Shown here in pieces: positions 1-64,000 of a stretch of DNA of 64,000 nucleotides. The DNA is from Rhodohalobacter sp. SW132 (GTDB lineage Bacteria > Bacteroidota > Rhodothermia > Balneolales > Balneolaceae): NCBI RefSeq assembly GCF_003390325.1, contig NZ_QUOK01000008.1, positions 124,001-188,000 on the forward strand, in the 5' to 3' direction. The translations under genes were made by a program, and so were the position numbers. Position 1 is the first letter of the stretch; each line of letters opens with the position of its first letter. The notes beneath the pieces were generated by a model. The model was given only the letters and a program-made list of their open reading frames with translations, searched no databases and was not told the origin of the DNA.

Positions 1-1935
1 TGGATTAATTATTGCAATTCCCTGCATTGTTGGAAACCAAATTTCCCCCTCCTCCATCTTCCACCCAGCTGGAAAAACCCCTCCATTTACCTCATGATTG
101 GCCATGCCATCAGAGGTATCAAATAATCTTACATTTATTCTTTTTTCTCCGGTTTCATCATGCTTTAGTGCTAATAAATCATCAATTTTCATTCTCTGAA
201 TTCCAAAATTTCCGGAAGTCCACAAATAACCATGGTCATCCTCAATCATTCTGAATATTCCGTTGAACTGCAGGCCATGGCTGCGATTAAACAACCGAAA
301 TGCACCATTTTCCAACACCAGCAGTCCCTCGTTTGTACCAGCCCATATTGACCCTTCAGGATCTTCATAAAGGCTCAAAACCATTTCTGATGACGGTCCG
401 TGATGAATCGAATACCCGGTGGCATTATCATCCCGGTCCAGCTTTAAAATCCCGGTTGATGTTGTGCTAAACCACATATCACCATTGCTGTCTTCAAGAA
501 TGCTGATAAATTCTGCATTTTCATATGATTCGGGAACCTCTACTCTTTCCAAATCTGTATGATTATATAGCCTGTGAATTCCGCCATTTCTTGATGTTAT
601 CCATACATTATCACGGCTATCCTGGTAAATAGCTTGCACCACATTGCCGGCAAGCCCGTCATCCGTCGTAAAAGTGCGGTCAATTTCATTCAATTGTGGA
701 TTGTACCGATACACTCCGTACCCGGTGCCAAAATAAATGTAGTCATCCACTCCATAGATCCCCAGAACCACGCCGTGTGCAATTCCTGCTTCGGGAGTAA
801 TATGGGATATTTCTCCATTTTCAATTCTGTTCACGCCGGCGCCTGCCGTACCGGTCCATACCACACCATTCTGATCCTGGTAAATGGCAAGCGTTATCTC
901 ATTTGAAAGTCCGTCTTCCTCTCTCAGCATTCGAATATCGGCCGGAATCATCTGTATGATTCCATAGCCGGTAGCGGATAACCACACATTTCCGGAATCA
1001 GAAATATAAATATCGTTCACTTCATTGTAGCCGAACTCAATTTCTCTGAGCGTTACAATTTCCTGATTGGTAATCAATTGCACACCCCCCGACCCCATTC
1101 CCGCCCAGATACGTCCGCCATCGGTTAGCCGTAAAACATTTACCTGGTTGTTCGCCAACCCCTTCGAATCATCAATTACTACCACAGAATCCTGAACCTG
1201 GTGAAGTATTCCGGAATTCCGGGTGCCGGCCCAGATATTCCCATCGCTGGATTCTGCTACAGCCCTGATTTCATATCCTGAGAAATCAGGGATTTCCTGA
1301 ATATCACCTGAATCGAAATTATATTTATGAAGTCCGGTGCGGGTACCAATCAATAACCCATCCGAAACACGTTGCAGAGTCATTATGGAACCTTTATTCT
1401 TACTCTCCCATCCGGCAGCTAATTGTATTTCGCCATCTGTCAAAACAATCAGATCACCATCGTGAGTGCCGGCCCAAACATTTCCCCGGCCATCTTCTGA
1501 TATGCTGGTTAACCAGGTGCCTTCTACAAAATCTCTCGCTTCAAATACATCTATTTGATTTCCGTATGCGTGAACAATTGCGTTTGCATTGGCTGCCCAC
1601 ACCCCTCCCGAAGTTGATTTAGATAGGTCATAAAACATGGGTGATACAATCTCCGGCACACTTTCCTGGTTATAATTCCTGAAATTTTTGCCGTCAAACC
1701 GAACAAGACCTTCTTCAGTTGCTGCCCAGAGAAAACCTGTTTCATCTTTCAAAACACTAAATACCGTATTTACAGGTAAGCCTCTCGTGTTATCCCAATT
1801 TTTTGATACAAATTGCTGGTCTGACATTCGCACACTTATCGATTGTGCATTTATTTGCCTCAATCCATCTACCGTAATGAATATGAGTAGAAATAAGAAC
1901 AGAATGAATTTTTGAGCCTTTATTCTACTATTAAT
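1..1935 (-). CDS. Two-component regulator propeller sensor protein (3' end outside window)
   Basis: Seen: an open minus-strand frame runs from about 1935 off the left edge. It encodes repeated Reg_prop-type blades (for example NIWAGTRNSGI, GRIWAGMGSGG, VVWTGTAGAG, GSIWAGTNEG), spaced about 45 residues apart. This is the periplasmic beta-propeller typical of Bacteroidota sensor kinases and hybrid two-component systems; a Y_Y_Y domain, membrane segment and kinase would be expected beyond the edge. A hydrophobic signal-like stretch (KAQKFILFLFLLIF) precedes the first blade, but no ATG, GTG or TTG lies in frame before it. The best starts are ATA at 1923 or ATT at 1935; the first in-frame ATG is only after the hydrophobic stretch. 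The 5' end overlaps or abuts the stop of the upstream giant kinase, so the two are probably co-transcribed. The propeller assignment is firm; the start and the C-terminal output are not known. Confidence 0.85.
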   Translation of the reverse strand, partial: MNSRIKAQKFILFLFLLIFITVDGLRQINAQSISVRMSDQQFVSKNWDNTRGLPVNTVFSVLKDETGFLWAATEEGLVRFDGKNFRNYNQESVPEIVSPMFYDLSKSTSGGVWAANANAIVHAYGNQIDVFEARDFVEGTWLTSISEDGRGNVWAGTHDGDLIVLTDGEIQLAAGWESKNKGSIMTLQRVSDGLLIGTRTGLHKYNFDSGDIQEIPDFSGYEIRAVAESSDGNIWAGTRNSGILHQVQDSVVVIDDSKGLANNQVNVLRLTDGGRIWAGMGSGGVQLITNQEIVTLREIEFGYNEVNDIYISDSGNVWLSATGYGIIQMIPADIRMLREEDGLSNEITLAIYQDQNGVVWTGTAGAGVNRIENGEISHITPEAGIAHGVVLGIYGVDDYIYFGTGYGVYRYNPQLNEIDRTFTTDDGLAGNVVQAIYQDSRDNVWITSRNGGIHRLYNHTDLERVEVPESYENAEFISILEDSNGDMWFSTTSTGILKLDRDDNATGYSIHHGPSSEMVLSLYEDPEGSIWAGTNEGLLVLENGAFRLFNRSHGLQFNGIFRMIEDDHGYLWTSGNFGIQRMKIDDLLALKHDETGEKRINVRLFDTSDGMANHEVNGGVFPAGWKMEEGEIWFPTMQGIAIINP

Positions 1936-4900
1936 TATTATAGGCCATCTGATGCTTTGCGATAGAGAAAATGAATGTACTCCCTTCTCCCTCTTCGGAT
2001 TCCACCCATATTTTTCCTCCATGCTCCTCCACAATTTTTTTGCAGATTGCAAGCCCCATCCCTGTCCCGCTGTATTCATTCGTACCATGGAGTCGCTGAA
2101 AAATGTTGAAAATTTTATCGGCATATGCCGGATTGATCCCAATTCCGTTATCGGTAATTTTGAACTTCCACGTAAGTTCAGTCTCCTCAGATTTGATTAG
2201 AATCTGGGGGGGGACACCATTTTTGCGGTATTTTATTGCATTATTTATGAGATTTAGAAAAAGCTGGCGCACTGAACTTTTAACAGCATGAATTTGAGGA
2301 AGCGGCTCTACATGAACTTCAGCCCCGCTCTCTTCAATCAATTTTTTATTCAGTGTCAATACATCCTCAATCAGCTTTTTTACATCCACAGGCTCTTTTT
2401 CTGTATCTGCCCGGCCAACACGTGAAAACTCCAGCAGATCGAGAATAATCTGTCGCATTCGTTTGGCTCCGTCTGTTGCGAAGTAAATGTATTGCCTCCC
2501 TTTTTCATCCAAAACCGAATCATATTTCTTTTCCAACAGTGCGAGAAAACCTGTGATCATCCGAAGGGGCTCCTGTAAATCGTGTGACGCCACAAAAGCA
2601 AACTGTTCAAGCTCTTCATTGGATGCTTCCAGTTCACGAGCCTGCTTTTTAAGTTTACGATTGAGATTTTTCAGCCGTTCATTCGCTCTTTTTCGCTCTG
2701 TGATATCTCTGAAAAATACCGAGAGTCCAACTTCAGACGGATAGGCGCTGACTTCAAACCAACTGTCAATCGGTTCATAATAATCTTCGAACTGCACCAC
2801 TTCCTGATTTTTCAGTGCATGATTGTAGGCACGATGAGACTCGAGTTCTGTGGCATCGTTGAACACATCCCACAAATATTCACCGAGAATTTCATCTTTT
2901 TGGGTTTTGAGCAGCTCTTCCGCTTTACTGTTCCAATAACTAACTTTAAAGTTTTTATCTACCGCAAAGAAACCATCACCTATACTCTCTAAAATTTCTT
3001 TTTTCTCGTAGTATGCATTTTGGAGTGCAATTTCGGCATCATCATTTTCAATTGCCGATGCAAGATTAATAGATACCGTACGTAAAAATGCAAACTCATC
3101 TTCAGTCCACTGGTGCTGCATCGTACAGTTATCAAAGCCGATAAATCCGCGGAACCGGTTCCCAACCATCACCGGAAGTGCCAGAATAGATTTAATATCC
3201 TGTGATCTTAATAATTCTCTGATCGTTTCATCTTCGACCTCCGAAACGATCCGGTTGTATGGCTGCCCGGAAGACAGCACATCTATAAAGGATTGAATCT
3301 CATGAAATGGAGTATTTTGTAGTTCAGCCCGGTTGATCTGAGGCGTGATCCCTTCTCTCGACCATTCGATTTTCATCGAGGTTTGAGGACCAGTGTTTTC
3401 ATCCTCGTAGTTGTTCTCAAAATAGTAGACTCTGTCAGCCCGGGCGACCTCTCCGAGCATGGAGAGGCACTCATCAAGGGCAGTCAACCAGTTATCCTGT
3501 TTCAATAGCTGCCCGTTGAAAATGGAAATAGCGTCAAGCTGACGAGTTTTTTCTACCAAACGGGCTTGTTCTTCCTTACGCTGGGTAATTTTTTTAAAAT
3601 AAACGGCGATTCCATCTTCCGATGGATAAGCTGAAATATCAAACCAATCCTCAAGAGGCGGATAATAATACTCAAATGACCGAGCCTTATTACTATCCAA
3701 AGTCTTATGGTACAAATCAAAAAGTTTAGTTTCTGCAGCCGGTGCAAATACTTCCCACAGTGATTTACCAATTATCTCATCAGAAGAACGTTTGAGAACC
3801 TTCTCAGCCTCACTATTGAAGTATGTGATAATCCAGTTTTTATCTACGGCGTAAAACGCATCAGAAATGCTCTCAAGAATTCTGTTTCTCTCTGCATAGG
3901 CTTCTTGCAGTTCACGATCCGAGATGTCGCGCTCAATAGCCGTTGATAGGCTGGCAGTAATAGTAGTGAGAGCTTCTACTTCTTCGTCGGTCCAGAACCG
4001 TTCAACCGTGCAATTATCAAAGCCTACAAATCCATAAAAATCTCCGTTAACAACAACCGGGAAGCAAAGAAACGCCTTAATATTCTGCTCATCCATCACA
4101 TGTCTTACCATAGAGTCATCCGGCACTTTCGACCTCAGTGCGGTCGATGGATTTCCATCTATCATAGGTCCCAGAAGTTCCGGAACTTCAGAAAAAGGGA
4201 TATTTTGCATTTCAGGATTCTCGAATTGTGAATCTATATCTCCACGTGTCCACTCAAGCTTCTGGCTGGTGAATTGCTCGCCGGTTTCGGGGTTGGTATA
4301 GTTTTGGAAATAGTAAACACGATCGGCCTGAATTGCCTCCCCTATGATCTCAAGATTTTGCTCAAGAGCGCTGAACCAGTTTTGGTAGTTCAGCAGCGCA
4401 CTGTTCAGTTTTGAAATCGCATCGATTTGTCTCGATTTTTTCTTGAGTTTCTCTTCTGCAGATTTCCGGTCATGAATATCCTGAAAACTGCCATAAATCC
4501 GTTTGGCTTCACCATCTACAATTTCAGCCTGTCCTATGCACCGGACCCATCTTTTCTTTCCGTGAGAAGTAATCAGTAAAAGCTCTTCATCAAAAGGTTC
4601 ACCACTGCTTAATGCATTCTCGACGGCATCCTGTATCTTTTCTTTACTTTCAGGAGTATAAAATTCAAAACCGCCGGTAAGTGTAGGGTTGTATTCCTCA
4701 TCCACTTCAAGAATTTCGCGGGTCATTTCGGACCAGTACATTTTGTTGTCACTCTTTTGCAGGTCAAGTTCCCAGCTTCCCACACGCGCAAGCCTGGTCG
4801 TTTGTTCAAGCAGATTTTCAAGCTCTTTTTTCTCGGTGATATCGAAAATGATGGAGTCCCAGACTACTGTACCATCCGCGAATTTTTGGGGAGTGCCATA

Positions 4901-7900
4901 CCCTTCCTGCCACCTGAGAGTCCCGTTGGGATGATAGTAGCGCCAGGAATAATGCCAATCGTCCAATGAATTAGCTGATTTGAGAATCGATTTTTGTACC
5001 CCTTGAATATCTTCATGATGACAATTAGCCCAGATTCTGTTAAAATCTTCCATGGCATCTTCTGCAGAAATCCCCCAAATGTCTATAGATCCCTCACTTA
5101 AATATTTCACGCTGTCGTTACCATCGGGATACAGTAAATATTGAAAAACAACTCCGGGAAGATTGTCAGTTGTGTTTTTCAGACGAATTTCAACACTTTT
5201 CCGGTCATGAATATCCTGAAAACTCCCATAAATCCTGACGCAATTCCCATCTGCAAATTCAGCTTCACCAATTGTACGAATCCACTTCTCGTTGCCTTTT
5301 GCGGTAATAATGGGGAGTTCAAAATCCCAGGAAGTGCCATTATTTATTGCCTCATCAACGGCCTTAAGAATAGTTTCTCTGGGTTTACCTTCTTTATAAT
5401 AGTTGATACCGTCTTCAAGGTCAGGTGTAAATCCCGGTTCTTCCTCGTGAATCTGCCGTGTAATATCCGACCAGAATAACTTCTCTTCAATCAAATCTAC
5501 CTCCCAGCTGCCAATTTTAGCAAGTCGGTTGGCTTTACTAAGTAGTTCTTCAAGCTCCTTTTTTTCATGGATATCTTGTAAACTGCCATAAAGCCGTATA
5601 CATTTTCCATTAATAAATTCTGCCTCACCAATGGAACGGACCCATTTTTCATTGCCACTTGCAGATTTAATTTTAACCTCAATATCCCATGACTCACCGG
5701 TTTCAATTGCCTTTTGAGAAACATCCCACATTTTTTCCCGGTCTTCTCCCTCTTTATAAAAGTTTAAATTACTTTCTACAGTGGGTTCAAATTCACGGTC
5801 AACATTAAAAATTTCATAAATCACATTCGACCAATAGATTTTTTCATTTCTTAAATCGAGTTCCCAGCTCCCGATTTTAGCCATTCGGCTGGCCTGAGCA
5901 AGTAACTCTTCCAGCTCTTTTTTCTCCGTTATATCTTTAGCCACGCTATAAGCAATCCCTTCTTCCGTAAATAACCGGGAAGCCCAGGAAAGATTTACTA
6001 TACTGCCGGATTTTGTGATATATCTATTATCGAAGTTGTGTTTTTCGTCTTCTGTTGGGGTTTCGCTAAATTCATTTTCTGTTTTTTCTCTATCCTCCGG
6101 ATGTACAAAATCGAGGATCGGCTTGGTTAAGAGTTCTTCTTCTGTATAACCCAGTAATTCACTCATGGCTGGATTCACTTTTTTAAAATATCCATCAAAT
6201 CCTGCAATACAGATAATGTCCGGTGCGGAATCAAACAGACGTGACAGTTCTTCCTCCACCTGTTTTCTTTGAATTTCTTCGCCAAGATGCAGAGCCACTG
6301 CTTTCAGAACTGAGGTAAATAGCTGAATTCCGGATTCAAAAGCCGACTTTCCAAGAACCAGCACGCCGATGTGATCTCCGCGATACTTGATTGGAAAGCC
6401 ATACCCGGAGGTTATTTTTTTCTTTTTAGCTAACTCTTTACGAACAATATCGCTGTGATTTTGCAAATCTTTCCAGATTTGTAAAGAATCTGATTCCCAT
6501 GTAATGCCCGGCAAGCCGGTACCGTATGTCAATACCTCAACCTCATCATTACCTTCTCGTCCATAAATCCTGCGATCTGTCGACGCAGCAAGCTTAATGG
6601 AGCTTCCTGTTTCATCTGTCAGCCAAATTTCTGACAGTTGAAAATTGCCGAAATCCTGAATTACCGAGAGTGTTTTTTGCAAAGAATACCTCACATTATC
6701 CGCCTCATTAAAAATGTGGCTGATATCTGATATCAGCTCCTGTTGCAGTTCTCTGCTTTTTCTTAGCGTAATATCTTTTTCAATAGCAATCCAGTGGGTA
6801 TACGCACCACTGCTGTTTGAAATTGGAGTTACGGACAGGTGCACCCAGAACTCATCTCCGTTTTTTTTGTAGTTGATGGTTTCCAGTTCAACAGATTCCC
6901 ATCGCCGCAGTTTTTCTCCCATTTCTTCCAATGCCTCGTGGTCACTGTTCGGACCCTGCAGCAGGCGTGGTGTTTTGCCCATTACTTCGTTTGCACTGTA
7001 GCCTGTCATTTTTTCGAAGGCTTCATTCACGTAAACAATTTCCGGGCCATCGGGCGCTTCCAGCGGAAGTGCCCGCGTCACCATTACCGCTTCGTTCACA
7101 TTTGTAACAATCTGCTCCATCAAACGCAGCTGCTGCTCTTCTTTTTTCCGATACGTGATATCTTCGATGGCGCCGATCACCCGCACCGTTCGTCCTTCAT
7201 CATCCCTCACAACAATCGCTTTATCACGTACAAAAGCGTATGTACCGTCGGCTTTTTTAAACCGGTATTCCTGGTCCCACCGATCTTTTTTACCGGTCAT
7301 CATCCGTTCTGCCAATTCCTCGATCTTGTTCAGATCATTAGGATGAATTTTATCCATCCATCGTGAAATTCCCTCTTCTCCATTTTCTCTTTCGTACCCG
7401 AACAGCTTTTTAAACCCTTCACCCCAAAATAGCTCCCCTGTTGCAGGTACATAATCCCATATGGCATCAGACGTTGCCTGTGTTACATATTCGTACCGTT
7501 CGTTCGACTCTTCCGCAGCTTCTCTTGCTTTTACCTGATCGGTTACATCCACACCAAAAGTGAACAATCCTTCCACTTCGCCATCGCGGTTTTTGTTCGG
7601 GATAAAGGTGAAATCAAGAATAATCTCCTCCAGATTCCCACTATCGTTTTTATCAATCCACATGGAAACTTCCCGTTCCCGTACAACTTCACCTGTTTGA
7701 AATGCCCGGTCGAGCAGCTCAATTACCTGTTGGCCTGCAGTTTCCGGCAATACCTCGAGTACCGTTTTACCAATCACATCCACTTTACCAATTAACGAGA
7801 GGTAGTTAGGGTTTGTGACCACATATTCATGTTTCACTCCTCTCAGAATGCAGGCGAATGCGGGAAGCTGCATAAACATTTTTTCGTACCGCTCTCTCTC

Positions 7901-9004
7901 TCTGAAAGCAGCTTTTTGTGCTTCTTTCAACTCAGTTGCATTTTTTGCCACACAATACATCAGCCGGTCGAACTTGTCCCACCGGGCTGACCAGATTATA
8001 TCCACAACAGAGCCATCTTTTCGAATGTAGCGATTTTCGAAATTGGTTACAGATCTGCCCTGCCGTATCTCTTCGGCCATCTTCGCAGTTTTTTTCTCAT
8101 CTCCGGGATGAACCATATCCATAAACGGTTTTCCGATAATCTCGTCCGGATTGTACCCCCATAACTCTTTGGCAGCTCCGCTCACCTTGCGAAACAGGCC
8201 TTCTTCATCAATAGTACAGATGACGTCGAGCGACTGATCCATCACCTTTCGCAGAGCTTCTTCTGCCTTTTTACGTTCAGAAATATCACTGATGGAACCG
8301 ATCAACTGTGTTGCATTTCCCTTTTTATCAAAAAGGGGCGTAACACTTACCAGTCCTGTAACCGGGCGGCCGCTGAGAATTAGTGTCTCTTCCCATCTAA
8401 GGTTCTCTTTTTTTTGGATTGCCTCGCGATATTTACCTTTCACAAAATCGATTGCTTCTTCAGGCAATACGTCTTCCAGTTCTGCACCGATGACGTCCTT
8501 TTTTTGCAGATTCATATTCTGCAGGAACTGGCGGTTCACGGATATAAATCGATATCTGTCTTCGCCCTCAACCCGAAGGGTGAAAATTGCATCACTCAGT
8601 GTATCGAAAGTTTTTTGAAGCTGATCTTTTTGTGATATGACCCGGGTTTTCGCCTTTTTGCTTTCAGATCTATCGATGATCCTTATGCTTGCGAGCGTTT
8701 CTCCGCCATCTGTCTGGAATAATGAACTTGAAAACTCACACCAGAAGTGCTCTCCATTTTTGCGCACAGCAACCAGTTCACCTCTCGTGCTGCCGGTCTC
8801 ATTCCTCTCCTTAATACGCTCATTCAGCCATGGCGATTCCGGGTCGATTAACTCCTTTTCCTCAAGATGAAGGATCTCTTCCTGCGAATAACCAAACATT
8901 TTGCATGCTGCATCATTCGCCTCAAGGATCCTTCCTTCCTGCGTGGATATAAAAAGTGCTTCGGGTGAATTTCTAAACAGTGCCCGGTATTTTTTATCAG
9001 ACAT
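1931..9004 (-). CDS. Giant multi-PAS/GAF sensor histidine kinase (2357 aa)
   Basis: Seen: no signal peptide or clear membrane segment, so probably cytoplasmic. Order by motif, with approximate residues: PAS at 5, 135, 255, 375, 500 and 630; GAF at 755; PAS at 920, 1035, 1155, 1270 and 1400; GAF at 1530; PAS at 1705; GAF at 1830; PAS at 2000; then a short coiled coil, a HisKA domain with the phospho-accepting His in FVASHDLQEP (about 2135), and HATPase_c with N box LINNAIKYR, DNGIGI and GTGMGLAICKKI (about 2250-2330). The three SWEL/SWEVDL-type PAS units and the two GAF-PAS units are internal duplications, visible even at DNA level. It autophosphorylates by family knowledge; the ligand, cofactor and partner regulator are not shown. 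It ends in the start region of the propeller sensor and follows a REC-kinase by 32 bases, suggesting an operon. Confidence 0.93.
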   Translation of the reverse strand: MSDKKYRALFRNSPEALFISTQEGRILEANDAACKMFGYSQEEILHLEEKELIDPESPWLNERIKERNETGSTRGELVAVRKNGEHFWCEFSSSLFQTDGGETLASIRIIDRSESKKAKTRVISQKDQLQKTFDTLSDAIFTLRVEGEDRYRFISVNRQFLQNMNLQKKDVIGAELEDVLPEEAIDFVKGKYREAIQKKENLRWEETLILSGRPVTGLVSVTPLFDKKGNATQLIGSISDISERKKAEEALRKVMDQSLDVICTIDEEGLFRKVSGAAKELWGYNPDEIIGKPFMDMVHPGDEKKTAKMAEEIRQGRSVTNFENRYIRKDGSVVDIIWSARWDKFDRLMYCVAKNATELKEAQKAAFRERERYEKMFMQLPAFACILRGVKHEYVVTNPNYLSLIGKVDVIGKTVLEVLPETAGQQVIELLDRAFQTGEVVREREVSMWIDKNDSGNLEEIILDFTFIPNKNRDGEVEGLFTFGVDVTDQVKAREAAEESNERYEYVTQATSDAIWDYVPATGELFWGEGFKKLFGYERENGEEGISRWMDKIHPNDLNKIEELAERMMTGKKDRWDQEYRFKKADGTYAFVRDKAIVVRDDEGRTVRVIGAIEDITYRKKEEQQLRLMEQIVTNVNEAVMVTRALPLEAPDGPEIVYVNEAFEKMTGYSANEVMGKTPRLLQGPNSDHEALEEMGEKLRRWESVELETINYKKNGDEFWVHLSVTPISNSSGAYTHWIAIEKDITLRKSRELQQELISDISHIFNEADNVRYSLQKTLSVIQDFGNFQLSEIWLTDETGSSIKLAASTDRRIYGREGNDEVEVLTYGTGLPGITWESDSLQIWKDLQNHSDIVRKELAKKKKITSGYGFPIKYRGDHIGVLVLGKSAFESGIQLFTSVLKAVALHLGEEIQRKQVEEELSRLFDSAPDIICIAGFDGYFKKVNPAMSELLGYTEEELLTKPILDFVHPEDREKTENEFSETPTEDEKHNFDNRYITKSGSIVNLSWASRLFTEEGIAYSVAKDITEKKELEELLAQASRMAKIGSWELDLRNEKIYWSNVIYEIFNVDREFEPTVESNLNFYKEGEDREKMWDVSQKAIETGESWDIEVKIKSASGNEKWVRSIGEAEFINGKCIRLYGSLQDIHEKKELEELLSKANRLAKIGSWEVDLIEEKLFWSDITRQIHEEEPGFTPDLEDGINYYKEGKPRETILKAVDEAINNGTSWDFELPIITAKGNEKWIRTIGEAEFADGNCVRIYGSFQDIHDRKSVEIRLKNTTDNLPGVVFQYLLYPDGNDSVKYLSEGSIDIWGISAEDAMEDFNRIWANCHHEDIQGVQKSILKSANSLDDWHYSWRYYHPNGTLRWQEGYGTPQKFADGTVVWDSIIFDITEKKELENLLEQTTRLARVGSWELDLQKSDNKMYWSEMTREILEVDEEYNPTLTGGFEFYTPESKEKIQDAVENALSSGEPFDEELLLITSHGKKRWVRCIGQAEIVDGEAKRIYGSFQDIHDRKSAEEKLKKKSRQIDAISKLNSALLNYQNWFSALEQNLEIIGEAIQADRVYYFQNYTNPETGEQFTSQKLEWTRGDIDSQFENPEMQNIPFSEVPELLGPMIDGNPSTALRSKVPDDSMVRHVMDEQNIKAFLCFPVVVNGDFYGFVGFDNCTVERFWTDEEVEALTTITASLSTAIERDISDRELQEAYAERNRILESISDAFYAVDKNWIITYFNSEAEKVLKRSSDEIIGKSLWEVFAPAAETKLFDLYHKTLDSNKARSFEYYYPPLEDWFDISAYPSEDGIAVYFKKITQRKEEQARLVEKTRQLDAISIFNGQLLKQDNWLTALDECLSMLGEVARADRVYYFENNYEDENTGPQTSMKIEWSREGITPQINRAELQNTPFHEIQSFIDVLSSGQPYNRIVSEVEDETIRELLRSQDIKSILALPVMVGNRFRGFIGFDNCTMQHQWTEDEFAFLRTVSINLASAIENDDAEIALQNAYYEKKEILESIGDGFFAVDKNFKVSYWNSKAEELLKTQKDEILGEYLWDVFNDATELESHRAYNHALKNQEVVQFEDYYEPIDSWFEVSAYPSEVGLSVFFRDITERKRANERLKNLNRKLKKQARELEASNEELEQFAFVASHDLQEPLRMITGFLALLEKKYDSVLDEKGRQYIYFATDGAKRMRQIILDLLEFSRVGRADTEKEPVDVKKLIEDVLTLNKKLIEESGAEVHVEPLPQIHAVKSSVRQLFLNLINNAIKYRKNGVPPQILIKSEETELTWKFKITDNGIGINPAYADKIFNIFQRLHGTNEYSGTGMGLAICKKIVEEHGGKIWVESEEGEGSTFIFSIAKHQMAYNN

Positions 9005-9036
9005 ACAGATTATTTATTATGGATTGTGAAGTCCGT

Positions 9037-10500
9037 TTACATAAAGTCAGACGGAATCTCCAGATCAACCTGGAGGCCACCCTCCCTTGTATTACTAAAC
9101 TCGATCTCACCACCAAACCGCAACATACGGCTCTCTACGTTTCTAAGTCCAAACCCTAAACTTTCAGGATCAATATAATTAAAGCCCGTTCCATCATCTT
9201 TAATCGTTATATATAAACATCCGTTTATCTCTTCTGCAGTGATTACTGCCCGCGAAGCCTGGGAATGTTTAACAATGTTGTTGCATAATTCCTGAATCGC
9301 ACGATACACATTCACTTTAAATTTACGCTTAAATTCAGTTTCTGTCCTGAGGTGATTATTCAGCACAAACTCAATAGAGCCGGCTTGCACCAATTGACGG
9401 ACAAGCTGCTCCAGCAATTCACTGAGGGAAGATTCATCAAATTCAGCCGATTTCAGGTTGTGAGAGATATCTCGGGTTTGCATGGTGGTTTTTAACAGCA
9501 GATCATAAAGCCGCTCCACCTCTTCGGTTACGGTTTGACCTCTTTTTAATTTATCGGCGATGTTTTGGGTAAACATTCCACAAGCAACCAGCTGCTGCAC
9601 AATTCCGTCGTGTAATTCAGATGAAATCCGGTTTCGTTCAGCCTCTTCAGCTCTGCGTGAACTTTCGAGAAGCTTCTCCTGCATTTTCACTTTTTCGGTT
9701 GCATCCTGAATTTGCAGAAGTACTGATTTTTTTCCTTCATAAAAAATATAGTGTCCTTTCACTTCAGCGAAGAAAACAGTCCCATTTCTTTTTTTATGGT
9801 TGTAATGCCCGGTTTCAAGGTTCAGCGCTTTACCCTCACGGAAGTCATTACTGTCTGACGGAAGTACAGAAGCTGATTCGTTCTTATAAATATCGTCAAT
9901 TTTCAGATTGACAAACTGAGATTTTGTAAAACCATATTTCAGTTCTGCTTCATGATTTGATGCTAAAATCCGGCGATTCTGCAAGTCCCAAATCAGTATG
10001 GATGAAGGGTTATTTTCAAAGAGATACCGATATCTCTGTTCTGATTCCCGAAGTTTTTTTGATGCTTGCTTCCTCTCGATGCTAAACCGGATACTTTTCC
10101 AAAGGGTGTTGGGATTCAGCTCATCTTTCACAAGGTAGTCGGATACCCCAAGGTTTAACGATTTTATGCTAAACTGCATATCTGCATATCCTGTAAGAAT
10201 AACGACCGGTACAGTATTTTCACTCAGGGCCAGGATATTTTTTATCAGCTCTTCTCCCTCAGCATCCGACAGCTTCAGATCGAGTAAAATCAAATCAGGA
10301 AGAACGGTACTTTTTTTCAGCAGATTTTCTGCCTCCTGGTATGATTTGGCAATTTCGCAATCCATTTCATTGCTGATTGATGCAAGGTATTCCTCGATCA
10401 AAACAATATCACCGGGATTATCTTCGATTAGCAGCAGTTGATATTCAGCATCAGGAAAATGGTCCATCACATCCGGAGTATCCGTGGTGGTTAACAGCAT
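9037..10500 (-). CDS. REC-PAS-HisKA_3 hybrid histidine kinase
   Basis: Seen in the 487-aa product: an N-terminal receiver domain (about residues 20-145; acidic pocket in LLLIEDNPGD, phospho-accepting Asp74 in LILLDLKLSD, Lys in YLVKDE), a PAS domain (about 155-275, FENNPSSILIWD), then a NarX/DegS-type HisKA_3 dimerisation helix with the His in SSELHDGIVQQL (about 295) and a HATPase_c domain (N box ELCNNIVKHS, DDGTGFN, GFGLRNVESRM). The receiver precedes the kinase core, so this protein may take phosphate from a neighbouring kinase and pass on or modulate the signal. There is no DNA-binding output. It lies 136 bases downstream of another kinase and 32 bases upstream of the giant kinase. Confidence 0.92.
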   Translation of the reverse strand: MLLTTTDTPDVMDHFPDAEYQLLLIEDNPGDIVLIEEYLASISNEMDCEIAKSYQEAENLLKKSTVLPDLILLDLKLSDAEGEELIKNILALSENTVPVVILTGYADMQFSIKSLNLGVSDYLVKDELNPNTLWKSIRFSIERKQASKKLRESEQRYRYLFENNPSSILIWDLQNRRILASNHEAELKYGFTKSQFVNLKIDDIYKNESASVLPSDSNDFREGKALNLETGHYNHKKRNGTVFFAEVKGHYIFYEGKKSVLLQIQDATEKVKMQEKLLESSRRAEEAERNRISSELHDGIVQQLVACGMFTQNIADKLKRGQTVTEEVERLYDLLLKTTMQTRDISHNLKSAEFDESSLSELLEQLVRQLVQAGSIEFVLNNHLRTETEFKRKFKVNVYRAIQELCNNIVKHSQASRAVITAEEINGCLYITIKDDGTGFNYIDPESLGFGLRNVESRMLRFGGEIEFSNTREGGLQVDLEIPSDFM

Positions 10501-10636
10501 AATTTTTTAAGCCATTATATTATAGTTGTACGACATCACCTATACAAAAAATTTATTTCAACGTTTAAACGATTTGTGCCGTATGTATTTAAAAATTTGT
10601 TGCGACCCTATATTTTATCATAGATAATACGATACA

Positions 10637-12484
10637 CTACTCAACCGATTCCGGCATACCAGTATGAATTTTATCGAAAGAAAGTTTAAAGGATGTCCCC
10701 GATTGGCTGCTCTTAAACCCTGACTCTCCTTTTAACTGTGCCGTTAATACCCTGATTAGTTGAATTCCGAGTGAATCCGTCTCTTTTGTTTCAAAATCTT
10801 CCGGCAGCCCTATTCCATTATCGTTTATTTCTACAAATACTCTCCCATTCTCACCTCGAAGTTTCACATCAACAGTACCCTTTTCTCTTCCGGAAAATGC
10901 ATGTTTATATGTATTTGACATCACTTCGTTAACCAGCAAAGCACACGGAATTGCCTGATTTATATTCAATTGAACAGGTTCTTCTTCGATGTTATGAATA
11001 ATATTTTTATCAGCAAGCCACACTTTCTGAAGGTTGGTGATCAATTTTTTGATGATCTCGGAAAAATTCATATTTGAAAAGCTGCCAGACTGGTATAATA
11101 TCTCGTGAATCGTAGCCATCGTATTGATTCGAAACATGCTGTCATACAGTTTCTTTTCGAGCTGTTCATCTTCTGCTTTAAAAACCTGCATCTGCATCAG
11201 GCTGGATACTACTGCGAGATTATTTTTCACCCTGTGATGAATCTCGGCAAGAAGCACTTCTTTCTCTTTTACGGATGATTCCAGCTCCCGTTCATATTCT
11301 TTTTGTTTGGTGATGTCAAGAACAGTAGAAATCATCAGGCCCTGGTCTGGAATTGGGATATTTCGTGCCGTGATATTCTTTTTTTCACCTTTCTGTGTGG
11401 TGATCTCGATATTGTCCCATACCATTTTCTCCGGTTTACCTGTGTTTATCCCGGCTAAGACCATTTTCTGTATCTCTTCACGATACTCAGGATCGGGATA
11501 AACCCGTTCAAAAAACATCTCAACATTTTGCAATTTTTCCTGTGGCCAGCCGTAGATTTCAGAGAACTTTTTATTTATCAACTGCGTAGATCCGTCGCTT
11601 ACCGTATTCACAGCAATTCCAATAGGCAGGTTTTCAAGCGTCGTTTCAATAAATTCTCTTCTTTCCCTAAGCTCACGTTCAGCCTCTACTTTTTCCGTAC
11701 CGTTTCGGGCAGTTGCATACATCAATTGATCTTCTGAATCCCATCGCACCGACCAAATCAATGGCACCCTTCCTCCATCGGCACAGATATACCGATTCTC
11801 AAAGTTGTGCAGCGGACGTCCATTTCTGATTATGGCGGCAGCTCTGTTGGTTTTCTCTACATCCTCGGGGGTTACATAATTAATATATTTCTTACCCTCC
11901 AGCTCCTCTGGAGAGTATTTTAATATTTTTTTTACCGCACGATTCAGTTGAACAAATCTGCCCTCATCGTCAATCGTGCAGATGATATCCGGCGAATGAT
12001 TCAGGATGCTATCCAGCTTTTTTTTATTCTTCAGGAGTTTTTCACGATACAAAAGGTTCCTTTTCTCCGACCGGACTCTCTTTGTTACATCCTTCGCTGA
12101 ATTCGCGATAAAAATGATCTTACCGCTTTCATCAAAAACAGGCGTGTTTGTAATCTTCCAATGCCGTTCAACAAACTCCCCGGTATCTGGCATCTCAATA
12201 TCATACCGTAGCGTTTCAAGCTGATCAGATTCTCCGGTATATAATACTTTTTCAAATGAGCCTTTTAGGGACCTGGCCGAATCGGAAAGGCCTTTTTCGG
12301 TGCTGCCCGGAAAAATATCAAACATCTTTTTACCAACTATATTTTCCCTCTTTAAACCTGTGAACCTAAGATGCGCATCATTCACTTCATATATTGTGAA
12401 ATCCGGTTGATCTGCATTAACAATTAACGTTGCGCCTGGCAAATTTCTGAACACCGCAAGAATGTGGCTGGCTGATATATTCAT
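10637..12484 (-). CDS. PAS-domain histidine kinase of the HisKA_2 class
   Basis: Seen in 615 aa: three PAS domains (about residues 1-135, 150-270 and 275-395; for example LNHSPDIICTIDDEGRF), a HisKA_2 helix with EIHHRVKNNLAVVSSL (about 410, His-His-Arg typical of this class), and a HATPase_c domain (ALLVNEVMSNTYKHAF; NDNGIGLPED; SLGIQLIRVL). No transmembrane segment or receiver is evident, so it is a soluble sensor. HisKA_2 kinases are often orphan and signal to stand-alone receivers; here the next gene downstream starts with a receiver domain, a plausible partner (inference). A 538-base gene-free stretch separates it from the divergent phosphatase gene. Confidence 0.92.
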   Translation of the reverse strand: MNISASHILAVFRNLPGATLIVNADQPDFTIYEVNDAHLRFTGLKRENIVGKKMFDIFPGSTEKGLSDSARSLKGSFEKVLYTGESDQLETLRYDIEMPDTGEFVERHWKITNTPVFDESGKIIFIANSAKDVTKRVRSEKRNLLYREKLLKNKKKLDSILNHSPDIICTIDDEGRFVQLNRAVKKILKYSPEELEGKKYINYVTPEDVEKTNRAAAIIRNGRPLHNFENRYICADGGRVPLIWSVRWDSEDQLMYATARNGTEKVEAERELRERREFIETTLENLPIGIAVNTVSDGSTQLINKKFSEIYGWPQEKLQNVEMFFERVYPDPEYREEIQKMVLAGINTGKPEKMVWDNIEITTQKGEKKNITARNIPIPDQGLMISTVLDITKQKEYERELESSVKEKEVLLAEIHHRVKNNLAVVSSLMQMQVFKAEDEQLEKKLYDSMFRINTMATIHEILYQSGSFSNMNFSEIIKKLITNLQKVWLADKNIIHNIEEEPVQLNINQAIPCALLVNEVMSNTYKHAFSGREKGTVDVKLRGENGRVFVEINDNGIGLPEDFETKETDSLGIQLIRVLTAQLKGESGFKSSQSGTSFKLSFDKIHTGMPESVE

Positions 12485-13022
12485 ACATTTTTATCCTAAA
12501 TTACTGTAGACCGGCAGAACAGTATGTGTGAAGTATCCTATATAATTCGTCTACTGTGGTTTGCTCTTTTTTAAAATTCGTACCTAAACCCACATTCTGA
12601 ATTGCGGATCCTTCCCCACCTTTCAGTCTCTGGAAATGCCGTACGCGAATTTATGTTCCATTCTTTCTTTTCCAAGCCCCGGGGGAAATTGATCGCTTGT
12701 GATGATTTTATTTACGACCTCAGTGAATCATAAGTTTTTTAATTCCCTCCGTCAGCTGCCGTATTGGAAAGCGCCCCCTATCCCGTAGATATTCAGGAGG
12801 AGAGCAGGATAAACTCCGCCTTGAACTTAAATTTCAGGTTCTGAGTTGATACCTCGCGGGGTCTGACCCGAGGTCATTTATTTTTCGCTTTTCAAAAATT
12901 CACACAACGCTAACACACTGCCAATACTGCCTTAACACTCAAGGATTTAATTTACCAACAGATTTACTGACTTGTGAATTCATTTTTCATTACGGCAGTA
13001 ACATTACGCAAAAATCCTGTTT
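12485..13022. other. Gene-free divergent spacer with one hairpin
   Basis: No convincing coding frame was seen between the divergent kinase and phosphatase genes. A hairpin at 12851-12874 (ACCTCG/CGAGGT stem extended by two GC pairs around a bulge) is followed by a T-rich run (12876-12890), resembling an intrinsic terminator on the plus strand, although no plus-strand gene lies upstream. The stretch may hold a degraded gene or promoter elements for both flanking genes; neither can be shown by eye. Confidence 0.4.
12851..12874 (+). terminator. Orphan terminator-like hairpin
   Basis: The stem ACCTCG/CGAGGT continues across a one-base bulge with two more GC pairs and is followed by a T-rich tract. 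There is no recognisable plus-strand gene before it, so it could end an unseen small RNA or be an attenuator for the gene at 13023. Weak support. Confidence 0.3.
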
Positions 13023-13838
13023 ATGAAAAAAAGATCTCTTGATATAGTTGTCCTTTCTGATATCCATTTGGGAACTGTAGGCTGCCATGCCCTTGAACTA
13101 CTTCAATATCTGAACTCCATTGATCCGAAAATGATCATCCTGAATGGTGATTTTATCGATGTATGGAATTTCAGAAAATACTATTGGCCGGAGTCTCACA
13201 TGATGGTGCTGCGAACGCTGCTCACAAAAATGGCGAACGGAACAGATATCTATTACCTCACGGGCAACCATGATGAGGTGCTGCGTAAAGTGTCGAGTCT
13301 TCAACTGGGCCCGCTTTTTATTCGTGATAAACTGGTGCTTGAATTAAAAGGTGAAAAGGTGTGGATCTTTCATGGCGATATATTTGACGTTACGATGAAG
13401 CATTCCAAATGGATCGCCAAAATCGGCGGTAAAGGGTATGAAATGCTGATTATGATCAATAAACTCATGAATTGGTTTTCCATCAAAATGGGCCGCGGAA
13501 AAATATCCCTCTCCAAACGAATTAAGAACAGTGTAAAAAAAGCGGTTCAGTTTATCGACAATTTCGAAAATACTGCGATCGATCTCGCTATCGACCAGAA
13601 TTACGATTACGTGATTTGCGGGCATATTCATCAGCCAAAAATCCGAGGATTCAGCAATGATAAGGGCTCTGTAATCTATATGAACTCCGGTGACTGGGTT
13701 GAAAACCTAACCGCGCTGGAGTACGATGGCGAGCAGTGGAGCATGTTTCGATATAAAGAAGAAGATTTTATCTCTGAAAAGAGAATCGAAAAGATTCTTC
13801 AAATCAAATCCAATGGTTCAAAAATGGTTATCGGATGA
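13023..13838 (+). CDS. UDP-2,3-diacylglucosamine diphosphatase-like metallophosphatase
   Basis: Seen in 271 aa: the full calcineurin-like metal motif set, SDIHLG (residues 12-17), NGDFIDVW, TGNHDE, FHGDIFD and CGHIHQP, in the order and spacing of the LpxH/LpxH2 group. By family knowledge such enzymes hydrolyse UDP-2,3-diacylglucosamine to lipid X in lipid A synthesis at the inner membrane face; related paralogues act on other phosphoesters, so the substrate is inferred. The stop overlaps the start of the next gene (ATGA, 13835-13838), implying translational coupling with the glycosyltransferase and pointing to a shared role in lipid or envelope sugar chemistry. Confidence 0.85.
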   Translation: MKKRSLDIVVLSDIHLGTVGCHALELLQYLNSIDPKMIILNGDFIDVWNFRKYYWPESHMMVLRTLLTKMANGTDIYYLTGNHDEVLRKVSSLQLGPLFIRDKLVLELKGEKVWIFHGDIFDVTMKHSKWIAKIGGKGYEMLIMINKLMNWFSIKMGRGKISLSKRIKNSVKKAVQFIDNFENTAIDLAIDQNYDYVICGHIHQPKIRGFSNDKGSVIYMNSGDWVENLTALEYDGEQWSMFRYKEEDFISEKRIEKILQIKSNGSKMVIG

Positions 13839-14881
13839 AAATACTATATGGAATTCAAGGCACCGGGCACGGACACATCAGCAGAGCGCGTGAAATTCTG
13901 CCGATTTTATCACAAAAAGCTGAGGTTGATCTGCTTATCAGTGGTACCAACTGTAAACTAAAACTTGACAACCCTGATATTTCATACCGCACCGGGCTGA
14001 GCCTTACATACGATTCAAACGGTGGAGTATCCTATCTTCAAACAGCTCTCAGCCTGAACCCCATCCGGTTTTTGAAAGATGTGAAAGACCTGGAAATCGA
14101 ATCCTACGATCTTGTGGTGAGTGACTACGAACCCATTAGTTCATGGGCTGCAATGAAAGTGGGAAAACGGTGCATTGGATTGAGCCACCAGGCTGCATTT
14201 TTATCAAGCAGAACTCCGCGTCCGTCCCGAACTTCGGTTTTTGCAGAACAGATTCTGAAACATTTTGCACCCTCTCATAAAGCAATAGGCTTTCATTTCC
14301 TTCGGTATGATCGATTTATAGAGGGACCAATCATCCGGTCTGACGTCAGAAATCTTAACCCTGTGGATGGCGATCATATCTCGGTCTACCTCCCTGCCTA
14401 TGATCACCGAAACCTGATTTCCATCTTCCGGCAGTGTGGTTCGGTTCGATGGGAAATCTTTTCTCCGTTGTGTGGTGAATCGTATACCACGCAAAATGTA
14501 ACTGTGAACCCGGTTGGCAACGAGAGTTTTCTTAAAAGTCTCGAATCGTGCTCCGGAGTTCTTACCAGCGCCGGATTTGAAACCTGTGCCGAATCAATTT
14601 ACCTGGGGAAAAAACTGATGGTGGTCCCAATCAAAAATCAGTACGAACAGTTATGCAATGCAATGGCACTCGAAAAGATGGGAGTGCCGGTACAGTTCGA
14701 ACTCGGTGAGTATTCTGTTAACCCAATCCAGAAATGGCTAAAAGATTCATCCCGGGCAGTTCTTCCGGAAATTGCAGATACAGAAAAAATCACGGATAAA
14801 CTGATTCGATATGCAGGCGGGAAAAAACCGATCCCAAAACAAAAAGAGGTCAACAAGAAGGGAGCAATATTGCTGCCATAA
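13835..14881 (+). CDS. MurG/UGT-fold glycosyltransferase-like protein
   Basis: Seen in 348 aa: an N-terminal GTGHGHISRA nucleotide/acceptor-binding loop (residues 10-19) and a C-terminal half with GVLTSAGFETCAESIYLGKKL and PIKNQYEQ-like motifs typical of GT28/GT1 donor-binding domains; there is no signal peptide. Proteins of this layout in Bacteroidota are annotated as glycosyltransferase-family proteins. The sugar and acceptor are unknown. It overlaps the preceding phosphatase gene by 4 bases, so both are made from one mRNA. The end lies 9 bases from the convergent DinB-like gene, with no obvious terminator between them. Confidence 0.78.
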   Translation: MKILYGIQGTGHGHISRAREILPILSQKAEVDLLISGTNCKLKLDNPDISYRTGLSLTYDSNGGVSYLQTALSLNPIRFLKDVKDLEIESYDLVVSDYEPISSWAAMKVGKRCIGLSHQAAFLSSRTPRPSRTSVFAEQILKHFAPSHKAIGFHFLRYDRFIEGPIIRSDVRNLNPVDGDHISVYLPAYDHRNLISIFRQCGSVRWEIFSPLCGESYTTQNVTVNPVGNESFLKSLESCSGVLTSAGFETCAESIYLGKKLMVVPIKNQYEQLCNAMALEKMGVPVQFELGEYSVNPIQKWLKDSSRAVLPEIADTEKITDKLIRYAGGKKPIPKQKEVNKKGAILLP

Positions 14882-14890
14882 TTCAACCAA

Positions 14891-15451
14891 TCAGGTCAAT
14901 CCCGGCAGATACTTATTCTTTATAATTTTCATGTGGTGCCTCTCGTGACCAGCAATGATAAATCCGAGAGCCCGAACAGAAAAAAGACATTTGCTGGCTG
15001 TTCCGGTCCGAAGCAGCATCTCAGGTGAAAATGATTCAAACAGATCTATTGTCGATTGCCGGAGATGGATATAATCCGTTAGCAATTCATTTAGCGGCCT
15101 TTCATCAAAATTAGCTTCATCTACGTACGCATTATGGTCGTATCCGGGGAACTCAGCTTTTTCACCCCTGGCAAATGATAGCGCCCGAAACGCCATTATC
15201 CGTTCCGTATCGGTGATATGACCTATCACTTCTTTTAATGACCATTTTTTTTCTTCATACCGATAGAGCGCCTTCTCATTTGTCAACGTTGCAGCAAGCG
15301 CAAGGAAATTCTCTTTCCCGTCCGCCAGGCACTTCAAAAGGTTCTCTCCCCTGCATAATGATGTGTAGGTTTGATAGTAAGGCGCATACTCCTTTTCCGG
15401 GAGATCACCAGACAATAATTGCTCTTTACGTAACGATGAAGATGGGTTCAT
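14891..15451 (-). CDS. DinB-fold protein (four-helix bundle, putative metal-dependent)
   Basis: Seen: a 186-aa product with the DinB/YfiT signature. A His lies in SLKEVIGHITDTER and two more in the C-terminal GHERHHMKII, the usual three-His metal site. The frame is open to 15595, but the extra 48 residues are cysteine-rich and unlike the family, so ATG at 15449-15451 is preferred. Family members act as thiol S-transferases (bacillithiol, mycothiol) or are uncharacterised, so the reaction here is unknown. It is convergent with the glycosyltransferase, and a strong hairpin terminator separates it from the upstream peptidase operon. Confidence 0.85.
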   Translation of the reverse strand: MNPSSSLRKEQLLSGDLPEKEYAPYYQTYTSLCRGENLLKCLADGKENFLALAATLTNEKALYRYEEKKWSLKEVIGHITDTERIMAFRALSFARGEKAEFPGYDHNAYVDEANFDERPLNELLTDYIHLRQSTIDLFESFSPEMLLRTGTASKCLFSVRALGFIIAGHERHHMKIIKNKYLPGLT

Positions 15452-15612
15452 ATCAGGAGTTTTTGTTTTTACCTTAGTTCGCAAAAAATGGTCGAAGCAG
15501 TCTAAACAGAACGTTAATCTATTTAATTCATCAACAAATCCAGGAACTGAACGCAAGGTATTTGATTCGAAACAGTATACGTCTTTTGAGGTCAAATTTT
15601 CACCAAAAACAG

Positions 15613-15639
15613 AAAAGGCCGGGGGTTTCCCGGCCTTTT
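15613..15639 (-). terminator. Intrinsic terminator of the M16 peptidase operon
   Basis: Perfect 11-bp stem AAAAGGCCGGG / CCCGGCCTTTT with a 5-base loop, 29 bases after the stop of the peptidase gene. It is followed on the minus strand by a T-rich stretch and is symmetrical enough to work in both directions. Confidence 0.85.
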
Positions 15640-15667
15640 CTTAATCTATAAACTGCTGTTTTTAAAA

Positions 15668-17761
15668 TCACTCAATATGATGTGATTGAATTACAGTGCG
15701 GCTCTGTTGTGTGTCACCAGAAAATCCGATCATTTCGTAAGGCATCATCACACCGCTGCTTTCGCGCCAGTCGGCAGACTCAATTCGTACGGTAACTGTT
15801 TCACCAGCCTGCGGATCGAACTGTCGATAGGTTGTAACCATCGGCAGATTTGTGTCCGGATCAAGATACAGGTTCAGGGCAATCTCATCGTTAATCCGTA
15901 TGTGTGCATACTGATTTCCAGAGATTTCTTCCATCCCCATAAAATCCACATCGAGATCATCTTTGTTAAGTGCAAGATAAATGTGGTTTCGATAGAGTTC
16001 GGCCAGCACTTGCTCTTTCTGCTGAGGCTGCATCGGCATCTCATTTCCGCCCATCACCATCCGGCCTTCTCCATCTTCGAGACGCATGGTAACCTGACCA
16101 AATGGGGCACTGATTTCAGAAATTAACTTCTCGGATGCAAAATTGATGGTTTGCCGCATTTCCATCACCATTTCACCCTGAGGAGTATTGACGGTGTTAT
16201 CCGCTTCAAAAATCAAATCGCCGGAAAGATCACCCTGTGAAATCACTGCTGTAGCCATTCGATCCAACCAGTCACGGCCGGCAGCGGCGTCACCCGCAAT
16301 CACTTCTTCCTCTTCAAGAGTTTCGCGAATAGTGATATCTACTTCCTGAACTGTGCCAAACTGCTCAAGCTGATCACCCAGTTCAGCTCCGTTTCCAACC
16401 ACCAGAATTTTCATCTCCTCCGGCCGCATGTATTCGCGGGCAACCCGCTGAATATCTTCCGGTGTAATCTCGCGAAGTTCTTCGATATACGTTTCAAACG
16501 CATCTGCCGGCAATCCTAAATATTCATTACTCATCCGCTGATTTAGCACACTGCTTCGACTATCAGTTCTGAAAACGAGTGAGTTCAGAATGGAGTTACG
16601 CGTATCTTCAAGTTCCTCTGTGCTAACCGGCTCATCCTGCAGTTTTTTCATTTCGTTGCGAACCGCTTCTATGGCTTCGGCAGTAGCTTCACTGCGCGTA
16701 AACACTCCGGCATAGAACTGTCCCCTGTAGAGCGCGCTGCTTCCATAGTTTCCAAACACAGAATAGGCCAGACCCTGATCAGACCGTACATTCTGGAAAA
16801 GACGCCCCGAGAATCCACCGCTCAACACTTCGTTCATCGCCTGAAGTGCAGCATAATCCGGGTTGTCGCGGAATCCGCCAATATGCCCCATCAATACCAC
16901 GGACTGATTTACATCCCGCTTATCCACAAAGTGGATAGATGGCTCGAACTCATAGTCGATCTCATCAAATTCAAGTTCATTTCTTTCTCCTGCCGGAATA
17001 TCCGCAAACGCCTCTTCGAGAAGCGGCCTGATCTCTTCGACTTTAAAATCACCTACGAGGCCGATCATCAGGTTTTCCCCGGTATACGCCTTGCTGTGAA
17101 ACTCAATCAAATCATCGCGTGTGATTTCATCCAGCGTATAAAGCTCTGTAACCCGGGCCTGGGGAGAATCTTCACCGTAAATCAGTTTTTGAAATTCACG
17201 AAATCCAACCTGTTGAGCATCATCATTTCTCCTGGAGATACCAGAACGCTGCTGACGAATTGCAAGATCAATTTTCTCTTGAGGCATTAATGGATTTGTC
17301 ATCACATCCACTAAAACCGGCAACAGTTCATTGAAATCCTCTTTCAGAACGTTCAAGGAAGCGGAACCGCTGGTGCGTCCCATTCCGAACTCAATTCTTG
17401 CTGCCCGGTCTTCAAGCAGTTGATTGAGTTCCTCTTCGGGATATGCTTCTGAACCGCCATTTCGCATGGCATTTGTCATGATGGAGGAAAGACCCACTTT
17501 TTCAGCCGGTTCCATAAAGGAACCCGCACGAACAATCATATTCAGATTGATCAGCGGCACCTCATCATCTTCAACGAGATAAAACGTGATGCCGTTATCC
17601 AGCTCGAAAGTCTCAATATCCGGAATCTGGTATGGATTCAAATCGGGATATTCCAGGCTGTTTACATCTACAGGCTGTGCGCTCTGTTGCGTTGCCTGTT
17701 CCTGTGTAGCACACGATGCTGCGAATAGAAGCATCATGCAAAGTATTGAAAGCTGTTTCAT
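15668..17761 (-). CDS. M16 peptidase-like lipoprotein, non-catalytic subunit, with C-terminal LolA-like domain
   Basis: Seen from ATG 17761 (an upstream in-frame ATG at 17785 is less likely): a 697-aa lipoprotein with lipobox LLFAASC, Cys at about 17. Two M16 half-domains follow (to about residue 480). The zinc motif HxxEH of the first half is absent; the equivalent stretch reads VGLSSIMTNAM, as in the inactive partner of M16B heterodimers. The R/Y substrate-clamp region (QGLAYSVFGNY) is present. The last 200 or so residues (LIFEADNTVNTPQGEM, QTINFASEKL, HIRINDEIALNLYLDPDTNLP) resemble a LolA/outer-membrane-lipoprotein-sorting-like beta domain, an unusual addition. It lies just downstream of the active subunit, so the pair probably forms a periplasmic peptidase. 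Its substrate is unknown. Confidence 0.88.
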   Translation of the reverse strand: MKQLSILCMMLLFAASCATQEQATQQSAQPVDVNSLEYPDLNPYQIPDIETFELDNGITFYLVEDDEVPLINLNMIVRAGSFMEPAEKVGLSSIMTNAMRNGGSEAYPEEELNQLLEDRAARIEFGMGRTSGSASLNVLKEDFNELLPVLVDVMTNPLMPQEKIDLAIRQQRSGISRRNDDAQQVGFREFQKLIYGEDSPQARVTELYTLDEITRDDLIEFHSKAYTGENLMIGLVGDFKVEEIRPLLEEAFADIPAGERNELEFDEIDYEFEPSIHFVDKRDVNQSVVLMGHIGGFRDNPDYAALQAMNEVLSGGFSGRLFQNVRSDQGLAYSVFGNYGSSALYRGQFYAGVFTRSEATAEAIEAVRNEMKKLQDEPVSTEELEDTRNSILNSLVFRTDSRSSVLNQRMSNEYLGLPADAFETYIEELREITPEDIQRVAREYMRPEEMKILVVGNGAELGDQLEQFGTVQEVDITIRETLEEEEVIAGDAAAGRDWLDRMATAVISQGDLSGDLIFEADNTVNTPQGEMVMEMRQTINFASEKLISEISAPFGQVTMRLEDGEGRMVMGGNEMPMQPQQKEQVLAELYRNHIYLALNKDDLDVDFMGMEEISGNQYAHIRINDEIALNLYLDPDTNLPMVTTYRQFDPQAGETVTVRIESADWRESSGVMMPYEMIGFSGDTQQSRTVIQSHHIE

Positions 17762-17791
17762 TTTATTGATTATCATAGTTAGCACCTCTGC

Positions 17792-19318
17792 TTAATTACT
17801 TACCATTTCGCCGTCGTCCTGCACATTTTGTATCATCCCCACCGTGCGGTTACTTTTCTTGAGATAGGTTTCTGCCACTCGCTGTATATCCTCAACAGTA
17901 ACATCATTCAATCGCTCCAGGTCGGTGAATGCGGTTCTCCAGTCGCCGCCATTTACGTGAGCGAACGCAAGTGTGCGCGCAATACCGGTGTTCGAGGTAA
18001 GTGTTCGCACGAGACCGGCACGCGTATTGGTACGTACTCTTTCAAGCTCCTCTTCCGTTACGCCTTCTTCAATAATTTTTTTCTGCTCATCCCGAAGTGT
18101 TTGTTCCACATCAGCCATATCCACTCCCTGGTTTGGTATCACAAATTTGATGAACATCCCCTGGTATTTACTTCCCGGATATCCATTCTGTGCACCAACC
18201 TGCAGTGCTGATTGATCTTCTACAACCATTTTTCTGTAGAGGCGTGATGTTCGTCCGTTGGTTAAAATTCCTGCCAGGAGGTTGAGTGCCTGGTAGTCAG
18301 GGTGCTGATTGTTTACCGTGTGATATCCTTCCATATAGATCGGCTGGGACTGCTCTTCAATCACAAACCGCCGTTCGCCGCGCTGTTCAGGTTCTTCAAC
18401 CAGAAGCTCCGGTGCAGGATCCTTATACTCCATCGGATTGAAGTATTTCTCAGCAAGGCGTCTCATTTCAGCGGGATCTACATCGCCAACAATCGTAATT
18501 GTAAAACTTGACGGTGCATAAAATTTATCGTGGTACTCCCAGGTATCTGCAATCGTTGTGTTTCGGATATCAGACGGCCAGCCTACAATAGGGTTTTTAT
18601 AAGGATGGGCAGAATATGCTGTGGAAGCAAATTCTTCCAGCAATCGGCCAAATGGGTTTGAATCTGTTCGCTGTCGCCGCTCTTCATAAATCACATCTTT
18701 CTCAATGTAAAATTCACGCATTACCGGGTTGATAAAACGATCGGCTTCCAGCATAAACCAAAGCTCGGCTTTATTTTGCGGCAGGCTGTAGAAATATCCG
18801 GTTGCGTCGGTAGAAGCGAATGCATTCACTCCCGAGGCACCTTCCCTTTCGATAATCTGAGTAAACTCATTATTCACTACAAATTCCCCGGCTTTTTCCT
18901 GCAGCTCCTGAAATGCTGCCCACAGTTCATCCAGCTTCTCTTCGTCCGGTTCAAATTTGTTATACTCTCTCAACCACGCTTTATAGGCGTCGTCCATCTG
19001 GTCGATATATTTGACCTCCTCTTCGTAGTTCGTTGTTCCAATGGTTTTACTTCCTTTGAAAACCATGTGCTCATATATATGAGCGATCCCGGTTCTGCCC
19101 ACCGGTTCATTGGCTGATCCCACATCAACAAGTGTAAAGAAATGTGCAACAGGTGCCACGTTTCTTTCTACGATGATGAAGTGAAGGCCGTTGTCCAGCG
19201 TAAACTCAGTTACGTTCTGTTCAAATGTTTCGAGATTCTGGGCATTTACAAGATGTGCCGGCAATAAAATAATTGCCGCAAGTAACAGCCTCAAGATTGA
19301 TTTGTTGTTTTTTAACAT
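17792..19318 (-). CDS. M16 zinc metallopeptidase, catalytic subunit
   Basis: Seen in 508 aa: a signal peptide (LLLAAIILLPAHLVNA, cut near residue 26), the zinc-binding HxxEH as HIYEH (His80, Glu83, His84), the downstream glutamate in YEERRQR, and a second M16 half-domain. Family knowledge: the enzyme cleaves peptides inside a closed chamber formed with a partner; the gene 30 bases downstream encodes an HxxEH-less partner with the substrate-binding half. It is probably secreted to the periplasm and co-transcribed with that partner. The 290 bases upstream hold no gene and should contain the operon promoter. Confidence 0.92.
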   Translation of the reverse strand: MLKNNKSILRLLLAAIILLPAHLVNAQNLETFEQNVTEFTLDNGLHFIIVERNVAPVAHFFTLVDVGSANEPVGRTGIAHIYEHMVFKGSKTIGTTNYEEEVKYIDQMDDAYKAWLREYNKFEPDEEKLDELWAAFQELQEKAGEFVVNNEFTQIIEREGASGVNAFASTDATGYFYSLPQNKAELWFMLEADRFINPVMREFYIEKDVIYEERRQRTDSNPFGRLLEEFASTAYSAHPYKNPIVGWPSDIRNTTIADTWEYHDKFYAPSSFTITIVGDVDPAEMRRLAEKYFNPMEYKDPAPELLVEEPEQRGERRFVIEEQSQPIYMEGYHTVNNQHPDYQALNLLAGILTNGRTSRLYRKMVVEDQSALQVGAQNGYPGSKYQGMFIKFVIPNQGVDMADVEQTLRDEQKKIIEEGVTEEELERVRTNTRAGLVRTLTSNTGIARTLAFAHVNGGDWRTAFTDLERLNDVTVEDIQRVAETYLKKSNRTVGMIQNVQDDGEMVSN

Positions 19319-19609
19319 AGCTTGAAGATTGATTAGATATGATTACATCAGGTTCGTTACGCGATGAATAGAGAAAAGATTCAAAATTTTTGATTAGTAA
19401 GTAGATGATCTCTCCCCCGGGGCAAATGTGCACACCCTGACAATTAATATCAATACTGATACTATTTTTATTTTTTAACCTTCAATGTGATACAATTTTA
19501 TTCACACAGAGCATATCCCATGCTTACTCTCATATTATTTTTCCCTTGATAGGATTCTATTTGCAAAGCCCGGACTTGTTAATGCCAATATGATTATCAT
19601 CTGCCGAAA

Positions 19610-20740
19610 TTATTTTTTGCCGGATCGATTTACTCCTTCTCTGAACAACTTAACGTCCGATTTTCTTTGCTCCGGAGTTTTTGTGTACTTATCAAGCCAG
19701 CGCATATCCAGCACATACTTCAACACGGCATACATCCTGCCCTTCAGAACCCATCGGTTCATGATGAAAAAAGCAGAATCTGGCCCGTTTGAAATAATCA
19801 GGGGATTCGTGAAGTAGGGTTTGTAGTTGGTCAGCGGCCGGCCGAGAATAGCCGCTTTGATATTTTTCCTGAGTACAATTCCCTGCTTCACCGCATGTAC
19901 GCCAATCTGTTGATAATCTTTCCCGTTCACATCAGCCACATCACCCGCCGCAAAAACGGTAGGATTTCCCCGCACCCGGAGCGACTCTTCAGTTAATATG
20001 CGACCTTTTGTACCGGTTTTGAAATTGTGATTTATTGAAACGGATCCCGGCTGGTTGCCCGCCGCAAGAATTACTTCATCAAACGCTTTGGTGAAGCCAG
20101 TTGAAGTTTCTTCCCCGGTAATCACTGCCACACCCCGCTCTTTCAAAATAGATGTAACTTCATCCGACAGCTTAGCGGGGTAAGATGAGAGCAAGCGATC
20201 ATTGTTATCAATAATCGTAATGTCTGAACTGTGCTTAAATTCAGGATGTGAAACGTTCATGGCAAGTTCAGACCCGGCTGCTCCTCCCCCGATGATCAGA
20301 AGCTTCCGCACCGAACCGGACACTAATTTCTCCCTGAGTTTCAGCAGCTTCGACATCGGCTTCACGGGCGAAATATTTTCTCCGTCAATAACCGGCCTGG
20401 TTGATGCTCCCACATTCAAAAGAAGGTAATCATAAGAAATGGTACTGCCTTCTGAGGTGGTTACTGTATTCTTTTTCTCATTGACCGATATGACTCTGCC
20501 TGCTGTAAATGGCACGTCGCAGCGTTCACACAGATTTTTCAGGTCAACGGCGGTTTGATTCCATTCATAAAATCCCGCCATAAATTGCGGCAGTGCGCCG
20601 GAGTAAATCAGGTACGGCTTTGCCGATATCAGTCTGATGCTGATATCATGCTCTTTCCACTTTCTCCCCATCTTGATAACCGGCAGCGAGGCATGACCTC
20701 CGCCAACGATTAGTAAGGTTTTTATAGCGGATGATTCCAT
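19610..20740 (-). CDS. FAD-dependent NAD(P)/quinone oxidoreductase (NDH-2/SQR-like fold)
   Basis: Seen in 376 aa: an N-terminal FAD dinucleotide motif LLIVGGGHASLP, a second nucleotide motif LLIIGGGAAGSELA (about residue 150), and a C-terminal FAD motif VFAAGDVAD. Redox-active CxxC is lacking, so it belongs with NDH-2, SQR or SelD-linked FAD oxidoreductases rather than disulfide reductases. One base separates it from the DsrE-like gene and it shares an operon with the GntR regulator, divergent to sqr. Its likely task is a flavin step in sulfur or quinone redox chemistry (inference). The C terminus (KGRMYAVLKYVLDMRW) is amphipathic and could contact the membrane. Confidence 0.85.
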   Translation of the reverse strand: MESSAIKTLLIVGGGHASLPVIKMGRKWKEHDISIRLISAKPYLIYSGALPQFMAGFYEWNQTAVDLKNLCERCDVPFTAGRVISVNEKKNTVTTSEGSTISYDYLLLNVGASTRPVIDGENISPVKPMSKLLKLREKLVSGSVRKLLIIGGGAAGSELAMNVSHPEFKHSSDITIIDNNDRLLSSYPAKLSDEVTSILKERGVAVITGEETSTGFTKAFDEVILAAGNQPGSVSINHNFKTGTKGRILTEESLRVRGNPTVFAAGDVADVNGKDYQQIGVHAVKQGIVLRKNIKAAILGRPLTNYKPYFTNPLIISNGPDSAFFIMNRWVLKGRMYAVLKYVLDMRWLDKYTKTPEQRKSDVKLFREGVNRSGKK

Positions 20741-20741
20741 T

Positions 20742-21167
20742 TCAGAATGTGAAATATCTCACACCTTCTCTCCTCATATATTCTGCGACCTCAGGCGGAG
20801 CGGCAACCCCAATACCATCAGTTAGATCCTCTTCCGTATACTCCCGGTTAGGCAAGAAAATTCCACAGACTTCTACGTTTACACCGCGGTCGATTAGTCC
20901 GTTCAGCAGCTGTTTCGGGGAACGGTTGGCGGGGGCAAATTCGGGAGATTCCACACCTCTGATCGCCAGTTCGCCGGCTTCACTACAGAGAAGAACCCGG
21001 ACAGCTACATCCTGATTGGCGGATTGAGTTGCAAGTACCATCGCCATCATTTGCGTTTCAGCATCACCGGAAGTGAGTACCATAAAAAGGTCTTCTGATG
21101 AATTGTCATTGCCGGATAGTGCAGTCATAGGCGCGAATATGATGAATAACAGGAGAATGAGTTTCAT
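20742..21167 (-). CDS. Exported DsrE-family-like protein
   Basis: Seen: 141 aa from ATG 21167 (an in-frame ATG at 21179 gives a four-residue longer form). A signal peptide (LILLLFIIFAPMTALS) is followed by a DsrE/DsrF-like domain: LFMVLTSGDAETQMMAMVLA, a VRVLLCSEAGELAIRG strand, LLNGLIDRGVNVEVCGIF with a candidate active Cys, and PPEVAEYM near the end. Family knowledge: DsrE-like proteins carry sulfane sulfur on a cysteine. It sits between the regulator (2-15 bases upstream, depending on the start) and the FAD oxidoreductase (1 base downstream) in a sulfur island, so a periplasmic sulfur-binding role is plausible but not proven. Confidence 0.8.
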   Translation of the reverse strand: MKLILLLFIIFAPMTALSGNDNSSEDLFMVLTSGDAETQMMAMVLATQSANQDVAVRVLLCSEAGELAIRGVESPEFAPANRSPKQLLNGLIDRGVNVEVCGIFLPNREYTEEDLTDGIGVAAPPEVAEYMRREGVRYFTF

Positions 21168-21181
21168 ATTGAAATACATTT

Positions 21182-21970
21182 TTATTGGGATTTAAACACA
21201 GGCACAAATTCCTTGAGCGGCATTTCAGTTGAAGTCGGATCGTTTTGATTCCGTTCAAGCGTCATTTCGTAAATGACCTTGTCGCTTCTGTAAAATCGTT
21301 TCTGGTAGTAAACGGCTTTTCCGCCAATCGTAAATGATGTCCTGTCGATCAGCAGCAGCGGTGAATTTTTGGGGACTTTCAGATCAGACGCAAGCTGATC
21401 ATCCGCTATTTCGGCAGTCATCCGGTAGCATCCGCGAACAATGGGAATATCGTAATTCTCTTCGAGCTGGCGATAAATGGTGGTCTCGCCAAGATTCTCT
21501 TTATCCAGAAGCTGTCCGTATAGAATGGGCAGCCATGTGCTGTCGAACGCCACCGGCTCACCGTCGCCCAGCCTCAGCCGGTCGATGCGTATCACTTTTG
21601 TGCCCTCTTCGATCTCCAGGATACCGGCCAGCCAGTCGGGTGCATCCACCGTTATAAAATCACGAACTTCCGATGAAGCTTTCAACCCGGCTTTGGCCAT
21701 ATCCTCGTTAAAATCGGTTAGGCGAATCAGATTATGAGGCGCCCGCTCATCGCTAACAAAAGATCCAAGCCCCTGGCACCGATATATTATGGATTCACTT
21801 TCAAGCGACTGAAGGGCTCTGCGGATCGTTACCCTGCTTACATCAAACTTTTTGGCCAGTTCATTTTCAGAAGGGAGCTTTTCATCCGGTTTAAACTCAC
21901 CTGCTTCAATTTGGGTTCGAAGCCAGTTGGTGATCTGTGCGTGTCGCGGTATACCGTCCTTTAATTTCAT
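21182..21970 (-). CDS. GntR/HutC-family transcriptional regulator
   Basis: Seen in 262 aa: an N-terminal winged helix (about residues 10-75; LPSENELAKKFDVSRVTIRRALQSL, then the wing GLGSFV) and a C-terminal UTRA effector domain (about 95-250; DRLRLGDGEPVAFDSTWLP, YQKRFYRSD). It is the first gene of a three-gene unit and lies 133 bases from the divergent sqr gene. The shared spacer has an inverted repeat with HutC-type GT-N4-AC core (22034-22055). It therefore probably represses both directions and is relieved by a sulfur-related small molecule (inference). Sulfide operons are better known to use ArsR-type (BigR, SqrR), CsoR-type (CstR) or sigma54-dependent (FisR) regulators, so a GntR type is unusual. 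Confidence 0.9.
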   Translation of the reverse strand: MKLKDGIPRHAQITNWLRTQIEAGEFKPDEKLPSENELAKKFDVSRVTIRRALQSLESESIIYRCQGLGSFVSDERAPHNLIRLTDFNEDMAKAGLKASSEVRDFITVDAPDWLAGILEIEEGTKVIRIDRLRLGDGEPVAFDSTWLPILYGQLLDKENLGETTIYRQLEENYDIPIVRGCYRMTAEIADDQLASDLKVPKNSPLLLIDRTSFTIGGKAVYYQKRFYRSDKVIYEMTLERNQNDPTSTEMPLKEFVPVFKSQ

Positions 21971-22033
21971 GAATGTACTTTAGTTTACTTAGCTTTATAA
22001 AGATTCAATATAATGAGAGATACCCTAATTATC

Positions 22034-22055
22034 AATACTTGTATTTACATGTATT
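22034..22055. promoter_or_regulatory. Candidate GntR operator (inverted repeat)
   Basis: Arms AATACTTGT and ACATGTATT (8 of 9 positions complementary) around an ATTT spacer. The core GT-ATTT-AC fits the yGTnTAnACnr-type site of HutC-subfamily GntR proteins. It lies midway in the 133-base divergent spacer between the regulator and sqr. Confidence 0.55.
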
Positions 22056-22103
22056 TCTATTTAGCTTTCTTTAAATAATAAAAAACCAATTAGGAACAGC
22101 TCT

Positions 22104-23363
22104 ATGGAAAATTTAAGAACATATACGGGGAAAAATGTGAAGCCTGATAAGGCTCGTCCGTACGCTAATCACCACCAGTTTTTAATAATAGGTGGTGGTA
22201 CCGGCGGGATCACCGCAGCTGCACAGCTCAAGAAAAAACTAAAAAAGCCGGATATTGCAATTATAGAGCCTTCCGATGTGCACTACTACCAGCCCATGTG
22301 GACTTTTAATGGTGCGGGGGTTTTTGATAAAGAAAAATCAAAGAAATTAATGAAGGATATTATGCCCAACGATGTGGCCTGGATTAAAGATTATGTGGTT
22401 GCTTTTCATCCTGAGCAGAATATCGTTGAAACGGAATGTGGTACATTCTACTCTTATGAGTTCCTGGTGGTTGCACCGGGTATACAGGTTGACTGGGATG
22501 CCATACCTGGCCTTGCAGAAAATATCGGAACAAAAGGTATTTGCAGTATTTACGCCTACAATCAGGTAGATTATGTGCATGAATGTATTCATATGTTGAA
22601 GGAAGGCCGTGCACTCTTCACACAGCCTAACACCAAGTTTAAATGCGGGGGAGCGCCACAAAAAATCATGTATCTGTCATCAGACTCATGGAAAAACAGT
22701 GGAGCCTTACATGATATAGACGTGACGTTTACCAGTGCAGGATCGGTGATCTTTGGGGTACCCGAGATTGCCGAAGCGCTGCAGCCGGTTATTAAGCGAT
22801 ACGGGATTGACGTTAAACTTCTGCATAATCTGAAGGAGATTAAAGCTGACGAAAAAATTGCCGTTTACGACATTATGAAAGATGGAAAACCGGTGGACGA
22901 GATGGAAATTGAGTATGATATGCTGCACGTTACCCCACCTATGAGTTCGCCTGATTTTATAAAGAACAGCCCGCTTGCAGATTCAGAGGGATGGGTTGAT
23001 GTTGATAAGCATTCACTTCAGCATAAAAAGTATCCGAACATATTCTCATTGGGAGATGCAGGCAGTACGCCTAACGCAAAAACCGGTGCGGCTGTACGCA
23101 AGCAGGCCCCTGTAGTTACGGGCAACCTGGCATCACTGCAAAAGGAGGGGAAAATTGATGAAAATTTCATTTATGACGGTTACGGGTCCTGCCCGCTAAT
23201 CACTGGCTACAATAAGTTAATTCTTGCTGAATTTGATTACGAGAATAAAATGACCCCATCTTTCCCTTTTAACCAAGCTAAAGAGCGCCGGAGTATGTAC
23301 CACATGAAAAAGGATTTACTGCCAATGATCTATTGGCAGGGAATGCTGAAAGGGAGGGCGTAA
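22104..23363 (+). CDS. sqr: Sulfide:quinone oxidoreductase
   Basis: Seen in 419 aa: an N-terminal FAD motif FLIIGGGTGGITAAAQL, YQPMWTFNGAG, and a C-terminal IFSLGDAGS. Both catalytic cysteines of type II (mitochondrial-like) SQR are present: Cys181 in KFKCGGAPQK and Cys363 in YGSCPLITGYNK. Family knowledge: oxidises H2S at the membrane surface, passes electrons to quinone and leaves a persulfide on an acceptor. Weak AGGAAC spacing at 22091-22096 supports the ATG. It is divergent from the GntR unit and followed 85 bases later by the sulfur transporter genes, starting a plus-strand sulfur operon. Confidence 0.94.
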   Translation: MENLRTYTGKNVKPDKARPYANHHQFLIIGGGTGGITAAAQLKKKLKKPDIAIIEPSDVHYYQPMWTFNGAGVFDKEKSKKLMKDIMPNDVAWIKDYVVAFHPEQNIVETECGTFYSYEFLVVAPGIQVDWDAIPGLAENIGTKGICSIYAYNQVDYVHECIHMLKEGRALFTQPNTKFKCGGAPQKIMYLSSDSWKNSGALHDIDVTFTSAGSVIFGVPEIAEALQPVIKRYGIDVKLLHNLKEIKADEKIAVYDIMKDGKPVDEMEIEYDMLHVTPPMSSPDFIKNSPLADSEGWVDVDKHSLQHKKYPNIFSLGDAGSTPNAKTGAAVRKQAPVVTGNLASLQKEGKIDENFIYDGYGSCPLITGYNKLILAEFDYENKMTPSFPFNQAKERRSMYHMKKDLLPMIYWQGMLKGRA

Positions 23364-23448
23364 GAATTACTAAACCAACTTGTATTGACAAGTTCATACA
23401 AGTTCAGTATCTTTATCTCAGAAACAAAAAATAAACGAATTTAAAATC

Positions 23449-24012
23449 ATGTTAGACTTTTTATATCAACCATGGCCTTGGTATGTGGCCGGTCCCATTA
23501 TCGGATTAACCGTACCCGTTTTACTACTTCTTGGCGGTAAAATGTTTGGGGTGTCTGCCAATCTCCGGCACGCCTGTGCAGCCTGTAACTTCGGGAACGT
23601 TGAATTCTTCAACTACGACTGGAAAACAGCCGGTAAGTGGAATTTCACCTTCTTAATTGGAACCGTTTTAGGTGGTTTTTTAGGCGGATACATATTCGCC
23701 AACCCGGAACCAATAGCCCTGGCGGCTTCAACGATAGCTGACCTGCAGTCGCTCGGAATAACAGACTTCAGCGGACTGGTTCCTGATGATCTGTTTGCCT
23801 GGGATATGCTTGGAACCGGCGTTGGGCTCACCGTATTAGTGCTTGGTGGATTTTTGGTTGGATTTGGAGCGCGATACGCCGGCGGCTGTACTTCAGGCCA
23901 CGCAATCTCAGGCTTATCAGACCTTCAGATGGCCTCACTGATCGCCGTAATCGGTTTCTTCATCGGCGGATTGATCATGACATTCTTCATCTATCCAATC
24001 ATACTGAATTAA
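23449..24012 (+). CDS. YeeE/YedE-family sulfur transporter, first half
   Basis: Seen in 187 aa: about five hydrophobic segments, with HACAACNFGNVEFF (conserved Cys) and GARYAGGCTSGHAISGLS, the second conserved Cys loop of YeeE/YedE (TsuA-like) transporters. Family knowledge: these carry thiosulfate or related sulfur species across the inner membrane through cysteine-lined paths. The protein is half-length compared with fused YeeE; the next gene, 16 bases on, supplies the other half. Placed right after sqr, so it probably moves sulfane sulfur or thiosulfate linked to sulfide oxidation (inference). Confidence 0.9.
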   Translation: MLDFLYQPWPWYVAGPIIGLTVPVLLLLGGKMFGVSANLRHACAACNFGNVEFFNYDWKTAGKWNFTFLIGTVLGGFLGGYIFANPEPIALAASTIADLQSLGITDFSGLVPDDLFAWDMLGTGVGLTVLVLGGFLVGFGARYAGGCTSGHAISGLSDLQMASLIAVIGFFIGGLIMTFFIYPIILN

Positions 24013-24028
24013 TTTAGAGGACAGAAAA

Positions 24029-24454
24029 ATGAAATTTTCAGAATATTTAAAATACCTGTTAATCGGTACAGCCTTTGGTTTTGTACTGGTAAAATCAGAA
24101 GTAGTATCCTGGTTCAGAATCCAGGAAATGTTTCGGTTTGATGATTTCCACATGTATGGAGTTATCGGATTAGCCGTGATTGTCGGGATAATATCCGTGC
24201 AGATCATAAAACGAAATAACATGAAAGATGCGCAGGGAAACCCCATTTCGATTCCGCCCAAAGATGCATCTCAGGTTAAGCGATACCTGATTGGCGGAAG
24301 TATGTTCGGATTAGGGTGGGCTCTTTTAGGGGCGTGTCCGGGCCCGATGTTTGCACTGCTTGGAAGTGGATTAACCATAATGGTGATCCCGATTTTGGCA
24401 GCACTTGCCGGCACATATACGTATGGTGTTTTGAGGGATAAATTACCGCATTGA
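24029..24454 (+). CDS. YeeE/YedE-family sulfur transporter, second half (DUF6691-like)
   Basis: Seen in 141 aa: about four hydrophobic segments and the conserved loop GWALLGACPGPMFALLGSG with the Cys equivalent to the one in YeeE C-terminal halves. A good ribosome site (AGAGGAC) precedes the ATG at 24029. It is separated by 16 bases from the first half, so the two are almost certainly made together as a two-chain transporter. A palindromic repeat element follows 23 bases after the stop, before the persulfide dioxygenase gene. Confidence 0.9.
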   Translation: MKFSEYLKYLLIGTAFGFVLVKSEVVSWFRIQEMFRFDDFHMYGVIGLAVIVGIISVQIIKRNNMKDAQGNPISIPPKDASQVKRYLIGGSMFGLGWALLGACPGPMFALLGSGLTIMVIPILAALAGTYTYGVLRDKLPH

Positions 24455-24477
24455 TGGGGTTAGGGCTGGAAATTAAA

Positions 24478-24640
24478 AGTCCCCCTTTGAAGGGGGCAGG
24501 CATTAGCGCAGCTTATGCCGGGGGATGACTTGAAGAGCATGGTTTATAGGTTGAATTAGAAGTTTTATCAACGCCTGGGTGAATCATCCCCCAATCTAAA
24601 AGCTAAGCGCTTTTAGATATCCCCCCTTCGAAGGGGGACT
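24478..24640. repeat. MITE-like palindromic element in the sulfur operon
   Basis: Outer arms AGTCCCCCTTTGAAGGGGG and CCCCCCTTCGAAGGGGGACT are near-perfect inverted repeats and each is itself self-complementary. Inner arms GGGGGATGACT / AATCATCCCCC and a perfect 10-bp hairpin ATCTAAAAGC/GCTTTTAGAT (24595-24619) nest inside. No coding capacity. It probably folds as a long cruciform or RNA hairpin and could affect expression of the downstream dioxygenase gene. Confidence 0.75.
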
Positions 24641-24685
24641 ATTTCACGAATATCAAACAACAAAACAACCAATAGGAGAAATCTT

Positions 24686-26095
24686 ATGTATTTCAAACAA
24701 TTCTTTGACGAAAAACTGGCGCAGTACGCCTACATGGTAGGCTGCCAAGCCAATGGAACAGCTGTAGTAATTGACCCGATGCGGGATATCGATCAGTATA
24801 TCGATCATGCTGCAAAACAGGGGTTAACCATTACAGCCGCTGTTGATACACACATTCACGCCGATTACATTTCCGGGTTGCGGGAATTTGCTGAACGGGG
24901 AGTAAAGGTTTACGCATCTGACGAAGGCGATAAAGACTGGAAGTATGAGTGGCTGATCGGCAGTGACTACGATTATGAGTTTATGACCGATGGTGATGAG
25001 TTCAAAATTGGAAACATTACTATTAAAGCATGGCACACACCGGGACATACTCCTGAGCACCTGAGTTATTTCATCACCGATGGAGCCGCCGCAGATGAGC
25101 CGATGGGTGTTGCCACAGGCGATTTTGTATTTGTTGGTGATGTTGGACGGCCAGACCTGCTCGAGTCTGCAGCCGGGCAGCTGGATGTAATGGAACCCTC
25201 AGCCCGAACACTTTTCGGTACTGTAGAGCAGTTCAAAAAGCTTCCTGAGTATATGCAAGTCTGGCCAGGTCACGGTGCCGGGAGTGCATGCGGTAAAGCT
25301 CTGGGCGCCATTCCCGAAACCACGGTTGGCTATGAGCTTCGATACAATAGCTCAATCAAGTCAGCTACATCAGAAGATAGTTTTGTAGACTTTATTCTCG
25401 AAGGCCAGCCCGAACCGCCTCTCTATTTTGCCCGCATGAAAAGAGATAACAAAATTGGCCCGGCCCTGATCGGCGGATTACCCTCCGTAAATCGGCTAAA
25501 TTTGAACCAGATCAGCAAGCTTGCAGACAAGGAGAACGCCGTAGTACTTGATACAAGGGAGCTAAATGATTTTGCATCCGGACACATACCCGGTTCATTG
25601 CTTTCTCCATTAAATAAACAGTTCAACACCGTAGCGGGATCATACATAACGGAAGATGAGGATATCTACCTGGTAGTTGAAGAGCACCAACTTGAAGAGA
25701 CTGTGCGGGATCTCTACAGAATTGGCCTGGACCACGTAAAGGGATTTATTACAGCCAGGGATCTGCTGCTCTACAAAGAACAGGATGGCGCGATGGATAC
25801 CCTTGAGCTGGTCAGATTTGATGTGGTCGAAGACCTGGGAACTGAAGAACAGGTTCTGGATGTAAGAAAAGCTTCAGAATACAAAGAAAACCATATCGAC
25901 GGCGCTATTAACTCCGCGCATACACGTCTGCTTGCTAACATAGACGACCTGCCAAAAAACAAAAAGCTCTATGTCCACTGTATGACAGGCGGCCGGTCGG
26001 CAGTGGCAGCCGCTTTTCTGAAAAAGAAAGGCTTTGAAGTTGCCCTGATCGATGACAATTTTACCGAGTACATGAAAAACGTACCTGCTTCTTAA
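24686..26095 (+). CDS. Persulfide dioxygenase-rhodanese fusion (ETHE1-like MBL fold plus two rhodanese domains)
   Basis: Seen in 469 aa: a metallo-beta-lactamase fold (about 1-240) with THIHADY (His56, His58, Asp60), HTPGHTPEH (His121 region), FVGDVGRPD and WPGHGAGS, fitting the single-iron ETHE1 group, though Tyr61 takes the place of the last His of HxHxDH. Rhodanese domain 1 (about 255-350; VVLDTRELNDFASGHIPG) has no catalytic Cys loop; domain 2 (about 370-465; VLDVRKASEYKENHIDG) has Cys432 in CMTGGRS. Family knowledge: persulfide plus O2 gives sulfite; the rhodanese can move sulfane sulfur to or from thiosulfate. A strong AGGAG ribosome site precedes the ATG. It acts downstream of SQR. Confidence 0.92.
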   Translation: MYFKQFFDEKLAQYAYMVGCQANGTAVVIDPMRDIDQYIDHAAKQGLTITAAVDTHIHADYISGLREFAERGVKVYASDEGDKDWKYEWLIGSDYDYEFMTDGDEFKIGNITIKAWHTPGHTPEHLSYFITDGAAADEPMGVATGDFVFVGDVGRPDLLESAAGQLDVMEPSARTLFGTVEQFKKLPEYMQVWPGHGAGSACGKALGAIPETTVGYELRYNSSIKSATSEDSFVDFILEGQPEPPLYFARMKRDNKIGPALIGGLPSVNRLNLNQISKLADKENAVVLDTRELNDFASGHIPGSLLSPLNKQFNTVAGSYITEDEDIYLVVEEHQLEETVRDLYRIGLDHVKGFITARDLLLYKEQDGAMDTLELVRFDVVEDLGTEEQVLDVRKASEYKENHIDGAINSAHTRLLANIDDLPKNKKLYVHCMTGGRSAVAAAFLKKKGFEVALIDDNFTEYMKNVPAS

Positions 26096-26149
26096 CAAAA
26101 TCACACAGATGGCCGGTGAATCAGTATAGCCGGCCCTCTTTCTTCAACC

Positions 26150-27856
26150 ATGACTACCTTAGCTAAGCATATCATCAACTATTTCCCCCTGGCTGAAACG
26201 CTTAGACGTTATAATAAAGAGGCATTGAAGGGAGATCTCAGCGCCGGACTGACGATCGGCATCATGCTGATTCCACAAGGAATGGCGTACGCTTTAATTG
26301 CGGGATTGCCACCTGAATATGGTCTTTATGCAGCACTGGCGCCGCTTGTGATGTATGCTTTGATGGGAACTTCACGCCATCTTAGCGTGGGGCCGGTTGC
26401 ACTTGTCTCACTCCTTGTAGCGTCAGCCATCAATCCTTTAGCAAGTACCCCGGAAGAGTACATCGCCATGAGTATTCTTCTTGCACTACTGGTGGGCGGC
26501 CTGCAATTCCTTTTTGGGATTTTAAAACTGGGTTTTCTTGTCAACCTGCTCTCTCACCCTGTTCTTTCGGGATTTATTTCCGCGGCAGCGATCTACATCG
26601 GGCTGAGTCAGCTCCATCATGTTTTTGGAGTGGAATCGGTCTCTGGTGGATTACACGAAATTGTTTACGGTATCGCTCTTCAGCTGAACGAGGTTAGCGT
26701 GTGGACTCTTGTCGTTAGCATAGCTGCTATTATCATTCTTTTTGTATTCAAGAAAAAAGCACCTTCCATTCCCGGCCCAGTAGTTGTTGTGATTCTTGGA
26801 ATCGGACTGCTATATACTACAAATCTAAACCACCTTGGTGTATCTGTGGTAGGTGAAATTCCCCGCGGACTTCCCGGTTTTCAAATTCCGGTTATAAGCT
26901 GGGAAATGACGCAGGCTCTGTTCCCAATGGCGATGGCTATTGCCCTGGTTGGATATATGGAGGCCATTGCGGTGGCCAAAGCTGTTCAACAGAAATCAAA
27001 TGAGTACACTATCAATGCAAACCAGGAGCTGGCAGCAATCGGCACCGGCAATATTGTGGGAGCTTTTTTCCAGGCGTACCCGGGAACAGGAAGTTTTTCA
27101 CGTACGGCAGTCTCGTATGAATCGGGCGGAAAAACCCCCGTAACCAGCCTGTTTGCTGTAGCTGTGGTGGCCATCGCCCTAATGTTTTTAACACCGGTCT
27201 TCTACTACCTTCCCAAAGCCATTCTGGGAGCCATCATCATGCTGGCGGTTTACGGTTTGATTGATATTGAGCACTTTAAAAAATTATGGCAACTGAAACA
27301 CTACGACCGATACATGTTCCTCGCCACATTTGCCGGAACACTATTTGTTGGCATTAAAGAAGGAATTTTACTGGGTGTCACGCTTTCAGTTATCATGCTT
27401 GTCTACCGGTCGGCCCGTCCCAATGAAACGATACTAGGGCGCATTCCGGATACTCATGTTTTTCGAAATGTAGATCGTTACGAAACCGAGCGACAGAAAG
27501 AGATTCTGATTTACAGGTTTGATGCCCCTCTCCATTTTGCCAATGCAGAATTTTTCCGCAGACAGATTGATAAAATCATTAAAAATAATCCCTTCACAGA
27601 ATGCCTGATCCTGGACCTGAACGGTGTAAATGATATCGATTCTACAGGTTTGGATGAACTCTTTAAACTGAAAGAAGATCTTGGGGAGAAACACATCGAC
27701 CTTCACCTTACTGAGGTTAAAGCAAGAGTGAGAGACCTGATCAACCGAAAGAGCAAAAATCCGAATGATTGGCATTTTTTTATGACGATTGACGGAGCAA
27801 TTGAAGCCGCTGAGCAATCAGACCCGGATTTAAAAAATATCCATACTGATATTTAA
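26150..27856 (+). CDS. SulP-family anion transporter with STAS domain
   Basis: Seen in 568 aa: the SulP signature near the start (IGIMLIPQGMAYALIAGLPP), 10-12 hydrophobic segments (about 25-430), and a C-terminal STAS domain (about 455-560; RFDAPLHFANAEFF, LILDLNGVNDIDSTGLDEL). Family knowledge: the carriers move sulfate, bicarbonate or other anions through the inner membrane. Its position 54 bases after the persulfide dioxygenase suggests sulfite or sulfate transport, possibly disposal of the oxidation product (inference). Confidence 0.92.
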   Translation: MTTLAKHIINYFPLAETLRRYNKEALKGDLSAGLTIGIMLIPQGMAYALIAGLPPEYGLYAALAPLVMYALMGTSRHLSVGPVALVSLLVASAINPLASTPEEYIAMSILLALLVGGLQFLFGILKLGFLVNLLSHPVLSGFISAAAIYIGLSQLHHVFGVESVSGGLHEIVYGIALQLNEVSVWTLVVSIAAIIILFVFKKKAPSIPGPVVVVILGIGLLYTTNLNHLGVSVVGEIPRGLPGFQIPVISWEMTQALFPMAMAIALVGYMEAIAVAKAVQQKSNEYTINANQELAAIGTGNIVGAFFQAYPGTGSFSRTAVSYESGGKTPVTSLFAVAVVAIALMFLTPVFYYLPKAILGAIIMLAVYGLIDIEHFKKLWQLKHYDRYMFLATFAGTLFVGIKEGILLGVTLSVIMLVYRSARPNETILGRIPDTHVFRNVDRYETERQKEILIYRFDAPLHFANAEFFRRQIDKIIKNNPFTECLILDLNGVNDIDSTGLDELFKLKEDLGEKHIDLHLTEVKARVRDLINRKSKNPNDWHFFMTIDGAIEAAEQSDPDLKNIHTDI

Positions 27857-27895
27857 TAAACCGGAGGGGGCCAAACCACCTGACACGCAAAAATC

Positions 27896-29689
27896 ATGGA
27901 AACTGAAATTTTAATCGTCCTCTCTATAATGGCGTTCACCATCTTTATGCTGGTGACCGAGATTGTCCGGATAGATGTAACCGCAATCATCACTATGCTG
28001 TTACTGAGCTGGACAGGTATATTAACAAGCCATGAAGCTCTTTCAGGATTTTCCAGCAACGCCGTTGTGGCGATGATTGCCGTTATGATTCTGGGTGAAG
28101 GTGTTGCCAAAACGGGGATGATGTCGCGCTTTTCAAAATGGCTTCTGAAAAGAGTGGGATCCAAAAAAAACTCGGTGTTAGGGGCGCTCTCACTGTCAGT
28201 CGGAACACTTTCCGGTGTGATTCAAAATATCGGGGCCGCTGCGCTTTTTCTTCCAAGCATTATTGATATCGCACGGCGAATAAAAGTCTCTGCCTCTGTA
28301 TTTATCATGCCGATAGGTTTTGCAGCTATCATCGGCGGCACCCTAACCATGGTAGGGTCGGGGCATTTAATCCTGACAAATGACCTGCTGGAGAGCGCGG
28401 ATCTTGATCCCTATGGACTATTTGCAGTAACCCCGGTAGGAATTGCTCTTCTTTTTTCCGCGATTCTCTTCTTCCTCTTTTTCGGAAAGTTTATGCTTCC
28501 TCAGGGTGAAACCGATGGGAAGCTTGCAAAAACCGAACAGGAAAAAGTTGTCGAAGCATTTAACCTAAAAAAGGATATCAAATATTTTAAAATACCAAAA
28601 GACAGTCCCATGGCCGGTAAAACGGTTGAAGAGACAGGGATCTGGAGTATTCACGATATTAACATTCTCGCTGTCGGCAGAGAGAAATCACCCAATTTTG
28701 CCCCCTGGCGCGAAACGGTACTTGAAGCAGGACAAATCTTAGCCCTCTACGGCGATGAAAAGAAAATATCACTGTTTGCGCAAAAGTTCGGGATTGAACA
28801 GACAGATAAATACGGCATTTTTGAGGATATCGATGACCCTGAAGAATCAGGTTTTGCAGAAGTTATTGTACCTCCCCGATCCGACCTGGTTGAAAAGACC
28901 ATACGCCAGTATTCACTTAGGAAAAAACACGCTGTGGAGCCGGTTATGCTTTTCAGTGAAGGTGAAAAAGTTGAGGGCGATTTTTCTGACAGAAAAATCA
29001 AACCCGGTGACACATTTATCATATACGGACCGTGGAACCACATTATGGACCTGCAGAGCAGTGAGCCATTTGTAGTTGCTACTTCCGTAACGGCTGAAAG
29101 AAAAGATCCCTCCAAAACGTGGCAGGCAGCAGGCAGCTTCTTTCTTGCAATTGTTTTGGCTATGAGCGGGTTCTCCATCTCTATCTCATTTCTCACAGGT
29201 GCTGTAGTTATGGTTCTTACCAATGTAATGAGCATTCAGGATGCCTATAAGGCTGTGGAATGGAAGGTGGTTTTTCTGTTGGTCGGGCTTATTCCTCTTG
29301 GCGTTGCAATGCAAAACAGCGGTACAGCCGAGTTTTTAGCAGAAAATGTAATGACGGTGGTGGAAGGAAGTCATTTACTGGTTCTACTTTTTACGGTTGG
29401 AATTCTTTCAACGATCTTCTCCCTGGTGATGTCGAATGTTGGAGCTGTAGTTGTCCTGGCGCCGCTTGTGGTAAGCATTGGATTAATTGCAGGAGTTGAT
29501 CCCCGGCCGCTTGTTCTTCTTGCCGCTGTAAATGCCGGGAACTCCTTTGTGCTGCCAACCCACCAGGTGAATGCACTAATGATGACTGCCGGCGGCTACA
29601 AAACACGGGATTACTTTAAAGCAGGCGGCGGAATGACAATTATATTTCTTGTAGTCTCTGTACTGTTCTTTTATTATACTTTTTTTTAA
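27896..29689 (+). CDS. SLC13 (DASS)-family permease with central RCK_C domains
   Basis: Seen in 597 aa: N-terminal hydrophobic segments (1-205), a soluble middle with two TrkA_C/RCK_C-like modules (about 215-385; DSPMAGKTVEETGIW, PPRSDLVEKTIRQY), then more membrane helices (about 400-597) including NAGNSFVLPTHQVNALMM. Such proteins import or export sulfate, dicarboxylates or other divalent anions. GGAGG at 27863-27867 lies upstream; the gap to the SulP gene is 39 bases, so both are in the sulfur operon. Substrate unproven; sulfate or sulfite is the contextual guess. Confidence 0.9.
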   Translation: METEILIVLSIMAFTIFMLVTEIVRIDVTAIITMLLLSWTGILTSHEALSGFSSNAVVAMIAVMILGEGVAKTGMMSRFSKWLLKRVGSKKNSVLGALSLSVGTLSGVIQNIGAAALFLPSIIDIARRIKVSASVFIMPIGFAAIIGGTLTMVGSGHLILTNDLLESADLDPYGLFAVTPVGIALLFSAILFFLFFGKFMLPQGETDGKLAKTEQEKVVEAFNLKKDIKYFKIPKDSPMAGKTVEETGIWSIHDINILAVGREKSPNFAPWRETVLEAGQILALYGDEKKISLFAQKFGIEQTDKYGIFEDIDDPEESGFAEVIVPPRSDLVEKTIRQYSLRKKHAVEPVMLFSEGEKVEGDFSDRKIKPGDTFIIYGPWNHIMDLQSSEPFVVATSVTAERKDPSKTWQAAGSFFLAIVLAMSGFSISISFLTGAVVMVLTNVMSIQDAYKAVEWKVVFLLVGLIPLGVAMQNSGTAEFLAENVMTVVEGSHLLVLLFTVGILSTIFSLVMSNVGAVVVLAPLVVSIGLIAGVDPRPLVLLAAVNAGNSFVLPTHQVNALMMTAGGYKTRDYFKAGGGMTIIFLVVSVLFFYYTFF

Positions 29690-29814
29690 AATACTGAACA
29701 TTCCCGGAACAGAAGAAAATCGACCCGTGTTTTTATTAAATAACCGATGCGCAATAGTTTACAGAAATCAGACATCTAACATCATTATAATGAATCGTTA
29801 ATTCACGGCAGGTT

Positions 29815-30204
29815 ATGAGATCCTCAACTCTTTTAATTACATTATTTATTGCACTATCAGGGCTCGTCCTGTATAGTTTTATTTCTAACAGTGGAGAAAA
29901 CAGCACTATGAGTGAATGGAAGCAGAAAGTAGAAAATGAACCTGGCGTAATTATTGATGTTCGAACTCAAAATGAGTTTGATCAGGGACATCTTGCAGAA
30001 ACGGACCTGCACTACGACTTTAACAGCGGCGAATTTGAAGAGAAGGTAGATGATCTCGACAAAGATAAAACCTACTACCTCTACTGCCGAACAGGAAACA
30101 GAAGCGGACAGGCTGCTGATATCATGAAAAAGCACGGATTTGAAAACGTGCATAATATCGGTGGTTTCGAAGATCTTGCCAATTCCGGGTTTGAAACCAA
30201 CTAA
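29815..30204 (+). CDS. Single-domain rhodanese with N-terminal membrane anchor
   Basis: Seen in 129 aa: an N-terminal hydrophobic segment (LLITLFIALSGLVLYSFI) acting as signal or anchor, then a rhodanese domain with VIIDVRTQNEFDQGHL and the active loop CRTGNRSGQA (Cys91). Family knowledge: accepts and donates sulfane sulfur via a cysteine persulfide. It is likely periplasmic. It lies 125 bases after the SLC13 gene at the end of the sulfur island, a natural partner for the exported DsrE-like protein (inference). Confidence 0.9.
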   Translation: MRSSTLLITLFIALSGLVLYSFISNSGENSTMSEWKQKVENEPGVIIDVRTQNEFDQGHLAETDLHYDFNSGEFEEKVDDLDKDKTYYLYCRTGNRSGQAADIMKKHGFENVHNIGGFEDLANSGFETN

Positions 30205-30271
30205 GGTTTTAAACTCACAATTCAATACGTTTAACTGAAACGCCTGAAATTCGGGCAAATCAAACTGCGAT

Positions 30272-30451
30272 ATGAGCTATAAAAATCTGTCAGAAGAGTC
30301 ATTCAAGGAGATTGAAAAAGAGATTAAGAGCGATGAAAGTGTTGTAGGTATCGATGCAAAAAAAACTCACATTATCATCATCCACATGCTTCAGGAGATC
30401 GAAAAAAAATTGAGTGAACTTGAATCCCGGCTGAAAGAAGTAGAAAGATAG
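30272..30451 (+). CDS. Small charged coiled-coil protein (59 aa), unknown
   Basis: Seen: ATG at 30272 to TAG at 30451. The product is rich in Glu, Lys, Ile and Leu, with a heptad-like C-terminal helix (MLQEIEKKLSELESRLKEVE) suited to a short coiled coil and an N-terminal amphipathic helix (SFKEIEKEIKSDESVV). No signal peptide. I do not recognise a family. It follows the rhodanese by 67 bases and may be co-transcribed; the convergent cyclase gene ends 31 bases downstream. Coding character (amino acid balance, clean frame) supports it, but no homolog was checked. Confidence 0.6.
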   Translation: MSYKNLSEESFKEIEKEIKSDESVVGIDAKKTHIIIIHMLQEIEKKLSELESRLKEVER

Positions 30452-30482
30452 CACTCACTCCACATTGCCATTTGAATGCTGT

Positions 30483-31283
30483 TTACTCCTGCATCACATG
30501 GGCTGCAATACGTAGCGGGGCGCCACTCCCATCGCGTATTTTCATCGGTAGTGCAACCACATACGCTCCGGTTGCAGGAAGCAGATTCAGGTTTGCTACA
30601 TTTTCAAATCCCGGTATATTTTCCTCAAACAGAACCTGGTGGGTTTCAAACAGCTCAGATTGACCGAAATCAAGGCTGGGTGTATCGAGCCCAACTGCTT
30701 TAATAGTTCGGTTTTCGACCAGCCATCTTGCTGTGTCGGGGTGTATTCCCGGAAAACTGAGTTCTGCCAGTGCGGCTTCTCCCCGGTTCGAAGTTCCGAG
30801 GTATTGTTCAGCGTCTGGCCAAAAACGGCTCATTCCCGTATTGAACAATAGAATCGTTTCCTCCGCAAGCTCTCCATGCTCCTCTTCCCATCTTTCAATA
30901 TCAGAAACCTGGACCTGGTAATCCCGATCACCCTCCACCTCATTCGTAACATCAATCACTGAAGCGTAGCCGGTAAGCTGATCCAACTCCAGCTCATCCA
31001 CTGTTTTTCGGTTCTCTGCAAAGTGGATAGGTGCATCAAGATGTGTACCGCCATGTTCAGCCGTGCAAAATTCATACGCTTCGTAGTAAAAACCGGCGTC
31101 CGTTTCTCCCACAAAAACCGTATCGAGATGAAACGTACTGGAAGTCGGCCAGAAAAGTGTCTCTTCTGAATAATCGTGGGTCAGATCAACCCATGTACCG
31201 GCTGACCAGTCATTGGAATTTCCATGTGAACAGCCAGATAGAATAACCAGAATAATTGGAAGTGAATATAGGAAGAATTTCAT
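30483..31283 (-). CDS. Cyclase-family (kynurenine formamidase-like) lipoprotein
   Basis: Seen in 266 aa: lipobox VILSGC (Cys at about 18), then the cyclase/formamidase motif HGGTHLDAPIHF with metal-binding His and Asp, a DLTHDYSEETLFWP start of the fold, and VGLDTPSLD. The family hydrolyses N-formylkynurenine or other amides and esters, with metal. Here the enzyme carries a lipoprotein signal, so it works in the periplasm or on the outer membrane; the substrate is unknown. It is convergent with the sulfur island and appears monocistronic. Confidence 0.88.
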   Translation of the reverse strand: MKFFLYSLPIILVILSGCSHGNSNDWSAGTWVDLTHDYSEETLFWPTSSTFHLDTVFVGETDAGFYYEAYEFCTAEHGGTHLDAPIHFAENRKTVDELELDQLTGYASVIDVTNEVEGDRDYQVQVSDIERWEEEHGELAEETILLFNTGMSRFWPDAEQYLGTSNRGEAALAELSFPGIHPDTARWLVENRTIKAVGLDTPSLDFGQSELFETHQVLFEENIPGFENVANLNLLPATGAYVVALPMKIRDGSGAPLRIAAHVMQE

Positions 31284-31373
31284 CAGAGCAGGATTTATGT
31301 TGAGTTACTGTATCAAATCAAATAAAAAGGTTTGAAGATCCCAGACAAGTTTAATTCAGTCTGCGTTAGCCGA

Positions 31374-31832
31374 TCAATCAAACAGCTGTTCATCAAAAGT
31401 GAACGGCCTGATGTTTTCTATTTTAACTGATGAGAAATCCGGATGCCCGGGGTTGAACAGTAAATTCGGTTCTTCAGGAATCACAGCTGAAGGTACGCTA
31501 AGAATTAAACTCTCCATATTTTCAAGCCATTCATCCCCAATACGTTTCACACTGCCGGGTGACGGATAGTTTTGCCAGTCAGCTGGAAGTTTATCTTCCT
31601 TTATGCTTTTAATTATTGAACTTTCCGGGATATCAAGCCGAATCATAGCAAGGTCTTTTGGAAGAAGCTGAATCTGTGCATGAACCAAAACCTCGAGAGC
31701 AGCCAATGATGCCTGTTTTGAAGTGTACAACATGGCATATCCTCTGCTGTTCCAGCGGCCACCATACATGCGCGCTCCTTCACCACTCAGATCGCGTGAA
31801 TATTTCTCTCTTGTAATCCGGTAGGCTTTCAT
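31374..31832 (-). CDS. RES-domain toxin (NAD+ phosphorylase family)
   Basis: Seen in 152 aa: the RES family layout, AYRITREKYSRDLSGEGARM, YGGRWNSRG (conserved Arg and Gly), LYTSKQASLAALEVLVH (conserved Glu), and a C-terminal NPGHPDFSSVKI. Family knowledge: RES toxins (for example MbcT) degrade NAD+ and arrest growth unless bound by an Xre/MbcA-type antitoxin. The antitoxin gene lies 10 bases upstream. Key residues look intact, so the toxin is likely functional. Confidence 0.92.
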   Translation of the reverse strand: MKAYRITREKYSRDLSGEGARMYGGRWNSRGYAMLYTSKQASLAALEVLVHAQIQLLPKDLAMIRLDIPESSIIKSIKEDKLPADWQNYPSPGSVKRIGDEWLENMESLILSVPSAVIPEEPNLLFNPGHPDFSSVKIENIRPFTFDEQLFD

Positions 31833-31842
31833 GAGATATTGA

Positions 31843-32277
31843 TCAAGAATAGACGCCGTGTTCTATACGACCAAGAAGATCGGTAACCAATGCGGCGCCA
31901 AAACTTGTATCGAGAAGTGTGAACGGCTTTTCGGACCCAAGTGCTGTATTCGGTGTAAAAACCCATGTTTTAAACTTTTCGGGTGAACCGAAAACATCGG
32001 TTCCTTTCAGAAGAACATCGGCAATAATTAACACATGCTCGGAGAGATCTTTTTTTAGGCGCGTGTTGCTATCATACCGGTTGAACTGCCGTTCAGAAAC
32101 CGGAAGCACAGTAACCAGATCTTTTACTGAAATTGAAGTGATTTCCGAGAGCTTTTCGATGGACTCTTTCAAAAGGCCAGCACGGACCATCTTTACCTTT
32201 TCGGCCTCATTTTGCGATACGTATGCAACACCTGCATCTCTGAAGATATTATTTGACGGATATTCCGACATAAGCAT
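31843..32277 (-). CDS. Xre/MbcA/ParS-type antitoxin (DUF2384)
   Basis: Seen in 144 aa: an N-terminal helix bundle (IEKLSEITSISVKDLVTVLPVSERQFNRY) with HTH-like character, followed by the toxin-binding DUF2384 part (LIIADVLLKGTDVFGSPEKFKTWV, NTALGSEKPFTLLDTSFGA, DLLGRIEHGV). A second ATG two codons in is an equally good start. It pairs with the RES toxin 10 bases downstream and should bind it and autoregulate the operon (family knowledge). Confidence 0.92.
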   Translation of the reverse strand: MLMSEYPSNNIFRDAGVAYVSQNEAEKVKMVRAGLLKESIEKLSEITSISVKDLVTVLPVSERQFNRYDSNTRLKKDLSEHVLIIADVLLKGTDVFGSPEKFKTWVFTPNTALGSEKPFTLLDTSFGAALVTDLLGRIEHGVYS

Positions 32278-32357
32278 ATGACTTTACTATCAAGACATAT
32301 GCAATTTATCAAATTTCCATTGGTTTTCAAAATCCGGGAGATTTCCTGAAAACAGGA

Positions 32358-33194
32358 TTAGTTTGACGCGAACCGAACGGTATAATCATCCCGAAAATCC
32401 AGCATCTCACCTGATACGCGTGTGCCTTCATTTGTATCCCGCATTTCATACTTAATGAGCTGGCCGGGTACTTCTTCGGTTATCCACCACCGCACATTCA
32501 TGTGCTCATCCCCCTCTTCCTCGGTTCCTTCATAAAACAGAATAGTGGTGTTAAAACTATTCGACCCTACCCGTATAGTTTCTGTTCCCTCACGATACTC
32601 TTCCCATTCATCCATGTTGAAGTAAGCCGTATGAAAACCATCCTCACGCAGTTCATCATAATCTCCGTCAATATCTCCTGTGTCACCATTTTCTCTGAAT
32701 ACATGGTGTTCCACATCACCCGATTCCGGATTTCTCATATACATTTCCAGCGGTTCCATAGAGCGATTAAATTTAATTTCGTACTCAATGGCGTCATCAT
32801 CTTCGGGCTGATAACTCAGATACCACCAGCTCGATCCATCTTCATCCTTTTTGACCAATGCTCTTTCAGTGGTGAAGCTAACTCGTTCCTCTTCACCCTC
32901 CGTTTCCATCCGCCAGACGGCTCCCTGTCCCTCTTCAAAATCTTCAAATCCGGCGCCATATCCGCCTACCATAAACGCCTGAGTATATGCGAGCTGGTAG
33001 AGCATATCACTTGTGTATCCCGCGATAAGGCTGCTGACACCACGATATACCCGCTGTTCCACTTCGTCACTCACCGCATTTGTCGCACCACGATAAGCCG
33101 CTTCCTGAAGCTGGCTGCAGGAAATCGCAATCAGTGCGAGAACAACCAAAAATAAACTGCCTGAAATAAACCTGTTAGAAAAAGAAGTACCCAT
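32358..33194 (-). CDS. Lipoprotein of unknown function
   Basis: Seen in 278 aa: a signal with lipobox LIAISC (Cys about 26), a helical segment with YRGATNAVSDEVEQRVYRGV, then a beta-rich, strongly acidic domain (YLSYQPEDDDAIEYEIKF; HVFRENGDTGDIDGDYDEL; TEEEGDEHMNVRWWITEEVPG). No family recognised. Alternating strands and the VPGQLIKYEMRD end recall outer-membrane or periplasmic substrate-binding beta sheets, but that is a guess. It stands alone between the toxin-antitoxin pair and the DUF1456 gene. Confidence 0.75.
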   Translation of the reverse strand: MGTSFSNRFISGSLFLVVLALIAISCSQLQEAAYRGATNAVSDEVEQRVYRGVSSLIAGYTSDMLYQLAYTQAFMVGGYGAGFEDFEEGQGAVWRMETEGEEERVSFTTERALVKKDEDGSSWWYLSYQPEDDDAIEYEIKFNRSMEPLEMYMRNPESGDVEHHVFRENGDTGDIDGDYDELREDGFHTAYFNMDEWEEYREGTETIRVGSNSFNTTILFYEGTEEEGDEHMNVRWWITEEVPGQLIKYEMRDTNEGTRVSGEMLDFRDDYTVRFASN

Positions 33195-33410
33195 TTCTGA
33201 AACCTGAATTTTGTTTGAAAGTTATACCCATCTTGCATTAATAATGCGTAAAATTTCAAATAAAACTATCAAAAAAAATCTCAAAAGTGATTTTTTTAAA
33301 GTATTCTGCGTCCTGATTTGATCCCCTTTTTGAATCCATCACTTATCAGATGATTTTCCTAAGTTTTTACACTTTGTGGGAATAGATTTCCCCACAATTT
33401 TCTGGAGGAC

Positions 33411-33902
33411 CTACTCTTCATTTCTGTACTTGTCCGCGAGTCCTTTAAGAAAATATCGAAGCAGCTGATCTCCGCACGGCCTGAAATTTCTGTGATCTTC
33501 AGACCGGAAGAGGGCGCTAAGCTCAGATCCCGAAATTGAAAATCCAACAGAGTTTAAAATCTCAATCACATCCTCTTCCCGGAGTGTAAATGCGATTCGG
33601 AGTTTCTTTAAAACCGTATTGTTCGTTACCGGAAGTTCAACCGGTGGTGGTTTTTTGCCTTTTTGCCGGCCGCGTTTGTGGATAATCAATCCATCCAGAA
33701 AATGGGCCGTGAGTTCATGGCTTACATCCTTCTCCACAACGGTTCCGTCAATTTTCGTGATTTCCTCTTTTTCATCAGAAAAAATGGCCTCCATTTCTTG
33801 CCGGGTAGGTTCATAGCCCCGCAATTTGCATATTTCTGCAATATCAGGCTTTTTCAGATCCAGCGTGTAGCTGATACTTTTTAAAACATCGTCGTTTCGC
33901 AT
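33411..33902 (-). CDS. DUF1456 (YehS-like) protein
   Basis: Seen: 163 aa from ATG 33902, with two copies of the DUF1456 module: MRNDDVLKSISYTLDL...RGYEPTRQEME (residues 1-45) and NNTVLKKLRIAFTLREEDV...SVGFSISGSELSAL (about 90-135), then LLRYFLKGLADKYR. The frame stays open upstream to 34373, but that part is antisense to the neighbouring dehydrogenase gene, so the short form is chosen. Function unknown in all bacteria I know of; the E. coli member is YehS. Divergent from the dehydrogenase with a 147-base spacer. Confidence 0.9.
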   Translation of the reverse strand: MRNDDVLKSISYTLDLKKPDIAEICKLRGYEPTRQEMEAIFSDEKEEITKIDGTVVEKDVSHELTAHFLDGLIIHKRGRQKGKKPPPVELPVTNNTVLKKLRIAFTLREEDVIEILNSVGFSISGSELSALFRSEDHRNFRPCGDQLLRYFLKGLADKYRNEE

Positions 33903-34049
33903 AAAACGGGTTGAGTTGGTGGTTTGATCAATCTCCGCCCAAAATAACGAAACTGGCGGCGAATCGTGAACGATTTCCGTAAATCTTTCTTTTTTGAATT
34001 TCCATCCGCCGCTCATAAACAACTGAATCAACCGAACCGGGATTTCACG

Positions 34050-35045
34050 ATGAAGATCGCCTTCTTTAGCACCAAAACGTACGATCGCACTTATTTTGAT
34101 CAACTTATAGAACAGACTTCTCATACCATCACCTACTTTGAGGATCTTCTCACAGAAAAAACGGCGACGCTCGTCAAGGGATACGATGCGGTTTGTGTAT
34201 TCGTGAATAATCCAGTTGATCGTCCGCTCCTGGAAAAAATCTCCGAATTGGGTATCGAGGTAGTCGCTTTGCGGTCTGCCGGTTTCAATCACGTGGATCT
34301 CGAAGCGGCACAGGATCTGGGAGTGAAAATTTTTCGGGTGCCAGCCTATTCTCCTGAAGCCGTGGCTGAACATACAGCAGCATTAATTCTCACCCTGAAC
34401 CGGAAAACACACAAAGCGTATAACCGGGTTCGTGAAAACAATTTTTCGCTTGATGGGCTTGCTGGTTTTAACCTGCATCAAAAAACCGTGGGAGTCATCG
34501 GCACGGGCACCATCGGTACCGCATTTTGCAAAATCATGACCGGTTTTGGATGCGATGTGTTAGCGTTCGACCCAAATGTAAATGAAGAGGCAGAGCAGAT
34601 CGGTGTATCGTATGTGGATCTGGATGAGCTTTTTAAAAAATCGGATATCGTCTCCCTGCACTGCCCGCTCATCCCGCAGACCCGGCATATGATAAACGAA
34701 TCGTCGATTTCCAAAATGAAAACCGGCGTGATGATTATCAACACCAGCCGCGGCGCACTGATTGATACCGCCGCTGTGATCAACGCTCTGAAACAGAAAA
34801 AGATTGGGTTTCTTGGAATTGACGTCTACGAACAGGAAGAGAATCTCTTTTTTGAAGATCTTTCAGAAGAGGTGATACAGGATGATGAAATCACCCGCCT
34901 GATGGCTTTTCCAAATGCGCTGATCACCGGACACCAAGCATTTTTGACAGCCGAAGCACTCCGCGAGATTACCAAGATCACGCTTCAAAATCTTACTGAC
35001 TATGAAGAGGGAAAACCCGTTGAAAATGAGATCAAGGCGGGTTGA
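34050..35045 (+). CDS. D-lactate dehydrogenase-like 2-hydroxyacid dehydrogenase
   Basis: Seen: 331 aa from ATG 34050 (the frame opens at 33966, but MKIAFFSTKTYDRTYF is the family start). NAD-binding GVIGTGTIGTAFC (about residue 150), catalytic Arg in NTSRGALIDT, Glu in the FGID..YEQEENLFFEDLSEE region, and His in ITGHQAFLT. The pattern matches fermentative LdhA-type D-lactate dehydrogenases, which interconvert pyruvate and D-lactate with NADH. A single gene, divergent from the DUF1456 gene. A 15-bp tandem repeat follows the stop. Confidence 0.92.
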   Translation: MKIAFFSTKTYDRTYFDQLIEQTSHTITYFEDLLTEKTATLVKGYDAVCVFVNNPVDRPLLEKISELGIEVVALRSAGFNHVDLEAAQDLGVKIFRVPAYSPEAVAEHTAALILTLNRKTHKAYNRVRENNFSLDGLAGFNLHQKTVGVIGTGTIGTAFCKIMTGFGCDVLAFDPNVNEEAEQIGVSYVDLDELFKKSDIVSLHCPLIPQTRHMINESSISKMKTGVMIINTSRGALIDTAAVINALKQKKIGFLGIDVYEQEENLFFEDLSEEVIQDDEITRLMAFPNALITGHQAFLTAEALREITKITLQNLTDYEEGKPVENEIKAG

Positions 35046-35054
35046 TCAGGTTTT

Positions 35055-35084
35055 ATCATAGCAGTCTAAATCATAGCAGTCTAA
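35055..35084. repeat. Two tandem copies of a 15-bp repeat
   Basis: ATCATAGCAGTCTAA occurs twice head to tail without a spacer, 9 bases after the dehydrogenase stop. A recent slippage duplication is the simplest reading. Confidence 0.9.
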
Positions 35085-35234
35085 TAAGTATTCAGGTCGA
35101 AATATCTCATTCGTTTACCAACTGCAGGAACAGGTCTGTTCATAGTATCAAGATCAATCCCGGCTCTGTTTTTCGCAGATTTTTGCTGTGTATACCGCGG
35201 AGTTTCGCTGATACGCCCTGAATAAAATTGAAGA

Positions 35235-36554
35235 CTATCCACGAACAACCGATAGCTCCCTGAAGTCACGGCCTGAAGGCTCCTGGTAAATACTCAATCC
35301 AAATTCTGGCGCAACGGCAAGCAGGTGATCGAACATATCAGCCTGAATTCCCTCGTATTCCGCCCAAACTGTTGTATCTACAAATGCGTACACCTGCAGT
35401 GGTAATCCCTTATCGGTAGGTTCAAGCTGACGCACCAGCATCGTTAATTCCTTTTTCGAACGCGGATGTTTTTTCAGATACTCGATAACGTAGGCGCGGA
35501 ATGTCCCGACATTTGTGAGCCACCGGCCGTTTGTAAGCGTTGAATTGCTCGTTTTGAGATGCTTTTTGTTGTAGGCATGAACATCATCCATTTTACTTTC
35601 GATATAATCTTTCAAAAGGTGCGATGTTTTCAGCCGCTCGATTTCATTAATGGTTAAAAACCGGATCGATGAAATATCAATATTGATGGAACGCATGATA
35701 CGCCGTCCGCCTGCCTCCTGCATACCGCGCCAGTTCCTAAAACTATGCTCAAGAAACTTGTGAGTGGGAATCACCGAAATCGTTTTATCAAAATTCTGTA
35801 CCTGTACAGTGTTCAGCGCAATATCAATCACATCGCCATCTGCGCCGAATTGAGGCATTTCAATCCAGTCTCCCACCCGGATCAAATCATTGTTGGTGAG
35901 CTGTACACTGGCAACCAGCGAGAGGAGCGTATCGCGAAACAGCAGCAGAATAATCGCCATGATCGCACCAATTCCGCTCAGAAAATACCACGGTGATTTG
36001 TCAGCCAGGCTGGAAATAATAAAGAAACCGGCCATGATATAGATGATCACTTTACCAAGCTGAATATAGCTTTTAATCGGAGCGCTGTCTTTCGAAGCAT
36101 TCATCAGGTAAAGCGTATGAATCGAAGAGAGAAACGCATCAAAAACGCGTGCACCAACCAGGATCATCGCGGCGGCCGTAATCCGGACGATAAAGCTGGT
36201 GACATCCTCATGAAATTCAGGAACAAGGTTGATCCCGTTATAGATCACCACAAGCGGAACCATAAAAAGTGCCCGTTGCGGCAATTTATGCCTCAGAATA
36301 ACAGCATACCACTCCGTGACTGTTTTCTCGTCCAGCTTGTGCAACAATTGAATAATCCAGTAGCGGATAATCAGGTGGACAATTCCCGCAATCATAAAAA
36401 TCACAAAAAGCCCAATAGCAGCTACCGTATGCTCGCCACGCATTTCTTCGGGAAGAATTCCCGCCAGTTGCTCCAATAAACTGCTCTGCGCAGCATTATT
36501 TAGCAGCCCGGAAAAAGAGATCAACATTTCTTGTATCAGTACCTGAATCATCAT
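35235..36554 (-). CDS. ybdG: YbdG-type small-conductance mechanosensitive channel
   Basis: Seen in 439 aa: about five membrane segments (45-225), the MscS pore and beta domain (LSGIGAIMAIILLLFRDTLL, NDLIRVGDWIEMPQFGADGDVIDI, ISVIPTHKFL), and the long C-terminal cytosolic vestibule with ELTMLVRQLEPTDKGLPLQV typical of the YbdG (MscM) branch. Family knowledge: opens on osmotic downshock to release solutes. It is monocistronic. The symbol is by similarity only. Confidence 0.9.
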   Translation of the reverse strand: MMIQVLIQEMLISFSGLLNNAAQSSLLEQLAGILPEEMRGEHTVAAIGLFVIFMIAGIVHLIIRYWIIQLLHKLDEKTVTEWYAVILRHKLPQRALFMVPLVVIYNGINLVPEFHEDVTSFIVRITAAAMILVGARVFDAFLSSIHTLYLMNASKDSAPIKSYIQLGKVIIYIMAGFFIISSLADKSPWYFLSGIGAIMAIILLLFRDTLLSLVASVQLTNNDLIRVGDWIEMPQFGADGDVIDIALNTVQVQNFDKTISVIPTHKFLEHSFRNWRGMQEAGGRRIMRSINIDISSIRFLTINEIERLKTSHLLKDYIESKMDDVHAYNKKHLKTSNSTLTNGRWLTNVGTFRAYVIEYLKKHPRSKKELTMLVRQLEPTDKGLPLQVYAFVDTTVWAEYEGIQADMFDHLLAVAPEFGLSIYQEPSGRDFRELSVVRG

Positions 36555-36756
36555 CCGATTTTTTTATTACCCGTAATTTGGATTGCAAAGGTAAGGCGTT
36601 TCGAGAGAAATACTATCATCGAAATTAAACTCTCCACTATCATTATCTATAGAATTTATAACTGTACCCGGATGTGAACAGTTACTCCATTTTTGTACAT
36701 TATCAAAAAATAAACTACGCTTTAGGCTTGATGAAACGGCAGATCAAACAGAAATT

Positions 36757-38115
36757 ATGAGCAGTGTGCGGTCTTCAACCATGGGGGGAATTGTGTGGAA
36801 GTATCACTCCGGTCAGCGCACGATCGCTATCCTTTCCGGATTAAATGGCACTCGGGAGTGGAAGCTGCCGGTGATTGAGCCAAACGGATCACAATTAAGT
36901 CAGTCAGCCCGGTTTCAGAAAATCGGCCGGCTGGTCGGAGCCGAACTTGATCACATTCAGATCGCCGATTCACTCTTTTATCCTGAACGGGAGCCACCCG
37001 GAGTTGTCGTTTTTTGGCATCTCCAGGTGAAACCGGGCGGACGGAAGATTGAGCAGCCGAAAGGAGTGCAGGTAAAGTGGCTGAGACCGGAAAGAGCGGC
37101 GGAATTAATCACAGACAGGCAGGAGAAACAGCTGATTCTTCAGGTGAACTATCCTGATGAGGCTGAGAATGGGGTTTATAAATCTCTCTCCAAAGACGGT
37201 GATCTCAACCTAAACCCGAACTCAAAACCCAAACCGGTAAATAAATCTGCCTTTGAACGGCTTGAGGGTGACCTGCAATCATTCAGCGGTGAACTCGAAT
37301 TCTTAATTCGCGACAACCTGCTCCCCGATGGTTCCATTCCGCCTTGGGGTGAACAGGCTGGTGCGCTGCTTAACATTGCAGCCCGGCAGATGCGGATCGG
37401 AAAACTGGATGCGGCCTGGAAAAGCCTTCATACCTCCAAGAGACTGGCTCTTTTTGCACTCGAACAACAGGATGTGCCTAAGATGGCTGAACGGATCCGT
37501 CATGAAGCGAACAACTTAAATGAATGGAGAAAACAGAGCGTACTGAATATCTTGAGCGAAAATAACGATGGCCAGATCAGCATCGACAATATGTCTCTCT
37601 TTCTTGCCGCACAGATCCGTGATGAGCATTTCAACAACAATTATTACAAAAACCGGCTTACGCGAAATGTCATCAAAACGCTGATGATCTTGCTGGCAGT
37701 TTCGCTTGCAGCTATTTTTATGTACTTCATCGTACTATCCCAGCTCAATCTCTCAAACCTGATCTCCTTTAACGGTGAAAACCGGGTGATTCAGGAAGTT
37801 CCGCTGCTAATCGGCATTCTGCTTTTCGGCCTGTTTGGCGGTGTTGTGAGTTCGCTGTTTAAAGTAAAAACCGTGGATAATTCACTCCGAAATCCGGAAA
37901 TCCTGAACAATTATCTGTTCACTACCATCCGTGTTTTTATGGGCGGAGCGGCTGCCATCGCTATTTTTATTTTGCTTGAATCGGAGTTTTCTGACATTGT
38001 ATTTGGCAACTTCAGCCTAAGGCCTGAAAATCACTTTACCTACTTTGCGATTGCGTTCGTCTGCGGATTCTCAGAGCGGCTGCTGATGAAAGCCGTCTCT
38101 AAAATCTCTGAATAG
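36757..38115 (+). CDS. Membrane protein with degenerate Nudix-like N-terminal domain
   Basis: Seen in 452 aa: residues 8-140 follow a Nudix-like strand order (GGIVWKYHSGQRTIAILSG, WKLPVIEPNGSQLSQSARFQ, VVVFWHLQV, VKWLRPERAAELI), but the GX5EX7REUXEEXGU box is degenerate, with no RExxEE core. A helical linker (about 165-265) includes LLNIAARQMRIGKLDAAWKSL. Four membrane segments follow (about 308-330, 346-370, 388-408, 424-440), ending FCGFSERLL-like. No known full-length family recognised. It may be a ligand-sensing or scaffold membrane protein. Alone, divergent from the channel gene; the next gene starts 115 bases downstream. Confidence 0.7.
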   Translation: MSSVRSSTMGGIVWKYHSGQRTIAILSGLNGTREWKLPVIEPNGSQLSQSARFQKIGRLVGAELDHIQIADSLFYPEREPPGVVVFWHLQVKPGGRKIEQPKGVQVKWLRPERAAELITDRQEKQLILQVNYPDEAENGVYKSLSKDGDLNLNPNSKPKPVNKSAFERLEGDLQSFSGELEFLIRDNLLPDGSIPPWGEQAGALLNIAARQMRIGKLDAAWKSLHTSKRLALFALEQQDVPKMAERIRHEANNLNEWRKQSVLNILSENNDGQISIDNMSLFLAAQIRDEHFNNNYYKNRLTRNVIKTLMILLAVSLAAIFMYFIVLSQLNLSNLISFNGENRVIQEVPLLIGILLFGLFGGVVSSLFKVKTVDNSLRNPEILNNYLFTTIRVFMGGAAAIAIFILLESEFSDIVFGNFSLRPENHFTYFAIAFVCGFSERLLMKAVSKISE

Positions 38116-38230
38116 TTCATAACGGATCAGCTTCACCACGCATAATATTTCGGCTCACAAATTCACCTTTCGGTCTTCCTGATTTTTTCTATTTTCCTGC
38201 AGATATTTTTCTCATTCAACGATCCATTTT

Positions 38231-40792
38231 ATGACCTATATTCGCGCTACGATTCTCACAATCATCGCTGCCGTTTTTGTTGCTGCGGCCTACGTTTCCG
38301 ATCCCTATTTCGATGCCTATCTCAAGTGGGACGCCGGTGATTACCCCGCCGCACTGGAACAGATGATCGAAATTCTTGAAGGTCCGCAAGCCGATCAATA
38401 TTTCGATGAGATCGCCACGCTCACCGGTGAACTCTACAGGGTTGATACGGTTGCTGTGGATGGCCGAAATCCTGTTTTCAGCCCGGATAATCGCCACTTT
38501 TCCTGGGAAGAAGAAAATGGCGTCACGCAGATCGCGGAGATTCTGGAAGATAGTATTCAGATTTTGCATACCCTTGATGGCAGTGATTTGATCTTCTCTC
38601 CGGCCGGAAATCACGCAATCATTCAGCAGGTTCAATCCACAGAAAAAGCTCTCGATTTGCAGCAGCAGCTACAGGATGCATTTGATGCACGGGACCGGGC
38701 GGGCATTTTCAGAGCGCGGGATGCACTCCAATATGAGCAGGCACTGCATCGCTCTTTTGTGCTCGTAGATCTGGAATCGGGGCGTACAGATCCCATCAAC
38801 ACAAATGAATTGATCGTTCAAAGTCCGGCTTTTGCAGAGGATGGCAGCCTTTACTTTGCCGGAATGAATCCAAATGAACCGGTTCAAAGTGATATTTACA
38901 AAATGGATCTTACAAGTGATACCGCTCCGGAACGCATCACAGCCGGTGAAAACTTTTTCGACTATCCCCGCCCCCTGCCTGATGGAGGAATAATAGCGAC
39001 AATAAATCCCCGCTCTACATTTCCAACCGATCCGGAGCGAGAGACCCATCAAACCGAAACCGAACCTTCCGTGGTTCTGCTGAATGGTGATGGAACTGTA
39101 ACGAAGAGCTGGATTGGGGAATCACCGGTTCTGTCGAAATCTGGAAATCGCCTGGCTTTTATGACAGAATCCGGCGGAGAAAATCACATCCATAGCGCAG
39201 ATCTTTCGGGTGAAGATTATGAAGCTATCACACTGGTGTCATCGGAAGACGCCATTCAAAATCCTGCATTGTCGCCGGATGGGAGTAAGCTCGCATTTAT
39301 GATCCGTTCAGGCATCAGCTGGGATATCCACCTGGTTCACACCGCTGATGGCTCGGAAGAACCACTCACGTTTGATATTCAGCACGAACTTTTCCCGCAT
39401 TTTCTGGATGATGAACGCGTACTTGGCATGATGGGTGAAGCGCGCCACCGGCGATCCCATATTTATGATGTGAGCACGAAAGAATTTTATCGCCTGTTTC
39501 ACAACAACAGCGTAAGAACCGTTTCGATGGAGTATGAGTGGGAACCGAGCCCGGATGGAAAACATCTGCTTGTGGTAGCCGAACGGGATGGCAATACCAT
39601 AACTCCTGAACGGGGTGTTTACCTGGTTCGGATTGGAGAGAGAATCAGCCGGGAAGCGATGCTGGAACGACTCCGAAAAAATCTTGAAAACGAGCTGGAT
39701 CTCCGCAGCCGGGCGGAAAATATGTACGAGCCGATTTATGATGAGGTGCGAAGTGCAACGCAGGAAGTGAATATCACGCGGCTTTATCACTACCAGAAAT
39801 CGCTTTACGATTTTGGATCAAAACATATGACCCAGCCCGGAAATCAAAAAGCATCGGAATATATTTATGAAACCCTGAAGTCGTTTGGATATGAGCCGGA
39901 GCTGCAATGGTTCAGTCCTTCGGGTGATATTGAAACAGCCAATGTAATTGCGAGGCTGGAAGGCACCGAGCATCCTGAGGTCGTTTACATTCTCAGCTCC
40001 CATTTCGATTCTGTGCTGCGCAGTCCGGGCGCCGATGACAACAGCACCGGAACGGCCGTACTTCTCGAAGCGGCCCGTGTACTTGCCGAAAACCCACAGC
40101 CGGCAACCATCATTTTTGCTTCGCTGACAGCGGAAGAGTCTGGACTGCTCGGGGCACGTGAATTTGTCCGTGTTGCAGATCAGGAAGGACTTACCGCAGC
40201 CGGAGTGATTAATAACGACATGATGGGATGGACCCGCCACCATCGCCTGGATGATACCATCCGGTTCTCCAATTACGGAATCCGGGATGTACAGCACTCC
40301 GGGGCCATTCTGTTTTCTGACCTGATCACCTACGATTCGCGCTACTATCGCAATACCGACGCCCACGTATTTTTTGATGCGTACGGTGATGTGATTGGCG
40401 GCATCGGCTCCTACCCGATCCTGGGAAACCCCAACTATCACCAACCAACTGACCGACTGGAAACGATCAATCACAACCTTGTACAGGAAGTTGCCCGTTC
40501 CACAACGGCTACACTGATGATGCTTTCCAACGCCCCATCAAAAGTAACGGGACTTGAATACCGCGAACGAAGCCGGAGTCGAACAGAACTGAGCTGGAAT
40601 CCATCCGCTGAATCGGATATTGATTTTTACCGGGTAAGCTTCACCCATCGCAACGGAGAGAAAATGACTGAGGAAACAGCATCGGAGCAGATTACCATTC
40701 GCAACGCCGATCTGTCAAAAGAAATTTCCGTTGTTGCGGTGAACAACCGCGGTATCACGGGTTGGGACCCGAGCCGGCTGGAAACAGAATAG
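38231..40792 (+). CDS. Secreted propeller-M28 zinc peptidase with C-terminal FN3 domain
   Basis: Seen in 853 aa: an N-terminal signal or anchor (ILTIIAAVFVAAAYVS), a PD40/TolB-like beta-propeller (about 70-480; NPVFSPDNRHFSW, NPALSPDGSKLAFM), an M28 di-zinc peptidase (about 520-770) with all ligand motifs SSHFDSV, GADDNSTG, TAEESGLLG, NNDMMG and PNYHQPTD, and an FN3-like tail (about 775-850; VTGLEYRERSRSRTELSW). Family knowledge: an aminopeptidase or glutamate carboxypeptidase-like exopeptidase. Likely periplasmic or outer-surface peptide degradation. A single gene, convergent with the TolC gene. Confidence 0.9.
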   Translation: MTYIRATILTIIAAVFVAAAYVSDPYFDAYLKWDAGDYPAALEQMIEILEGPQADQYFDEIATLTGELYRVDTVAVDGRNPVFSPDNRHFSWEEENGVTQIAEILEDSIQILHTLDGSDLIFSPAGNHAIIQQVQSTEKALDLQQQLQDAFDARDRAGIFRARDALQYEQALHRSFVLVDLESGRTDPINTNELIVQSPAFAEDGSLYFAGMNPNEPVQSDIYKMDLTSDTAPERITAGENFFDYPRPLPDGGIIATINPRSTFPTDPERETHQTETEPSVVLLNGDGTVTKSWIGESPVLSKSGNRLAFMTESGGENHIHSADLSGEDYEAITLVSSEDAIQNPALSPDGSKLAFMIRSGISWDIHLVHTADGSEEPLTFDIQHELFPHFLDDERVLGMMGEARHRRSHIYDVSTKEFYRLFHNNSVRTVSMEYEWEPSPDGKHLLVVAERDGNTITPERGVYLVRIGERISREAMLERLRKNLENELDLRSRAENMYEPIYDEVRSATQEVNITRLYHYQKSLYDFGSKHMTQPGNQKASEYIYETLKSFGYEPELQWFSPSGDIETANVIARLEGTEHPEVVYILSSHFDSVLRSPGADDNSTGTAVLLEAARVLAENPQPATIIFASLTAEESGLLGAREFVRVADQEGLTAAGVINNDMMGWTRHHRLDDTIRFSNYGIRDVQHSGAILFSDLITYDSRYYRNTDAHVFFDAYGDVIGGIGSYPILGNPNYHQPTDRLETINHNLVQEVARSTTATLMMLSNAPSKVTGLEYRERSRSRTELSWNPSAESDIDFYRVSFTHRNGEKMTEETASEQITIRNADLSKEISVVAVNNRGITGWDPSRLETE

Positions 40793-40816
40793 CGGGAAAA
40801 TATTCCATCATTTTTT

Positions 40817-42304
40817 TTACAGGTCATGAGTTATGACAACATCCTGCTCAAAATCAAAGAGTGTCATGCGGCGAAGATTATAAAAACTAATCCAGTAGTT
40901 TCGAATGGCCTGGATATAACTTCTGAGCGCTGCATCCCGCTCTGTTTGAGCAATAAAGAGATTTGTAATATCAATCTGCCCGATTTGGTACCGGTTGCGT
41001 GCTACCTCATACCGCCGGTCGGCTATCCTTTCAGAGAGTTCCGCCAGCAGTACCTGATCCCTCAGCTGATGAAACTCCGCAACCATGTTTTGCACCTGAA
41101 GGTCAAACTGTGCCTGCTCAAAAGCGATATCATCTGCCACCTGCCGCTGGGTATTTCTGGCGAAATTTACTTCGGCTCTCTGTTTACCCCAGTTAAATAT
41201 CGGAATCTGGAAATTGAGGGCCACAAACTGCTGGCTAAGTGGTTCCTGGTAGGTATTTAAAAAATTCTCTGAGGTTTGATTAAGCCCGTAATTTGCCTGG
41301 ATCGTTGCAGAAAATGAACTCTGTTTCATTGCCATATCAAGCGTACGCTCCGCTTCAAGCGTCTGCATTTCAAAGTTGAGATACATGCTGTTATAGAGTC
41401 TTGCCATCTGCAGGGCTCTCTCCTGGTCAACATGAAATTCAGGGACATCTTCAGGAATATCGACCTCTATCGGGATATCAGGGCTAAGGCCAAGCAGAAG
41501 TCTGAAATTATCTATCTGCTGATCATAATTCAGCTGAGCCTGTGTAAGTGAGGATTCTGCATTCCGGAGCTGAAGTTCTGTTTGAAGCAGATCGTTTTCG
41601 GCAATATTGCCAACATTATACCTGCCCTGTGATATGTTATAAATTGAATCGTTTGCAGCTACGTTAAATTCTGCAATATCCAGGTTTATCCTGGATAGAA
41701 GCAGATCAAAGTAGCGCTGAGTTACTGTGAGGGACAGGCTCTCCATCGCTTCAGTATATTCTTTTTGAGCAATTTGTAGCTGAAGCGGCTCGATCCGGTT
41801 TCTCCATTTCAACTCGTTAAATTGAAATAATGGCTGACTGTAGCCGATCACCACTGGTGTTGAACTCCATAAATAGGTGTTTTCGTTTGCAAAAACACCA
41901 AGTCTTGTTATACCTGTTGAAATGGAAAGGTTACCCCCTGTAGGCATAACCGGCTGTTCAATGGAAAGACCAAATGATGCGTTGGATTGCTGAGTGTAGA
42001 TTAATGAAGTAGTACCGTCCGGGTTAAGATTATCACGAAAAGAACGCCGGTAATTTGGAGCATTCCCGCTGGCACTGAGGCCCGGCAGCAGATCTGCCCT
42101 GAACGATCGGTAACGCCATTGGTTGGCAATCAGAGCATAACGTGCACTTTGGGAAAGCGGGCTCAGATCAATAGCAAGATCAATCGACTCCTGCAGCGTC
42201 AGCGGATAAGTGTCATCGAAATTCTGACAAACCGCTTCTTTATGAATCGTTATGCTAAATAAAGTGATTAACAGAACTACTACCGCCAGTTTATTTTTAA
42301 TCAT
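40817..42304 (-). CDS. TolC-family outer membrane efflux protein
   Basis: Seen: 495 aa from ATG 42304 (the in-frame ATG at 42331 would put nine residues before the signal peptide). Signal peptide (LAVVVLLITLFSITIH), then two OEP repeats with long helices: LTLQESIDLAIDLSPLSQSA, LQTELQLRNAESSLTQAQLNY, and DILARNRYQIGQIDI-like REVARNRYQIGQIDITNLFI in the second half. Family knowledge: trimeric outer membrane duct of tripartite pumps. Third gene of the adaptor-permease-TolC operon; the gap to the permease is 60 bases. Confidence 0.92.
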   Translation of the reverse strand: MIKNKLAVVVLLITLFSITIHKEAVCQNFDDTYPLTLQESIDLAIDLSPLSQSARYALIANQWRYRSFRADLLPGLSASGNAPNYRRSFRDNLNPDGTTSLIYTQQSNASFGLSIEQPVMPTGGNLSISTGITRLGVFANENTYLWSSTPVVIGYSQPLFQFNELKWRNRIEPLQLQIAQKEYTEAMESLSLTVTQRYFDLLLSRINLDIAEFNVAANDSIYNISQGRYNVGNIAENDLLQTELQLRNAESSLTQAQLNYDQQIDNFRLLLGLSPDIPIEVDIPEDVPEFHVDQERALQMARLYNSMYLNFEMQTLEAERTLDMAMKQSSFSATIQANYGLNQTSENFLNTYQEPLSQQFVALNFQIPIFNWGKQRAEVNFARNTQRQVADDIAFEQAQFDLQVQNMVAEFHQLRDQVLLAELSERIADRRYEVARNRYQIGQIDITNLFIAQTERDAALRSYIQAIRNYWISFYNLRRMTLFDFEQDVVITHDL

Positions 42305-42364
42305 ATAAATGTTATGTCTCAAGCTTGCCATTGTTCTCTGATGAACTCTTGAATTCCCATTGGA

Positions 42365-43702
42365 TTATTCGTGCCTTAGTGCGGTGACCGGCTCCTGTTC
42401 GGCAGCTCTCTTAGCAGGGAAATAGCCAAATACCACTCCTATGAGAGTCGCTACACCAAATGAAATCAGTATTGAACCGATGGTTACAATGGATACAATT
42501 CCGGCTGAAACTTCGACGATATAACTGAACCCAATTCCCACGACAACGCCCAGAAAGCCTCCTGCAACACAAATAACCAAAGCCTCGGTTAAAAACTGAA
42601 GCTGAATATCCTGTCTTTTTGCGCCCACAGCTCTCCTCACACCAATTTCTCTGTAACGTTCAACGACCGATGCCAGCATGATATTCATGATGCCAATACC
42701 ACCTACCAATAGCGAAATGGAAGCTATAGACGCGAGTACAATATTAAAAATTCTTCGGGTCTGCTGCTCTTGCTGTAGTAGCAATTCAGGAACGATAATT
42801 TCGAAATCCACTACCTGGTTGTGACGACGTTCAAGCATTCGCGAAATAATTTCGGCTATCGTCACGCTGTAACTGTTATCTGTCACCTGAACGATAGCCC
42901 GGTTGAGCTGATGATAGTTCCTGTCGCGCTGTACTTCGGCATTTGGATTGTTTTCCGCCGCCTGTGCAGCCTGCACATCCCGGTTCGTAACCAGTGCCCT
43001 GTTTCCATATCGCAGTAGCACACTTTCTGCAGGAGCAAAAACATCCTGATTATAGTCACGGATTCCCAGGTTTTCTATCTGGCTGGATGTCAGCTGCCGT
43101 TCCTGCAGCACCCCAACAACTGTAAACCAGACATTTCCGGCTTTGATCTTTTTTCCGATAGGATCTTCCCCCGGAAAAAACCGGGTTCTCACACCATGCC
43201 CTATAATGGCAGCCGGTATAGACTCCTCGAAGTGTAGAGTCGTAAAATTTGTACCTGAGTGAATTTCAAAATTATTGATATCAAAATAGCGATCGTTTAC
43301 ACCAACAAGTTTTCCGCTCCTCATCTGACCCGCCCGGATAAATTGAGTATCGTAGATTATTTCTGGAGTTACGGCTTGTACGTGCGGAATCTGGGTTTGA
43401 ATGCTATAGAGATCTTCGAGTGTGAAACCGGGGCTGAACCGACGCTGATTCAGAAATTCTTCCTCACTGTCCTCAACCTCCCCCTCACTCTGCTCTGCCA
43501 CAGGCTGAATAATGACGTTATTAGTCCCCAGGAGCTGCATATTGGAGAGAATTTCCTGTTGAGCACCGGTTCCAATGGCAAGCATAGCAATAACAGAAGC
43601 TACTCCGAATATAATACCCAGGGATGTAAGGAAAGAGCGAAGCTTGTTTCGTTTGATTGCTTCTATAGCAATGTCCAGGTTGTATGAAAATATTTGATAC
43701 AA
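42365..43702 (-). CDS. MacB-type ABC transporter permease (no ATPase domain)
   Basis: Seen in 445 aa: an N-terminal membrane helix (NKLRSFLTSLGIIFGVASVIAM region), a large periplasmic MacB_PCD domain (about 50-310), and a C-terminal FtsX domain with three helices (SISLLVGGIGIMNIMLASVV, REIGVRRAVGAKR, FGYFPAKRAAEQEPVTALRHE). The Walker A, signature and Walker B motifs are absent, so the ATPase must come from another gene. It is flanked by adaptor and TolC genes. Family knowledge: mechanotransmission pump for macrolides, peptides, lipoproteins or siderophores. The substrate is unknown. Confidence 0.9.
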   Translation of the reverse strand: MYQIFSYNLDIAIEAIKRNKLRSFLTSLGIIFGVASVIAMLAIGTGAQQEILSNMQLLGTNNVIIQPVAEQSEGEVEDSEEEFLNQRRFSPGFTLEDLYSIQTQIPHVQAVTPEIIYDTQFIRAGQMRSGKLVGVNDRYFDINNFEIHSGTNFTTLHFEESIPAAIIGHGVRTRFFPGEDPIGKKIKAGNVWFTVVGVLQERQLTSSQIENLGIRDYNQDVFAPAESVLLRYGNRALVTNRDVQAAQAAENNPNAEVQRDRNYHQLNRAIVQVTDNSYSVTIAEIISRMLERRHNQVVDFEIIVPELLLQQEQQTRRIFNIVLASIASISLLVGGIGIMNIMLASVVERYREIGVRRAVGAKRQDIQLQFLTEALVICVAGGFLGVVVGIGFSYIVEVSAGIVSIVTIGSILISFGVATLIGVVFGYFPAKRAAEQEPVTALRHE

Positions 43703-43759
43703 ATGATGATTATTTCAGGCTATTGTTTTAGTGGTATAAGTGTTTTTGTGGTATAAAAA

Positions 43760-45088
43760 TCAGGGAGCCTCAACGATGTCTGCTTCCTGTTCAGAAACAA
43801 CATCCTCTTCCGGCACCAGCTCATCTCTATACTTTTCAAGCACATTCTCTGGCAACCTTATCTTTCTCATAGCAGACGTATCGGGAGGCATGGAAATCAT
43901 CACCTGGTCATCTTCTGTAATACCTTCAAGGATTACTATATCATTGTCATTTCTTGCGCCCATAATAATTTGCTGCATCACAGTTTGAATACCCTCTCTT
44001 TTGAACACAAAATGGTCATTATTGTGGTTGTGGACCGATTCAAGAGGAACAAACAAAGCATTTTCAATGGTTTCAACCAGGATCTCGTTGCTGGTTGTCA
44101 TAGCCGGACGAAGGGTGGTGTCTGATTCATTGATCTCAATTTTTACTTCAAATACCTTTGAGTGAGAATTTGGGCGCTGCTCCCCTATATTGGCAACTGA
44201 AGTCACAACCCCGGTGAGCTCCTTGTCACGAATAGCATCCAGCCCGATCTGAACAGACTGATTGGTGCGTATTTTCTGAATATCCACTTCATTAATGTAG
44301 GTGATGGATTCCATTACACTAAAGTCCGGGAGTTCAGCTACTACAGGATCAAAAGAATTAATACTACTGCCCGTCGTGGTTTTACGTCCCTGCCAGTTTC
44401 TGGCATATACCACCATACCGTTTTCGGGTGCAAGAATGGTAAAATCATTCATTACTCTCATGATCCGGTCAAGGCCATTTTTCTCCTGAGTAAGAGTGGC
44501 TTCTATCTCACGTATACTCGCTTCAGCCTGGCGCACCCGTGTGCGATAGTTTTGCTGCTCCTGGGCAAGTTGGCGTTCCGTACGTTCAAGTTCAATCTGG
44601 GTCTGACGCTGCACGGCGGGTGATTCATATACTGACTGGTCTACAGCAATCTGTCTCTCTTCAAGCTGAAAATGAAGGTTTTCAAGATTGTCACGGGCTT
44701 GTGACAAGGTAAGAGAACTGTCCAGCTGAGCCTGTTCAAACTGTGATTCAGCCCTCTGAACTTCAAGCTCAGCATTTTGCAGCCGGGTAAGGGCCTCTGA
44801 ACGGTCAATCTCTGCTACCACATCTCCCTTGCTGACAATGGTCCCTTCCGGCACAAGGTTCTGTATGGTCATATTCCAGATCTGAATTTCGCGTGCACCC
44901 TGCGGGCCCCTGATCTGAATGGAGTTTTTTGCCTGAAGTTCACCGGTTGTTGCTACCGAAACTTTAAAATCACCATATTGAGGACTTACAAAAATATCAA
45001 AATGTTCACCTGTATCCCTCCCCAAAAAAGCCCAAATTGAAATTAATACCCCTATTGAAAGAATGGAATAAGTAATTTTTTTAACCAT
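43760..45088 (-). CDS. MacA/HlyD-type periplasmic adaptor protein
   Basis: Seen in 442 aa: an N-terminal membrane anchor (YSILSIGVLISIWAFLG), a lipoyl/barrel-sandwich part (VSVATTGELQAKNSIQI, EGTIVSKGDVVAEIDRS), a long coiled-coil hairpin (about 100-200, AELEVQRAESQFEQAQ, ERQLAQEQQNYRTRV), then beta-barrel domains (VQIGLDAIRDKELTGVVTSV). It bridges the inner membrane permease and TolC. First gene of the operon; the 370 bases upstream are gene-free and should hold the promoter. Confidence 0.9.
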   Translation of the reverse strand: MVKKITYSILSIGVLISIWAFLGRDTGEHFDIFVSPQYGDFKVSVATTGELQAKNSIQIRGPQGAREIQIWNMTIQNLVPEGTIVSKGDVVAEIDRSEALTRLQNAELEVQRAESQFEQAQLDSSLTLSQARDNLENLHFQLEERQIAVDQSVYESPAVQRQTQIELERTERQLAQEQQNYRTRVRQAEASIREIEATLTQEKNGLDRIMRVMNDFTILAPENGMVVYARNWQGRKTTTGSSINSFDPVVAELPDFSVMESITYINEVDIQKIRTNQSVQIGLDAIRDKELTGVVTSVANIGEQRPNSHSKVFEVKIEINESDTTLRPAMTTSNEILVETIENALFVPLESVHNHNNDHFVFKREGIQTVMQQIIMGARNDNDIVILEGITEDDQVMISMPPDTSAMRKIRLPENVLEKYRDELVPEEDVVSEQEADIVEAP

Positions 45089-45456
45089 GATGAGGGTTGT
45101 AAATTGTTAAAATATCTTTTTCAGGTACTCAGACTGGAAAAACATCTATCACTGCATTTAAAAACCATCCCCGTTTCTTGATGATACCAGGCTTCTAAAT
45201 GAATACTATTAACTGCGTAGTTACTAATATATTTTAACATTAGCAAAAGTTTGAAGCTAATTTTTCAAAAAATATTTAGAGAGAGGATAAGGGCTGATGA
45301 AAAGGGTATAATCCAGTTCTAATTCTTTTATAACCGGCTGCTCCTTCCATGCCCAAAAAGAAGTTTACATAGAAGATGGGTCTGGGGTATCTTATTTATC
45401 TGAGATATTTGCCCTCTACACAGCGATAAGGCACCACTGAAATCTGATATCTCAGC
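45089..45456. other. Gene-free spacer upstream of the efflux operon
   Basis: AT-rich, no convincing frame or strong hairpin seen. It separates the efflux operon from the end of the 2-hydroxyacid dehydrogenase operon and presumably carries the efflux promoter. Confidence 0.5.
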
Positions 45457-46410
45457 TTATCCGGTCAAATCATCTCTATTAAAAACAACGGAAGAGTCCG
45501 GTTCCTTTCCTGAAAGGATAGCAAGTACATTTTCTACTGTTTGCAGACACATGTTCCGATAGGTGGTGTCTGTTAAGCTTCCCGTGTGGGGTGTGATAAC
45601 TGTTTTAGGATGAGTGAGCAGCGGGCAGTTTTTGCCGGGCGGTTCAACAGCCAGTACATCGGCAGCAAAACCGGCTATTTTACCCTGGTTTAATGCTTTT
45701 AACAGTGCATCTTGATCGATAACAGCACCACGGGCCGTATTAATCAGAAAGCTGCCCGGTTTCATCATCCCAAGCTCTTTTTCACCCAGCAGGTTCCTGG
45801 TTTCTTCCAGAAGAGGCAGGTGAATGGAGATAATATCAGATCGTTTCAGAACTTCTTCAAGCGAATAGGAATCTGACCTGGTTTGCGCGGGAAATTCATT
45901 CCAGAAAATCACGTTCATTCCAAAGGCTTTTGCGAGGCGGGCAACGCGACTTCCGATATTACCAGTACCTAAGATTCCAAGGGTTTTGCCATGTATCTCA
46001 TCGCCACTGTACTGATTTCGAAACTCCCAGTTATTCTGCTTTACCTCCGAAACTGTTTTCCATGTATTTCTCACGAGCATCAGCATCAATGCAAGCGTGT
46101 GTTCAGCCATTGTATCTGAATTAGAACCAGGTGCATTCACAACTTTGATGTTTCGTGTTGTAGCTTCATCTACATCAATATTATCCAATCCAACCCCGCA
46201 GCGGGCAACTACTTTTAAGTCAGGATATTTTTCGATTAATACCCGATCCACCCGCCCTTTCCCTCTGGTGATAATAGCCTGTACAGATTCATTTCCTGTT
46301 ATTTTCAGGGGATCAGTTTCGTTGAATGCCTCAAAAACGGCGGCTTGTTTTCGCAGTTTTGAATCAGCTTCAGCGGCGATGGTCTCAAGAAGCAGAACGT
46401 TTTTTTTCAT
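45457..46410 (-). CDS. D-2-hydroxyacid dehydrogenase (phosphoglycerate dehydrogenase-like)
   Basis: Seen in 317 aa: substrate-domain GVGLDNIDVDEAT, NAD-binding LGILGTGNIGSRVARLA (about residue 145), catalytic Arg in NTARGAVID, and His in VITPHTGSLTD. No regulatory ACT domain, so it is the short catabolic type rather than SerA. As the last gene of a four-gene unit (isomerase, enolase-family enzyme, VOC protein, this) it probably oxidises or reduces a 2-hydroxy or 2-keto acid from a sugar-acid route (inference). Confidence 0.88.
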   Translation of the reverse strand: MKKNVLLLETIAAEADSKLRKQAAVFEAFNETDPLKITGNESVQAIITRGKGRVDRVLIEKYPDLKVVARCGVGLDNIDVDEATTRNIKVVNAPGSNSDTMAEHTLALMLMLVRNTWKTVSEVKQNNWEFRNQYSGDEIHGKTLGILGTGNIGSRVARLAKAFGMNVIFWNEFPAQTRSDSYSLEEVLKRSDIISIHLPLLEETRNLLGEKELGMMKPGSFLINTARGAVIDQDALLKALNQGKIAGFAADVLAVEPPGKNCPLLTHPKTVITPHTGSLTDTTYRNMCLQTVENVLAILSGKEPDSSVVFNRDDLTG

Positions 46411-46474
46411 ACGTTTTATACCGGATTCTGAGAATCTGAAAGACCCTCACTATTCCTTTTTAGTTCTTTTCTGT

Positions 46475-46966
46475 TTACTTTTTTTTGTGATAGAGAGTGG
46501 CGTTATCACTTTTTAATCCCCGATTATCTTCTCTGTTTGATTTATACAGCCCTTCTCCGAAAAGTGAATCCTCGAAAATTTCAGGGTCAATCTGGGCTTC
46601 CGGATCTGATGAAAGTTCTACAAGATTTCCGGATGGATCACGAACGAACATCTGCATCGCACCATCGGGAAGGCGCCGAACTTTCCCCCACGGTTCCACA
46701 TCAACAACCTGGAGCTCCTTCATCCGTTTAAATATCGCATTAAAATCATCTACCTGTAGACAAAGGTGGCCCCGAAAGGACGTCGTATCCTCCCACTCGG
46801 TAAGATGAAGCTGCTGATCATCATTGATAATGAAAAACTGGGCCGGATAATCAAAATTGAACGCAGGAAGAGGTTCAAGGCCTAATTCCTTTTCATAAAA
46901 TTCAGTTGCCTTTTCCAGGTTATCCACGATAAGCGTGACATGATTAATTTTTACTGCTTTTGCCAT
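46475..46966 (-). CDS. VOC-superfamily (glyoxalase/dioxygenase-like) protein
   Basis: Seen in 163 aa: two beta-alpha-beta-beta-beta modules with INHVTLIVDNLEKATEFYEK (first metal His), GHLCLQVDDFNAIFKRM (second His) and FVRDPSGNLVELS (Glu). The charged tail (about 130-163) is not part of the fold. Family knowledge: metal-dependent isomerases, epimerases or dioxygenases; the reaction here is not assignable. It sits between the enolase-superfamily gene and the dehydrogenase. Confidence 0.85.
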   Translation of the reverse strand: MAKAVKINHVTLIVDNLEKATEFYEKELGLEPLPAFNFDYPAQFFIINDDQQLHLTEWEDTTSFRGHLCLQVDDFNAIFKRMKELQVVDVEPWGKVRRLPDGAMQMFVRDPSGNLVELSSDPEAQIDPEIFEDSLFGEGLYKSNREDNRGLKSDNATLYHKKK

Positions 46967-47075
46967 GATGCGTCCGGTTTTTGAGTTGTATGTATGGTGA
47001 TACTAAATATTTACATTTTTGCCCTATAATAACAGAATCACAAAAATGAGGGTTCTTTTTTTCGCTTTAAATCCG

Positions 47076-48242
47076 TTAAACGGTCTGACTGTATTCCCGG
47101 ATGAAATCCCAGTTCGGTGTCAGGCCCAGTCCGGGTTTTTCAGGTGCACTAATTGTCCCGTCCGAAACTTCGATCGATTCCTCTACCAATTCGTACATCA
47201 TTGGATTTCCACCCAGAGAAAATTCGATGATGGTGGCTGATGGAGATGCAAAAGCTGCGTGAACACCGGCCATAAATGAAAATGCGGATCCCCAGCAGTG
47301 AGGCGCCAGTTCAAGCTGAAAAACACTGGCAAGATGTGCTGTTTTCATAGTTTCCGAAATTCCTCCAATAATGGCGGCATCGGGTTGTACGACATCAATG
47401 GCTCTAAGCTGAATCAGATCCCGAATATCAAAGCTTGTATATTCACTTTCTCCGGCAGCAATAGGAATGGTTGTTGAAGCTCTCACTTCGGCTGTCCCTT
47501 TTGGGTTGTCGGGGCTGACCGGCTCTTCGAACCAATAAAGGTTACAATCTTCCACCCTGCGGCAAAATTGTTTTGCCTCGGGGACACTAAAGGTCCCGTG
47601 TGCATCCGTCATAATCTTGACTTCAGGCCCCACTGCTTCCCGTGCAGCTTCAACCCGTTTCACACTGTTATTAACCGTATTATCCATCACACCAACCCGC
47701 ATCTTTACAGCTTGAAATCCCCTGGACACATAGCCGCCAAGCTGTTCTCCGATCTGGTCTGCATCAGCCCAGCCGCCGCTGGCATAAGCCGGCATAGAAT
47801 CCCGGCATGATCCCCCAAGAATTTCAACGATTGGTTTTTCAAGTGATTTTCCTTTCAGGTCCCAGAGTGCGGTATCAATTCCGCTGATTGCCGAAATGGT
47901 GGTTCCCCTGCGGCCAAGAATTGGGAATTTTCTGCCTCTCGAAAGCGCATAGTGATCTCTTGTACCATTATAGAGATGTTCCCAGATACGAGTGATATTC
48001 CGGGCATCTTTACCCACCAACAACGGTTTGAGTTCATTCTCAACACAACTCACAATGGATGCACAAACTCCTGAAGAGCCCACTGCAGCTTTAGCTTCTC
48101 CAAATCCCTTTAGACCGCTTTTCGTGGTAACTACGATTAACGTCATATCAAAGTGAGTCAGCAGTCCATAATCTGAAATATGCTGTTTGGATTCTGCAAT
48201 AGGGCACTGAAGCCAAAAAGCTTCTACATTGGTTATGATCAT
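47076..48242 (-). CDS. Enolase-superfamily enzyme (mandelate racemase subgroup-like)
   Basis: Seen in 388 aa: an N-terminal capping domain, then the barrel with base AVKMRVG, metal ligands in MTDAHG, WFEEP and AAGESEY, and His in ELAPHCWGSAF, plus IIEFSLGGNP near the end. This is the K-x-R/H layout of mandelate racemase-type dehydratases, cycloisomerases or racemases acting on sugar acids. The exact substrate is unknown. Upstream TIM-barrel isomerase and downstream dehydrogenase support a sugar-acid catabolic operon. Confidence 0.9.
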   Translation of the reverse strand: MIITNVEAFWLQCPIAESKQHISDYGLLTHFDMTLIVVTTKSGLKGFGEAKAAVGSSGVCASIVSCVENELKPLLVGKDARNITRIWEHLYNGTRDHYALSRGRKFPILGRRGTTISAISGIDTALWDLKGKSLEKPIVEILGGSCRDSMPAYASGGWADADQIGEQLGGYVSRGFQAVKMRVGVMDNTVNNSVKRVEAAREAVGPEVKIMTDAHGTFSVPEAKQFCRRVEDCNLYWFEEPVSPDNPKGTAEVRASTTIPIAAGESEYTSFDIRDLIQLRAIDVVQPDAAIIGGISETMKTAHLASVFQLELAPHCWGSAFSFMAGVHAAFASPSATIIEFSLGGNPMMYELVEESIEVSDGTISAPEKPGLGLTPNWDFIREYSQTV

Positions 48243-48284
48243 ATTACCGGCAATTTATAAATGGGGTAAAGTTTAGAGTTCAGA

Positions 48285-49172
48285 TTATCGAATGAGCGGC
48301 AAAAGGGTTTCAGCTGATTTTCGGGTCAGTTCAGTATAAAATGATTCAGTAATTGAGGAGCTTCCGTGATCTTCAATAAATTTTTTCTGTTCGGCCGTCA
48401 GACCCACGGGATTTTCCTCAATCATATCAGGATAAAGATTAGCGGGTGTGCGGTCAACCGGCGGGCAAAATTCCACCGAAAGTGCCTCATCGTAATCAAT
48501 CTCTTTTAGAGTTTCTATTATTTTGGGCCAGTTGAGCGTACCCATTCCCGGGGCAAACCTGTTATTGTCTGCAACATGAAATCCATTAAGCCTTCCTTTG
48601 GTGCGCCGGATGGCTTCAAACATATCATCTTCTTCCAGGTTCATATGAAATACATCCAGGCAGACGCCGCAATTGGGCCCGATTTCTTTCGCTAAAGCCA
48701 GTGCCTGGTCGCCGCGGTTTATGAAATAGGTTTCAAACCGGTTGATGGGTTCAATACCAATCAAAACTTCCATCGATTCAGAATATTCATAAATCTCTTT
48801 CATGGCACCCACAGCCCACTCCCACTCTTCTTCAGGAGTGCCGTCAGGTACCAGTTTGCCTACAGTTCCGGGAACAAGGGCAATCATCTGGCCACCCAGT
48901 TCATGCACCATGCGGATCACGTCTTTCACATACTGGATAGACGCCGCACGCTGATTTTCATCCCTTGCCAGGAGGTTTCTCTGTTCCATCATCAGCGTAA
49001 CCGAACCCCAGCAGGAGATCCCATGATCCTTCAGTAATTTCCCAACTTTTTTAGTGTCGTAGGTATAGGGTTCGCCCTCGATTTCCAGTTTTTTATAACC
49101 CAGCCCGGCAATTCGTTCTATTGTGGTTTCAATAGGTTCAGAGCGCATCCAGCTATGTATAGAAAGTTCCAT
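48285..49172 (-). CDS. Sugar phosphate isomerase/epimerase family TIM barrel (tagatose/psicose 3-epimerase-like)
   Basis: Seen in 295 aa: IGIEPINRFETYFINRGDQA (metal-binding Glu and the NRFET motif of ketose 3-epimerases), GVCLDVFHMNLEED, GFHVADNNRFAPGMGTLNW, and ALSVEFCPPVDR with the second Glu. It belongs to the AP-endonuclease-2-like superfamily; ketose 3-epimerase or hydroxypyruvate isomerase activity is the best guess. First gene of the minus-strand catabolic unit, 42 bases before the enolase-superfamily gene. Confidence 0.88.
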   Translation of the reverse strand: MELSIHSWMRSEPIETTIERIAGLGYKKLEIEGEPYTYDTKKVGKLLKDHGISCWGSVTLMMEQRNLLARDENQRAASIQYVKDVIRMVHELGGQMIALVPGTVGKLVPDGTPEEEWEWAVGAMKEIYEYSESMEVLIGIEPINRFETYFINRGDQALALAKEIGPNCGVCLDVFHMNLEEDDMFEAIRRTKGRLNGFHVADNNRFAPGMGTLNWPKIIETLKEIDYDEALSVEFCPPVDRTPANLYPDMIEENPVGLTAEQKKFIEDHGSSSITESFYTELTRKSAETLLPLIR

Positions 49173-49389
49173 AATGTATTATTATTTAAGGATTACCGCT
49201 TCAATATAGTTTTTTCAAATCATACATCTTAATTCTTTAAACCAACAGGTATTCTGGGGACTATCCGGTTATCATGATTTTCGACCAAATATATCTATCC
49301 TCAAATTCGTTGATAACATTGAAGTTCTATATTACAATGTAAAAATACATTTGAGACCGACTTCTTATCAACTAAAAAAATGGATTGTT

Positions 49390-49548
49390 ATGAGTGATGA
49401 AAAGAAAAATAAACCGGATAAGCAGGATAAAAAGAAAGAAAAAAATAAGTTAGACAAAGAACTCAGACAAACCTTTCCGGCCAGTGATCCACCTTCTCAC
49501 TCCCGGCCCGGCCACGAACGATCGGAATCGGAGGGGGACAAATCTTAA
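49390..49548 (+). CDS. Small charged protein with FPASDPPS motif (52 aa), unknown
   Basis: Seen: ATG at 49390 is preferred; an in-frame ATG at 49351 lacks the polar lysine-rich style of the rest. The N-terminal half is mostly Lys, Glu and Asp; the C-terminal half has LDKELRQTFPASDPPSHSR. The ELxxxFPASDPPS pattern recurs, to my memory, in small uncharacterised bacterial proteins. Function unknown; no signal peptide; probably disordered. It stands alone upstream of the repeat-bearing exported protein. Confidence 0.65.
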   Translation: MSDEKKNKPDKQDKKKEKNKLDKELRQTFPASDPPSHSRPGHERSESEGDKS

Positions 49549-50100
49549 CCAGCCCATTTTGCATATAGAGCCTCCTTAGCTTTCAGACTGATCGGTCGAA
49601 CTTTTCGCCACTGATTTTATTACCATCCGGAAGATCAGGGGGGCTCTTTCTGCTCTGCAAAAATGAGTACCTTACGGTGAACAGTTGTTTGATTTGATAT
49701 AAATCGATTTTTTCACCGAAAAGACCTCCTCCTTTCAACTCACCAATTCAATCAAGCCGATTTCATCGCGGCAAACCGGGCCTGAAATCCCGTGACTTTT
49801 CTCATCGAAAACAGATCCAATACTACCAATCCATTGCACCCAGTATTCCCTATCTACTTTCAAACTACCTGAGCCCCCGGTTTGCTTGCAACCCTGGCCC
49901 TACTGCCTTATCAGGATTCTCATCCCATTTAAGAAGAGATGAGATTTATCTCAAAAAAAATACGCTTACCACTACTGAAGGCGGCATAACTCAAATTTGC
50001 TGTTCCACTATGATGTCAGATAAAGACATTTAGGAATATTTAATAAAACTTCCATCACAACCGATATCTAAATAAAACGATCTAATAAATTCTGTTTACT
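49549..50100. other. Gene-free spacer
   Basis: No convincing frame. A weak CTCATC...GATGAG hairpin lies near 49918-49945 and an AT-rich stretch just before 50101 could hold the promoter of the downstream exported protein. Nothing else seen. Confidence 0.5.
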
Positions 50101-51810
50101 ATGGAAAATATGTATCTGGCTACTTTCTCAAAAGTTGTTCTAATTGTATCCGCACTTCTGTTAAGTTTGCACAGCAGTCAATTGTTTGCCCAAACCACCG
50201 AGGCCATTCAAACGATTTCGCACCAGGGTGTTCTTGTAAATGAATCAGGTGAACCTGTAGATGACGGAGCCTATATCTTTACATTCAGAATCTATGATAC
50301 GGATACAGAAGGAGACCACCTTTGGAGAGAAACGCAGGTTCTTCAGGTACAAAACGGTGTTTTCAATGCTCAGCTTGGCACCGAAGATCAATTAGATATT
50401 CCATTTGATCGGCCTTACTGGCTGGGGATTGAAATTGATGGAGGCGAGCAACTTGCACCACGAATGCCGTTAAGCGCAGCCCCTTATGCCCTCCATGCGT
50501 ATTCTGTGGCTGACGGATCCGTAAACGGTGCTTCACTTGCTGATGATGCCCTGATTGAGGGTGATAATATATCCATTGAACGAAATTCAGATGGTGATTT
50601 TGTCGTCTCTGCAATAACGCCCGATGGCGGCCTTACATCCATAACTGTTGATTCCACCATGATTGGCGACGGCACCAGTGATCAACCGCTTGGCATCAAC
50701 CTGCCGGATGGATACCTGACCGGAAACCTGATCGCGAACCAGGCCATAACGGGATTGAAAATCGATGAAAATACCTTGATAGAGGGAGATAACATCTCGA
50801 TTGAACGAGATCAGGATGGCAACTTTGTGCTAACTGCCGAAACGCCCGATGGCGGCCTCACTTCCGTTTCTGTTGATTCCACCATGATCGGTGACGGCAC
50901 CAGTGACCAACCGCTTGGCATCAGCCTGCCGGATAACTACATATCCGGCAATCAGCTCAAAGATGACATTTCGATTGAAACATCCGGAAGTATTCAGACT
51001 GAAAGTACTATATCGTCACAAGAAGGAATTTTTGCCGAACGGTTTTTTGTAAATCCTGAGGGAAATGGGCAATTCTCTTACCTGGTTTTTCGCAACAACA
51101 CACATACTGCTAATCCGCGTATGTATCATAGCTCAATCGATAACAGAATCCATTTTTCTGATATTGATGGAATTCGGGTACATGGCGAGCATCGGGTGCA
51201 GGACAAAATATATGCTGATGGTGGAATAGATGTTACCGGAAATCTGAATCTTGATGGACAAATCAACACAACCGGACATTTATTAATTAATACTGATGCG
51301 TCATCTAACATTGCGTATGTCATATTCCGTGGCACGGGACCTGCCGGAAACCCAAGATTATTTCATCGCGAAGATCATGATCGTATAGCATTTTCCGGTA
51401 TGGGTGAGGTGGCAATAGATGGTGATTTGATGGTTACTGGTGCTAAGAATTTTATCCACCCTCATCCGCACGATCCCTCGAAACAGATTCGATACACTTC
51501 TCTTGAGGCAGGTGAATCTGGTGTTTACTGGCGTGGTTCAGCCGCAACCCAAAATGGCAGGGCTGTCATCGAACTCCCGGAACATTTCACACTGGTTACT
51601 CATGAAGAGAACCTTACCGCTACTATCACGCCTGTAGGTAGTTGGGCACCACTCTATGTTGAAGAGGTTTCCAATACAACACTTGTAGTTGCCCTGGAAT
51701 ATCGCTTTGGAGACCTCGACACAGAGTTTGATTTTGTGGTTTACGGTGTTAGGGACGGATTTGAAGACTACCAGGTCCTTGAAGAGAGATCAATGGAATT
51801 GATGGATTAA
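50101..51810 (+). CDS. Exported repeat protein resembling tail-fibre/adhesin-type proteins
   Basis: Seen in 569 aa: a signal peptide (VVLIVSALLLSLHSSQLFA), a beta-sandwich-like head (about 35-130; ISHQGVLVNESGEPVDDGAY, PRMPLSAAPYALHA, a motif common in Bacteroidota/Ignavibacteria exported proteins), two 75-residue repeats (about 150-300) each with EGDNISIER, PDGGLTS and DSTMIGDGTSDQPLGI, then a C-terminal part with VIFRGTGPAGNPRLFH and a fibre-like region (about 450-569; KNFIHPHPHDPSK, a motif family seen in trimeric fibre tips). Likely surface-exposed fibre. Function unknown. The sorting-domain gene follows 66 bases later and may be co-transcribed. Confidence 0.75.
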   Translation: MENMYLATFSKVVLIVSALLLSLHSSQLFAQTTEAIQTISHQGVLVNESGEPVDDGAYIFTFRIYDTDTEGDHLWRETQVLQVQNGVFNAQLGTEDQLDIPFDRPYWLGIEIDGGEQLAPRMPLSAAPYALHAYSVADGSVNGASLADDALIEGDNISIERNSDGDFVVSAITPDGGLTSITVDSTMIGDGTSDQPLGINLPDGYLTGNLIANQAITGLKIDENTLIEGDNISIERDQDGNFVLTAETPDGGLTSVSVDSTMIGDGTSDQPLGISLPDNYISGNQLKDDISIETSGSIQTESTISSQEGIFAERFFVNPEGNGQFSYLVFRNNTHTANPRMYHSSIDNRIHFSDIDGIRVHGEHRVQDKIYADGGIDVTGNLNLDGQINTTGHLLINTDASSNIAYVIFRGTGPAGNPRLFHREDHDRIAFSGMGEVAIDGDLMVTGAKNFIHPHPHDPSKQIRYTSLEAGESGVYWRGSAATQNGRAVIELPEHFTLVTHEENLTATITPVGSWAPLYVEEVSNTTLVVALEYRFGDLDTEFDFVVYGVRDGFEDYQVLEERSMELMD

Positions 51811-51876
51811 ACCCCTATTAAATCTAAATGAATTCGGGAAAATAAATTTTCAGAATTAGTTTTAAAACCACCAAAA

Positions 51877-52446
51877 ATGAAAAAGCTATTTACAACTCTC
51901 GGTACGGCAGCACTATTGATTCTTTTTTTCCAGACTGAAAAAGTTATCGCACAACAGTATCAAATTAAAAGCTGGTCTGTGGGAACCGGTTTTGCCGAGT
52001 CCGGCAATCAGCAGTTTACGGTTCGGCATACAAACGCACAGCCGCTGGCCGGACTCCAGGATAGTCAATCCTGGTCGCTTCAAAGCGGATTTCACTATAT
52101 AAGCGCTCCTCCTGCACTATCAACATCTTCCGAAATCATACCGGATGAGCTTCCTGCTCACTACTCACTCGGGCAGAACTACCCAAATCCATTTAACCCG
52201 ACAACACAGATCCGGTTTGGGCTGCCTTCATCATCAGAGGTCAGTCTTGAAGTATTTGATCTTATTGGACGACGGGTTGCTTTGCTGCTTCACGATGAGA
52301 TCAAAACGGCAGGATATCACCATGTGCCATTTGATGCATCAGCACTGTCGAGCGGAATATATTTATATCGGATTCAGGCACGCAATACCGGGACTAACAG
52401 CGGCAGTTCCTTTGTGGAAACCAGAAAGATGACACTCATCAAATAG
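51877..52446 (+). CDS. Secreted protein with type IX-style C-terminal sorting domain
   Basis: Seen in 189 aa: a signal peptide (ALLILFFQTEKVIA), a small central part (SWSVGTGFAESGNQQFTV, WSLQSGFHYI), then the sorting domain from about 105: LGQNYPNPFNPTTQIRFGLP, VFDLIGRRVALLL, LSSGIYLYRI, ETRKMTLIK. This domain directs export across the outer membrane and surface attachment in Bacteroidota-type secretion. There is little mature sequence before it, so the protein may be a partner or surface anchor for the preceding exported protein (inference). Confidence 0.88.
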   Translation: MKKLFTTLGTAALLILFFQTEKVIAQQYQIKSWSVGTGFAESGNQQFTVRHTNAQPLAGLQDSQSWSLQSGFHYISAPPALSTSSEIIPDELPAHYSLGQNYPNPFNPTTQIRFGLPSSSEVSLEVFDLIGRRVALLLHDEIKTAGYHHVPFDASALSSGIYLYRIQARNTGTNSGSSFVETRKMTLIK

Positions 52447-52676
52447 ATCGGTGACAGACAGTTTATAATCTGTTTTTGCTGTCTGTTACATCTTCCACTG
52501 GGAGTATCAATGGGATCCGGATCCCCCTTTACTCTGGTAGCAATTGCAACATATCCACGCATGAAAAAACTTTATCGCCATCTGTAGGCAACAGTTTCTT
52601 GCCCCGTCAAAGCATCAATAGAAAGCACAGCTTCGAAATATCAGCGCTCAGATTTCATCACTTTGCAACCCAAATA
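52447..52676. other. Spacer after the sorting-domain gene
   Basis: No supported gene. A 74-codon plus-strand frame (52476-52700) runs into the tRNA terminator hairpin and has poor coding character, so it was not called. Confidence 0.5.
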
Positions 52677-52714
52677 AAAAAAGCTCCGATCTCTATTTAG
52701 AAATCGGAGCTTTT
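52677..52714 (-). terminator. Intrinsic terminator of the tRNA-Arg unit
   Basis: Perfect stem AAAGCTCCGAT / ATCGGAGCTTT followed on the minus strand by seven T. It begins 6 bases after the tRNA 3' end, so it ends the minus-strand tRNA transcript. Confidence 0.9.
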
Positions 52715-52719
52715 GTCTG

Positions 52720-52793
52720 TACACCCGACAGGATTTGAACCTGTAACCGCCTGATTCGTAGTCAGGTACTCTATCCAGTTGAGCTACGGGTGC
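52720..52793 (-). tRNA. tRNA-Arg (ACG)
   Basis: A full cloverleaf reads on the minus strand: acceptor GCACCCG/CGGGTGT, D arm GCTC...GAGT, anticodon arm CCTGA-CTACGAA-TCAGG with anticodon ACG, T arm ACAGG-TTCAAAT-CCTGT, discriminator A. CCA is not encoded. The ACG anticodon is normally deaminated to ICG to read CGU, CGC and CGA. Confidence 0.95.
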
Positions 52794-52798
52794 ATTTA

Positions 52799-52870
52799 AG
52801 TGGCAAGGTTCAGGGTGCAAGTGGTAGGTTAAACTTGTCTCCTGTATCTTGAACCCTGAGTCTTACCACT
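52799..52870. repeat. Word-like inverted repeat (TTCAGGGT/ACCCTGA family)
   Basis: The arms AGTGGCAAGGTTCAGGGT... and the reverse complement of ...ACCCTGAGTCTTACCACT match at 19 of 23 positions, around a central spacer. It fills the gap between tRNA-Arg(ACG) and the first tRNA remnant. Confidence 0.7.
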
Positions 52871-52920
52871 ACTTTCAATAAAATAACAACAAATTATATA
52901 TACGTAACGATTCTGTCGAT

Positions 52921-52991
52921 GGCATCCCTTTGGGAGAACCTGTAACCGTCCCGACGCTTCGGGATACTCTATCCAGTTGAGCTACGGGTGC
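52921..52991 (-). pseudogene. tRNA-Arg remnant with anticodon arm replaced by a palindrome
   Basis: Compared with the intact tRNA-Arg(ACG), 27 bases covering acceptor, D arm and linker (52965-52991) are identical, and 13 bases of variable loop and T arm (52936-52948) are identical. The 17-base anticodon arm is exactly replaced by the 16-base palindrome TCCCGACGCTTCGGGA (52949-52964). The T-loop and 3' acceptor side are replaced by a second palindrome, TCCCTTTGGGA (52925-52935). It cannot decode codons. It could be a decayed gene or a tRNA-like RNA. Confidence 0.85.
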
Positions 52992-52992
52992 G

Positions 52993-53100
52993 TTTCAGTA
53001 AACAGTATACAGTGTGCCAGTGTACAGTTTTTACAGGGTGGCATGTACTATAATCTAAACACACTGTTTACTGTAGACTGAATACTGACACACTGAAAAA
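52993..53100. repeat. Word-like inverted repeat (CAGTxxACAGT family)
   Basis: CAGTAAACAGT at 52996-53006 is matched by its exact complement ACTGTTTACTG at 53063-53073, and related CAGTGTACAGT/CACACTG words fill both arms. It separates the first remnant from tRNA-Arg(TCG). Confidence 0.7.
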
Positions 53101-53101
53101 G

Positions 53102-53175
53102 TACGCCCGGAAGGATTTGAACCCTCAGCCTTCTGATCCGAAGTCAGACGCTCTATCCAGTTGAGCTACGGGCGC
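53102..53175 (-). tRNA. tRNA-Arg (TCG)
   Basis: Full cloverleaf on the minus strand: acceptor GCGCCCG/CGGGCGT, D arm GCTC...GAGC, anticodon arm TCTGA-CTTCGGA-TCAGA with anticodon TCG, T arm GAGGG-TTCAAAT-CCTTC, discriminator A. Reads CGA. Encoded beside tRNA-Arg(ACG), from which it seems to have diverged by duplication. Confidence 0.93.
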
Positions 53176-53220
53176 AGTTATTATCAGTAAATCAAAAATC
53201 ATTTCTCACGCAGCAGATCA

Positions 53221-53276
53221 AGCCTTCTGATTCGAAGTCATCCCGAAGGATTTCGGGACAGTTGAGCTACGGGCGC
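53221..53276 (-). pseudogene. tRNA-Arg(TCG) remnant with D-arm segment replaced by a palindrome
   Basis: Eighteen bases of the 5' acceptor and D stem (53259-53276) and the anticodon arm and variable region (53221-53240) match the intact tRNA-Arg(TCG) with one change. The 11 bases between them are replaced by the palindrome TCCCGAAGGATTTCGGGA (53241-53258). The T arm and 3' acceptor side are missing. Not decodable. Confidence 0.82.
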
Positions 53277-53284
53277 ATGTAAAA

Positions 53285-53343
53285 GAGACATGAGACATGA
53301 GACAATCTCATCAGATCTTGTGTCTCACAATCTAACGTCTCAT
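53285..53343. repeat. Word-like inverted repeat (GAGACAT/ATGTCTC family)
   Basis: GAGACATGAGACATGAGAC on one side faces TGTCTCAC...GTCTCAT on the other. It follows the second tRNA remnant and has the same arm-spacer-arm design as the two other gap repeats. Confidence 0.65.
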
Positions 53344-53606
53344 TGTTCAGTATGTCAAGATTTTAAAATAACGATTTTCTGCTCATGCATTTCATATCTC
53401 AGCAAGAACAGATAAGGTAAGGAATTATGCAGAAATAGTACAAGCCTGATGAATAACTTTATAGCAGGAGCGATATACCCAAACGGGATACCTGGCTTGG
53501 AAACAGGAAAATGTGAGTCAGTGACCACTGAGTACATCACTCTTCTCCATAAGTTTCTATCCAATAAAACACTTATCATACCACTGATTCATACGATAAA
53601 CACCCC
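53344..53606. other. Spacer upstream of the Wzi-like gene
   Basis: No supported gene. A minus-strand 74-codon frame (53355-53579) has a C-terminal stretch vaguely like RelE/ParE toxins (LPYLFLLRYEMHEQKIVIL), but no start, catalytic context or antitoxin; at most a decayed fragment. Confidence 0.4.
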
Positions 53607-55055
53607 ATGATGTACTCCAAAAAAGATACCTTCATTTTTTTTGTCCTGCTGTTCCTGGCTGGTTTTCTTTTAACACCGATACATTCAAACGCCCAACTCT
53701 CACTTCCAGAATTGAGTTTCGAAACAACAATCATTGCAAACTCCAATGATACTACCCCGTTTTGGATACAAAGCAATCGCCATGGGATATTTGCACCAAA
53801 CGGCAGCCAGGTACTGACCCGACTGCAGGCACACAGCACGAATAACCAATTAACAAATCAACTAACCCTCAGTTATGGAGTGGATTTTATTGCTCGTCCC
53901 GGAAAACAATCTACCAATAACTTCAACCAAGGCTACCTGCAGCTTGAAGGTTACGGAGTATACCTGCAGGCGGGACGGTTTAACTACTCCTCCCCTATTA
54001 CCGATGTTGAGCTGGGCATGGGCTCGCTGGGCGTAAGCGGTAATGCCTCACCCATCCCACAGATCCGGGCCGGGTTTTCGGACTGGACTTCCCTCCCCTT
54101 CACTCAGGATTTTATTCAGATTAAAGGACACATGGCCCACGGCTGGCTCGGCAGCAGACGTTTAACCGAAAATCTGCTGTACCACGAGAAAGTAGGCCAC
54201 GCCCGTTTTGGAGGCTCCATTCCTCTCAATCTGTATGGAGGAATGGCACACTATGCCAAATGGGGAGGTACACATCCGAGATTCGGCGAACTTCCATCAA
54301 CTTTTGAAGATTTTTTCCGCGTTGCAATTGCCATTGGTGGTGATGAAAATGCCCCGCCCGGTGAAAGAGATTACATGCTTGGAGATCACCTGGGGGCATG
54401 GGACTTTGGCTTTTTCCTTGAATTCAACAATTTAGACGTCAAAGGGTACCGCCAGTTTCCTCTGGAGACGAAGGATAATTTAAAGCTGAAAAGCCCGCAG
54501 GATGCACTGACGGGTATTTTGCTTGAGTTTGACAATGAGTTTATCCTGCCGATTTCTAAACTGGTCTATGAATATATGTACACAAAATGGCAGGACGGCC
54601 CCCGGGTTGTAAACGAGGTGGATGGCGTACCCTGCAACGAATTACCGTCCGGAACATGCAGAGATATGAGCCAGGGAAATGAAAACTACTACAACCACGG
54701 CATCTACCAAACTGGCTGGGCCTATAACCGCAGGACGATCGGCAATCCAATCTTTACTCTAAGGGATGACAATTTAGGTATTGATAATAACAGAATTGTG
54801 GCTCATCATATCGGTCTGCAGAGTGTTATTGGAAGCACTACTTTGCACGGAAAACTAACCTATAGCCGGAACTTTGGAACACGTTCCGATCCATTTGAAT
54901 CCCAACGAAATCAATATTCGACAATTGTCGGCGCAGAGAGAGTATTTCAATTTAATGGACCACCCCTCACTATCAGTACAGAAATAGCCTACGACCGCGG
55001 CTCACTCATCGGCACCCAATTTGGTGTTGTACTGGGGATAAAATGGGTGATGTGA
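53607..55055 (+). CDS. Wzi-like capsule assembly outer membrane protein
   Basis: Seen in 482 aa: a signal peptide (IFFVLLFLAGFLLTPIHSNA), then an even run of amphipathic beta strands with ANSNDTTPFWIQSNRHGIF, YLQLEGYGVYLQAGRF, WLGSRRLTENLLYHEK and ending in a Trp-Val-Met strand (VVLGIKWVM), a typical outer membrane barrel end. It matches the capsule-assembly Wzi family of Bacteroidota, which helps hold capsule polysaccharide at the surface. No other capsule gene is nearby, so the gene is an orphan. The tRNA array precedes it on the other strand. Confidence 0.85.
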   Translation: MMYSKKDTFIFFVLLFLAGFLLTPIHSNAQLSLPELSFETTIIANSNDTTPFWIQSNRHGIFAPNGSQVLTRLQAHSTNNQLTNQLTLSYGVDFIARPGKQSTNNFNQGYLQLEGYGVYLQAGRFNYSSPITDVELGMGSLGVSGNASPIPQIRAGFSDWTSLPFTQDFIQIKGHMAHGWLGSRRLTENLLYHEKVGHARFGGSIPLNLYGGMAHYAKWGGTHPRFGELPSTFEDFFRVAIAIGGDENAPPGERDYMLGDHLGAWDFGFFLEFNNLDVKGYRQFPLETKDNLKLKSPQDALTGILLEFDNEFILPISKLVYEYMYTKWQDGPRVVNEVDGVPCNELPSGTCRDMSQGNENYYNHGIYQTGWAYNRRTIGNPIFTLRDDNLGIDNNRIVAHHIGLQSVIGSTTLHGKLTYSRNFGTRSDPFESQRNQYSTIVGAERVFQFNGPPLTISTEIAYDRGSLIGTQFGVVLGIKWVM

Positions 55056-55688
55056 TTTTCAGGGTTCATGGTGCAAGTGATAAGACCGGGTAGAGTTCAC
55101 GCGTCGCCGGTTTTCCGGTCCCGGATTGCTTCGGGGCATGATCCTGTCAGAGTCTGGATTTAAGGCATTGCGCAAAGCGAAGAACAGACCTGACAGCGTG
55201 ACTACTGCCTCGCATATCAAGGTTTACCGAAGGGTCGGTACCCAAAAAAAGCTGACAGGTGCAGTGTATACAACCTCGTAGAGTACTGAGCGGAGCGCTC
55301 ATTTTTTGAACATGAAATGAAATTCCTCCCAGCGTTGTCAGTTCAGGGTTCAGGACTCTTGGTCCAGGTTACATCTTTCCTCGAGTGTGTTGCTGAAGAT
55401 GACAGATAAAAGATATCAAGAGAGACCCTGGCGGATGCTTATCCATATGATCCATTAACAACTTCTTAGTATAAACTTACTCTCTTACAGAAGAAGAATC
55501 CTCATCCTCTATTACAGTTCCATGTGACCCTTTGTGCCCATTGTGGTACAGAAGTTGAACCTTCTGGTTCATAAATCTTTAAGAAAACGGGCATAAGGTT
55601 AAAACTTCTCAATTGATTTGAATATAATACAGACCTGGAGTTCAATTATATTCAAATAAGCTCTTCACTTATCACTTTAAAACAATCT
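55056..55688. other. Gene-free spacer with scattered repeat words
   Basis: No convincing gene. It holds TTCAGGG-family words (55061-55084 and 55338-55352), a TCCCGGATTGCTTCGGG imperfect palindrome (about 55120-55137), and an inverted repeat CTGTCAGAGTCTG / CAGACCTGACAG (about 55146-55196). A clean operator-like repeat ends the region (listed separately). Confidence 0.55.
55616..55657. promoter_or_regulatory. Perfect 13-bp inverted repeat upstream of the hexosaminidase gene
   Basis: ATTTGAATATAAT and ATTATATTCAAAT flank a 16-base spacer, ending 31 bases before the start codon at 55689. Length and symmetry suit a dimeric regulator site; no T-run follows, which argues against a terminator. Confidence 0.55.
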
Positions 55689-58277
55689 GTGGTGATCATA
55701 CACAATACAACTTCTACCGTTAATTTGATCGTTTTCACGATCTTATTCCTCTCAATTTTTACCCCCCTGCTCCTCTCCTGCACAAGCCAGGAGTCCGATC
55801 AAAAGTTCAGCGTCTCACCTGTTGAAATCAATTGGAAATTAAACTCAAACTTTGAGCCCGACAACAAACTGAGCGCAACACTCACGCTGATCAATAACGG
55901 AGAGGAGCCGCTGCCCGCTGATGGATGGGCACTCTACTTTACCTCAATCAGAATCCTGGATCCGGACAGTTTTCCTGATGACTACACGGTTTCCCATATC
56001 AACGGATATCTTTTTAAGCTTGAACCTGCCGAAGAGTTTGAACCGATAGCCCCGGGTGAGCGCAGGGAAATTGAGTACCTCGCTCAATTTTTCGCAATCA
56101 AATCGTCAGATGCCCCCGAGGGTTTCTACTTTGTGTTTGATGATGAGTCTATTGAGACCGTGGAGTCGGTCACAATACTCCCGTTTGAAACCGAAGAGCA
56201 GCTCAACCGATCACCGGGGGATAATATACCTGTGCCGACTCCGGAAGTCACGTTTGAACAAAATGAACGGCTCACGAAGCTTGAAAGAGACCAGTTAATG
56301 CCCGTTACGCCAACTCCCGCCTCTTACACCAGGAACGAGGGGCAGTTTCGTTTCCCCGATGTTCTACATATTTATACGGATGATGCTTTCGCGGTGAATA
56401 CAGCATCCCTGGGCAGCACGTTGATGAGGGAACACGGGGTTGATATAAATCTTACCACTTCTGATAAGCAGTCTGCAGATATACGAATTCTTCAGGCAGA
56501 TACCGGCTCTGAATCCCGCGAAGCCTATACTCTTGAGATCACACCGGACTATATAAATCTGACTGCCAGTGAGAAGCCCGGTGCATTTTACGGAATTCAG
56601 ACGCTGCGATCCCTGATTACAGACCGCGGGGATAACGGCCTGGCCATCGACGCTGCAATCATTGATGATGAACCGGCGTTCCCCTATCGCGGCATGCACC
56701 TTGATGTCTCCCGAAACTTCCACGGGGTTCAGGATGTGAAACGCCTTCTTGACATCATGGGTACCTATAAACTTAACAAGTTTCATTTTCATCTGACCGA
56801 TGATGAGGGATGGCGGATTGCCATAGAGGAGCTGCCCGAACTGACGGAAATTGGCGGCCGGAGGGGGCACACCGAAACCGAGGATGAGTTTATGATCCCG
56901 GCCTACGGCTCAGGTCCGGATCCCACACCGAACAACTCTTTTGGCAGCGGATGGTATTCGCGTGATGAGTACATCGACCTGCTGAAGTATGCAGCCGAAC
57001 GGCACATCGAGGTAATTCCCGAAATTGATGTTCCGGGCCATGCACGGGCGGCAATCATTGCGATGGAGCACCGGTATGAACGGCTGAACGAAGCCGGTGA
57101 TGATCATCCAGACCGCCACAGGCTGCACGACCCTGAGGATGTGTCATCCTACCGGTCAATCCAAAACTATACGGACAATGTGATCAATGTCTGCCTGGAA
57201 TCGACCTACCAGTTTATGGACGTTGTGATTGACGAGCTGATTGATATGCATAACGAGGCGGGTGCGCCGCTGAATGTGATTCACATGGGCGGGGATGAGG
57301 TACCCCGGGGCACGTGGACGGATTCACCGGCATGCAAAGATCTGATGGAAAAGGAGCAGATTGAGAACGTACGCGATCTGCAGACTTACTTCTTTGAGCG
57401 GCTGATCCGCAAACTCGAGCCGCACAGCATCACAATGGCCGGGTGGGAAGAAATCGCGTTCCGGGAAGAGAATGATGGAGGCATGACAATCAATCCCGAC
57501 TTTGCCGGTTCTTCAATTCCTTATGTCTGGTCAAACATCTGGGGTGGCGGCACTGAAGATCGCGCCTACGCCCTGGCCAACAGCGGGTATGATGTTGTGA
57601 TGTCGCACGCATCCAATTTCTATTTCGACATGGCCTACGACAAGCACTGGAAAGAACCGGGATTCTACTGGGCAGCGATGCTCACCACGGAAGTCCCCTT
57701 TTCTTTTGCCCCTTTTAATCTCTTTATGAATGCCCGGGATGATAACTACGGCAACCCTCTTGCTGAGGATCACTTTGACGAGATGGAAAACCTGGAAAAC
57801 GATGCGCGCGATAATATCCTGGGACTCCAGGGACAGCTCTGGACCGAGACGGTGAATGAGCCGGGCCGGATGGAGTATATGATTCTGCCCCGTCTGCTGG
57901 GACTTGCCGAACGCGCCTGGGCGGGACAACCGGAATGGGGCGATCTACGTAACCGCGATGACTTCGAGCGGGAACGCCTGGCCGCCTGGAATGAGTTCGC
58001 AAATCGCCTCGGGAGCGTTGAACTTCCCCGCCTCGATCGTCTTTATGATGAGATCAACTACCGGATTCCGCCCCCTGGAGCAGTGATTCGTGACGGATCT
58101 CTTCACGCAAACATCGCACTTCCAGGGATAACCATTCGCTATACCCTTGACGGCAGTGAGCCGACCGAAAACTCCCCGGTTTACAGTGAACCTGTGGAGC
58201 TGAGCGGTGACGAAACCGTGCGCCTGGCCGGCTTCAGCAAAACCGGACGGGCAGGAAGATCCATACTTGTTGAGTAA
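55689..58277 (+). CDS. GH20 beta-N-acetylhexosaminidase lipoprotein
   Basis: Seen in 862 aa from a GTG start: a signal and lipobox LLLSC (Cys about 31), a CHB_HEX-like carbohydrate-binding domain (about 45-160), a GH20b domain (about 200-335; PVTPTPASYTRNEGQF), the GH20 barrel (about 340-700; YRGMHLDVSRNFHGV, HFHLTDDEGWR, EIDVPGHARAA, catalytic Asp536-Glu537 in HMGGDEVPRG, LGLQGQLWTETV), and a C-terminal CHB_HEX_C-like domain (IRYTLDGSEPTENSPVYS). Family knowledge: removes terminal GlcNAc/GalNAc from chitin oligomers or glycans, with substrate-assisted catalysis. Probably outer membrane or periplasmic. Expression may be set by the inverted repeat just upstream. Confidence 0.94.
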   Translation: MVIIHNTTSTVNLIVFTILFLSIFTPLLLSCTSQESDQKFSVSPVEINWKLNSNFEPDNKLSATLTLINNGEEPLPADGWALYFTSIRILDPDSFPDDYTVSHINGYLFKLEPAEEFEPIAPGERREIEYLAQFFAIKSSDAPEGFYFVFDDESIETVESVTILPFETEEQLNRSPGDNIPVPTPEVTFEQNERLTKLERDQLMPVTPTPASYTRNEGQFRFPDVLHIYTDDAFAVNTASLGSTLMREHGVDINLTTSDKQSADIRILQADTGSESREAYTLEITPDYINLTASEKPGAFYGIQTLRSLITDRGDNGLAIDAAIIDDEPAFPYRGMHLDVSRNFHGVQDVKRLLDIMGTYKLNKFHFHLTDDEGWRIAIEELPELTEIGGRRGHTETEDEFMIPAYGSGPDPTPNNSFGSGWYSRDEYIDLLKYAAERHIEVIPEIDVPGHARAAIIAMEHRYERLNEAGDDHPDRHRLHDPEDVSSYRSIQNYTDNVINVCLESTYQFMDVVIDELIDMHNEAGAPLNVIHMGGDEVPRGTWTDSPACKDLMEKEQIENVRDLQTYFFERLIRKLEPHSITMAGWEEIAFREENDGGMTINPDFAGSSIPYVWSNIWGGGTEDRAYALANSGYDVVMSHASNFYFDMAYDKHWKEPGFYWAAMLTTEVPFSFAPFNLFMNARDDNYGNPLAEDHFDEMENLENDARDNILGLQGQLWTETVNEPGRMEYMILPRLLGLAERAWAGQPEWGDLRNRDDFERERLAAWNEFANRLGSVELPRLDRLYDEINYRIPPPGAVIRDGSLHANIALPGITIRYTLDGSEPTENSPVYSEPVELSGDETVRLAGFSKTGRAGRSILVE

Positions 58278-58464
58278 TTGTGCGGAAAAAGAAAAAACAG
58301 GGGATTGAATTCAAGAAACATTATTGGATGTTTTTTATATAGTTATTGTATTCGATTAGCGGCGCCGGCGATCTGGTGTAACAGGGGGAGCATATTTTTT
58401 TCAATACAGACCTGAGTTCTATTAATTGAGTTCTATTAATAATGTCTTATTTAAAAGTTAAAAT
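58278..58464. other. Spacer with a 14-bp tandem repeat
   Basis: TGAGTTCTATTAAT occurs twice in tandem at 58413-58440. The preceding CAATACAGACCTGAGTTC resembles the spacer of the operator-like repeat on the other side of the hexosaminidase gene (55627-55643). No gene seen. Confidence 0.6.
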
Positions 58465-58615
58465 GTGGCTAATACTGTCCAAAAGGGCGTCATCCCGTAC
58501 TTGATACGGGATCTCCTATCCTTAATACAGGCAGGAGATACCGGATCAAAGTCCGGTATGACAGTACTGATGATAATATCCCTTGTTGTACGCCCTTTTG
58601 GACCGTGTCAGCCAC
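58465..58615. repeat. MITE-like element with long terminal inverted repeats
   Basis: Outer arms: GTGGCT-N6-GTCCAAAAGGGCGT at 58465-58490 and its complement at 58590-58615, with 20 of 26 positions identical and all mismatches in the N6. Inside are hairpins CATCCCGTAC.../...GTACGGGAT type (ATCCCGTACTTGATACGGGAT, 58492-58512) and CCGGATCAAAGTCCGG (58551-58566). No coding capacity; a non-autonomous mobile element is the simplest reading. Confidence 0.75.
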
Positions 58616-58672
58616 TTACTCAATTTTAGAAATCAGGTTACAGCATAAAATCAGGGTTAACAAAGCACAAAA

Positions 58673-59599
58673 ATGAAATCAGACACTTTTTTTATCAACG
58701 CAAAAGGGAAAGATCTCTATGCAAGAAAATGGCTTCCGGATGAAGGCACGCCAAATGCTGTTGTTTTGATTATCCACGGTATGATTGAACATTCCGGCCG
58801 TTACAGCCGCTTTGCAGAAGCTTTGACAAAACAGGGTTTTGCCGCATATGCGTACGACCACAGAGGACATGGAAAAACAGACGCCGATCGGCTCGGAATT
58901 ATAGACAGCGACGACAGTTTTCACCAGATGACCGACGACCTGAATACAGTACGAAAAGAGATTCAGGGTAAACATCCCGACCTTCCCCTTTATTTTTTCG
59001 CTCATAGTATGGGATCCTTTCTCACCCAGCGATACATGCAGCTTTACGAGAATTCTCCGGATGGAATTATCTACTCCGGGAGCAACGGCAAGCCGCCGAT
59101 ACTTCTTTATGTTGGGCTTCTCATCGCAAATATCATCGGTGAGATGAAAGGGAAAACCTATCGAAGCAAAATGATTCACAACCTCACTTTTGGCCCTTTT
59201 AACGCCATGTTCAAGCCAAATCGAACCGATAACGACTGGCTTTCGAGGGATGAAAATGAAGTCGACAAATATGTGGATGATCCACAATGCGGTTTTGTGC
59301 CGGCAGTAGAATTTTACAGCGATTTCTTCAGCGGCCTGATGAAACTTCACAGCCACAAACCGTTTGCCGGGCGTCATCCAGAAACACCAATATTGATTAT
59401 TTCAGGGGACCAGGACCCGGTTTCCTACATGGGAGATGGAATCAAAAAACTGCAGAAACATTTTGAGGAGAGTGGTGTTGCCGATCTCAAAGTCAATCTT
59501 TATAAAGGCGCACGCCACGAGCTGCTCAACGAAACCAACAGGGATGAAGTTACCGCAGATGTGATCTACTGGCTGAAGGAGAAGATGGAGAGCGTGTGA
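58673..59599 (+). CDS. Monoacylglycerol lipase-like alpha/beta hydrolase
   Basis: Seen in 308 aa: oxyanion-hole IIHGMIEHSGRY, AYAYDHRGHGKTD, nucleophile elbow AHSMGS (Ser112), acid in LIISGDQDPVSYMG, and catalytic His in YKGARHELLNE. This is the serine aminopeptidase S33/monoglyceride lipase pattern (PldB-like). No signal peptide, so cytosolic. A single gene; a bidirectional terminator follows. Confidence 0.92.
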   Translation: MKSDTFFINAKGKDLYARKWLPDEGTPNAVVLIIHGMIEHSGRYSRFAEALTKQGFAAYAYDHRGHGKTDADRLGIIDSDDSFHQMTDDLNTVRKEIQGKHPDLPLYFFAHSMGSFLTQRYMQLYENSPDGIIYSGSNGKPPILLYVGLLIANIIGEMKGKTYRSKMIHNLTFGPFNAMFKPNRTDNDWLSRDENEVDKYVDDPQCGFVPAVEFYSDFFSGLMKLHSHKPFAGRHPETPILIISGDQDPVSYMGDGIKKLQKHFEESGVADLKVNLYKGARHELLNETNRDEVTADVIYWLKEKMESV

Positions 59600-59690
59600 G
59601 GGAGTGGTAAAGAGGGAGAGAGGGAGTGAAGAAGAGAAGTGGTGAAATTTCAATTTTACTCCATAGAATTTTAACTCCTCCATTCTAAAC

Positions 59691-59743
59691 AAAAAAAGCC
59701 GTCCGGGATGTGGTTCAAATGACCTTTTTCCGGACGGCTTTTT
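59691..59743. terminator. Bidirectional terminator between convergent genes
   Basis: Stem AAAAAGCCGTCCGG / CCGGACGGCTTTTT around a 24-base loop, with T-runs on both strands. It serves the hydrolase (plus) and the amidohydrolase operon (minus). Confidence 0.88.
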
Positions 59744-59769
59744 GATATTGATTTATCAGCAAAAAGAAA

Positions 59770-61176
59770 CTATCGATTCACACGCTGATCCACTTTCTCG
59801 CGATATTTTTCATACAGCATACGATGGGCGTCCACCATATCAATTTTACGGCCTTCAATATAAGCCTGTTCAATTTGCGAGCTGTACTCCAGCGGATTTC
59901 CGGTGGTGATCAGCAGTGTAGCATCTTTGCCCACTTCCAGAGATCCAACTCTGTCGCTGATTCCCAGAATTTCTGCCGCTGAAAGGGTTACGGACCGAAG
60001 CGCCTCATCAGCATCCAGCCCGTACGCCGCTGCAGCGCCAACTTCATTCGGTAATCTGAAAGCGTACGGAGCACTTGACCCGCCAGCAATTGCAAAAGTA
60101 ATTCCTGCTTCATGAAGTCGCGCAGGCAGGCTGTACCGACCATCATACGGCTCCCACTGTCGGTTTGGGGATGTCAGCACAGATGTTACAATTACCGGAA
60201 TCTCTTTTTGCACAAGATGATCTGCAACATAGTGAGCATCCCGCCCGCCCATGATAATCAGGTCAACTTCCTCTTCACCGGCCCAGGTGATGGCGTCCTG
60301 GATCTGGCGGAGTTCGTCGGCTTCCACAACAACCGGCCGATCTCCTTCCAGTACCGGAATCATCGCCTCCAGTTTGGAATCCACATCTTTTCGACTTGCG
60401 TTTCCAGCCTCATACGCAATTTTCGCTTTATGGTACGATCTTGCAGAAGCAAACGAATCACGCAGCTCGAGCAGGTCATCTTCGTAATTATCACTGCTTG
60501 CAGATGGCCAGTTTACGATAAGTGCAAGGCCCGGCTTCAGAACCATATCCTCCCACGACCAGCCGTCCATTTTCATGGCTACCGACTGACCTGAAACGAG
60601 TCCGCCGCCCGGTGTCGTCACGGCAGTTAAAACTCCGGCGGTGCGCGCCGTTCCGATGTGGCGGCTTTCCGGGTTGAACGCGATTTCCGGAGTAACATTC
60701 GGGTTAAAGCGCCCCAGTTCGTTGATATCTACGGTCATATCAACCGCGCCAATCTCGTAGATTCCCATGCGGCTATACCCGTCAATCAGCCCGGGATAAA
60801 TCTCCTTGCCGGAAACATCAACCCGTTCTGCACCTGCCGGCACCTGAACGTTTGTGCCAATTGCGGTAATCACGCCATCATCAAACACGATGGTTCCGTT
60901 TTCAATCACACCGTCAGAAACGGTATAAATGGTCGCTCCCTCAAGGGCAATAACACCATCCTGCATTGCAGCTGGCGTCTGGGCATTGGCGGATGAAAAA
61001 ATCATTATGCAGAATAAGAGAGCTGCAAGCATGGCGCAGACCGTTCGATTGAGAGCGAAACCGGGCTCTTTCGCGGCTGAATATTGTGCTGCGTATGATC
61101 GGTTCATAGGTTGCATCTTTTCAGTTGAGTAATTTTCGGTAAATGGCTGGTCGGAAAATTGATTTGTTCGTCTCAT
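59770..61176 (-). CDS. Amidohydrolase-family protein lacking the HxH metal motif
   Basis: Seen in 468 aa: a long N-terminal stretch then a signal anchor (CAMLAALLFCIMIFSSANA, about 47-66), beta-sandwich and barrel motifs ALEGATIYTVSDGVIENG, GKEIYPGLIDGYSRMG (the usual HxH is replaced by GYS), GGGLVSGQSV, and the C-terminal GSLEVGKDATLLITTGNP. The GGSSAPYAFRLPNEVG stretch replaces the usual His-rich strand. Probably a non-catalytic or altered-metal partner. Its start overlaps the stop of the next amidohydrolase gene (TGATG at 61174-61178), so they are coupled. Confidence 0.85.
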   Translation of the reverse strand: MRRTNQFSDQPFTENYSTEKMQPMNRSYAAQYSAAKEPGFALNRTVCAMLAALLFCIMIFSSANAQTPAAMQDGVIALEGATIYTVSDGVIENGTIVFDDGVITAIGTNVQVPAGAERVDVSGKEIYPGLIDGYSRMGIYEIGAVDMTVDINELGRFNPNVTPEIAFNPESRHIGTARTAGVLTAVTTPGGGLVSGQSVAMKMDGWSWEDMVLKPGLALIVNWPSASSDNYEDDLLELRDSFASARSYHKAKIAYEAGNASRKDVDSKLEAMIPVLEGDRPVVVEADELRQIQDAITWAGEEEVDLIIMGGRDAHYVADHLVQKEIPVIVTSVLTSPNRQWEPYDGRYSLPARLHEAGITFAIAGGSSAPYAFRLPNEVGAAAAYGLDADEALRSVTLSAAEILGISDRVGSLEVGKDATLLITTGNPLEYSSQIEQAYIEGRKIDMVDAHRMLYEKYREKVDQRVNR

Positions 61177-64000
61177 CAGTTTACCTCCAGTAAATATTGT
61201 ATGAGCTGCGATCGCTCCTGTTCAATAGCCTGCCTCAATTCGGCATCCTCATCAAGGTCGAAGTATTTTCGCCCATCGATCCAGGTTTGCTCGGCTTTTG
61301 TGAATGTTGAGAGCGGATCACCGTTCCAGATCACAAAATCTGCATCTTTACCGGGTTCCAGTGATCCAACGCGATCATCAATACCCAGCAGTTTTGCAGT
61401 GCTGATGGTAACCATTGAGAGTGCTATCTCCGGATCTACTCCGGCATGCACCATTTTGGCCGCTTCCCAGTTCATACGGGATGCGATCTGGCTGTTATCG
61501 GAATGGAGCGAGGTAACAACTCCGGCTTCATCCAGCAGTCTGGCATTAAAAATGGTTCCGTCGTACGCTTCAATTTTAAAAGAAGACCAGTCGGACCACA
61601 CCACAGCGCCGGCTCCGTGTTCAGCCAGCTCAGGAGCTACTTTGTAGGCTTCAACTCCGTGATGAAATGCTTTGATCGTGAAATCGAACTTCTCGGCCAC
61701 GCGCATCAGTGCCAGGATTTCATCCTGACGATAACTGTGCGACTGCACCAGGATATCCCCTTCCAGAATATCTACAATCGCCTCCATTCTGAGATCTCTT
61801 CTGGGCTGAATTCCCGCTCCTGTATCATTCCACTCGTTCCAGCGCGATTGATAATCACGAGCCATTGAAAAGCGGTCTTCTATAATGTGCTGTGTTCCCA
61901 TTCGGGTTTCGGGATAGCGATCAGAACCTACTCGCTTGGGATTTTCACCCAGTGCAAATTTCACGGTTCGCGGTGCGCCTTCAAATTTCAGATCGTGGGA
62001 TAAAGCACCCCATCGCATTTTAATGTGCTGATTTTGTCCGCCGATCGGGTTCGCCGATCCGTGCATCACGTGAGCGGTAGTCAGGCCGCCGGCGATTTGC
62101 CGGTACATCCAGATGTTGTTGATGTTAAGTACATCACCCAGCCGAACTTCCGGCACGATTGCATTTCCTACTTCATTTACGCCATCGGTTCCGGAATGGA
62201 TGTGGGCATCAATCAGCCCGGGAGTAACGTGCTTGCCTTCGGCATCAATGACAACCGCATTGCCCGGTGCACTCAGGTTTTGTCCAACTTCGGCTACTTC
62301 CCCGTTGCGGATCAGCAGATCTGCATTCTCAAGAATTCCCTGGTCGCCCATGGTCCAGATTGTAGCATTTTGTACAAGTACAGCTGAGGGCTGATCGGGT
62401 ATCGATTCGCGGCCGTATTCCATACTTGGACGGATATCAGCAAGTTCAAGTGTCCGTTCCGGCAGTGAGATCTCTTCGGGCTGATCCTGTTCCCCGGCAG
62501 CCGTTCGCTCGCCGGTAAAACTGATCCGATCACCGTCCGGCATCTCTGCCCAGCCGATCAGTTCATCACCGGAAATGGATGCTGTCAGGCGTATTCTTCC
62601 GGTCATCTCAAGCTCTTCTCCGGGGAATGTAGCTCTGAATCTCCGGGCCTGCTCTTCAACCGATACGGCGGATAGATCAATCTCTTCTCCGTTGATTGTA
62701 ATGGTTCCGTTCAGACTGCCGACAGTTCCCTTCACTTCAATCACACCTTCAACATCTCCTGCAGATACGGCCCATTCACCTCTTGCATCAATGGTCGCCG
62801 CCGGATTTACCCGGTAATGATCTCCATCAACCCAAACATCAAGAATTTTTGCCTCTGTATGAAACAGGTCGCCATTTGTGATAATCAGATTTGCGGCTTT
62901 CCCCTCTTCAAGAGTTCCGTGGGTATCGCTGATTCCCAGCAGGCTGGACGGGTTGATCGTCAGAGCAGCGAGCGCTGTTTCGGCATCGAGGCCGGCATGA
63001 ACAGCTTTTCGAACGTTTGGAAGAAAATCGGAAAGATTATTAAGCCCGTCTGTAGTAAACGAAAAGAGGAGCCCGGCTTCGGCAATTCTCGCAGGATTTT
63101 CCGGTGCAAGATACCAGTGACGAAGCGTTGAGAGGTTTTCTCCAAGAGCATTTTCGGGACTGGTAACATCCGGTTTCTCCGGAAATGCGAGCGGCAGGAT
63201 CAGCGGTATGTCACGGCCTGACAAATAATCGACAATTCTGTACTCATGCCCGCTTCCCCGAATCCACGGCGTGATGTTAAATTCTTCCGTTAGACGGAGG
63301 CTTCTTAAGACTTCCTCTTCACTGTTTACGGCAAATAACATGGGCTGATTTCCCTGTGCCGCATCCCCAAGAGCGGCCAGCGCGGCATTCGATTCCGGAC
63401 GATTAAGGCCCTGGGGATTTGACCGGTATGTGTCATGTGCAGTTTGATACCAATCTGCATCATACAGAGTCTGACGGATGAATGCGATTCCGCCAATTGC
63501 CGAGGTTGGATAACTGTAACCAAGCGACCAGCTTCGGGTCAGTGACGCCCCCTGTGCTACCCTGTCCCGGATCACACGGTCTGATACCGAACCATTTCCC
63601 AGGCTCATTACTGCAGAATGGCCTTTAAAAATTCCGAGCGGAGGCACTGAATTTGCCGCTGTGAACCCGAGCTTTCGGAGCTCTTCACTTCCATCATCCT
63701 CCAGCTCATACTCTCCTTCGGCCGTTAAGTGCGCTCGAAGCTGAACATTCCAGGAGAGATTTCCGCGATCCAGATCTTCCCGTGGATTCTGCATTCCAAC
63801 TTCCGTATACGGGTCGATAAATCCGGGATAGATCGTTTTCCCTTCCAAATTCCACACCCGGGCGTCGGCGGGCGGCTCAATACCCGTACCAACCTGATCA
63901 ATTACGCCTCCCCGAACCACAATCGTTGCATTTTCAAGCGTTTCTCCGGGTGAAACCACAACCGTAGCATTCGTAAATGCATGAACTGACGGTGAGCTGT
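61176..64000 (-). CDS. Two-domain amidohydrolase (5' end outside window)
   Basis: Seen: more than 940 residues, open to the right edge (an in-frame GTG at 63959 is not the true start, since coding runs on with FTNATVVVSPGETLENA). Domain 1 (to about residue 420 from the GTG) has YPGFIDPYTEVG instead of PGLIDxHxH and ends GTLEEGKAANLIITNGD. A middle beta segment follows (about 420-520). Domain 2 (about 530-915) has an intact PGLIDAHIHSGTDG, LLDEAGVVTSLHSDN and GSLEPGKDADFVIWNGDP. Together with the next gene the operon encodes three amidohydrolase domains, one with a clear HxH. Secreted in relatives (inference); the substrate is unknown, perhaps peptides or cyclic amides. Confidence 0.88.
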   Translation of the reverse strand, partial: SSPSVHAFTNATVVVSPGETLENATIVVRGGVIDQVGTGIEPPADARVWNLEGKTIYPGFIDPYTEVGMQNPREDLDRGNLSWNVQLRAHLTAEGEYELEDDGSEELRKLGFTAANSVPPLGIFKGHSAVMSLGNGSVSDRVIRDRVAQGASLTRSWSLGYSYPTSAIGGIAFIRQTLYDADWYQTAHDTYRSNPQGLNRPESNAALAALGDAAQGNQPMLFAVNSEEEVLRSLRLTEEFNITPWIRGSGHEYRIVDYLSGRDIPLILPLAFPEKPDVTSPENALGENLSTLRHWYLAPENPARIAEAGLLFSFTTDGLNNLSDFLPNVRKAVHAGLDAETALAALTINPSSLLGISDTHGTLEEGKAANLIITNGDLFHTEAKILDVWVDGDHYRVNPAATIDARGEWAVSAGDVEGVIEVKGTVGSLNGTITINGEEIDLSAVSVEEQARRFRATFPGEELEMTGRIRLTASISGDELIGWAEMPDGDRISFTGERTAAGEQDQPEEISLPERTLELADIRPSMEYGRESIPDQPSAVLVQNATIWTMGDQGILENADLLIRNGEVAEVGQNLSAPGNAVVIDAEGKHVTPGLIDAHIHSGTDGVNEVGNAIVPEVRLGDVLNINNIWMYRQIAGGLTTAHVMHGSANPIGGQNQHIKMRWGALSHDLKFEGAPRTVKFALGENPKRVGSDRYPETRMGTQHIIEDRFSMARDYQSRWNEWNDTGAGIQPRRDLRMEAIVDILEGDILVQSHSYRQDEILALMRVAEKFDFTIKAFHHGVEAYKVAPELAEHGAGAVVWSDWSSFKIEAYDGTIFNARLLDEAGVVTSLHSDNSQIASRMNWEAAKMVHAGVDPEIALSMVTISTAKLLGIDDRVGSLEPGKDADFVIWNGDPLSTFTKAEQTWIDGRKYFDLDEDAELRQAIEQERSQLIQYLLEVN

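Follow-up and report, generated by a model that had tools for sequence, protein, structure and literature searches.

The window analysed here, a stretch of 64,000 nucleotides from Rhodohalobacter sp. SW132, contains a tRNA-Arg array on the minus strand whose features are collected in the table below. ARAGORN and Rfam, together with alignment to the intact genes, bear out the description given in the first-pass annotation, namely two intact tRNA-Arg genes (anticodons ACG and TCG) alternating with two remnants. In the direction of transcription, the order is promoter-like site, remnant 2, the TCG gene, remnant 1, the ACG gene, and terminator; each of the two tRNA-Arg genes has one hairpin-bearing copy, located on its 5' side. 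The spacers (window positions 52800-52870, 53005-53095, and 53285-53345) are low-complexity inverted repeats made of CAGT-, GAGACAT-, and GGTTCAGGGT-like words, and the array spacers of relatives are low-complexity inverted repeats too, with other words.

Table. Coordinates of the tRNA-Arg array features in the window
Feature	Position	Strand	Basis or remark
Intrinsic terminator, array end	52679..52714	-	Clear
Intact tRNA-Arg (anticodon ACG)	52719..52793	-	ARAGORN, Rfam
Short palindrome TCCCTTTGGGA, former T loop of remnant 1	52925..52935	.	4-bp stem; not in G001
Remnant 1, tRNA-Arg(ACG) copy: positions 1-27, then the hairpin, then the 13 nt past the anticodon arm	52936..52991	-	Alignment; border and palindrome common to G001
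Palindrome TCCCGACGCTTCGGGA, 16 nt, in place of the 17-nt anticodon arm of remnant 1	52949..52964	.	
Intact tRNA-Arg (anticodon TCG)	53101..53175	-	ARAGORN, Rfam
Remnant 2, tRNA-Arg(TCG) copy: positions 1-18, then the hairpin and the anticodon arm, with the 3' portion missing	53221..53276	-	
Palindrome TCCCGAAGGATTTCGGGA, 18 nt, in place of 11 nt of the remnant 2 D arm	53241..53258	.	
Promoter-like site upstream of the array	53329..53358	-	TTGACA-18-TAGATT, 10/12; weak, as 1.7 such sites are expected by chance

In remnant 1, the 17-nt arm CCTGACTACGAATCAGG (tRNA positions 28-44) is exactly exchanged for TCCCGACGCTTCGGGA, and alignment to the ACG gene confirms the earlier claim that the 27 nt on one side and the 13 nt past the anticodon arm on the other are unchanged. 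Remnant 2 is identical to the TCG gene over positions 1-18; the next 11 nt, GATAGAGCGTC (19-29), are swapped for TCCCGAAGGATTTCGGGA, after which the anticodon arm follows, so that here too the alignment agrees with the replacement that had been described for the D arm. A second palindrome had been proposed at the T loop of remnant 1. The sequence TCCCTTTGGGA is indeed present there, but it carries little weight, because its stem has only 4 bp and the homologous remnant in the related genome G001 lacks it. Both remnants keep the tRNA 5' half and D arm and not the 3' end, and neither matches RF00005 or any other Rfam model. The pattern TCCCGA-N3..10-TCGGGA is found in 28 dispersed copies in the 5.08-Mb genome versus none for the reversed pattern, and the chance expectation for such a palindrome (≤1 mismatch) is 0.14 per window.

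The same remnants are found in relatives. Remnant 2 recurs with the same borders in two genomes of the same genus (G002 and G003) and in one of another genus (G099), and remnant 1 recurs with the same border in G001; G014 and G021 have TCG copies with another D-loop swap. The claim that the borders are too clean for random decay therefore stands, since each remnant recurs in relatives at the same borders, remnant 2 also in another genus, and the alignment of the locus shows that the equivalent sites are not plain decayed spacer. An assembly artefact is ruled out by the sharing of borders among related genomes and by the occurrence of hairpin copies in single-contig genomes such as G127. As judged from these sequence comparisons, the remnants are neither random decay nor artefact, because each of them recurs with its borders in related genomes. 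The 44-50-nt tRNA fragments that relatives have elsewhere, and the integrase that adjoins the array in G003, would fit ordinary tRNA pseudogenes produced by random decay or fragments left at att sites by integrated elements. However, an att-site fragment would keep the 3' end from the crossover onward, whereas what is left in the remnants is the 5' half and D arm, and the borders are arm-exact and shared across genera. As a source of the arm exchange, decay and att fragments are already refuted, and we give them next to no probability.

Conservation of this kind could also mean that the hairpin copies are maintained as tRNA-like RNAs, such as co-transcribed leaders, decoys, or antitoxins tied to a tRNA-targeting activity. 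Across the four genomes of two genera that have remnant 2, the 7-bp stem is invariant while the 4-nt loops are all different, and the first 18 nt are nearly invariant (one base is lost in G002) while the spacers are not alignable. The location of both window remnants between the promoter-like site and the terminator would fit such a role, as would the tRNA-Asn copies of family f24, which persist across genera despite diverged spacers. Nevertheless, most copies are without the 3' half and unable to form a cloverleaf, the position and sequence of the hairpin vary, there is no Rfam match, and the 5' half can be preserved by gene conversion with the intact copy as donor. We therefore regard maintained RNAs as an improbable explanation.

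Hairpin-swapped tRNA copies are a general pattern. When related genomes were searched with a D-arm seed plus TCCCGA-N-TCGGGA, approximately 75 matches were obtained in 49 of the 296 genomes of the phylum, versus 3 for the reversed pattern, and a composition-matched scrambled palindrome sought with the same tRNA seed gave 10 matches in the 296 genomes, none of them in a recognisable tRNA. Most of the TCCCGA matches are tRNA copies in which the anticodon arm is swapped and which lie in tandem with an intact tRNA of the same kind. We compared 98 non-redundant palindromic copies with the neighbouring intact tRNA: 39 swap exactly the 17-nt anticodon arm and 19 more do so within 1 nt (58/98), while others involve half the anticodon arm (16), a piece of the T arm (16), or a piece of the D arm (7). 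These copies lie on either side of the intact gene (46 upstream and 52 downstream), and the tRNA types with hairpin copies include Val, Asn, Ala, Arg, Met, Gly, and others. Among the matches listed from a scan of 84,980 species, the hosts are mainly Bacteroidota (Flavobacterium, Pedobacter, Gillisia, Draconibacterium, Neolewinella, Algoriphagus, and Niastella), together with two Patescibacteria (Nomurabacteria, L119; Uhrbacteria, L196).

The sequence of the hairpin is not fixed. TCCCGA is the commonest stem, with TTCCGA, CCCCGA, TCCGCC, TCCGGC, CCTGCC, TCCCGG, TCACGC, and others also found, and tRNA copies can carry different palindromes at one and the same spot, even when they belong to a single genome. 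CCCCGA, TCCGGC, CCTGCC, TCCCGG, and TCACGC are among the stems at the loci of the palindrome-blind GIY-YIG search described below. What stays constant is the presence of a hairpin, of diverse sequence, that replaces an arm or lies inside one. A replacement process aimed at tRNA arms, as had been suggested from the window alone, gains from the recurrence of arm-exact exchange across the phylum, but a self-moving TCCCGA palindrome is not the whole story, because hairpin sequences vary. We note that in the tRNA-Asn arrays L103, L105, L106, and L112 it is the 3' half of the anticodon arm that is replaced, an arrangement kept across genera with diverged spacers. Calls of tRNA-Lys or tRNA-SeC on hairpin copies (L097, L182) were rejected, as ARAGORN had taken the palindrome for the anticodon arm and there is no new tRNA. 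The pattern is widespread and apparently undescribed: a literature search on tRNA palindromes and on UPF0213 with tRNA found nothing on point, and no earlier description of hairpin-swapped tRNA copies with GIY-YIG genes, in the open-access literature, while a description in a subscription journal is possible.

The same palindrome is also seen outside tRNA copies. Two TCCCGA palindromes are located in the 23S rRNA gene L076 (G000:C22:2230-3470) at positions 404 and 842, one occupying a hairpin tip that is not the same in relatives and the other in a segment that two relatives from the same order lack. An arm of the TPP riboswitch (Rfam RF00059) at L072 (G000:C9:192569-192587) is formed by TCCCGATAAAAAATCGGGA, and TCCCGATGTATCGGGA lies near the start of RNase P class A RNA (RF00010) in L111 (G226) and in L137 (an Ignavibacteria bacterium). 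Six loci of the window's own genome (L054, L055, L056, L068, L070, and L073) carry a larger dispersed repeat, GTCATGCCGG...GGGAGATCACG-palindrome-ATGCGAGATGACGCC, with the same palindrome at its centre, and further copies lie inside CCCCTC/GAGGGG repeats (L057, L063, L064, and L069). The presence of the TCCCGA stem in 23S rRNA, the TPP riboswitch, and RNase P RNA makes a more general hairpin exchange possible. It could be that a dispersed, REP-like nano-palindrome without a gene of its own replaces or inserts at stem-loops genome-wide, for example by template switching at hairpins; disposable tRNA copies would then be where the palindrome survives, and GIY-YIG genes, described below, would merely supply the copies. 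The spread of one stem over a 23S hairpin tip, a 23S insertion, the riboswitch, the Ignavibacteria RNase P RNA, and unrelated intergenic repeats is consistent with this, as are the specificity of TCCCGA relative to the scrambled palindrome and the way in which replacements follow structural arms. Against it, other palindromes occupy the same place in the tRNA copies, no sequence tag borders the hairpins, and there is strong enrichment in tRNA copies beside GIY-YIG ORFs. We suggest that such a palindrome is a possible but rather doubtful source of the exchange.

Small GIY-YIG ORFs (UPF0213/Slx1-like) are strongly linked to the arrays with hairpin copies. Such an ORF lies within 1.5 kb at 20 of 63 palindromic-tRNA loci. 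The figure is 2 of 83 for palindrome loci outside tRNA copies (Fisher p=7e-7) and 0 of 29 for tRNA-Arg loci that lack a palindrome (p=2e-4), each p value being for the comparison with the palindromic-tRNA loci. The converse search took Pfam PF01541 matches in 31 genomes as its starting point and ignored palindromes, with UvrC-type loci as the control: 27 of the 59 small GIY-YIG loci contain an intact tRNA and 24 contain a tRNA fragment, compared to 0 of 13 UvrC-type loci for both. Where the ORF is near an intact tRNA, it is always on the same strand and never on the opposite one. Most hairpin-copy loci are without an ORF within reach; no GIY-YIG ORF or fragment was found in the window or within approximately 1.5 kb per side at the tRNA-Arg loci of 29 relatives. 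Elsewhere in the same genome, the genes for tRNA-Gly, Asp, Asn, and fMet also have hairpin copies, in every case next to a GIY-YIG ORF. In the copies that follow a tRNA-fMet around a GIY-YIG ORF at L312 (G000:C8:82845-84500), the anticodon arm is partly replaced by TCCGCC-N4-GGCGGA and the T arm contains another hairpin.

The typical unit runs [hairpin-tRNA copy] - intact tRNA - terminator - GIY-YIG ORF - hairpin-tRNA copy. Two layouts are seen, one with intact tRNA, terminator, ORF, and a hairpin copy that also has this terminator (L164, L277, and L285) and the other with a 5'-half hairpin copy, ORF, and intact tRNA (L119, L153, L275, L280, L282, and L284). The stop codon of the ORF is the TAG of the tRNA TAGCTC box at L097, L164, and L171. 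Units are repeated head to tail (L164, L132, L258, L367, and L368). Within the genus Flavobacterium, some genomes have more units than others. Frameshifted or truncated ORFs adjoin hairpin copies at L132, L202, L253, and L298, and these decayed ORFs give a path to ORF-less arrays such as that of the window. A clean empty site for the ORF insertion was looked for and none was found; the comparison of G124 with the best candidate, G476, was dropped because G476 has an assembly gap, a string of Ns, at that place. Tyrosine-recombinase-like integrase genes adjoin the tRNA-Arg array at L034 (G003:C62) and a tRNA-Asp 3' fragment at L238, indicating that larger elements also enter these tRNA sites.

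The ORFs encode proteins of approximately 80-95 amino acids that consist of the catalytic domain only, with no separate DNA-binding region; PF01541 was matched by all five of the ORFs tested. In an alignment of 22 ORFs from related loci, Y5, Y16, G18, R26, H30, T38, A58, E62, and K66 are invariant, a set that includes the catalytic residues of the GIY-YIG family (Y, Y, R, and E). The nearest solved sequences are UPF0213 proteins, followed by Slx1, and an AlphaFold2 model (pLDDT 89) resembles UPF0213 BH0048 and Slx1, with I-TevI a weaker match.

We favour, with moderate confidence, the view that the window remnants are ORF-less members of this widespread class of tRNA arrays tied to a minimal GIY-YIG endonuclease. 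The window's place in the class rests on its anatomy and on the further arrays found elsewhere in that genome, and we infer that an ORF was present there in the past. In this scheme, the endonuclease gene would lodge at a tRNA gene and the enzyme would break DNA in or near that gene, with repair by recombination among the neighbouring tRNA copies. Such repair could build tandem arrays of one intact tRNA and partial copies with the ORF between them. A single arm of the extra copies, the anticodon arm in most cases, has been exchanged for a self-complementary hairpin. After the exchange, the copy may no longer be available for the nuclease to attack or for the intact tRNA to misfold with; in the window, the ORF would have been lost or never have arrived. 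Cleavage of the tRNA gene, spread by homing, the origin of the hairpin, and its benefit are the parts of the scheme that we infer. The hairpin copy is certainly non-decoding. A recoded rescue tRNA was considered and rejected: anticodon stems of Flavobacteriaceae tRNA-Ala(GGC) vary with or without hairpin copies, and no recoded arm was found. Immunity through loss of the arm is left unexplained, because the intact copy has the same native arm.

Misfolding could by itself be the selective force if a partial copy pairs with the adjacent intact tRNA and the arm swap relieves this pairing. When folded in silico, the intact tRNA has a mean cloverleaf pairing of 0.78 alone, 0.31 with a native-arm copy upstream, and 0.44 with the palindrome, which improves 24 of 45 cases and worsens 4 (p=2e-5). 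However, a shuffled non-palindromic insert helps equally (p=0.79), which leaves the palindrome unexplained; we therefore consider selection against misfolding very unlikely as the full explanation and have discarded the idea that the palindrome was selected as a folding insulator. Branched and hairpin DNA are substrates of Slx1, which makes it worth considering that DNA structure directed the arm exchange. Specifically, the Slx1-like GIY-YIG nuclease might excise the arm at the base of an extruded tRNA-gene hairpin and leave or capture a palindromic hairpin, which we regard as an unlikely route; if true, arms would be traded for hairpins by a previously undescribed type of DNA exchange, with which a selfish tRNA-gene element would disarm the copies on either side of its own cassette of intact tRNA and nuclease.

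If the array class is as we propose, part of the UPF0213-like GIY-YIG family, which is large and poorly understood, would acquire a genomic context and, in tRNA genes, a likely target. The clean exchange of stem-loop for stem-loop makes the mechanism in RNA genes testable in cultured Flavobacterium, Pedobacter, and Gillisia.

Short self-complementary DNA is also placed in RNA genes or other genes by the double-hairpin elements (DHEs) of Allomyces and the Rickettsia palindromic elements. These differ in size and sequence and are insertions, not arm-for-arm exchanges, and we know of no link between them and tRNA tandems with GIY-YIG genes. REP elements are likewise dispersed palindromes, of 20-40 bp, but they have GTAG/CGTC tags (PMC3733652), whereas the hairpins described here have no such tag and the adjoining bases are plain tRNA sequence. 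Group I introns in tRNA anticodon loops share the anticodon arm as target and a GIY-YIG endonuclease (PMC3984707); in our arrays there is no intron, and the gene sits between complete and partial tRNA copies. The mORFs of fungal mitochondria resemble our arrays in that an endonuclease ORF is inserted at a gene whose end is duplicated and displaced, but they concern protein genes in mitochondria and have no exact hairpin swaps (PMC3630166).

The closest known system is SegB of the T-even phages. It is a free-standing protein in phage T4/T6 (Brok-Volchanskaya et al. 2008 as cited in PMC13096335), and in T6 it is a GIY-YIG homing endonuclease that is encoded in a tRNA array and cuts inside tRNA genes (PMC13096335). 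SegB thereby causes the tRNA genes and segB to be amplified in tandem by homologous recombination, and the tRNA 5' end shares microhomology with the segB 3' end (PMC13096335). The SegB motif given there, RAWTSGAAC, appears to resemble the complement of the T loop. SegB belongs to phage genomes, whereas our loci are chromosomal and their ORF is a bare Slx1/UPF0213-like domain; hairpin-swapped tRNA copies are a feature of the arrays here, and the passages on SegB mention none (PMC13096335). What the two have in common is a GIY-YIG gene beside tRNA genes. The bacterial arrays are built as such an amplification process would lead one to expect, with the hairpin exchange as an addition, and a tRNA-gene element of the SegB kind is the best supported reading of the arrays, which would make them a chromosomal, hairpin-marked counterpart of the phage SegB arrays.
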